Assembly: GCA_937974645.1 (NCBI GenBank)
Contig: CALJVH010000030.1
Coordinates: 1-35,790, forward strand
Reading direction: 5' to 3'
Length of the DNA stretch: 35,790 bases
DNA from: an uncultured archaeon
GTDB lineage: Archaea; Thermoproteota; Nitrososphaeria_A; Caldarchaeales; Wolframiiraptoraceae
The translations under genes and the position numbers were made by a program. Position 1 is the stretch's first letter; every line of letters begins with the position of its first letter. This document shows positions 1 through 35,790 of the stretch, one piece after another. The notes under the pieces were generated by a model. That model saw nothing but the letters and a program-made list of their open reading frames with translations. It did no database searches and was not told the DNA's origin.

Positions 1-56
1 AGAATCTCCTCCTCACAGCCTATCTCTGTATTTACTAAGACGAATGCTGTGGGCAT
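1..56 (-). CDS. Lrp/AsnC ligand-binding (RAM) domain protein, N-terminal fragment running off the window edge
   Basis: Reverse strand from 56 reads MPTAFVLVNTEIGCEEEI..., typical start of archaeal stand-alone RAM domain proteins; truncated by the window. Confidence 0.6.
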   Translation of the reverse strand, partial: MPTAFVLVNTEIGCEEEI

Positions 57-158
57 GATGCTAGATTTGCTACTCCGAGTAATAAATCTTGTCCAAACGC
101 AATACTTCTGATCAGGAGGGTAAAGCATGCAGTAAGATAACTTGATGTTGGGGGCTCC

Positions 159-401
159 TTAAGTTGCTGGGCTTTCGGCGGCCTCAGCTTCTTCCTCCTC
201 TAGCTCCTCTTCAAGCTTCCGCCTAACAAGGCTAGTTACGTAGCCGGCGATCTTATTCCTGATTTTCTTAGAGGCCTGTTCTATGAGCAACTCCTCCACT
301 AAAATCTTATTAAGCTCAAAATCAGGTGAAACCCTATCCGGAAACTTTTCAACGACCTCCTTCGCCAAGACCTTAACCTTCCGAATCTTCACGCGCCCCA
401 T
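159..401 (-). CDS. rps17e: 30S ribosomal protein S17e
   Basis: MGRVKIRKVKVLAKEVVEKFPDRVSPDFELNKILVEEL..SKKIRNKIAGYVTSLVRR matches the S17e family pattern. Confidence 0.93.
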   Translation of the reverse strand: MGRVKIRKVKVLAKEVVEKFPDRVSPDFELNKILVEELLIEQASKKIRNKIAGYVTSLVRRKLEEELEEEEAEAAESPAT

Positions 402-529
402 GCTCTCAGGCTTAGAAGATGGGCCCGTATTTTAAGCTGCTCTCACCCTCACCAGGACCTCGCCATAACATTTCGTGGGATAAGAATGAGGTAAGCGCCA
501 TGGTATTGGTGGCGGAAGTTTTCTCGAAT

Positions 530-808
530 TTATGTTTCCTCGGATACTGCTTCGCCCACTTCTTTACCAGTCTCCTCGGTTTCCTTAAGCTCCTTCTCTA
601 TCTCCTCGATGGGCTTCGGAGGCGGTGTTGTCGCAAGCGTGTACCCTATCCACGCGAGTATCCCCAATATTCCAGCAACCGCTATGAATCCTGTTATCTG
701 GAGTAGGAGGATGAACCATTGGCTGAGGAACATGAGCCACCCATAGATCAAGATGCCGGCTATAGAGGCGACCATTATCAGTAATCCAATAGCTCGATCT
801 CTGCTCAA
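530..808 (-). CDS. Small membrane protein of unknown function (about two TM helices and an acidic C-terminal tail)
   Basis: ORF 92 aa with TTG start; hydrophobic segments LLIMVASIAGILIYGWLMF and WFILLLQITGFIAVAGILGILAWIGY, then an E/K-rich tail. Confidence 0.6.
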   Translation of the reverse strand: MSRDRAIGLLIMVASIAGILIYGWLMFLSQWFILLLQITGFIAVAGILGILAWIGYTLATTPPPKPIEEIEKELKETEETGKEVGEAVSEET

Positions 809-1144
809 TTCTCAAACCACCTTAATAAGCTGGATTCATGATATCTTTTATCTTTTTTGGTATTTTCCATCACTTACCTGAGTGGTGCCTCGCGGCTTTT
901 CACACAGCGTAGGATTAAGCACGCTATGTTCATGTATGAAAAGATTTTTGGGAATTAATTTAGGTCAAAGGTAGGCGAAGGCATTATACTAGATTACGAA
1001 GAAGCAATGTTATAGGCAGAGAGATTTCCATACATTCTCTAATGATAAAGATTCTAAGTGGCTCGGTTGATGCCCCGGATTATCTTCTGTTTTCGCATAG
1101 TTAATTGTCCCATATCCCTTCGTGTTTAAGATATCTTGATAACG

Positions 1145-1798
1145 TTAAACTTTCGTGTAGACCTTTATTCCAAGTTTCTTGGATGCTTCTAGGGCTTTCT
1201 CGTCAATGTATGGCGTTACGGCTATGAGCCTATCCGGCTTTCTGCCCGTCTTCTCCTCGTATAGCTCCGCCTTCCTCCTGAACTCCAATATATCTGATGC
1301 CTTCATGTGGGATGATGCCTCGATCAGTATTAGCTTTCCATCTTTAATCGTGGCATCCACCTCAACCTCGCTCAGGTACCCGAATACCTTACCAGACTCA
1401 TCATAAGCTCTCCATTTCTCGACCTTGAGTCCGAGCTCCTTTTCCAACACTCCCCTCAACCCCTCCCTGAAGGCCTGTTCGGCCATTATTTCCCACCTGG
1501 CGCCTAGAGCAGAGATGTGCCTGTTAACCAACTCGAACCCCCTGTTCATGTCCTCCCTGAGCTTGATGAATTCTCTATTATACTTCTCGAAGCCTCTATT
1601 CATGTCCTCTCTGAGCTTATTCATATCTTCCCTCAAGCGCTTTATCTCCTCCTCGATACTTATGAATCGCTCTTCGTGTCTGTCAAATCTCTTGAGTATC
1701 TCTTCTAGGCCTATCAGGCCCGCCACCGCGTACCTGAACTCCTCATCCTCTTTCAAGAGCTTCAGCAGCCTCGACTTCAAATTCTGTTTAGTATTCAT
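1145..1798 (-). CDS. DUF3782-like coiled-coil plus PD-(D/E)XK-type nuclease-fold protein
   Basis: MNTKQNLKSRLLKLLKEDEEFRYAVAGLIGLEEI... with LREDMN coiled-coil repeats and C-terminal EVDATIKDGKLILIEASSHMKASDI. Start trimmed from the 424-aa ORF to the internal ATG at 1798; a TATA-like TTATAAA lies just upstream on the minus strand. Confidence 0.7.
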   Translation of the reverse strand: MNTKQNLKSRLLKLLKEDEEFRYAVAGLIGLEEILKRFDRHEERFISIEEEIKRLREDMNKLREDMNRGFEKYNREFIKLREDMNRGFELVNRHISALGARWEIMAEQAFREGLRGVLEKELGLKVEKWRAYDESGKVFGYLSEVEVDATIKDGKLILIEASSHMKASDILEFRRKAELYEEKTGRKPDRLIAVTPYIDEKALEASKKLGIKVYTKV

Positions 1799-2054
1799 TC
1801 TCGTTTTTGAAGATTGCCCATCCGGTTTATAAGGAATTCTTATTCCGCCTCTCACTAGAGAATTAGGAAACTTCCCCGCTGCCTGAGTTGATTTCGAAGC
1901 TTCATCTTCAACTTGATGTTCCGGAACCCTGTTGAAGACCGCTTGAAAGGATTCCGAGCAAGAATTCCGGCCTAATTGCCTGAATATCTTAAATAGACTT
2001 TTCGGAGACCGAAAATTATTAGGTAATGAAAAGGATTTGGGTTGAGGAGTATGG

Positions 2055-2261
2055 ATGAAGTGGAAAGAGTACGTTGAAGTAATTAAGGAAATTGCAAGAA
2101 AGTTCCTCGAAGAGAAAATCGTTAAGCCATGTGTATTCGGCAGCACAATTAAAGGAAATTTCGGGTCTCTGAGCGATATTGATGTCGCGGTAGTTCTCAT
2201 GGAGGATGAGGACGAGTGGGGGAGGGCAAGGTTCAAGGCCGAGGTTGTGAGGAAGATGTAA
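2055..2261 (+). pseudogene. Minimal nucleotidyltransferase (MNT) domain, truncated
   Basis: FGSTIKGNFGSLSDIDVAVVL has the GS-x(n)-DxD NTase signature, but the ORF stops at 68 aa with no third-Asp strand. Confidence 0.6.
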
Positions 2262-2526
2262 AAAGGATAAAACATTTCAGTGATGCTGTCAATATTAACG
2301 CTTGTAACAGGTATGGGCATTCCATAATTTTCAAGCATTTCGGCATACCTCTGTTTTGCTCCGGGGGTTACGACCTCTAAACTTTTTTCTAAGGTCTGAA
2401 GGCGTCGGCGAATCAGCAACTAAACACTCCAATCACCCCCCGGATGGAGCTCTTCCTCCACCCGGAGGCTCACACGCTGAACTATTAGGGGTAGCGGGTT
2501 TACCTCGATAAGGGAGAGAGTGATAA

Positions 2527-2587
2527 AAAGGCCCAATGAGCCCCAAGAGCCACGTAGCCTCTCATAGACTACGTGGCTCAGAACCCT
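2527..2587 (+). repeat. Repeat unit copy 1: AAAGGCCCAATGAGCCCCAA, perfect 11-bp stem GAGCCACGTAG/CTACGTGGCTC (2547-2557/2569-2579), AGAACCCT
   Basis: Direct reading; left flank is repeated at 2696 and the stem borders are repeated at 4068-4112. Confidence 0.85.
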
Positions 2588-2695
2588 AAATTTCCTTCTA
2601 CTTTTCCTTAAATCTCGGTTAAGATCTTCCATGATAAATAGCTTCGTCAGAAGACTTTTAGCGGGATGGAGAGCTCGGGCCAAGAACTTTTTACC

Positions 2696-2728
2696 AAAGG
2701 CCCAATGAGTCCCAAGAGCTATAAACCT
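2696..2728 (+). repeat. Repeat unit copy 2, left half: AAAGGCCCAATGAGTCCCAAGAGCTATAAACCT
   Basis: 23/24 identity to 2527-2550 over the left flank; 2711-2728 identical to 4069-4086. Confidence 0.85.
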
Positions 2729-2859
2729 TACATCCCCAATACTCGACACCCACTTTCACCCAACCCCTCCCCGCTTATATTCCTCCTGACTGGATTGTTT
2801 TTGTTGGTGGATGCGGCTTTGCCCCTAGGCCGGCTCCGCGCCACGCCCCTCCAAGCATC

Positions 2860-3947
2860 CCTAGACCTCTATCTATGCCAGATGTTTCTGGACGAGTTCA
2901 TCGCATATCTCCATGAGCATAGGGCTAGGATAATCCACGAGGATGGTGGAAGCGGATCCATGAGGCTCAAGCTATCAAAAAATGTCTGGAGGGCCCTAGG
3001 CATACCGGAGAAGGGGGTATACGCGGCGCACATCAAGGGATGCCGCTTCACCGGAAGATATGATACCAGCTCGGGCCTCAGGCTCAGGATACCAAACATC
3101 TACAAGAGCCTCCTCGAAGAAGAGCTGGAAAGGCGGGAGATAACCATCGGGCTATGGGCCGAGAACGGCACATTATACTTGTCTTAACCTACATCACTGA
3201 GGAGGAGGTTAAGGCGGCCGACAAAATGAAAATGATCGCGTGGGATCTTAACGTGGGCTCCATGGATGGATTCGCGCCAGAGATAGGGTGGATCTCAGAG
3301 ATCTTTATCACATTCATCGGATTCTCGAGATGAAGCGGCAGATGTTGGAGAGGCTGATGGCGACAAGGCCTTCGGAGGAGGCGCTGGGCGCGGCTGAGGC
3401 CTTCCAGAAGTATTCGAGGAGGGGGCGAAGGAGGGTGAAGGACCTCGTCGAGAAGATTACCACAGAGGTCGCTAGGAGGTTCAGAGGCTATCAACACGTA
3501 TTCGAGGATATAGAGAAGGCGAGGATGCTCAACAATTCTCGAAAGCATAATAAAATAATTTCAAAAAGCGATTGGGGGATGATCATTAAGAGATTGAGAG
3601 ATAAGGTTATGGTTCTGAAGGTCGATCCGAGGAATACTTCGCGGCGATGTCCACGATGTGGAATGCTGAATAAGCCTCCTCGAGAGGCTTATCATTGCGC
3701 GGGATGCGGCTTGGAGATGAATAGGCATATCCTGGCGGCAATAAACATGTATTTGATGGCGAGGAATATGGAGCCGAGCCCGCAGCTCTTCGAAGAATTG
3801 GCGAGGAAGATAAGGGATAAGCCGAGCATCGTCATTAGCTGTGGAGAAAGAATGAGAGCCGAGAGGATGCAGAACATCATAGCGCGGCAGCTGAGGCTAC
3901 TCGGAGGAGCTCAGGCGACATCCCCAACCACCCTTCTTCTCCTTTAG
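2860..3947 (+). pseudogene. tnpB: TnpB (IS605 OrfB-type) RNA-guided nuclease, probably N-terminally truncated, two frameshifts
   Basis: Three frames join: ..RREITIGLWAENGTLYL (frame of 2666-3187) / VLTYITEEEVKAADKMKMIAWDLNVGSMDGFAPEIGW (shift ~3176-3181) / VDLRDLYHIHRILEMKRQ..FEDIEKARMLN..RCPRCGMLNKPPREAYHCAGCGLEMNRHILAAINMYL (shift ~3287-3293). RuvC-like motifs and a CxxC..CxxC zinc ribbon are visible. Confidence 0.82.
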
Positions 3948-3949
3948 AT

Positions 3950-4086
3950 GGGGGGACTTCCCCCGCGCAGATGGCTCCCGCATCGCGGGAGCCAATGAAG
4001 GCGGGGTGGGTTCGACCCGACTGGGGGCTATGACGGTGAAGGGCCCCATGGCCCGGAGGAGGAGAAACCCCAAGAGCTATAAACCT
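3950..4086 (+). ncRNA. Candidate omega-RNA-like 3' region of the TnpB element
   Basis: Directly downstream of tnpB: hairpins GGGGG-ACTT-CCCCC (3951-3964), GGCTCCCGC-ATC-GCGGGAGCC (3973-3993), GGGT-TCG-ACCC (4008-4018), then CCCCAAGAGC at 4068-4077. Confidence 0.4.
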
Positions 4087-4112
4087 GCGAAAGGTTTATA
4101 GCTCAGAACCCT
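4068..4112 (+). repeat. Repeat unit copy 3: CCCCAA, perfect 13-bp stem GAGCTATAAACCT/AGGTTTATAGCTC (4074-4086/4092-4104, loop GCGAA), AGAACCCT
   Basis: Direct reading; same flanks as 2541-2587 with a different stem sequence. Confidence 0.88.
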
Positions 4113-4184
4113 TACCCACAATTTTTATATCTCATAATTCTTATATCCAAAACTTATTCGCAAAACGATGCTGGGGGCGGGGCT

Positions 4185-4427
4185 GTGCTGACCGCTAGAG
4201 GGCACCTCAGGAAGAAGGTTCACGTCAGCGGCAATGAATACTTCTACATCCACATTCCCTCGAGGCTTGCGCATGATAGCCAGTTCCCCTTCAGCGAGGG
4301 GGATGAGCTAGTAATCTCCGTTGACGTGAACTCGTCCAAGATCATCATAGAGAAGGCGAATAATGAGGTTTATCAGAACGGGAGTAGCCAAGCTAGGAGA
4401 GGAGCTCGGCAAAGGATTAACGTCTAG
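4185..4427 (+). CDS. Small AbrB/SpoVT-like swapped-hairpin protein
   Basis: MLTARGHLRKKVHVSGNEYFYIHIPSRLA..FSEGDELVISVDVNSSKIIIEK resembles an AbrB-type beta-barrel half. Confidence 0.5.
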   Translation: MLTARGHLRKKVHVSGNEYFYIHIPSRLAHDSQFPFSEGDELVISVDVNSSKIIIEKANNEVYQNGSSQARRGARQRINV

Positions 4428-4861
4428 AGGATGAGCCGCGGCCTGCTTCCAAAAATCTCTGAGATCTTCTTGCATGTATCCTTAATGCTTGTTATCTTGA
4501 AGAGATGGCTTGGGCATCGGCAGTCAGATGACCCGAATCCCTTGATGACTTTTTGAGAGGTCCTTGCGAGGAAGGCAGCCACCTTGCACTCATACTCTCT
4601 TGGAAGTTCATAGACGTATGCTCCCTCAACCCTCACTCTGCTATCCGCTGTCAGGTAATCGATGTGCCATCGGAGCCTCTTCTCCCTAGACCGGTGCCTC
4701 GTTATCCTCTTCTCAAGATTGTTCTGAGCCGATCCGACATATGCGTATAGCCCTTTCTTGAGCTCGAGTTCGCCGAGGCCGCCTACCCTTATCCTCGCAT
4801 CATCCACGATTCTCAGGAAGAGGATGTATATTCCCTTCAAGCTTGCTGGTAGCTTTTTCAA
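4424..4861 (-). CDS. GIY-YIG superfamily protein, DUF123 family
   Basis: KGIYILFLRI..LKKGLYAYVGSAQNNLEKRITRHRSREKRLRWHIDYL..CRCPSHLF pattern of archaeal DUF123. Confidence 0.9.
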   Translation of the reverse strand: MKKLPASLKGIYILFLRIVDDARIRVGGLGELELKKGLYAYVGSAQNNLEKRITRHRSREKRLRWHIDYLTADSRVRVEGAYVYELPREYECKVAAFLARTSQKVIKGFGSSDCRCPSHLFKITSIKDTCKKISEIFGSRPRLIL

Positions 4862-4917
4862 TCATGGTCTGCTAAATGTTTATTATCCAACTGCTCCAAA
4901 AATGATTTTGGGAGGAC

Positions 4918-5979
4918 TTGCAAGTTTCAGGTAAGCCCGCCAGGCTTTATGAGAGACTTGATGGCGGAGTCGTCGTCTGTAGGGCTTGTCCGAGATACTG
5001 TAGGCTTAAGCCTGGTCAGATGGGCTTCTGCGGCATTAGGGGGAATATTGATGGTGTTCTCTACCTCTTGGTCTACGGCAAGATCATAGCTGCTAATGTT
5101 GATCCGATAGAGAAGAAGCCGGTCACGCATTATATGCCTGGGACGAGTGTCTTCTCGATAGCGACCAATGGCTGTAACTGGGCATGCAGGTACTGCCAGA
5201 ACTATGATATCAGTCAGAGGAGGAGGGTTGAGGGCGCTGACGCAAGTCCGGAGATTGTTGTTAAGATGGCTAAGAGGTATGGGAGCGAGGGCATAGCCTA
5301 CACATACAATGAGCCCACGATCTTCATGGAGTTCGCGCATGACGTCGGCGTGATCGCGAGGAGGGAGGGATTATTCAACGTCTTCGTGACAAATGGGTAC
5401 TGGACGCCCGACGCTGTCAGGGAGGCCATGGACTTCCTCGACGCCGCGACCGTTGATTTCAAGGGGAACGCAGACCCAGACTTCCTGAGAAAGTTCAGCA
5501 GCGTCCCGAGCCCCGATCCGATCTTCGAGACCCTGATCGAGCTAAGGGACAAGACCAGAGTCCACATCGAGATAACAGATCTCGTCGTCCCAAGGATGGG
5601 CGATGACTTGGAGCAGGCTAGGAGGCTCGTCCGCTGGATACATGACAACCTCGGGCCAGATGTTCCGATCCACTTCCTCAGATTCCACCCCGATTACTTG
5701 ATGCTCGACCTGCCCGCGACCCCGGTCGAGACTCTCGAGAAGCATTATCATGTTGCTAGGGAGGAGGGAATGAGGTATGTCTACCTGGGCAATGTCCCCG
5801 GCCACCCATACGAGAACACGATCTGCCCCGAGTGCGGCCAAGTCGTCGTGGAGCGCTACGGCTTCGACATCCTTTCATGGAGCCTTGATGACAAGAACCG
5901 ATGCGGGTACTGCGGTTATCCGATCGCGATCTACGGGAAGCCCTCGCCAAAAGCCCTAGGGCGCAGATCCCCATTCTAG
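4918..5979 (+). CDS. amrS: AmmeMemoRadiSam system radical SAM protein
   Basis: CRACPRYCRLKPGQMGFCGIR N-terminus; NGCNWACRYCQNYDIS CX3CX2C radical SAM motif; C-terminal CPECG/CGYCG. Confidence 0.88.
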   Translation: MQVSGKPARLYERLDGGVVVCRACPRYCRLKPGQMGFCGIRGNIDGVLYLLVYGKIIAANVDPIEKKPVTHYMPGTSVFSIATNGCNWACRYCQNYDISQRRRVEGADASPEIVVKMAKRYGSEGIAYTYNEPTIFMEFAHDVGVIARREGLFNVFVTNGYWTPDAVREAMDFLDAATVDFKGNADPDFLRKFSSVPSPDPIFETLIELRDKTRVHIEITDLVVPRMGDDLEQARRLVRWIHDNLGPDVPIHFLRFHPDYLMLDLPATPVETLEKHYHVAREEGMRYVYLGNVPGHPYENTICPECGQVVVERYGFDILSWSLDDKNRCGYCGYPIAIYGKPSPKALGRRSPF

Positions 5980-6021
5980 AGGAATCCCTTAATTCGAGAA
6001 CTTTACAAATTCTCGGCCGAG

Positions 6022-7002
6022 ATGAGGCTTCACGCCGGGATCTGCGGGAGCTTCCCGAGGCCTCCAGCGCTCCGGAAAGCCTTTGACGATCTCTCCGAGG
6101 ACAGGATAGGCGAGGGCGAGTTCAAGAGGATCCTAATGGAATGTACCCGCGATGTTGTAAGGCTTCAAGAAAAAGCCGGAATGACCATCTTGACCAGCGG
6201 CCTCCTCTTGTGGCATGATCTCTTCAGGCCGTTCACGAGGGGGCTCGAGGGCTTGGAGGCCGGCAGGCTCATCAGGTTCTTCGACAACAACTTCTACTAC
6301 AGGTGCCCCACGATAATACGCAGGATCCGGTGGAGGAAGCCGATAACACGTGAGGAGGTTCAGGAGGCCAAGAAGAGTTCACGTGAACTAGTTAAGGCGA
6401 TCATCCCGGGCCCCTTCACGTTTCTAAAGCTCTCGGAGAACAGGTTCTATGCCTCCGAAGATGAGCTGCTCGATGACTTGATCGAGGCCTTGATGGCCGA
6501 GGTTGGCGCGCTGAAAGATTCGGCCGACCTGATCCAAGTTGATGAGCCATCTCTCGTGGACCCTGAGCTCGGGAGAGCCGAGAGGCTTAGGGGCGTTGAT
6601 ATTGTCAACGAGTTTCTCTCAAGGCTGGGTATTCCCAGCGATAAGGTCGTCGTCGCGACATACTTCAACCTCGACCCGGAGAGATATGCCACGCTCCTCG
6701 ATCTTCGAGCTGGTCTCCATGTAGACCTGAAGTCCACGCCCACCGAGGCCGACTTAGCACTCAGGGAGCATGTGTTCGACGGGCCGATTTTAAGCCTGGG
6801 GATCATAGATTCGAGGAGCATCTATCCGGAGGATCCTCGCGAGGTAGTTTACCGCGTGAAGACCTATATGGACTCCATCTCGCCGGAGACCTTGATCTTC
6901 TCGACGAGTTCCTGGCTCGATTACATTCCTTATAATGAGGCCGTTAGGAGGCTTGATGCCCTCGGCAGGATTCTGGCCGAGGCGGAGGTGAGGTTCATAT
7001 GA
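6022..7002 (+). CDS. MetE N-terminal-domain-like protein (no zinc ligands), split methionine synthase
   Basis: GICGSFPRP, VDEPSL, TYF, GLHVDL, LSLGIIDSR, FSTSSWLDYIP match the N-terminal half of cobalamin-independent MetE; overlaps the next gene by ATGA. Confidence 0.8.
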   Translation: MRLHAGICGSFPRPPALRKAFDDLSEDRIGEGEFKRILMECTRDVVRLQEKAGMTILTSGLLLWHDLFRPFTRGLEGLEAGRLIRFFDNNFYYRCPTIIRRIRWRKPITREEVQEAKKSSRELVKAIIPGPFTFLKLSENRFYASEDELLDDLIEALMAEVGALKDSADLIQVDEPSLVDPELGRAERLRGVDIVNEFLSRLGIPSDKVVVATYFNLDPERYATLLDLRAGLHVDLKSTPTEADLALREHVFDGPILSLGIIDSRSIYPEDPREVVYRVKTYMDSISPETLIFSTSSWLDYIPYNEAVRRLDALGRILAEAEVRFI

Positions 7003-7988
7003 GCTACACGCTTCCGGACAAACTTAGGACGACCGTGGTCGGGAGCTACCCATACTTTCCCGAGGCTATCAAAGCGTTTCAGCTCAGGAAACGTGGCGAC
7101 CGCGGCCCCGAATACGAGACACTTGTCAGAGAGGCGACCAAGAAGGCTGTCATGGATTACCTTGATGCCGGAATAGATATTCTGGCCGATGGCGAGCAGC
7201 GAAGAGAGGATATGGCGGTCTTCTTCGCCGAGGAGCTCGGGGGCTTCGAGATAAGCGAGCCGGTCAGGATCTTCGATAATGTTTACTTTAGGAAGCCCGT
7301 GATAACCGGGAAGATCTGCTGGAAGCATGAGATAACGGTGGAGGACTGGAGGTACGCCTCGAGCCTCGCGGCCGGGAGACCAATGAAGGTGACCCTCACG
7401 GGCCCATACACCATGTTCTCTTGGAGCTTTGATAAGTTCTATGGAGACATGAGGGGCGTGATTCTCGATTTGGCCGAGGCTTATAGGAAGGAGATAGAGG
7501 TACTCGCGAGGGCCGGAGCGATATTCATCCAGATCGATGAGCCAGCGCTTTCGACCCGAGCTGAGAAAAGGGATGTGCTGGTCGCGGGCGAGGCCTTCGA
7601 GATAATGTTCGGGGGATTGGATAATGTTAAGAGGATAACTCACATATGCTATGGCAGGCTGGAGAGGCTTTTCCCCGAGATCATGGACTTCCCAATAGAC
7701 CAGTACGACTTCGAGACCAAGAACAGGAACTACGAGCTCCTAGACCTGCTGAAGGAGTATTCCTTCGACAAGGAGCTGGCCCTCGGCGTGATAGACGTTC
7801 ATAACTCGAGGGTCGAGACTGTTGAGGAGATTATGAACGGGATCGCGAGGGGCTTGGAGCTTCTGCCGCCAGAGAAGCTCTACATAAAGCCGGACTGCGG
7901 ATTGAAGAGGCTTAAGCGGGAGACTGCCCTCGCGAAGCTCAAAAACATGGTCAAGGCCGCTGGGAGAGCTAGAGAAGAGCTAGCTTAA
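6999..7988 (+). CDS. metE: Cobalamin-independent methionine synthase, C-terminal catalytic domain
   Basis: VVGSYP, IDEPALS, THICYG (H-x-C), YDFE, KPDCGLK zinc-ligand motifs. Confidence 0.88.
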   Translation: MSYTLPDKLRTTVVGSYPYFPEAIKAFQLRKRGDRGPEYETLVREATKKAVMDYLDAGIDILADGEQRREDMAVFFAEELGGFEISEPVRIFDNVYFRKPVITGKICWKHEITVEDWRYASSLAAGRPMKVTLTGPYTMFSWSFDKFYGDMRGVILDLAEAYRKEIEVLARAGAIFIQIDEPALSTRAEKRDVLVAGEAFEIMFGGLDNVKRITHICYGRLERLFPEIMDFPIDQYDFETKNRNYELLDLLKEYSFDKELALGVIDVHNSRVETVEEIMNGIARGLELLPPEKLYIKPDCGLKRLKRETALAKLKNMVKAAGRAREELA

Positions 7989-9275
7989 GATCAGTGAACC
8001 GATTTCCTCCGCAATTCTCCTGACGTCGACGTCGAATGTATAGTGGACTCTCGTGAAGTTCTTCCTGAACTCTATCACCCGCCTCCTCACCTCTGATGAG
8101 TCTTCTCGACCCTTCACGACCCTGTAAATGAGCCCCGCCACTTCTATCATGTCGTCCTCTCTCATTCCGATCCTCGTAACCTCTTGGACGCCTATCCTTA
8201 TCCCGGATGGGTTCTCGATGTCGCTGGGCCCATCCCATGGCAGTATATTCTTGTTTACGATTATGTTCGCCTCCTCTAGGGCCTTGGCACACTTCGCTCC
8301 GCCGCCATCGCCTCGGACGTCAAGGAGGACTTGATGCGTCTTCGTGAATCCCCATTTCTCGCCCAAGACCTTGAAGCCCCTTGCATGAAGCTCCTCAGCC
8401 AGGCGCCTCGAGTTCCGGAGTATCTGGCTCGCATACTCCTGCCCAAATTCCCTCATCTCCAGCGATGCCACGCCGATGGCGGCCAGCCTATGGAGATGGT
8501 GGTTCGAGACAAAGACGGGAAAAACGATCTTCGATGCCCTCTCGTATATCTCGTCGCTACTCGTTATTATCGCCCCACCCTGCGGACCTGGAAAAGTTTT
8601 GTGTGTCGAGGTCGTGATCACATCCGCTCCCTCCTCCAGCGGATTCGGGTAAACCCTGCCGGCTATGAGGCCGAGGACGTGTGCCGCGTCGTAGACCAGC
8701 TTTGCTCCGACCTCGCGGGCCGCCTCCGAAACCTCCTTAACCGGGTGCGGGAAGATGATGACGCTGGCTCCGAGAACTATAATCCTCGGGAACCTTTCCC
8801 TGATAATCTTGACGGCGCCATCCACGTCCATCATCATTTCCTCCGGTATTATCGGAAGCTCGATGGGCTTAATCCCGAGCCTCCCGAGTATCCCATATCG
8901 GGAGTGGCTGACGTGAGCTCCTCCGGGCAGCGGCAGAACTGCCGCCTCATCGCCGGACTTCGCCAAGCACGCGAATGCTGTCGCGTTGGCGATCGTGCCC
9001 GAAATCGGCCTAACATCAGAGTACTTTGCCGCGAATAGCTCCGCGAAGATCCTTGAAACCCTGACCTCGAGTTCGTCCACGTACCTCGTTCCTTGGTAGA
9101 AGCGCTTAAAAGGCAGACCCTCCGCATAGCGGTGCATGGCGTCGGAGAGGTAAACAGCATCAACAAGAGGCGATGTAACGTTCTCGGACGCTATCAGATT
9201 AATGCACTCACTCCTTCTCCAAACATTATGCCTCTTGGCCAGATCCAATATCTCCTTCAGCTCGTTATCATGCAT
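7980..9275 (-). CDS. glyA: Serine hydroxymethyltransferase
   Basis: INLIASENVTS, GLPFKRFYQGTRYVDE, VITTSTHKTFPGPQGG (PLP lysine). Start trimmed to MHDNELKEI. Confidence 0.95.
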   Translation of the reverse strand: MHDNELKEILDLAKRHNVWRRSECINLIASENVTSPLVDAVYLSDAMHRYAEGLPFKRFYQGTRYVDELEVRVSRIFAELFAAKYSDVRPISGTIANATAFACLAKSGDEAAVLPLPGGAHVSHSRYGILGRLGIKPIELPIIPEEMMMDVDGAVKIIRERFPRIIVLGASVIIFPHPVKEVSEAAREVGAKLVYDAAHVLGLIAGRVYPNPLEEGADVITTSTHKTFPGPQGGAIITSSDEIYERASKIVFPVFVSNHHLHRLAAIGVASLEMREFGQEYASQILRNSRRLAEELHARGFKVLGEKWGFTKTHQVLLDVRGDGGGAKCAKALEEANIIVNKNILPWDGPSDIENPSGIRIGVQEVTRIGMREDDMIEVAGLIYRVVKGREDSSEVRRRVIEFRKNFTRVHYTFDVDVRRIAEEIGSLILS

Positions 9276-9363
9276 GTCCTCTTTCAACCAACTTGAGCGC
9301 AGGAGATGTCTTAATAAGCTTTCAAGAGATATCTTAATAGGCCCTGATGTTCCGAGAAGTTCC

Positions 9364-10125
9364 ATGAACTCAGAAATACAGAGAGCTGCTAGAAAGCTGA
9401 GCCTCGATGTCGCGTTGCTCGCGAGCTTCAGCTCCTTATACATGGTTGTCTTGAAAATGCTTCCCGGAATACCGGCCATAGGCTTCCCCGGGGTAAAGAT
9501 CGAGATCGCCGTAGCTCTCTCCCCAATTTACGGCCTGATATTGGGCCACGTTCTCGGGCCCGCTTCGCTGCTCATCGGGACGCTCATGGCCATGACCCTT
9601 CTCCCGGGAAAATACACGCTCTTCAACTACGTGACAATATTCGCCGCGCCGCTCGGCGCGCTAACATCCTCCCTCACCTTCGATCAAGGGAGGATGCTCG
9701 GGCTCCCGAAATGGGTTTACGCCGTCGGAATCTACGGCGCGATGCTGGCCATCTGGTATGCGACGGACGTCGGGAGACTCACAGCTATCTTCACGATGTA
9801 CTATGTGGCCGCCGTGGTGCTGGTAATCGCCGGCGGGATCGCCGGCTCCTCGGGCGGGCGGATTGGGCGATCGACCCTCAAAATACTGGCTGGATGTGCT
9901 TCAGGAATCTTCGCCGATCACTTTTACGGCAGCCTTGCGGCGATAATAGTCTTCAGGCACATGCTTGGATCATTTGATCCGGAGGCCATGGCGGCCTGGT
10001 ACTTGGCCGCGATCCCAGTGGTGGGTATTGAGAGGGGGCTCATGATCGTCTTCTCGTTCGCCGTGGCATTCAACCTCTATCTCCTCCTCAGGAAGTCGAG
10101 GTATCTCAGGGCGAGGGTGGAGTAG
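9364..10125 (+). CDS. Integral membrane protein resembling an ECF transporter S component
   Basis: MNSEIQRAARKLSLDVALLASFSSLYMVVLKMLPGIPAIGFPGVKIEIAVALSPIYGLILGHVLGPASLLIGTLMA; several TM helices in ECF-S style. Start trimmed to ATG 9364, divergent from glyA. Confidence 0.6.
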   Translation: MNSEIQRAARKLSLDVALLASFSSLYMVVLKMLPGIPAIGFPGVKIEIAVALSPIYGLILGHVLGPASLLIGTLMAMTLLPGKYTLFNYVTIFAAPLGALTSSLTFDQGRMLGLPKWVYAVGIYGAMLAIWYATDVGRLTAIFTMYYVAAVVLVIAGGIAGSSGGRIGRSTLKILAGCASGIFADHFYGSLAAIIVFRHMLGSFDPEAMAAWYLAAIPVVGIERGLMIVFSFAVAFNLYLLLRKSRYLRARVE

Positions 10126-10126
10126 T

Positions 10127-11149
10127 TTGAGCGGTTGCCCGAAGCGCATCCTGAATGGGCCTTGCGGCGGGATGAGGCAGGATGGCACCTGCGAGCTTGG
10201 GGATAGGCGATGCATCTTCTCAGAAAAATATCCGTCAAGAATTATCCTAGATCCGGGATTCAAGTTTAGGCCCGAGGTCCGGAGGAGGCAGAGCTTCACT
10301 AGGCTGCTCATGGAGGTTGAGGAAGAAGCTGTTTGGATCGCCGAGATCCCGCCGAGCGTTAAGGCGTTTGAGGATATTGGTCTTCTTGAAGATCTATCAT
10401 TCACAGCTCTAAGCGTTCCCGATAACCCGCTTGCGAGGCTACACGTTGAGCCCACAGTCTTCGCCCAACTGCTCAAGGAGAAGATTAGATGCGAGCTCAT
10501 GATCCACCTCACATGCAGGGATTTGAGCAGGCTCGCGATAAAGTCTAGGATAATGGCGCTCGGGTTATGCGGCGTGGAGCACATCCTAGCCCTTACGGGA
10601 GATCATCCGAGCCTAGGGCCGGAGGAGGAGACGAGCCCGGTCTTCGACCTTGACTCTATCAGGCTGATTTACTTGGCGAGGATAATGTCGGATTATGGCT
10701 TCGATGAGCTGGGAAATAGGCTTCAGCTCAAACCGAGGATGCAAGTCGGCGCGGGGTTGAATCCCTATCTGCCACTAGAGCTCGAGGTCTCGAGGGCCCT
10801 GCGAAAACTGGAGGCCGGAGCAGAGTTTCTCGTAACCCAGCTCATCTTTGATGTCGAGCCCGTGGAGACTCTCCTCAGAGCTTTAAAGGATGCTGGAGTG
10901 AGCATCCCAATCTTCATAGGATTCCTGATAGCTGAGGGGGAAACTGCTCGCCGAGCCATCGAGGTTATAGGGCTATCTCAAGCCGGCATCCAGCAGGATA
11001 TCGGAAAACTTGTTGAAGGGTACGTGGGGATGCTTGAAAGGCTTAGGAAAGTCTACGGCCCGGTGGGCGCCTTCGTATCGACCTTAGGCAAGATTAAGAA
11101 CCTCGAACCTTGGGATCAGGCTTTCAGGTCGTATTTCATGAAAGCTTAA
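10127..11149 (+). CDS. metF: Methylenetetrahydrofolate reductase with N-terminal MetV-like Cys domain fused to MetF-like domain
   Basis: N-term CPKRILNGPCGGMRQDGTCELGDRRCIF (MTHFR_C/MetV pattern), then AEIPPS, VPDNPLARLH, HLTCRDLSRLAIKS, LALTGDHPS (MTHFR). TTG start. Confidence 0.85.
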   Translation: MSGCPKRILNGPCGGMRQDGTCELGDRRCIFSEKYPSRIILDPGFKFRPEVRRRQSFTRLLMEVEEEAVWIAEIPPSVKAFEDIGLLEDLSFTALSVPDNPLARLHVEPTVFAQLLKEKIRCELMIHLTCRDLSRLAIKSRIMALGLCGVEHILALTGDHPSLGPEEETSPVFDLDSIRLIYLARIMSDYGFDELGNRLQLKPRMQVGAGLNPYLPLELEVSRALRKLEAGAEFLVTQLIFDVEPVETLLRALKDAGVSIPIFIGFLIAEGETARRAIEVIGLSQAGIQQDIGKLVEGYVGMLERLRKVYGPVGAFVSTLGKIKNLEPWDQAFRSYFMKA

Positions 11150-11202
11150 AGTAGAATATGCGCCATAAATCTTAAATCAGGAGTGATGGGAAGACATTTT
11201 AG

Positions 11203-11252
11203 ATGATGACCGCCCGCATCAGCTGAGTTGTGATGATGGATCAACCAGCTGA
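11203..11252 (+). ncRNA. C/D box guide sRNA
   Basis: C box ATGATGA (11203-11209), 13-nt guide, D' CTGA (11223-11226), 3-nt spacer, C' GTGATGA (11230-11236), 12-nt guide TGGATCAACCAG, D CTGA (11249-11252). Intergenic, with a TATA-like AT-rich stretch ~25-30 nt upstream. Confidence 0.85.
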
Positions 11253-11272
11253 AGTATAACACAATGGGCTAC

Positions 11273-11312
11273 TTTTCATTACATGATCAACATTTTCATT
11301 ACTTGATCCAGG
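11273..11312 (+). repeat. Two adjacent 20-bp near-repeats TTTTCATTACATGATCAACA / TTTTCATTACTTGATCCAGG
   Basis: Direct reading upstream of tldD. Confidence 0.7.
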
Positions 11313-11354
11313 GCTGGATTAGTTTTAAAGCCCGCCTACTTCCAAGAATGACTG

Positions 11355-12803
11355 ATGGTTGAGGATCTCCTAAAATATGCTGTTGAAGAGGCCGGCATGC
11401 TTGGCGCCCAATATGCAGAGGCCAGATATCAGAAAGATGTCAGGGATGCCATTCTCTTGAAAAATGGATCTCCGGAGATCACCGCGAGATCCGTTGATGA
11501 GGGTATTAGCGTGAGGGTTCTCGTGGATGGGGCTTTTGGATTCTCCTCAACGCCATTCCTCAGTAGATCATCTCTCCGGAAGGCATTTAAAGCTGCCTTC
11601 TCCATGGCTAGAGCAGCATCGCGGCTTAGAATGGAGAAGGTCGCCCTAAGCGAGGAAGACATGTCCAAGGCGAAGGTCGAAGTGAAGCCGAGGATAAGAT
11701 TTGACGCCGTTGACCTCGGTGCTAAAATAGAGTTCCTCAGCGAGGTTGACAAATCCATTTTGGAAGTCGCTGAGAGGCGGGGTGTAAAGGCGATGAGGAT
11801 CCTAGAAGTCGGGAAACTCGATCTCGAGAAATGGATTATGAATAGTGATGGCGCCGACATCTTCACACGAATCCCGAGAACGTATTTCGAGTACATCATA
11901 ACGCTCCATTCGCCTCAACATGGCAGCATTCAAAGGTTCCAACATCTTGGAGAGGCCAGGGGCTGGGAGGCCGTCGAGGCATGGAGACCGGTCGAGACCA
12001 TATCTGACGAAGTTAAGCGGGTATCCGAGGTCTTGCTGCACGGCACCACTCCGCCGAGGGATGCCGTCGACGTCGTGCTCGGGCCGGAGGTCGTTGGAAT
12101 AATCTGCCATGAATCCGCCGGACATCCGAGCGAGGCGGATAGGGTTCTCGGCAGGGAGCTCGCTCAAGGAGGTGGTAGCTACATCAAGCCCGAGCTGCTT
12201 GGAACTAGGATAGGTTCAGAAGTTGTAACCGTGGTTGATGATCCGAGGGTCTCAAACTCCTTCGGTTATAGCCCCTACGACGATGAGGGCGTCCCGGGAA
12301 GGGAGCGGAAGCTGATAGAGAATGGTGCCTTGAAGGAGCTTTTACATAACCGGGAGACCGCGGCGATATTCGGTGCTAAGAGCAATGGAGCAGCAAGGTC
12401 AGCGGGCTACGACCTTGAGCCGATCATACGGATGTCGACGACGTACATGAAGCCCGGAGACCACTCATTCGAAGAGCTTATCGAGGATATACGTGAGGGT
12501 GTCTACATCAGGAGCTACCAAGAGTGGAACATAGATGACAAGCGCTGGAATCAGAGATACGTCGGCGTCGAGGCATACAGGATTGCTGGCGGCGAGCTGA
12601 GGGAGCCCGTGAGAAAACCAGTCCTAGAGATTACAACAGAGGAGCTCTACTCTTCTGTGGATGCTGTTGGAAGAGATCTAGCATTCTTCGCAGGCTACTG
12701 TGGGAAGGGAGATCCGATGCAAGGAATTCCGGTCTGGATGGGCGGCCCGCATATCAGGCTTAGAAAGATGAGGCTAGGACTGTTTCCAGCACAAGCGGAT
12801 TGA
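11355..12803 (+). CDS. tldD: TldD/PmbA family metalloprotease (TldD)
   Basis: HESAGHPSEADRVLGRE (HExxxH), SRPYDDEGVPG-like SFGYSPYDDEGVPGRERKLIENG, C-terminal CGKGDPMQ.IPVWMGGPHIR. Confidence 0.92.
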   Translation: MVEDLLKYAVEEAGMLGAQYAEARYQKDVRDAILLKNGSPEITARSVDEGISVRVLVDGAFGFSSTPFLSRSSLRKAFKAAFSMARAASRLRMEKVALSEEDMSKAKVEVKPRIRFDAVDLGAKIEFLSEVDKSILEVAERRGVKAMRILEVGKLDLEKWIMNSDGADIFTRIPRTYFEYIITLHSPQHGSIQRFQHLGEARGWEAVEAWRPVETISDEVKRVSEVLLHGTTPPRDAVDVVLGPEVVGIICHESAGHPSEADRVLGRELAQGGGSYIKPELLGTRIGSEVVTVVDDPRVSNSFGYSPYDDEGVPGRERKLIENGALKELLHNRETAAIFGAKSNGAARSAGYDLEPIIRMSTTYMKPGDHSFEELIEDIREGVYIRSYQEWNIDDKRWNQRYVGVEAYRIAGGELREPVRKPVLEITTEELYSSVDAVGRDLAFFAGYCGKGDPMQGIPVWMGGPHIRLRKMRLGLFPAQAD

Positions 12804-12818
12804 ACGATTCACCTGACG

Positions 12819-15800
12819 CTAGCTTAAGAATTCTTCGAGCGACGGTTGGCCCATCCGCTCCTCCGCGCCGAAGATCCTCTTCACGTTCTCTAGCGCGAGG
12901 ACTACCCTCTCCGCTAGATAATCATTCCTGATCTTTTTCAGGAGAAGGTTCTCAACCAAGTTCACATACTTCTCGACAGCCCCTCTAAAGACTGTTTGTG
13001 AAATCTCTCCTCCACAATTTACACACTGCCCTGTTAGTGGTGGTCTCCGATATTTCGCCCCGCATCTCTTGCACTTGAATTCTTGGAGAAGGAATGCCCT
13101 CATGTTTCCGAGTATGTCGGAGAGTAGGTGGGTCTCGACCATCCTCTCAACGACCAAGTACTCATCGATCGCCTCCAACTTCTCAGCTAGCTCAAGCTGC
13201 CCCATTATCTTCTCGAGCATGCTGCCATATCTCTTATAAGATGACTCCACGGGATGAGAGACAAGGATGCTCTGCGGGTGCGTAAACCCCACTCTCAAGG
13301 GCTTACCCTCACCGAGCAAGGTCTTTATCGTCGGAATTTTCCCGGCGAGCTCAGATATATTGCCCTCGCGCTCCGCAAGTTTGTAGAATTCCAGCGGGAT
13401 CCAGCTCACGACATCAAAGTTATGCGCCTGCTCATCAACCTCCTTCGGGTCTATGATCACCGTGAGAAGAAGCGGGGCGTCCATCTTCCCACCGATCCTC
13501 CCGGGAAGATAGAGCCTCGAGAAGTTTATCAGAGGGTCCAGGAGGAGCATTATGCTATCTTCATCCCCATCACAGTCCCTCCTTTTCGAGGCGTGGAAGA
13601 CTGGGTGTGCGAAGCAAACTAATGAGTCCGTGAAGCCTATTACCCTCCCGACGACGCCGGCGTAGGTGTGCGGCGATAGGACAGCCACCAGCGCTCCCAC
13701 AACGTCATCGACCGATTTGAACTTATAGAATGGCTCCATTCCGGCGAGCTTAGCAAGAAGCTCGTCAATAAACTTAGAAACTTTCAGAAAGTACTCCGCG
13801 GCCTTGCGCGGAATGATCACATCCTGAGGCTTAAGCTCCAGTATCTGATCTGGAGAGATGAGATCCCTACCACGTATGTCATGCGTGTATCCAAGCTCTT
13901 TCAACTTCTCGACTGAGGTAGAGATCTGCCCGGGGGTGAAGTGAGTTAGGGGGGCATTTGTCGCGTCAAACCTTATCGTTCCATCCTTGTATGTGTAGAG
14001 GCCATACTTTGCTCTGAGAATTCCCTTCTCTAATAGCTCTGGAACCTTTGCAACGCTGTTGAGGCCCTTGACGCCTTTAAGCCTGTTGGGCGCCTGCTCT
14101 GAGAGCCGCTTTAGAGCATAATAGAGTTCCTCGCCAATATTGATCATAAACTTCTTTGAGAATTTTAACCTGCCACCGCATCTCGGACATTCTGCGCCCT
14201 CCTGGTAATTCGCCTCGAGCCCGCATTCCAGGCACACTCCAATTATTTCGGTTGCTTGCCCGCAATATGGGCATCTCTCCCTCCATGTTATCTCGCCGCA
14301 TTCAGGGCATTTCCTCGTGCAGAGATCGACAGATATCTTTTTACCATTTTTCGCTGCGGCGATTAAATCCCTCATGCTCCCCCCAGCATCGGCTATTGGA
14401 AAGAGTATGTTTACGGGCGGGCTCATTTCCCTTTGAGCGGCCTTCTCCGGCCTACCCATCCTAGCCCCTATGAATGATCCAGCCTTATCCCGCTGAGGTA
14501 TGCTTGACAGCCTTTCAACTGCCGAGATTGGGTCATTTCCCTCCAGTCTCCCATCGCTGAACGGTCTTAGGCATGCTAGGAGCATCTTGAACCAGGTTAG
14601 TGGTATCCTCAAAGAATTGTTTGAGGCGAGGTGCTCGACGAGTATTTTTGTTAAGATTTGCTTGGCTTTCTCGTCTCTCGGGAAAAGTGCGTAGCCATCT
14701 TTTATCTTAAGCTCCCTCACACTAGCCTTGATCCAGCTTCTTAGGATCATAAGATCCTCAATTGATGCATTCTTCCAGAAGGGAAGGTATTCTGGATGCA
14801 TGGGAGCCTTCAGGATTATGCTAAGTCTTATCGCATCCTCAATACTCGGTTTTCGTAGAATTGGATCCTCTAAAATCCAGTTGGCTATCTCCTTGAGATG
14901 CGCTGGCGCCGTGTCCAGCCTTTCTTTAAGCTCCTCCGCCCACCACTCCTCACAATATCCCGGTCTCCTCACCTCAACGTTATTCTCGATCAGGTCTCCT
15001 ATCGAGATCAAGATGTCACCGAGAAACAGTATCTTCTCAATCTCACCCTCGATTCTCTTGAAATCTTCCTCGGATCTGAGCTTCAAGACGCTGCCATTAT
15101 CAAGCATGACTATGGGCGGTTCGATAGAATCTACGGGCGAGACTATCCCACCTTTCCCCGGATAATCCAACTTGAGTTGCGTTCCCGTCGCGAGATACCC
15201 CTTCAGGAGCTTGAGCGTCAATGGGTGGAGGCCTACTGCCTGCATTCCCGTTGAGAAGGATCTTCCATATCTTATCCTGAGACCTCCAAAAGTTTTCGAG
15301 GAAGATAAGAGCGGTCTCCCGCCTACGAGCTCGTCTAGGTAGCTTTGCTCATCCTCATTACTCGTTAATTCCTTCATGCGTTCCGCAACTTGTCTTATCC
15401 AGTCCCAGCCTTCGAGGCCAAGCTCCTCAACAAGCTTCAAGACCTTCTTCGCCCTCCCAGCTATTCCATCATTCACCACTCTCAGTGCTCCTCCCCTGAG
15501 GTAGTTCGTCTCGATTCTCGGGAGGTCTCTGAAGGAGGATACTTGGATCTTATCCGTCGCGACGCCCGTAACCTCGACTGGGAGCCTTCTAAGGATGAAT
15601 TCTATAAGGCCCTCGGGCACATTATACTGGAACCTAGAGACTCTTCTTTGATAGGCTCTAAGCTCCTCGATGAACCTCATAACCTCCTCGTCAGTCGGCT
15701 TATACCTGTCAAGGCCGAGCAGCCTCCTCACATGATCAGCTAGCAGGATTATGGATGCAAGCTCGGTCCCGCCGGCAGATCTTATCGGCCCCGCGAAGTA

Positions 15801-16208
15801 TATTGAGAGGTGCCTGGAGCCGTCTGGATTCTGCTTAATCTTAACATCCACTATGCCCTCCGTCGGAGCAGCAGTAATGCATGGAGGAGTTAGGACTGCC
15901 AAGCAAGTCCGGATTACTTGAAGCGCGAGTTCTTCATCTTCCATTTCTCCCTGAAGCTCTAAGACGAGATCCTCAGCAAGCTTGAACGCGAGCCTTTCCT
16001 GAGAGATCTTCCCAAAATACTTTCTGATCTTCTCGGCGACGCCACTCGGGCCTACTAGGAGTTCAACTCTCTCCGCCAAGTCTTTGGCCAGAAGTACCTC
16101 GACCTCGGGTATGGGTGACCCTATCCTCCTGCGAGCCTCAACAGCAACCTGATAACACCTTTGAAACTCCCTCTCTATAAGCGCTCCATAATCATGTTCT
16201 TCGTTCAT
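12819..16208 (-). CDS. polC: DNA polymerase II (PolD) large subunit DP2
   Basis: PHTYAGVVGRVIGFTDSLVCFAHPVFHASKRRDCDGDEDSIMLLLD catalytic region, zinc-binding CPECGEITWRERCPYCG, IYFAGPIRSAGGTE; 1129 aa. Confidence 0.97.
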   Translation of the reverse strand: MNEEHDYGALIEREFQRCYQVAVEARRRIGSPIPEVEVLLAKDLAERVELLVGPSGVAEKIRKYFGKISQERLAFKLAEDLVLELQGEMEDEELALQVIRTCLAVLTPPCITAAPTEGIVDVKIKQNPDGSRHLSIYFAGPIRSAGGTELASIILLADHVRRLLGLDRYKPTDEEVMRFIEELRAYQRRVSRFQYNVPEGLIEFILRRLPVEVTGVATDKIQVSSFRDLPRIETNYLRGGALRVVNDGIAGRAKKVLKLVEELGLEGWDWIRQVAERMKELTSNEDEQSYLDELVGGRPLLSSSKTFGGLRIRYGRSFSTGMQAVGLHPLTLKLLKGYLATGTQLKLDYPGKGGIVSPVDSIEPPIVMLDNGSVLKLRSEEDFKRIEGEIEKILFLGDILISIGDLIENNVEVRRPGYCEEWWAEELKERLDTAPAHLKEIANWILEDPILRKPSIEDAIRLSIILKAPMHPEYLPFWKNASIEDLMILRSWIKASVRELKIKDGYALFPRDEKAKQILTKILVEHLASNNSLRIPLTWFKMLLACLRPFSDGRLEGNDPISAVERLSSIPQRDKAGSFIGARMGRPEKAAQREMSPPVNILFPIADAGGSMRDLIAAAKNGKKISVDLCTRKCPECGEITWRERCPYCGQATEIIGVCLECGLEANYQEGAECPRCGGRLKFSKKFMINIGEELYYALKRLSEQAPNRLKGVKGLNSVAKVPELLEKGILRAKYGLYTYKDGTIRFDATNAPLTHFTPGQISTSVEKLKELGYTHDIRGRDLISPDQILELKPQDVIIPRKAAEYFLKVSKFIDELLAKLAGMEPFYKFKSVDDVVGALVAVLSPHTYAGVVGRVIGFTDSLVCFAHPVFHASKRRDCDGDEDSIMLLLDPLINFSRLYLPGRIGGKMDAPLLLTVIIDPKEVDEQAHNFDVVSWIPLEFYKLAEREGNISELAGKIPTIKTLLGEGKPLRVGFTHPQSILVSHPVESSYKRYGSMLEKIMGQLELAEKLEAIDEYLVVERMVETHLLSDILGNMRAFLLQEFKCKRCGAKYRRPPLTGQCVNCGGEISQTVFRGAVEKYVNLVENLLLKKIRNDYLAERVVLALENVKRIFGAEERMGQPSLEEFLS

Positions 16209-16293
16209 CTAGCATGCTCATAACCCTTGGCCGATATTTAAGAAATGATTGATCAGAAGACAGCCGTATTCTCAAGAAATTTTGCTCATCTCT

Positions 16294-17124
16294 CTAAGAT
16301 TTATGCAGGATTTTGCTGAGAGCATCTAGCAGTTCCTCGGCAACTTCTTGAGGGTGCTTTAATGAGGGTTTAAGCCCGAGGAAGCTCAGCTCTCTGGTCA
16401 GGGATGCTATTTGCGGTGGGAGCAGATTACAGGAGAGCGGTAAATCCTCATTTAGGAAGATCTCGTCGGCGCTTCCATCAGCTACTATCCTCCCACGCTT
16501 CATCAGTATTATCCTAGGCTTGAGTTGGGCGATGAACTCGACATCATGGCTTGAGATTATTATCGTCCTATCCTGCTCCCTGAGCAACTTAATCATCTGC
16601 ATAAGTTTCTCCTTTTGGAGCTGATCCTGACCTGTTGTCGGCTCGTCTAAGGCTATGACCTCGGGCGACCATGCGAGGACTATTGCTAACGCGAGCCTTT
16701 TCTTCTCACCACCGCTTAAGAGGAAGGGGGATGATTCCGCATAATCCATGAGTTCCATGAAGTTCAGCGCCCATTCAACTCTCCGCCTCACAACCGATTC
16801 CTCGTAGCCGAAGTTTCTGAGGGCAAAAGCGACCTCCTCCCAGACCGTGCTCGAGAAAAACATCGACTCAGCATTCTGGAAGACTAAGCCCACCTTCCTT
16901 GCTAGCTCGGCGACCGTCGCGCTCCTCGTATCCACGCCGTCCACGAGCACCCTGCCCCTAGTTGGCTTCAGAAGACCATTAAGATGCTTGAGAAGAGTCG
17001 TCTTGCCGGATCCATTCTCGCCCATCAAGGCGACTATCTCGCCCCTCCCGATCCTCAGGCTGATGTTATCTAGGGCCTTGACGCCGTTCGGGTAAACATA
17101 TTCGACCTCCTCAAAGCTTATCAT
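16294..17124 (-). CDS. Energy-coupling factor (ECF) ABC transporter ATPase
   Basis: GENGSGKTTLLKHLNG Walker A, LLSGGEKKRLALA signature, VIALDEPTTGQD Walker B. Confidence 0.9.
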   Translation of the reverse strand: MISFEEVEYVYPNGVKALDNISLRIGRGEIVALMGENGSGKTTLLKHLNGLLKPTRGRVLVDGVDTRSATVAELARKVGLVFQNAESMFFSSTVWEEVAFALRNFGYEESVVRRRVEWALNFMELMDYAESSPFLLSGGEKKRLALAIVLAWSPEVIALDEPTTGQDQLQKEKLMQMIKLLREQDRTIIISSHDVEFIAQLKPRIILMKRGRIVADGSADEIFLNEDLPLSCNLLPPQIASLTRELSFLGLKPSLKHPQEVAEELLDALSKILHKS

Positions 17125-18080
17125 CCAATCAGCCTCCTAACCTTCTCCACGAACTCACGGACCGTGAGCGGGATCTCATCAAACCTGAGGCAGCCTTGAT
17201 GGGCGTTCACGTACCTCGCGACCTCGGAGACCTTTGGAGGAGCGACGCCATAAACCAGTAAATTTCCATCTCTTAATATTAACTTGGGATCTCCATCCCT
17301 GACTATTGCTCCTTGATCCATTACTATCAGCCTATCCGCATGTGGGAGGAGGAGCTCGAGCCTATGCTCCGAGATTATTATCGTTAGTCCCTCCCGCTTA
17401 TTCAGCTCCACAATCGAGTCTATCAGATTCTTTGCGGAGGCCGGGTCAAGGGAGCTCGTGGGCTCATCGAGGATGAGGATCTTGGGTCTCATCGCCAGCA
17501 CGGATGCTATGGCTACCTTCTGCTTCTGGCCCCCGGAGAGCTCAAAGGGAGACCTATATCTCAAATCTTCTATTCCAAGGGCATTCAACGCCCACTCAAC
17601 TCGCTCGAGAATAACCTCTCTTGGGAGCCCCAGGTTCTCGAGCGGGAAAGCTATATCGGCCTCAACGCTCAGAGCGAAGAGCTGATTATCCGGATTCTGG
17701 AAAACCATTCCAGCAACCTGCGATATTATGTGAGTTGGCGTATAGCGGGTATCCTTGCCGTCGACCAGAACTCTCCCGGACATCTCGCCTTCATAGAAGT
17801 TTGGTACGAGGCCGTTGAGGCAACGGAGGAGCGTGGTCTTTCCGCACCCGCTTCTTCCTGCGAGAGCCACAAACTCGCCCTTTTTCACCATTAGATTCAC
17901 ATTTCTGAGAGCATATTGCTCGCTCCCATAATATCTGAAGGAAAGATTCTCGACTTGTATTATGACCGGGGCCTCCTCGGCCTCTCCCTCGGTCTCGCGT
18001 CTATCAGTTCCAAGCATCTCTCTAAGATCCCCCTTCGAGCTCTCTAAGAAGAAAGTCTTTGATGTTGATGCCGTATACAT
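17121..18080 (-). CDS. ECF ABC transporter ATPase (true start may be 18017)
   Basis: GRSGCGKTTLLRCLNGLVPNF, ELSGGQKQKVAIASVLAMRPKILILDEPTSSLDP; overlaps the downstream ATPase by ATGA. Confidence 0.9.
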   Translation of the reverse strand: MYTASTSKTFFLESSKGDLREMLGTDRRETEGEAEEAPVIIQVENLSFRYYGSEQYALRNVNLMVKKGEFVALAGRSGCGKTTLLRCLNGLVPNFYEGEMSGRVLVDGKDTRYTPTHIISQVAGMVFQNPDNQLFALSVEADIAFPLENLGLPREVILERVEWALNALGIEDLRYRSPFELSGGQKQKVAIASVLAMRPKILILDEPTSSLDPASAKNLIDSIVELNKREGLTIIISEHRLELLLPHADRLIVMDQGAIVRDGDPKLILRDGNLLVYGVAPPKVSEVARYVNAHQGCLRFDEIPLTVREFVEKVRRLIG

Positions 18081-18131
18081 AAAGGTTATTATTCAAGAGT
18101 GAGCGCAACATTCTTTTTATTTTTCCTCTCT

Positions 18132-19145
18132 TTAAGGTTTTATTAACCGTGCAGTAATTCCCAGCTTTTCACCAATAACCTCCATACATCTTGAAATGAC
18201 CCTCTCGACATCTCTCTCCTTACAATAAGCTTTGGCCGCCATCGAGTGTCCACCTCCATGCCCTCCGAACTCTTCTCCGATTCTTGCAGCAATATCCTTT
18301 CCAAGATTTATCCCTGTTGCGTCAACAAATTCTTTCAGCGCCCTGAAGGATATGCTAACACCTTCATCAGACTCTCCGCCGATGATTGCTACGTGGGCGC
18401 CGAGGTTCACGAGGCTCCTAGCGGCTGAGCTCTGGAAGCTGCTAAGCCTGCTAACTGCTATGACCCAGTCGCCAACCCTGTATATGCGCATCCTCGCGGC
18501 CGCCTTGAGCCTCGCAATCCGCTCCGATAAGTCCATCTTGATCTCAAGCCCCTGAAGAAGATCCCTCGGGTCAATTCCGCGCGACGCAAGCGCGCAGGCT
18601 TTTCTAAGGGCTTCACGATCCGCCACCGAAAGCCTAACCGTGTCGTAGTAGATTCCGGCGAAGAGCGCTTCAGCCTCCTCGATCGAGAGATCATAACTTA
18701 AGTACGTGGCGAGATCAAAGACGATCTCGCAGACTGATGAGTAGTCGTCTAAGGCGTATACTTCTGCTCTTCCCTCAAACTTCTCCATGCTTGTCGAATG
18801 ATGGTCTAGAACCATGATGGGTTTACCTGAGCTAAGTATTTGGACGCTTTCTCCCAGCTGTTCCGGGGAGCCGCAATCCAGCACGAGATACACGTCGGCG
18901 TAATTAATATCTTCGGATGTGCTCAGGCCAAGCCTATTCATAAGAGCAGTGCTATGCGTTGAGGGCCCCTCGGGGATCACGAAAAGCGTCCTAGACTTCA
19001 TGAGCCTTCCGAGAATGTTTGAAAGCACGTAAGCCGCCCCGATAGAGTCAGGGTCTCCACCAACATGTGTTAGGATCATGATGGTTTTTTCAGAAAAATC
19101 CCTGAGCCTTTTCGCCATGAGCTCTATTAGGGCCGCGCTCCTCAT
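18132..19145 (-). CDS. DHH-family phosphoesterase (RecJ-like/NrnA-like)
   Basis: THVGGDPDSIGAAYVLS, VLDCGSPEQ, MVLDHHSTS, GGHGGGHSMAAKA. Confidence 0.9.
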   Translation of the reverse strand: MRSAALIELMAKRLRDFSEKTIMILTHVGGDPDSIGAAYVLSNILGRLMKSRTLFVIPEGPSTHSTALMNRLGLSTSEDINYADVYLVLDCGSPEQLGESVQILSSGKPIMVLDHHSTSMEKFEGRAEVYALDDYSSVCEIVFDLATYLSYDLSIEEAEALFAGIYYDTVRLSVADREALRKACALASRGIDPRDLLQGLEIKMDLSERIARLKAAARMRIYRVGDWVIAVSRLSSFQSSAARSLVNLGAHVAIIGGESDEGVSISFRALKEFVDATGINLGKDIAARIGEEFGGHGGGHSMAAKAYCKERDVERVISRCMEVIGEKLGITARLIKP

Positions 19146-19507
19146 TAAGCACCCTGTCCCGAGAGAAACTGTCTTAACTCCTTTTGCAAGTTTTCAAGCT
19201 GTTCCCTAGTCCTCTGTTCCTGCTTCTCCAAGAGCTTCAGCCTCGTCTCGGTGAGCTCCTTCCTCTCCGTAAGCTCCCCCACAACCTTCTGCTTGTCAAT
19301 CTGAACTAGGACTGGGCCAACAGCCTTGTAAACCGCGGCATCGTCCGATACTTTTTGAAGCTCCTCGAGAGCGTTCTTCACCTCTGTGAGCTCCATCTCG
19401 AGCCTCTGCTTCTCAACTAGAATAGCGTTAAGCGTTTGCTGAAGCTGCTGAAACCTGATAAGCTGTTGCCTAATACTTGGAGGAATCTCCCCTTCGCCAG
19501 CAGACAT
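19145..19507 (-). CDS. pfdB: Prefoldin beta subunit
   Basis: QLIRFQQLQQTLNAILVEKQRLEMELTEVKNALEELQKV..VYKAVGPVLVQIDKQKVVGELTERKE. Confidence 0.93.
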   Translation of the reverse strand: MSAGEGEIPPSIRQQLIRFQQLQQTLNAILVEKQRLEMELTEVKNALEELQKVSDDAAVYKAVGPVLVQIDKQKVVGELTERKELTETRLKLLEKQEQRTREQLENLQKELRQFLSGQGA

Positions 19508-19551
19508 CTCAAGAAAGCCGTTTACCCGAGTTTAAAAGATTTCCGAGCTTT

Positions 19552-19872
19552 CTATAGCTCAAGAAATCTGAGGGATCGCAGGCACGCGTCGATAAATCTT
19601 ATGAAGGAGTTTAATGCCGCTCTAAGGGCAACTGGATCCATCGCGCGAATTTTTAGGATAAGGTTTCCGGCTTCGGCGCTTATCTCCGCGGAGGCCCTTT
19701 TCGATGGAATATCTATCGCCTCAAAGGTGAGGGCCCGGCATATAGTCTCGGCTTCCCGCTTGTTGAGGTAGAAAATTACCTCAAGCTCGAATTCACTTCT
19801 TTGAGGAGGGCGTCCAGGCTCCTCCCGCGAAGGTGTAGCCGCATTTCCTGCATCTCCAGATTCCAGCCGCAA
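19552..19872 (-). CDS. pcc1: KEOPS complex subunit Pcc1
   Basis: FELEVIFYLNKREAETICRALTFEAIDIPSKRASAEISAEAGNLILKIRAMDPVALRAALNSFIRFI. Confidence 0.85.
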   Translation of the reverse strand: MRLESGDAGNAATPSREEPGRPPQRSEFELEVIFYLNKREAETICRALTFEAIDIPSKRASAEISAEAGNLILKIRAMDPVALRAALNSFIRFIDACLRSLRFLEL

Positions 19873-20020
19873 CCCTTCTCACCTTTGGCTGGTTACAGTT
19901 CGGGCAAACGTGCCAAGCTCGTTGCTCCCGCTCGACCTCGGCAACCCGCTTCCTAAGGGTTGATCCATACCTGGCCCTGAAGCGCTTCGCCGGGTTCCCC
20001 CTGACCTTCCCGACTTGCAT
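19793..20020 (-). CDS. rpl37ae: 50S ribosomal protein L37Ae
   Basis: MQVGKVRGNPAKRFRARYGSTLRKRVAEVEREQRAWHVCPNCNQPKVRRVAAGIWRCRKCGYTFAGGAWTP; start trimmed to ATG 20020. Confidence 0.93.
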   Translation of the reverse strand: MQVGKVRGNPAKRFRARYGSTLRKRVAEVEREQRAWHVCPNCNQPKVRRVAAGIWRCRKCGYTFAGGAWTPSSKK

Positions 20021-20075
20021 GAGCACATTTTCATCTTCGGTAATATAAATATCATTTTGACCAGTTTTAAAAGAT

Positions 20076-20107
20076 CCAAATTCTTCGATGACATTCGAAG
20101 AATTTGG
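20076..20107. promoter_or_regulatory. Perfect 13-bp inverted repeat CCAAATTCTTCGA-tgacat-TCGAAGAATTTGG between divergent genes; candidate operator
   Basis: Direct reading; second weaker AAATTC..GAATTT dyad at 20122-20139. Confidence 0.55.
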
Positions 20108-20181
20108 GGCCTGAAAATTCAAAATTCTCTTTCGAATTTCGATTTTATGAAGGGGCTTTTCTAAGTGGGAGAGATTTATAT

Positions 20182-20442
20182 ATGGAAGATAGGTTAATGA
20201 AGGAATTCATTATTAAGGTTGATAAAAAAGGAAGGATTCTCATTCCTTCAGAGATTCGAAAACAGCTCAACATCAAAAGCATAGTCAAGATTACTCTCGG
20301 GGAAGGAGAGATGATATTAAGACCTATAGAGGATCCTCTAGAAAGGATCGAAAAACTCGTCCTTAAGGGCACGACTGATGTTGAGGCGGAGATTCGAAGA
20401 CTTTGCGGAGTGGTGGAGAGTGAGCTTAATAAGGCGACTTAA
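20182..20442 (+). CDS. vapB: AbrB-family antitoxin (VapB-like)
   Basis: MKEFIIKVDKKGRILIPSEIRKQLNIKSIVKITLGEGEMILRPI; start ATG 20182 with upstream GGGAGAG. Confidence 0.85.
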   Translation: MEDRLMKEFIIKVDKKGRILIPSEIRKQLNIKSIVKITLGEGEMILRPIEDPLERIEKLVLKGTTDVEAEIRRLCGVVESELNKAT

Positions 20443-20444
20443 GG

Positions 20445-20862
20445 ATGGCAATATTAATAGAAACAGATCTCATTCTGAGTTTAATCTCGCCAGAAGATAA
20501 ACGCCACAACGTCATTTTAAGGCTCATCGACAAACTTTCCGGAAAAGCGAAGATATCTCCATACTCGTTTATGGAGCTGAATCTCTTAATAGAATCAGGG
20601 GAGGTCATCGTGCATCTGTTCCAGAATTTTACGAGCCTTAAGCAACCTCTTAAAATATAGGATGATAGAAGCATGCCCGTTAAAGGTTGAATACCACCGA
20701 GAGGCCTTTATCTTAAGGAGTAAGTACAGTGCGCTAACATATTTCGACAGCCTACATGCAGCTGTCGCAATAATTGAGAACCTAACACTTATAAGCTATG
20801 ATAGGATATATGCGGGTCTCACTGAAGTAAAATACATACATCCTGAAGATTATCGAGGCTGA
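20445..20862 (+). pseudogene. vapC: PIN-domain toxin (VapC-like) interrupted by frameshifts
   Basis: ORF 20445-20660 gives MAILIETDLILSLISPEDKRHN..ELNLLIESGEVIVH; downstream frames give VPEFYE then ALSNLLKYRMIEACPLKVEYHREAFILRSKYSALTYFDSLHAAVAIIENLTLISYDRIY. Confidence 0.75.
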
Positions 20863-20989
20863 AATATTCTAACTAAGACAAGCACCGGAGAATCTTTAAG
20901 GCTTCTTGACTGTTACATAATCTCAATCTTATTAGCTATCGTTGTCCAGATGAGGTGTGCGGGGATGTAAGTTTCAGACCTCGAGTTTT

Positions 20990-21826
20990 CTAAGAAACGC
21001 TGGCGAGCTTTACGGGAATTTCTTGTAGAAATTTCCTCCGAATTTCATTTGTTTTTTCGGCTACGACGTCTACGAGCCTGTCCATTAGCCCGACCGGTAT
21101 CTGGCCTGGAGAATTTTTCTGGACGCAGGTCATATTGCCCTTCTCATCGGTACCCATGACTAAGGAAACGTCTAGAGCCTTCTCCTCCTCGAGCTGTGGA
21201 TCGATCAAGAACCTCTCGCCGATTATTCCAACCATCACCGTGAAGGGGAGGGCGCTGAGCTCGGGACTGAAATATTCTCCAGTCTTCTGAGGTTTGCCAT
21301 CAACAATTTCGTATCTCGGTATCTTTGCGGTCGCGAGAGCGGCGAGGGCGGAGATCAACGATGGATCAAAGTAGTTTCCATCATAATCTAACACGTAGAT
21401 GTCGATAAAGAGTATGTAGACTTTCTCGCCCTTAACTAGACAGAGTTTCTTTAAGTCCACCACCCCGCTTTCCCTTAAACTCCTGTCAACAACCCTAGCA
21501 AGTTCTATTCCCCTTTCATCCGGAGGGCCTGGTTCAAAGCTTGCTGAGGCCAGTGGAAGTAGCTCGGCATTCACTGTGAATGTTCCTTCATCGGGCCTAT
21601 CGGGGAATGGTGCTCCTACCTCAACCTTTATTCCGGTAAGGATCTTTGTGCTCCCCATAGAGACTAAAGCTGAGCCATCGGCCTTCGTCAACAGGCCGGT
21701 TTCAATCTTTATCGGCCTAAGATCCGCTGGCCGCCTTCCATCTATTCGCTTATCCTGGAGAAGCAAGCTGTAGATTTTGTTCCGCATTATGCTGGCTGTT
21801 AAATCCTTCTTGGGCGTGAGGGCCAT
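20990..21826 (-). CDS. rrp42: Exosome complex subunit Rrp42
   Basis: KRIDGRRPADLRPIKIETGLLTKADGSALVSMGSTKILTGIKVEVGAPFPDRPDEGTF. Confidence 0.95.
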   Translation of the reverse strand: MALTPKKDLTASIMRNKIYSLLLQDKRIDGRRPADLRPIKIETGLLTKADGSALVSMGSTKILTGIKVEVGAPFPDRPDEGTFTVNAELLPLASASFEPGPPDERGIELARVVDRSLRESGVVDLKKLCLVKGEKVYILFIDIYVLDYDGNYFDPSLISALAALATAKIPRYEIVDGKPQKTGEYFSPELSALPFTVMVGIIGERFLIDPQLEEEKALDVSLVMGTDEKGNMTCVQKNSPGQIPVGLMDRLVDVVAEKTNEIRRKFLQEIPVKLASVS

Positions 21827-21830
21827 ATCC

Positions 21831-22580
21831 TCAAACCTCCTCCGGCGAGAGTTCGCTGAACTTTCTCTTCAGAACCTCTCTCTGAAGCTTATAAATCTCA
21901 TTTATCCCCTTCTGGGCTAGAGCGAGCGCTCTCCTAAACTCATCAATTGCCATTCGGCCATTGAGCTGGAGCATGACTATCGAGTTGAATCTCGGGGCCA
22001 TCGCAACCGGCATATCCGCCTCGCCATACTTGTCTTCTAAGTCGCATAGGTCTAATACGAGGTGGCCATCCACCTTCCCGACGGCAGTGGCCGCAATGAG
22101 GTCTGCCATCGGGATCCCCGCATCCGCTAAGGCAAGAGAGGCCGCTGTAAGCCCGGCAGTCCTAGTTCCACCATCAGCCTGTATAACCTCTACATAGACG
22201 TCTATCGCTGCTCTCGGAAACTCTTCTAGGAACGTTACTGTTTCAAGGGCCTCCCTGATCACTTTTGAGAGCTCAATCTCTCTCCTAGTCATGCCCAGCG
22301 GCTTACGCTCCTCGACGCTGAAGGAGGTCATATGGTATCTACAATTCAGTATCGCCCTATCTGGTAACGCTAAATGCCTTGGATGGGCTTCTCTCGGGCC
22401 GAAGACCGCGGCGATGACCTTGGTGCCCCCAAACTCGATATATGCTGAGCCATCGCTCTTATCCAGCACACCTACCTCCATTTTTATTGGTCTGAGCTCA
22501 TCAGGCCTCCTCCCATCAATCCTTCTACCATTCTCATCGATTAATCTCTCCGGTCTGGGTATTCCAGAAAACTCCAACAA
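21831..22580 (-). CDS. rrp41: Exosome complex catalytic subunit Rrp41
   Basis: [75 protein letters not shown]. Confidence 0.96.
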
Positions 22581-22642
22581 ACCTAAATCAACACCTGCTG
22601 GGATTACTGATCATTACGGTATATATGAGTTTGCGGTAAAAA

Positions 22643-23314
22643 TCATCCTCCTCCCAGAAGCTCTTTTAAGAGTTTCTCAACCCGCTCCGTGAGCCCCGAT
22701 GTATGCGCCTCCTCCTCAATCATCTTCACAGCCTTAACCGCCGCAAACTCGGCCTCCGGGGATGGACCATTAATCACGATGAAGCCATTCTTGCCTACTA
22801 TTATCTCGCAGCCCGTGAACCTCTTTATCAGATTTATCATCGAGCCGCGCCTCCCAATAAGCCGCGGGATCTTAGCTGGATGAATCTGAATTAGTAGACC
22901 GCTCTCGATTCGCCTTACGCGGCTACGCTTGTCTATTACTACGCCGCCAAGCCCACTCTCTTTAATCCTCACGTAGATGACATCTCCGACCTTGAGCCCC
23001 GTGCTTATAACCTCCTCCCGATCAGGTATCCTGATTATTCCCTTAAGATGCCTTCCCAAGTCTACCTCAAAACCATTCGGCTTTACATCCGATACTATTC
23101 CCACAACCCAGTCTCCAGGAGCGGGTTTATAAGCGGCCTTGAAGGGCGTAACCACGACCTTATCCTCCCTTACCGATGCGAACCCTATTCTCGCGGCATA
23201 GATCCTCCCGCCGTAAGCGTATGTTCCCTCACCGCTCCTCTTACCATTATCCGATAATAGTTGGCCCGGCACCACGATCTCATGCTCCGAAAAGTATACC
23301 GGCATTATACTCAC
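22643..23314 (-). CDS. rrp4: Exosome RNA-binding subunit Rrp4
   Basis: VVPGQLLSDNGKRSGEGTYAYGGRIYAARIG, S1 and KH domains. Confidence 0.95.
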   Translation of the reverse strand: MSIMPVYFSEHEIVVPGQLLSDNGKRSGEGTYAYGGRIYAARIGFASVREDKVVVTPFKAAYKPAPGDWVVGIVSDVKPNGFEVDLGRHLKGIIRIPDREEVISTGLKVGDVIYVRIKESGLGGVVIDKRSRVRRIESGLLIQIHPAKIPRLIGRRGSMINLIKRFTGCEIIVGKNGFIVINGPSPEAEFAAVKAVKMIEEEAHTSGLTERVEKLLKELLGGG

Positions 23315-24003
23315 TCCTCCAGTTGCGTTGCCTCAACCCTACCGGAGGTAATCTTGTTCAGTCTATCTATTAGGTCTATATGGAGGCCTGCGGGAACCTC
23401 GACTACCCCAGTCCAGCTTCCATCTCCGCTCCATTGCTCGCGGATCACCTTGCCCATGTTCCTGATTATGCCGTAGCCGCGCGCGGCGACATCTGCGGGG
23501 AGCCTTATCTTGAACTTGAGGACACCCGTCTTGATTGGGAGTATAGGCCTAAGCTTCTCGATGATCTTGAGAGCCTGCTCCTTCGCATCCTTGAAGGGGT
23601 CTATCTGGATGCTGGCCTCCTCCATCGCGAGCTCTATCCGTTGGGGTGGATGCGGGAGGTTTGTCCGAGGATCTATCGCGTTCTTCGCTATGAAGTCTAT
23701 TATCTGCCTCCTCTTGTCCTCTATGAGCCTCTTCCTCTGCTCAGCAGTTATCTGAAGCGTCCCTTCCTCTAGAATCTTCTCTGCGATCTTTACGGGATCA
23801 GTTGTGCCGAACGTCTTCTTGAGGGTCTCCTCCTTAACCCTGATTCCCTTCTTCGCATCCTTGTAAACCTCCTCGTAAACCAGGATTCTTGAGATTGATA
23901 TTTTCTCGCCCATCTTATATTTTAGAGCATTATCTGGATCTACAAGGATCTCGAACGTCTCGCCGTGCTTCTCGAGCCTCGCGATCGTATAGCTTTTAGA
24001 CAC
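23311..24003 (-). CDS. sbds: Ribosome maturation factor SBDS/SDO1
   Basis: TIARLEKHGETFEILVDPDNALKYK..FGTTDPVKIAEKILEEGTLQITAEQRK. Confidence 0.95.
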   Translation of the reverse strand: MSKSYTIARLEKHGETFEILVDPDNALKYKMGEKISISRILVYEEVYKDAKKGIRVKEETLKKTFGTTDPVKIAEKILEEGTLQITAEQRKRLIEDKRRQIIDFIAKNAIDPRTNLPHPPQRIELAMEEASIQIDPFKDAKEQALKIIEKLRPILPIKTGVLKFKIRLPADVAARGYGIIRNMGKVIREQWSGDGSWTGVVEVPAGLHIDLIDRLNKITSGRVEATQLEE

Positions 24004-24050
24004 AGATCTCGCCCCGTGAAAAACGCTAATCGGGGTTTAAAATGCCTTTC

Positions 24051-24791
24051 CTAACCCTCACCAAGCCTCTTCTTTATCATCGGATCTAGTATCTTCTTTA
24101 GTTCATCTTGGGACATTGGAGTAAATTTTCTCGTGGATGTTGGGACCGTCGCAAGTCTCACAGTCCAGTTAGCATCTATCTTGTCGGCGGATTCAACTAG
24201 GCATTTGACCGCGAGGGTGATTGCCTCCTCAAACTTCACGCTCCGACCATACTCCGCCTCGAGAATCTCCCTAACCTTATCAGCACCTCTCCCAATAGAC
24301 CACGCATCATACTCTAGGACCATGCCGCTCGGCTCCGTGTAGAATACTCTCGGCCCAGTTTCATCCACACCCGAGAAAAGGAGAGCGACACCGAATGGCC
24401 TGACGCCAGCATGCTGCGTATACATCTGCATGACATCGCCAATGTATTTGGTGATTGCCTCGACGGTTGGTATCTCATCATAGGTGAGCCTGAGTATTTG
24501 AGCCCTGACTCTAGCAGCATCAACGAGGACCCTCGCATCAGAGTTCAGGCCGGCGGCGACCGCGCCGATATGGTCATCTATTTGGAAGAGCTTCCAAGAA
24601 TAGTTGATGTTCTGAAGCTTGGTATGCATCCTCTCCTCAACGGCTAGGATGCAACCATCATCACATGCCATAGCCATCGCCGTCGAGCCAGCTCTAACAG
24701 TCTCCAGAGCATACTCAACTTGATATAACCTACCCTGTGGAGAAAAAACTGTTATAGCCCTGTCATATGCCCCAGCGATCCCCAGAGCCAT
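24051..24791 (-). CDS. psmA: 20S proteasome alpha subunit
   Basis: YDRAITVFSPQGRLYQVEYALETVRAGSTAMAM. Confidence 0.97.
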   Translation of the reverse strand: MALGIAGAYDRAITVFSPQGRLYQVEYALETVRAGSTAMAMACDDGCILAVEERMHTKLQNINYSWKLFQIDDHIGAVAAGLNSDARVLVDAARVRAQILRLTYDEIPTVEAITKYIGDVMQMYTQHAGVRPFGVALLFSGVDETGPRVFYTEPSGMVLEYDAWSIGRGADKVREILEAEYGRSVKFEEAITLAVKCLVESADKIDANWTVRLATVPTSTRKFTPMSQDELKKILDPMIKKRLGEG

Positions 24792-24911
24792 TCCTACTTC
24801 CTCCAGGGCTAAAGACGTATGTGAGCAACCTAATTAATTTTGGGGTTGGAATCTCGCCGGGAGACTAAGACTAATATACGAAGAGGGTATTGTGAGGAAT
24901 GCCGCGGTCCT

Positions 24912-25136
24912 ATGGATCTAGCATTAACTCTCCTCGGATTCGGGCTAATTCTGCTGGGATCGCTTCTAATTCTTTTAGCGGCTTACTTCGGGCAGATGAA
25001 GGTTCGGGGAGGGGGCCTAATCCTGATTGGCCCCATACCAATAATGTTCGGCGACAAATCTCCAGGAGTAATACTACTAGCAATAATGCTTCTAGTGCTT
25101 ATCTTCCTCATCCTTCTCATGTTTATGGCGCCATGA
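24912..25136 (+). CDS. DUF131-type membrane protein
   Basis: LGFGLILLGSLLILLAAYFG..RGGGLILIGPIPIMFGDKSPGVILLAIMLLVL; ATG 24912 preferred over 24840. Confidence 0.7.
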   Translation: MDLALTLLGFGLILLGSLLILLAAYFGQMKVRGGGLILIGPIPIMFGDKSPGVILLAIMLLVLIFLILLMFMAP

Positions 25137-25148
25137 GGTGAGAAGACT

Positions 25149-25454
25149 TTGAGAGATTTCCTGAAGGTTTTACCTGAAATCCTGCCCATAATCCTTATAC
25201 TAGGCATAACCCTAATTCTAATAGGAATATTCCTAGTCATTTTGGGGACAGCGCCCTCGCGCGAGATTGTAGAAGCTGAAAGTGGAGGTTTGTTGATGAT
25301 AGGCCCTATGCCAATAATATTTCATGGAAAGCTTGGGCCCCTCGTGGGCTTGCTGATCCTCATCCTGATAACAATAATATTCCTTCTACCCTTATTGTAC
25401 CTGTTCATGCTAACTGCTAGAGGGCCTAGAGAGCGGGAAAAAGCCAGCGATTAA
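25149..25454 (+). CDS. DUF131-type membrane protein, tandem paralogue
   Basis: LGITLILIGIFLVILGT..SGGLLMIGPMPIIFHGKLGPLVGLLILILI; TTG start. Confidence 0.7.
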   Translation: MRDFLKVLPEILPIILILGITLILIGIFLVILGTAPSREIVEAESGGLLMIGPMPIIFHGKLGPLVGLLILILITIIFLLPLLYLFMLTARGPREREKASD

Positions 25455-25594
25455 TGCCAGAGCGGGGCTGCGGACAACACATGCCACGTTCATGAACTTT
25501 GAGATGGCCAAGGCCTCAAAATGTATTTCTGGAACGATAAACGCGGTGTAGCGGGCCGATCAAATCTTAATTAGCTTTTCATCCCCATTATTGT

Positions 25595-25885
25595 GTGTCC
25601 GCGCAGCTGGAGAGGCAGATTATCCGCGGGCGAGCCTATCTTAGGGGTTTGAGGAATGTTAGGCGTGGGCTTCTCACAAGATCTAAGATCATAAATATCT
25701 TGTCTAAGAAGGCTTCAACGATCTCGCAGATAGCGGAGGAGGTGGGGCTGGGCGAATCCTCTATCAGAAGACACTTGAAGAATATGCTCGCGGAGGGTAT
25801 TGTTGAGAGGTTCAGGTTTAAGGGCAAGGTTTTATGGAGGCTGAGCAGATCAGGGCAACTCGACCTAGAAGAGGCTTTAGCCTAG
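25595..25885 (+). CDS. Winged-helix DNA-binding protein (ArsR-like)
   Basis: RSKIINILSKKASTISQIAEEVGLGESSIRRHLKNMLAEGIVERFRFKGKVLWRLS. Confidence 0.8.
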   Translation: MSAQLERQIIRGRAYLRGLRNVRRGLLTRSKIINILSKKASTISQIAEEVGLGESSIRRHLKNMLAEGIVERFRFKGKVLWRLSRSGQLDLEEALA

Positions 25886-25889
25886 CTTC

Positions 25890-26057
25890 CTATGGAAAGA
25901 GCTTATTCATTACTATTGTTACGGCTATTAGCAGGCCTGCTAGAATCAAGATGAGCTCCGGTCTAATCTTGACGCCCTTGGCTTCCTCCTCGAAAAATCT
26001 TAAAAGGCCTGCAGCCGATGCTGGTAATGGGGCACCTCTACGCCTTCTTGTGGACAA
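25890..26057 (-). CDS. secG: Preprotein translocase Sec61 beta subunit (not in the ORF track)
   Basis: Translation from TTG 26057: MSTRRRRGAPLPASAAGLLRFFEEEAKGVKIRPELILILAGLLIAVTIVMNKLFP, 55 aa with the archaeal Sec61-beta signature and one TM helix. Confidence 0.88.
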   Translation of the reverse strand: MSTRRRRGAPLPASAAGLLRFFEEEAKGVKIRPELILILAGLLIAVTIVMNKLFP

Positions 26058-26095
26058 CTCGCTCGCTTTCTAAGCTATGTTCCATCCTATTAGCT

Positions 26096-27049
26096 CTATC
26101 TCTCAATTGCTTCGGCGCGGAGACCTTTTCTTCTGAGGTGCCTTGCAAGCTCCTCAGCAAACCCGTAGACGAGGTATATCCGCTCGGCTCCGCTCTCTTC
26201 CGCGTACCTCACCAGCCCTGAGAAGTCAGCGTGTCCGCTGAGAGGAAATGCGGCGTCAAATCCATTTAGCCGGTATCTTAGAGCCCAGCCCGTGGCAGCC
26301 GCCCATCTGATCCGATGCTTAGAGGGTGGGCTATACTTCTTGCTGGAGACATATACGCATTCGCCCTGCCTAAACGCCTCGAGACCTTCGGGACTGTTTA
26401 CTGGAAGGTGATCGAGCTTAAAGCCGTGTTGTGAAAGGCTCTCCGTTATTCTATCTATAGTAAAGCTCGTCAGAGCGGGGATCTTGAGATAGGCATTGAT
26501 GAGACCTATTATCTCCTGAGCCTTCCCGAGGGCATAGACCTTGAATGCAGGTATCTCTCCCTCCCTTATCGTCTCAATTATCCAGCGGATGATCTCGGCA
26601 TAGATCTCCTCTCTGGCCGGGAAGATGTAGCGCGGGGAGCCGTAAGTCGCCTCAAGTATCAGCGTCTCAGAACCTAGGGGTTTCGCACCCTTCAATATCA
26701 CACTATCATAGGTATTTATGTCCCCTGTGTAGACTAAGCTTCCCCCATCACCCTCTACGAGAAACTGGCTTGAGCCAATTACATGGCCCGATGGATAGGC
26801 TGAGATCCTGATATCTCCGAACTTTACCCTTTCCCCGTATTGTATTAGCTTCTCGAATCTATGGGAGCCGAAGAGCTTTAAGACGCACGCGGTCTCTGGC
26901 GTCGTTATAATCTTGTTAGACCTGCCTGGAGCATGATCTGAATGAGCATGCGAGACCAAGCTAATGCCATCATTCTCTGCCTTCGAGTCAAGCCATATCC
27001 TCTGATTACCGGCTTTTACGAGAAGCCCGCGCCCACCGAGAACCTCCAT
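26096..27049 (-). CDS. Metallo-beta-lactamase fold nuclease-like protein (archaeal exonuclease/mRNA 3'-processing family)
   Basis: SHAHSDHAPGR, SGHVIGSSQFLVEGDGGSLVYTGDI, FPLSGHADFSGLVRYAEESGAERIYLVYG. Confidence 0.88.
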   Translation of the reverse strand: MEVLGGRGLLVKAGNQRIWLDSKAENDGISLVSHAHSDHAPGRSNKIITTPETACVLKLFGSHRFEKLIQYGERVKFGDIRISAYPSGHVIGSSQFLVEGDGGSLVYTGDINTYDSVILKGAKPLGSETLILEATYGSPRYIFPAREEIYAEIIRWIIETIREGEIPAFKVYALGKAQEIIGLINAYLKIPALTSFTIDRITESLSQHGFKLDHLPVNSPEGLEAFRQGECVYVSSKKYSPPSKHRIRWAAATGWALRYRLNGFDAAFPLSGHADFSGLVRYAEESGAERIYLVYGFAEELARHLRRKGLRAEAIER

Positions 27050-27145
27050 AAAACTTATCCCCTACTATTGGTTTGTTCCGGGTTAAAGATGTTTCATCTG
27101 CAATATCATGGTTTATAAGTTCGCCTTTTTCCCAGCTAGTGAGAG

Positions 27146-28858
27146 TTGAGAAGCGCCACTTCGCAGCTGTCCTCATTGTACAAGTTTCTCTGGGGCATCC
27201 CGTTACGCGGGAGGCTGCTGGTTCCAGCGATAATGGTTCACGCAACGATATCGCTCATAATAATCTTTCTCGGCGGAGCTGGCGCCTACTCACCCCTAAT
27301 TATAGCCGGTTTCATGGCAAGCATTCTAGTTGGCTGGCTTCTAGAGCTCTCGGGCATCGACCTTGGAATGGTAAACCTAAGAAGATTAAATCAGCTTGCG
27401 ATCGTAAATTCCTGCTTCATAGCCTTTGGACTGGCAACCTCAATGACTCCGCTTGGTCTGGTCGCTTTAACCGCAATCCTGAGCGTCAGCTCCTTCATGA
27501 GGGGAATCATCTTCTTCACACTCTCTGGAAAGAGGCTTCCGAGAGCCCTGCCCCTCTTTATGCTAATCCTCTTCCTAGAGGCGGCGCCAACACTCCTTCT
27601 CCAGAATGCAGCTTATGGAATCTCAATCCTGAAGGGCTATCTCATCGGAGCCTCCATCTCCCTCCTACTGATGCTCATATTCAAGCGCATTCTATGGATT
27701 AAGGGCGCTCCCGTAATTGACTATGTATCAGGCATACTCGCTTACCTTCTAGACGATAGAAGGGATTGGTTGAGAGAACTTACAGAAAGACTTGACGATG
27801 AAAGTTTCGTGAAGCTGGATATATTGGTTTTCAGGAGTAGTGATCAAAAGCCCGAGGCCGCGATCCTCATCCCCTATTTCCACCCCGGCCCCTTCAAGGA
27901 TTATGGGAGCAGCGGCCTAATGTATAGCATACACGAGGAATTAATGCGACATGGCGTTAAGGCTATCTTCTTCAAGGGATTCTCAAATCATCAGGATAAC
28001 TTAATTTCAGAAGATGATTGCAGGCTTATCTTGGGGAGAATTAGGAAGCTGATACTTGATGATCATGAGGATCTCACGTATTTCTCTTACGCGTATTCTC
28101 CGCAAATTCTATGCGAAAGTCATGTTAAGGGCTTACTCCTAGGAGTAGGGAATGCGAGACTTCTCCTCGTCACAACTCATCCGGAAGGCATGGAGGATAT
28201 TCCAAACATAGTCTACGATGACAATAGAGACCAATTCCTGATACCCGTTGACTGCCATAACAGCTTCTCGGAATCCGTTAAGGACTTAGATGATAATAGC
28301 CTTGAGATGATTTCTAGTCTTTTGAGAAGGGCTGAGGAGATGGAACTCGGTGAGAAAAATAAGCTAATATTCGGTTATGCGCAGATTGAGCTTAATGGGT
28401 ATTCTAGGGAGGATGGCGCGGGTGATCTAGGGGTTTCCGCGGCGGCCTTCATCTTCGATGGCCGCCCTTCCACGATAATCAGCTTGGATGGGAATAATTG
28501 CCTACCCCAGATTAGGGACATGGTTATTGAAAGGCTTAAGCCTCTCGGGTTTGAGTATATGGAGGTCCTAACAACAGACACTCATGCAGTTAATGGGCTT
28601 AGATTTGGCGGTCGAGGATACCATCCCCTCGGAGAGGTGGTTCCCGCAGAGATAATCGCTGAGGCGGCTGAGGAGGCGGCTAAGAGGGCCCTAGGAGCGG
28701 CTAAGCCCATGGAGGCTGCGTGGGTTAGGCTGAAGTTCCCCGGTGTTAAGGTCATGTCTCAAAGTTTTCTCCGAGAGGCTGCAATGAGAACTAGGCAGGG
28801 AATAACCATCTTTCTCCTCTTCCTGATAGGATCATTAATGGCTGGAATTATTCTCTGA
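27146..28858 (+). CDS. DUF2070 family membrane protein
   Basis: N-terminal TM helices; C-terminal soluble domain with IPYFHPGPFKDYGSSGL, PVDCHNSF, TTDTHAVNG. Confidence 0.85.
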   Translation: MRSATSQLSSLYKFLWGIPLRGRLLVPAIMVHATISLIIIFLGGAGAYSPLIIAGFMASILVGWLLELSGIDLGMVNLRRLNQLAIVNSCFIAFGLATSMTPLGLVALTAILSVSSFMRGIIFFTLSGKRLPRALPLFMLILFLEAAPTLLLQNAAYGISILKGYLIGASISLLLMLIFKRILWIKGAPVIDYVSGILAYLLDDRRDWLRELTERLDDESFVKLDILVFRSSDQKPEAAILIPYFHPGPFKDYGSSGLMYSIHEELMRHGVKAIFFKGFSNHQDNLISEDDCRLILGRIRKLILDDHEDLTYFSYAYSPQILCESHVKGLLLGVGNARLLLVTTHPEGMEDIPNIVYDDNRDQFLIPVDCHNSFSESVKDLDDNSLEMISSLLRRAEEMELGEKNKLIFGYAQIELNGYSREDGAGDLGVSAAAFIFDGRPSTIISLDGNNCLPQIRDMVIERLKPLGFEYMEVLTTDTHAVNGLRFGGRGYHPLGEVVPAEIIAEAAEEAAKRALGAAKPMEAAWVRLKFPGVKVMSQSFLREAAMRTRQGITIFLLFLIGSLMAGIIL

Positions 28859-28909
28859 GAATGCTCCGAAAACAAATAATTACCCCCTCGTCTAGATTTC
28901 CGAGTACGG

Positions 28910-29179
28910 ATGTCAAGATCTCAAGTCATAATCGGTAGGAAGAACGTAATGAGGTACGTCACGGCATGTATAACCCTGTTTAATAAGGGGGAGAAAGAGA
29001 TACTTCTCAGAGCAAGGGGAAGGAACATAGACAACTGCATAAAGACGATAATGCTCTTAAAGAATGGGTTCTACTCGAACCTGAAAATCAAGGAGATAAA
29101 CTTGTCAAGTGATGAGCTGCGGAGAGATGATGGGAGAGTGATATATGTAGGGGTTCTTGAGGCTGTAATAGCCTTATAG
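28910..29179 (+). CDS. albA: Alba chromatin/RNA-binding protein
   Basis: VIIGRKNVMRYVTACITLFNKGEKEILLRARGRNIDNCIKTIMLL. Confidence 0.95.
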   Translation: MSRSQVIIGRKNVMRYVTACITLFNKGEKEILLRARGRNIDNCIKTIMLLKNGFYSNLKIKEINLSSDELRRDDGRVIYVGVLEAVIAL

Positions 29180-29206
29180 CATATCCTTGGTGGAGTTCTA
29201 TTAGCA

Positions 29207-30526
29207 ATGAGGAAAGATTTCCCGAAGATCGAGCGGCTCCCAACCTCCGGCAATGCCGCGAATATAATCTCAAGAGATGCTGAGATGATGTCGCGATCAT
29301 GTAGAAGAATGTTTCCGATCGTGGTGAAGCACGTTGAAGGGTCCATAGTCTTCGACATAAACGATAACGCGTACATAGACTTCACGAGCGGTTTTGGGAC
29401 TCTGCCCTTGGGAGGGCGGCATCCAGAGATCATTAAGGCGCTGAAGGCGGGGATTGAGAAGTCGCCGTCTATTCCGCCCAGTCTATATTCCGAGGAGGTT
29501 GTTGAGCTTGCTGAGGAGATTGCGAGAATAGCGCCAATCAGAGGTGATGTGAGGATACTTTTCCGCGATAGCGGCTCGGAGGCAATTGACGCGGCGGTTA
29601 GAGCGGCAAGGTGGCATTCTGGGAAGAACGTGGTCCTAACCTTTCTTAGGGAATACCATGGATCTACGGAGATCGCCTCGATTCTATCAACTAGCTTGAG
29701 GGCTAGAGGATCATCTTCAAGAATACTTGACGTGATTTATGGTTTTGGCCGCGACTGTGCCGCCTGCCCGCTCGACCTGGATTCTGAGAGATGCCGGGCT
29801 GAATGCCTCAAGCTGTCCCGTGAACTCGCCGAGTCCGTTGCTCCTGACGATTTGGCGGCGATAATCTTCGAGCCAATAAACCTCAGAGCGCCCATGCCCC
29901 CATCAGCATCTTACATGGAGGCCCTCACGAGACTTGCAAGGGATGTAGGTGGCCTACTCGTAGCGAATGAGAGATTCACCGCGCCCGCTAGGACAGGTAG
30001 ATGGCTTGCCCTAGATCACTGGAATCTTAAGGTTGATGCTGTGTGCTTAGGAGAGCAACTCGCCTCTGGGCTTCCCCTCGGAGTCCTGATAGCTAGGGAG
30101 GAGGTTCTAAATTTAGAGCCCTCGGAGCATGATGCGTGTGGTGGAAGCATATTATCGGTCTCTGCGGCCCTCGCGACGCTCAGGGTCATTAAGGACGAGG
30201 GTCTTGTGGAGAGGGGTGAGAGAATTGGTAGGAGGCTCTTGAGGAGGGCCGGTGAGCTGGCTGAGGAGCTGGGCTGGAAGGCTCATGGGGCTGGAATGCT
30301 CGTCGGCATAAGACCTTTAGGCGAAGATGCGAGAGCTGCCAAAAAAAGGGCGAGGATTATCTTGGATGAATGTTTTAGGGCTGGATTACTCCTCTGGAGA
30401 ATAGGAGCCACGATCCTAATCACTCCCGCATTAAACATCGAGGAAGAGCTTTTTGAAAAGGGCTTAGAAATACTCGGGGAAAAAGTTGCTGAGATTAGCC
30501 GACGATCTCAAGCTTCCTCAATCTAA
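29207..30526 (+). CDS. Class III aminotransferase-family protein lacking the catalytic lysine
   Basis: YIDFTSGFGTLPLGGRHPEI, RDSGSEAIDAAVRAARW, REYHGSTEIAS, CAACPLDLDSERCRAECL; active site reads VDAVCLGEQLASGLPLG. Confidence 0.85.
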   Translation: MRKDFPKIERLPTSGNAANIISRDAEMMSRSCRRMFPIVVKHVEGSIVFDINDNAYIDFTSGFGTLPLGGRHPEIIKALKAGIEKSPSIPPSLYSEEVVELAEEIARIAPIRGDVRILFRDSGSEAIDAAVRAARWHSGKNVVLTFLREYHGSTEIASILSTSLRARGSSSRILDVIYGFGRDCAACPLDLDSERCRAECLKLSRELAESVAPDDLAAIIFEPINLRAPMPPSASYMEALTRLARDVGGLLVANERFTAPARTGRWLALDHWNLKVDAVCLGEQLASGLPLGVLIAREEVLNLEPSEHDACGGSILSVSAALATLRVIKDEGLVERGERIGRRLLRRAGELAEELGWKAHGAGMLVGIRPLGEDARAAKKRARIILDECFRAGLLLWRIGATILITPALNIEEELFEKGLEILGEKVAEISRRSQASSI

Positions 30527-30773
30527 CTCCCTTCTTGTGTATCGTGTAACCGCACTCCTTGCAGATGAGCTTTAGGGTCTGCTTCTGGGTTGTTTTAGCC
30601 TTCTTCCGTTGTATGGGATACTTCTGGCCGCCGTATCCTTGTAACTCCCGCTCGTGGTGCCTAGCACCCCTGGCCAGAGACCTCTCCTTACCCTTCTTAT
30701 AGAGCATGACCTTATGCTCCGTATACTTCCGACAACGGGGGCAGTAGGTGTTAATCGATGTTGGGACTTTCAA
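30495..30773 (-). CDS. rpl44e: 50S ribosomal protein L44e
   Basis: MKVPTSINTYCPRCRKYTEHKVMLYKKGKERSLARGARHHERELQGYGGQKYPIQRKKAKTTQKQTLKLICKECG; TTG start 30773. Confidence 0.95.
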   Translation of the reverse strand: MKVPTSINTYCPRCRKYTEHKVMLYKKGKERSLARGARHHERELQGYGGQKYPIQRKKAKTTQKQTLKLICKECGYTIHKKGVRLRKLEIVG

Positions 30774-30868
30774 TTCAAGGGCGAGAAAGTTCCGCCGATA
30801 ATTTAAGGATGTCGCGTCCAACAAGCTCAAACCTAATTAGGGGAAAAGACCCTGAACTCGGCTGAGAC

Positions 30869-31069
30869 ATGGAGGTTGACTGGGAAAAGCTGATACCGAA
30901 GCCTAAGTCGAGATTTCTCCTTGTCCAGTGTAATGAGTGCGGTCATAGGCAGATATTGTTCGACCATTCGAAAATAGAGGTTAGATGCCAAGTATGCGGC
31001 GCGCCCCTAGCCGTCCCTAAGGGGGGCAGGGCTAAGATCTTGGGAAGAGTGCTAGAAATCTTAACTTAA
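30869..31069 (+). CDS. rps27e: 30S ribosomal protein S27e
   Basis: PKSRFLLVQCNECGHRQILFDHSKIEVRCQVCGAPLAVPKGGRAKI. Confidence 0.95.
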   Translation: MEVDWEKLIPKPKSRFLLVQCNECGHRQILFDHSKIEVRCQVCGAPLAVPKGGRAKILGRVLEILT

Positions 31070-31108
31070 TTTATAGCTTAAATTCATGATCATAGCCAAG
31101 TATTCTGG

Positions 31109-31894
31109 ATGTCGGAGTTTGCTGAGCGGGATGCTCCTGCCGTTGATGAACCCGTTGTCGGCTTGGTTAAGCGCGTCGAGAAGTACGGTGCATACCTGGA
31201 TTTGTTGGATTATCCTGGCTGGGAGGGCTTCGTCCATGTCTCGGAGATCTCGCTTAAATGGATAAGGAATATACGGGATTATCTTAGAGAGGGTCAGAGA
31301 GACGTATTCAGAGTTCTTAGAGTGAATCTGGCGGCAAAGCAGGCGGACGTCTCCCTCAGAAGGATTTCTCAGAAAGAACGGGAGGAGAATATGCGCCTCT
31401 GGAAGCGGAAACAGAGGCTGATAAGAATTCTGAAGTTCCTCTCAGAGAGATCCGGTAGGAATGAGGAGGAGCTGAGAAAACTTATAGTCGAGCCGGCATT
31501 AAGGCGGGGCTTAAGCCTCTATGATGTCTTATTAGAAGCGCTCGAGGAGGAGAGCCTTCCAAGCTGGATGGAGATTGATGAGAATCTCGCGAAGCTGCTG
31601 ATGGAGATTGTTGCTCAGGAGATAAAGATAAGGGAAGTAACCGTCCAAGGCATCCTCATAATGAGTGTCCCAAGAGGCGATGGTGTCGAGGTAATAAGGC
31701 GCGCGGTCAGTCTAGGACTTGAGGCGGCTAGGAAGGAGGATGTGTCGATAACAACTATGGGGGCGCCAAGATACTTGGTAAGGGTTAAGGCCGAGGATAT
31801 GGAGAGCGGGAGAAAGATCATCGAGAAGGTTGCAGAAGCCTGCCTTTCAGTCGTTAGAGAAGCCGGAGGAAGAGGAGAGCTTCAGATGAAGTGA
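31109..31894 (+). CDS. eif2a: Translation initiation factor aIF2 alpha
   Basis: VVGLVKRVEKYGAYLDLLDYPGWEGFVHVSEISLKWIRNIRDYLREGQRDVFRVLRVN. Confidence 0.96.
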   Translation: MSEFAERDAPAVDEPVVGLVKRVEKYGAYLDLLDYPGWEGFVHVSEISLKWIRNIRDYLREGQRDVFRVLRVNLAAKQADVSLRRISQKEREENMRLWKRKQRLIRILKFLSERSGRNEEELRKLIVEPALRRGLSLYDVLLEALEEESLPSWMEIDENLAKLLMEIVAQEIKIREVTVQGILIMSVPRGDGVEVIRRAVSLGLEAARKEDVSITTMGAPRYLVRVKAEDMESGRKIIEKVAEACLSVVREAGGRGELQMK

Positions 31895-31901
31895 GCGCGT
31901 G

Positions 31902-32066
31902 ATGCCCGGCCTTTTCAAAAAATGCCTTAAATGTGGCAGATATACCATCAGAGAAGATGCATGCCCAGCATGTGGAGGCCCGTTAAAATCCGCTCACCCA
32001 CCCCACATCTCCCTTAAACATAGGTATATAGACCTGGTGGCAAAGGCTAGGCGTAGAGAATCGTAA
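31902..32066 (+). CDS. nop10: Nop10, H/ACA RNP subunit (not in the ORF track)
   Basis: Translation: MPGLFKKCLKCGRYTIREDACPACGGPLKSAHPPHISLKHRYIDLVAKARRRES, 54 aa. Confidence 0.95.
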   Translation: MPGLFKKCLKCGRYTIREDACPACGGPLKSAHPPHISLKHRYIDLVAKARRRES

Positions 32067-32083
32067 CGGGTTTCGCCGTAGTT

Positions 32084-32905
32084 GTGGGGGAACGATTTAA
32101 ATTTCAGCAACCCAGATCCACTAGCAGTATGCTTTCTCGCAGAACGAGGGAGGATGGCATAATCTTAATTGAGCTGGATAAGTCAGCCGACTTAAACGGT
32201 GCTCACGTGATTGATGCTGCCCCATCCGCGGGCATAGCGCCCTCCATAGCGGTTAATTACATGGTAGAGAGGTTGAGGCCCGTTAAGATCGCGGAGGTAA
32301 GGTCGCATTACTTCCCCCATGTGAGCCTAGTAAATAATGGGATTGCGTCCCAGCCGAAGATAGAGCTCTATAAGTATGAGAATTATGGAGCAAAGCTCGT
32401 GTTGATCTCTAGGAACTTCGTCATGGAGGATGGTGAGGTGAGTTATCTGATCGCGGAGAAGATATACAGCTTCTTGATGAAGAAAAATGCCAAAGATTAT
32501 TATCTATTGACAGGTGTTAGGCTGACGGGGTCGAGGGGTGTCTATATAGCCTCAACCGATCCCGAGGGAGTTAGAGCATTCACTAAAGCTGGCGCAAAAC
32601 TCCTAAGAAGCCTAGACGAGGTGCCCGCCGACAAATTATCCTCGCATCTCATGCACTTATACCTCAAGGGAACGGGAAGAGTCTGGTTACTCGCCGCCGA
32701 GGTCATGCCCTACTTCCCGGATCCGGCGGCAGCAAAAGACCTCTTAGAGTTACTATCTAGGGTTCTCAAGTTCGAGATCGATCTGGGAAAGCTCGAGGAG
32801 GAGATTAGGAGACAGAAGGAGATCATCGAGGAATTTAGACGGGACTACGAGAAGATGCTTCAAGATAGGGTTAGGGGCGAAAAAGAGCCTCACTATATAG
32901 GCTAG
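32084..32905 (+). CDS. PAC2 family protein (proteasome assembly chaperone-like)
   Basis: GAHVIDAAPSAGIAPSIAVNYMVERLRPVKIAEVRSHYFPHVSLV..; position after aIF2a-nop10 is typical. Confidence 0.88.
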   Translation: MGERFKFQQPRSTSSMLSRRTREDGIILIELDKSADLNGAHVIDAAPSAGIAPSIAVNYMVERLRPVKIAEVRSHYFPHVSLVNNGIASQPKIELYKYENYGAKLVLISRNFVMEDGEVSYLIAEKIYSFLMKKNAKDYYLLTGVRLTGSRGVYIASTDPEGVRAFTKAGAKLLRSLDEVPADKLSSHLMHLYLKGTGRVWLLAAEVMPYFPDPAAAKDLLELLSRVLKFEIDLGKLEEEIRRQKEIIEEFRRDYEKMLQDRVRGEKEPHYIG

Positions 32906-34986
32906 TCGACCAGCTCGTAGATATAGACGTAGGCGTAGCTCGTGTATGGCTCATCCGAAGCATAAACTAGTCTGAAGTGTCTGAGACTGGGAGGGTTATA
33001 GACGTGGTATGTTTGGCCGCTAACCTGATAGGGCTTAAAGGGTATTAGCTGGCCGAGCGTCGTCCTGCTCCAGAACTTATCGGTCGGATTACCCTCAGCA
33101 GTCATGTACTCGCTCTCATTGAAATAGTGTCCTTCCTGCACCGCTATTCTCAACATCCAGATCCATTTCCCCTCATCCCCGTATCCGAGAAGAACTCCAG
33201 CTTGCTGACCGTATGGGTAGTGGGTGACGAAGACTAGGACATGAGTCGCTCCAAGATTCTTGAATATCCTATAAGCTGTCTCCTCATCAGAAATGAAGGC
33301 ATAGCCCACCTCGCCTATCTGGGTCGAATTGAGGGTAGCGTTATCCACGATGCTCGTCCTATTCCCGAGGATTGTTATCCAGTAGCCGTAATCCCACCAA
33401 GAGGCCACCACAGCGTCCCCCGGTAGATTCTCCCTCATCCACTCTAAGGCCTTAAGCCATGCAGGGATCTCCGCCCTAACCCCAAGCGAAGAAGAGACCA
33501 CCGTTGGAGGAGAGTAGGCAGCATCTATACCCGATAAGGAGTATCTGATCCCATAGGCGGCTGGTGTGAATGAAAAGAGAAGGATTATGCCGACTAAGAG
33601 GGGTGTGAGCAGGTAATACTCGACGCCGACCACCCTCCTTCTCGGCTTGAGCGCCGCCTTCAGGTTCCTCGCGAACCCCCCAACAAGTTCCGCGAGACCA
33701 AAGCCCGCTAAAATCGCTACTGAGGGGGCCGCTAGGGTCGATAACCTAACCATTGTAGATGAGAAGTATACGCTCAAGATCGTGAATGCCGCAAGGGTTA
33801 AGTCCTCATCCCTTCTGCGTCTTAGCGCGTAATAAAGGCCAGCGATCATCAAGATCGACTGGAATCCGAGGTCCCTGAAGAGTATGCTCCACGTCGAGAG
33901 CTGGTTCTCGGCGACGGATACGAATATCGGCAGATCGTATCTGATTGATGGAACGAGGACGCTAAGGAACTTGAAGCCCGGAAGCCCGGCGGCACCCAAC
34001 ATCATGATGGACGCAAAGCCCATCACACCAGCCGCGATCACATAATATGGAAGATGCTTGGCATGCACTCCTTCGGGGAGAAGTTTCGAGATCTCGAAGG
34101 ATAGGAGTATTATGAATGCGGCGAAGCCGGCGAGTATCGTCACTTCCCTCAGATATCCTGGGCCGAGCTTTGGAACCATCAGCGCTATTAGGGTGTACGT
34201 TGAGAAGGTTATGGTGAAGGCTGTTAGCATCCCCCTCCTGTATCTCCCGAGGAGGGCGAGTAAGACCGTTATCAGGGGGATGAAGGCTAGTGGAAACCTC
34301 GCGGCACCCCAGCTTGCGGTCATGTATCCGAGGGATAACCCAGCTAGAACCGAGTAGGCTACTACTCCTCGCTCACTCCTCTCTTCCTTTAGCGCTTGGA
34401 CATAGGCCCAGATTCCTATCAGCATGAGCGGTAAACCTATACTTTCGTCATCGAACCAGCCGAAGAGACTCCTTTCAATGTGCCCGCTACTGATTGCTAG
34501 GAGGAAGGCTGAGAGGAGTCCAGCAGGCCTTCCTCCCAGCTCCTTTCCCAAAAGGTATGCGAAGAGAATCGCGATCACTGCCATAAGCGGTGGAAGCATC
34601 GCCGCAAGCTCCAGCGAATTCACCTCAACCCCTATCCCGTGAAGCACATGATAGATGAATGCAGCCATGAATGGTAGGCCTGGAAACGCCGATCTCCCAA
34701 CATCCCTTCCATAGGGATACCAGGATGAATAATCATGCCAATTGAAGAATTTTATGAACCCCATCCAACCATTCTCAATAACGTAATTCATCTCTTTAAG
34801 CTGCATCCAAGGATCGAACTCCATCAGATAGATTCCCCATCTCATGGGAAGAATTCTGATCATGAACCCGAGAAGGAGTATTGATATTAGGAGGAAGGCT
34901 TCGATAAGAATTAACTTCCCCTGGAAAAATCTTCTCACAATACTGGCTAGCCTGCCGCCGAGCTTCCTCATCAATCTCAGGGGCAC
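32902..34986 (-). CDS. aglB: STT3/AglB oligosaccharyltransferase
   Basis: EFDPWMQLKEMNYVIENG, VVASWWDYGYWITILGNRTSIVDNATLN, multiple TM helices. Confidence 0.95.
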   Translation of the reverse strand: MPLRLMRKLGGRLASIVRRFFQGKLILIEAFLLISILLLGFMIRILPMRWGIYLMEFDPWMQLKEMNYVIENGWMGFIKFFNWHDYSSWYPYGRDVGRSAFPGLPFMAAFIYHVLHGIGVEVNSLELAAMLPPLMAVIAILFAYLLGKELGGRPAGLLSAFLLAISSGHIERSLFGWFDDESIGLPLMLIGIWAYVQALKEERSERGVVAYSVLAGLSLGYMTASWGAARFPLAFIPLITVLLALLGRYRRGMLTAFTITFSTYTLIALMVPKLGPGYLREVTILAGFAAFIILLSFEISKLLPEGVHAKHLPYYVIAAGVMGFASIMMLGAAGLPGFKFLSVLVPSIRYDLPIFVSVAENQLSTWSILFRDLGFQSILMIAGLYYALRRRRDEDLTLAAFTILSVYFSSTMVRLSTLAAPSVAILAGFGLAELVGGFARNLKAALKPRRRVVGVEYYLLTPLLVGIILLFSFTPAAYGIRYSLSGIDAAYSPPTVVSSSLGVRAEIPAWLKALEWMRENLPGDAVVASWWDYGYWITILGNRTSIVDNATLNSTQIGEVGYAFISDEETAYRIFKNLGATHVLVFVTHYPYGQQAGVLLGYGDEGKWIWMLRIAVQEGHYFNESEYMTAEGNPTDKFWSRTTLGQLIPFKPYQVSGQTYHVYNPPSLRHFRLVYASDEPYTSYAYVYIYELVD

Positions 34987-35029
34987 CTATCCTAATCCAA
35001 ATTTATATTTTCCCCTCTCAATAGGACTC

Positions 35030-35287
35030 CTAGGATTTTATCTCGAAGTGCTCGCCGGAGCAATGAACGAAGCCCTTAATTCTCCTGACAAAGGATACGC
35101 AGACGAAACACCTTAAGAAGGGCACTTTCTCCCCCTTTAAAGGACACACAACATACTCTTTCTTATCTAGGATGCGTCTTCCCGCGATAGTTTTTAAAGC
35201 TTCAGAAACCTCTTTCTCAACCTTCAGCGGCTTCTCCGCCACCTCGACCTTTATCACAAATTTGGGCTCCTTAACCATGTGAGTCAA
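35030..35287 (-). CDS. Small Cys-containing protein of unknown function
   Basis: KEYVVCPLKGEKVPFLRCFVCVSFVRRIKGFVHCSGE; Cys spacing suggests metal binding. Confidence 0.55.
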   Translation of the reverse strand: MTHMVKEPKFVIKVEVAEKPLKVEKEVSEALKTIAGRRILDKKEYVVCPLKGEKVPFLRCFVCVSFVRRIKGFVHCSGEHFEIKS

Positions 35288-35349
35288 ACATACCTTTAAA
35301 TCACTTCTTTATTTCTTTTGATTTATTAATTAGTTAAGTTTGGAATTAA

Positions 35350-35790
35350 ATGATGAATGGAGATATAGATCTCTCTAATCTATTCCCGGTAATTGTGGAT
35401 GAGAAGACCGGGACCATGCTTTGGAAAGATCTTAGAGCCCTGACACTCCAGTACACTATTCCCATTAGTAGGTTGAGAAAGTTCTACGAGGGAATTGCTA
35501 AGGGAAAGCTCTATGGTACTAAGTGCCTCAAATGCGGTGCGAAATATTTTCCCCCGCGGGTGGATTGCTCGCGCTGCGGGTCAAGCGATGTTGAATGGAT
35601 TGAGGTTGGCAAGGAGGGAAAGCTACTCGCTCACGCAGTTGTTAACATTAAGCCGGAGAGCTATCAGCAGTATGAGGATTACGTTGTTGGGATGGCGGAG
35701 ATGGATAATGGATTCAAGATACTGGCATGGATTAGGTGCAGGGACCCGAGCAAGCTGAGACGCGGCGCGAGAGTAAAACTCGAGATAGCT
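35350..35790 (+). CDS. DUF35-type zinc-ribbon/OB-fold protein, truncated by the window end
   Basis: MMNGDIDLSNLFPVIVDEKTGTMLWKDLRALTLQYTIPISRLRKFYEGIAKGKLYGTKCLKCGAKYFPPRVDCSRCGSSDVEWIEVGKEGKLLAHAVV. Confidence 0.85.
   Translation, partial: MMNGDIDLSNLFPVIVDEKTGTMLWKDLRALTLQYTIPISRLRKFYEGIAKGKLYGTKCLKCGAKYFPPRVDCSRCGSSDVEWIEVGKEGKLLAHAVVNIKPESYQQYEDYVVGMAEMDNGFKILAWIRCRDPSKLRRGARVKLEIA

Follow-up and report, generated by a model that had tools for sequence, protein, structure and literature searches.

The 50-nt element at positions 11203-11252 on the forward strand of the window (the whole stretch of DNA analysed here, 35,790 nt) very probably encodes, as a standalone gene, an archaeal C/D box sRNA with two guides; together with L7Ae, Nop5 and fibrillarin this RNA would attach to nascent 16S rRNA at two sites far apart. 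From 5' to 3' it consists of box C (ATGATGA, 11203-11209), a 13-nt D' guide (11210-11222), box D' (CTGA, 11223-11226), the spacer GTT, box C' (GTGATGA, 11230-11236), a 12-nt D guide (11237-11248) and box D (CTGA, 11249-11252), and reads in full ATGATGA-CCGCCCGCATCAG-CTGA-GTT-GTGATGA-TGGATCAACCAG-CTGA. The boxes lie exactly where the original prediction placed them, with its 13-, 3- and 12-nt spacings, and agree with the layout of C/D sRNAs (RUGAUGA boxes C and C', CUGA boxes D and D', guides within about 10-13 nt). No other strict C/D'/C'/D match occurs in the window on either strand. The element sits in a 205-bp intergenic region flanked by an MTHFR-like gene and a TldD/PmbA gene, and 23 nt before box C is a TATA-like sequence, AAATCTTAAATCA (11167-11179, forward strand), that may serve as the sRNA promoter. 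A sigma-70 promoter scan was set aside as not relevant to archaea. Elsewhere in the window, positions 9202-10125 (forward strand) hold a 307-aa ORF that is hydrophobic by eye and gave no Pfam match.

The host is a Candidatus Wolframiiraptor-like MAG (Caldarchaeales, syn. Aigarchaeota) of 0.99 Mb, 82% complete, in 40 contigs of which the window is contig 30, and it encodes both fibrillarin and Nop5. Its 16S and 23S genes are on separate contigs (C22 and C12). The 16S gene (L001, G000:C22:40330-41997, reverse strand) is 1,668 nt long and appears to include an insert, possibly an intron, of about 175 nt; that of W. allenii (G001) measures 1,976 nt.

The host's own 16S begins CGACTCCGGTTGATCCTGCC (...CUCCGGUUGAUCCUG; CTCCGGTTGATCCTG), and the D guide forms nine contiguous Watson-Crick pairs with it (+3 to +11) at GGUUGAUCC, with an A.C mismatch at +2 and a G-C pair at +1. 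The complementarity to the extreme 5' end of 16S that was originally proposed is thus present, but it spans 9 Watson-Crick pairs and not 12, because the proposal had assumed a 5' end of CUGGUUGAUCCA and the host's own gene reads CTCCGGTTGATCCTG instead. W. allenii has CCGG where the window genome has CCAG, and there the D guide pairs at 11 positions. The chance that a shuffled D guide matches the 16S equally well is 1%. Opposite the guide's +5 base stands the first U of GGUU, so that the target first predicted is unchanged on the host's own 16S; we take this residue to be about U13 in E. coli numbering. In Thermus thermophilus 16S, U13 takes part in a triple whose other members are U20 and A915 (PMC3278836) and, given the numbering as about U13, the D target would belong to this central-pseudoknot triple.

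The D' guide had been left without a recognised target, yet its portion GCCCGCATC pairs through nine contiguous Watson-Crick bases with GATGCGGGC in the host's 16S, with the U of GAUG opposite +5 and mismatches at +1 and +2. This site lies within the segment GAUGCGGGC, between h24 and h25, about 770 nt from the D target, and its +5 residue is presumably about U820 (E. coli numbering). Both guides were compared with the host's own 16S, 23S and tRNAs, as proposed with the original prediction, and comparable targets were found in 16S alone. The best 23S matches comprised 8 (D) and 7 (D') pairs, and longer matches around tRNA genes fell in locus flanks or on the antisense strand, outside the transcribed tRNA bodies. 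Among the host's rRNAs only the 16S thus offers each guide at least nine consecutive Watson-Crick pairs including the +5 base, the criterion for guide-target pairing in PMC4644070.

The reading that we favour is that an sRNP containing L7Ae, Nop5 and fibrillarin would assemble on the sRNA, with the D guide binding the 16S 5' end at GGUUGAUCC and the D' guide binding GAUGCGGGC. The predicted 2'-O-methyl groups would fall on U13 and on about U820, and methylation of both by the sRNP is the most likely mechanism. We infer that the gene is transcribed, that the RNP forms and methylates, and that a simultaneous hold on both segments may assist the timing or course of 16S core folding, as suggested for sR15 and sR17 of Nanoarchaeum equitans.

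The 5'-end guide is not confined to the host. A looser D-guide pattern found 19 places in 18 genomes, among the matches listed, in 300 genomes of the phylum, and the reversed control gave one match. A broader scan of 84,980 genomes (species) with the pattern TGATGA-N0-3-GGATCAACC-NN-CTGA returned 31 places in archaea and 16 in bacteria. A spacer of exactly 1 nt is seen in 30 of the 31 archaeal places versus 1 of the 16 bacterial ones (Fisher p=3e-10), and because of this exact register we regard the archaeal matches, as a group, as real guides. By their record titles they span Thermococcus, Desulfurococcales, Sulfolobales, Bathyarchaeota, Culexarchaeum, Methanomethylicota and Caldarchaeales. 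This recurrence in the same register suggests that the sRNA may both mark the ribosome core and help to fold it.

In several of these lineages the 5'-end guide is coupled to a second guide with a plausible 16S target. Partner guides were scored against usable 16S sequences by counting pairs, with G-U at 0.4. Partners for the U820 site were found in Wolframiiraptor, in G011 (score 9, on the 16S of G020) and in G008 (8.4, tied with another site). In a Thermococci locus (L103) the two guides stand in swapped order; its second guide scores 9.4 at U820 on the window genome's 16S and slightly better (9.8, one G-U) at another site of Desulfurococcaceae 16S, the targets of Thermococcus second guides having been derived from the 16S of other archaea. 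Partners directed to h27, at about G902, occur in Culexarchaeum (10, own 16S) and in two Bathyarchaeota (10, on Culexarchaeum 16S); partners at the edge of h19, at about 564, occur in Pyrodictiaceae (L119, 11) and Desulfurococcales (L108, 9.8), both scored on Desulfurococcaceae 16S; and a further partner (L101) lies at about 569 (8.4, own 16S). The small-subunit core hub termed 'Domain A' consists of h1, h2, h3, h19, h27 and h28 (PMC4753503), and because it includes h19 and h27 the 564, 569 and 902 sites would be in or at it, with U820 just outside. The original prediction holds for the 5'-end guide itself but missed its recurrence across Archaea with other central-core guides.

These couplings bear on a different emphasis, which we consider possible but unlikely, namely that the sRNA is mainly a folding chaperone whose guides, pending release, hold the 16S 5' end either close to or away from a central segment, with methylation secondary, as in a U3-like RNA. 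The repeated pairing of the 5'-end guide with h27, h19 or 820-segment guides in different lineages speaks for it, as do the apparent coupling of the same two sites in reversed order in the Thermococci locus, the place of U13 within the U13-U20-A915 triple, and the similar roles that PMC4644070 proposes for other distant double guides. Against it, the +5 register is kept in the guides, as methylation would predict, and in many lineages the partner guide has a weak, other or no clear 16S target (G014, G016, G020, G045, L096, L102, L107, L109, L113 and L116, and likewise the Thermococcus group L093/L106/L126).

The comparison with U3 snoRNA can be drawn further. Like the element in the window, U3 is a C/D-class RNA with complementarity to the start of small-subunit rRNA, in the central pseudoknot. 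It binds there in 18S and may also contact a second, distant segment on the pseudoknot's 3' side (PMC4340053). Box B/C and an extended 5' region carrying box A/A' are features of U3, and no methylating activity is known for it (PMC8162545). The element in the window differs in being a 50-nt canonical methylation-type double guide that lacks the elements defining U3; assignment as a U3 snoRNA was rejected, as neither the box A/A' 5' region nor box B/C was found, and the resemblance would be one of function only. Reviews describe U3-like sRNAs as absent or unknown in archaea. Our tentative proposal, offered with low confidence, is that a recurrent, possibly convergent class of archaeal double guides clamps the start of 16S to its central core, at h27, h19 or the 820 segment, as a functional counterpart of U3 in formation of the central pseudoknot. 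If this is true, the recurring clamp would do part of the job of U3 in archaea. A guide for the 16S 5' end whose register is the same from Thermococci to Caldarchaeales, with partner guides that often point to sites around the central pseudoknot, is a testable candidate for how archaea deal with this fold, which is universal; cultivation of W. gerlachensis is reported (PMC9246946), and homologues of the sR14 type are found in Thermococcus genomes.

The double-guide C/D sRNA is itself a known kind of archaeal RNA, to which the sequence of the element adds a new instance. It shares the C/D'/C'/D order and spacing, the two guides and the at least nine Watson-Crick pairs including +5 described in PMC4644070; most double guides have targets within about 100 nt of each other, in contrast to the wide separation found here. 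That paper proposes N. equitans sR15 and sR17, which are likewise distant 16S double guides, as folding aids, but their targets are helices 28 and 30 and not the 16S 5' end. The 16S 5' end does not appear among the distant target pairs of its Table 3. Four Thermococcus/Thermococci loci with the same 5'-end guide reach the gathering score of the Pyrococcus/Thermococcus family sR14 (RF01145), at 51.6-59.4 bits against a threshold of 38, with their guides in the order opposite to that of the window element; the second guide of the Thermococci locus L103 resembles the U820 guide. Given this match, an earlier prediction of the 16S 5'-end site would be unsurprising and is possible, our coverage being the open-licence literature. 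The window element itself was rejected as an sR14 member, since its hit of 15.7 bits is partial and misplaced (11226-11260) and falls below the gathering score. In cmscan no Rfam family reached its gathering score in the window; at relaxed E-values the element matched the archaeal C/D sRNA families sR2 (28.4 bits) and sR5 (27.3 bits) (both E=1.1e-4).

Within the family, the sRNA with both guides is present in seven of eight same-genus genomes, mostly with shared neighbours: MTHFR upstream and TldD downstream in G000-G004, and TldD downstream also in G005 and G006. In other genera, G008, G010, G011 and G013 carry both guides. The sRNA itself is strongly conserved while the flanks diverge, as is the TATA-like sequence, which is invariant in three species at 23-24 nt before box C and has a related form, AAATTTTAAATCA, in G003. 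Pairing with the host's own 16S and conservation of the boxes in relatives, the two points of sequence on which the original prediction could have failed, are thus both found. The guide edges vary freely among relatives, and every change at inner positions +4 to +9 (D'+8 in G004 and in G010/G013, D+9 in G002, D+6 in G005) turns a Watson-Crick pair into G-U. These changes are mild evidence for guide function, because transitions are common. The 16S target sites are nearly invariant among the relatives; compensatory covariation is therefore uninformative, and the G-U-preserving guide changes are the only ones of this kind observed.

It is from this conservation that the D' target assignment draws its weight, as shuffled guides of the GC-rich D' composition reach a 9-pair 16S match 10% of the time and the match alone is not rare. 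That figure, together with the Geocrenenecus relatives G014, G016 and G020, which share the D guide and have a different second guide with weak 16S matches, would suit a reading in which function is confined to the D guide, the D' match to 16S having arisen by chance and the second guide drifting. We judge this improbable, as the D' core CGCATC is retained in 11 genomes of the family, the D' guide of the congener G003 (TAGCCCGCATCGT) pairs at 13 of 13 positions of the D' site, and the inner guide changes preserve pairing as G-U. That the element is a chance or decayed C/D-like sequence, unexpressed, as its intergenic location might allow, is most improbable in view of the absence of strict matches from 300 Markov-resampled windows, the conservation against diverging flanks and the register of the 5'-end guide across archaeal lineages.

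The sole congener with no match to the sRNA is G007. Its 16S (L166, G007:C23) reads ACGATGTGGGC at the D' target, and the other same-genus 16S sequences examined have ACGATGCGGGC; the altered target fits the missing match, which is suggestive only. Model matches in G034 and G028 (E 0.004-0.006) were discounted as chance-like. The model also picked up another C/D sRNA-like element, GGATGATGATGGCCGCAGTCCCTGATCTTGTGATGAGAGCCCGATAGTCTGA, in G004 (L161, G004:C17:73157-73210, reverse strand), and in G006 a further C/D-like element, ATGATGAAGGTTTCTAGTAGCGGAATAGATGACGAGACGTCAGGACGCTGA (L005, 29-80), precedes the sRNA homologue by about 310 nt.
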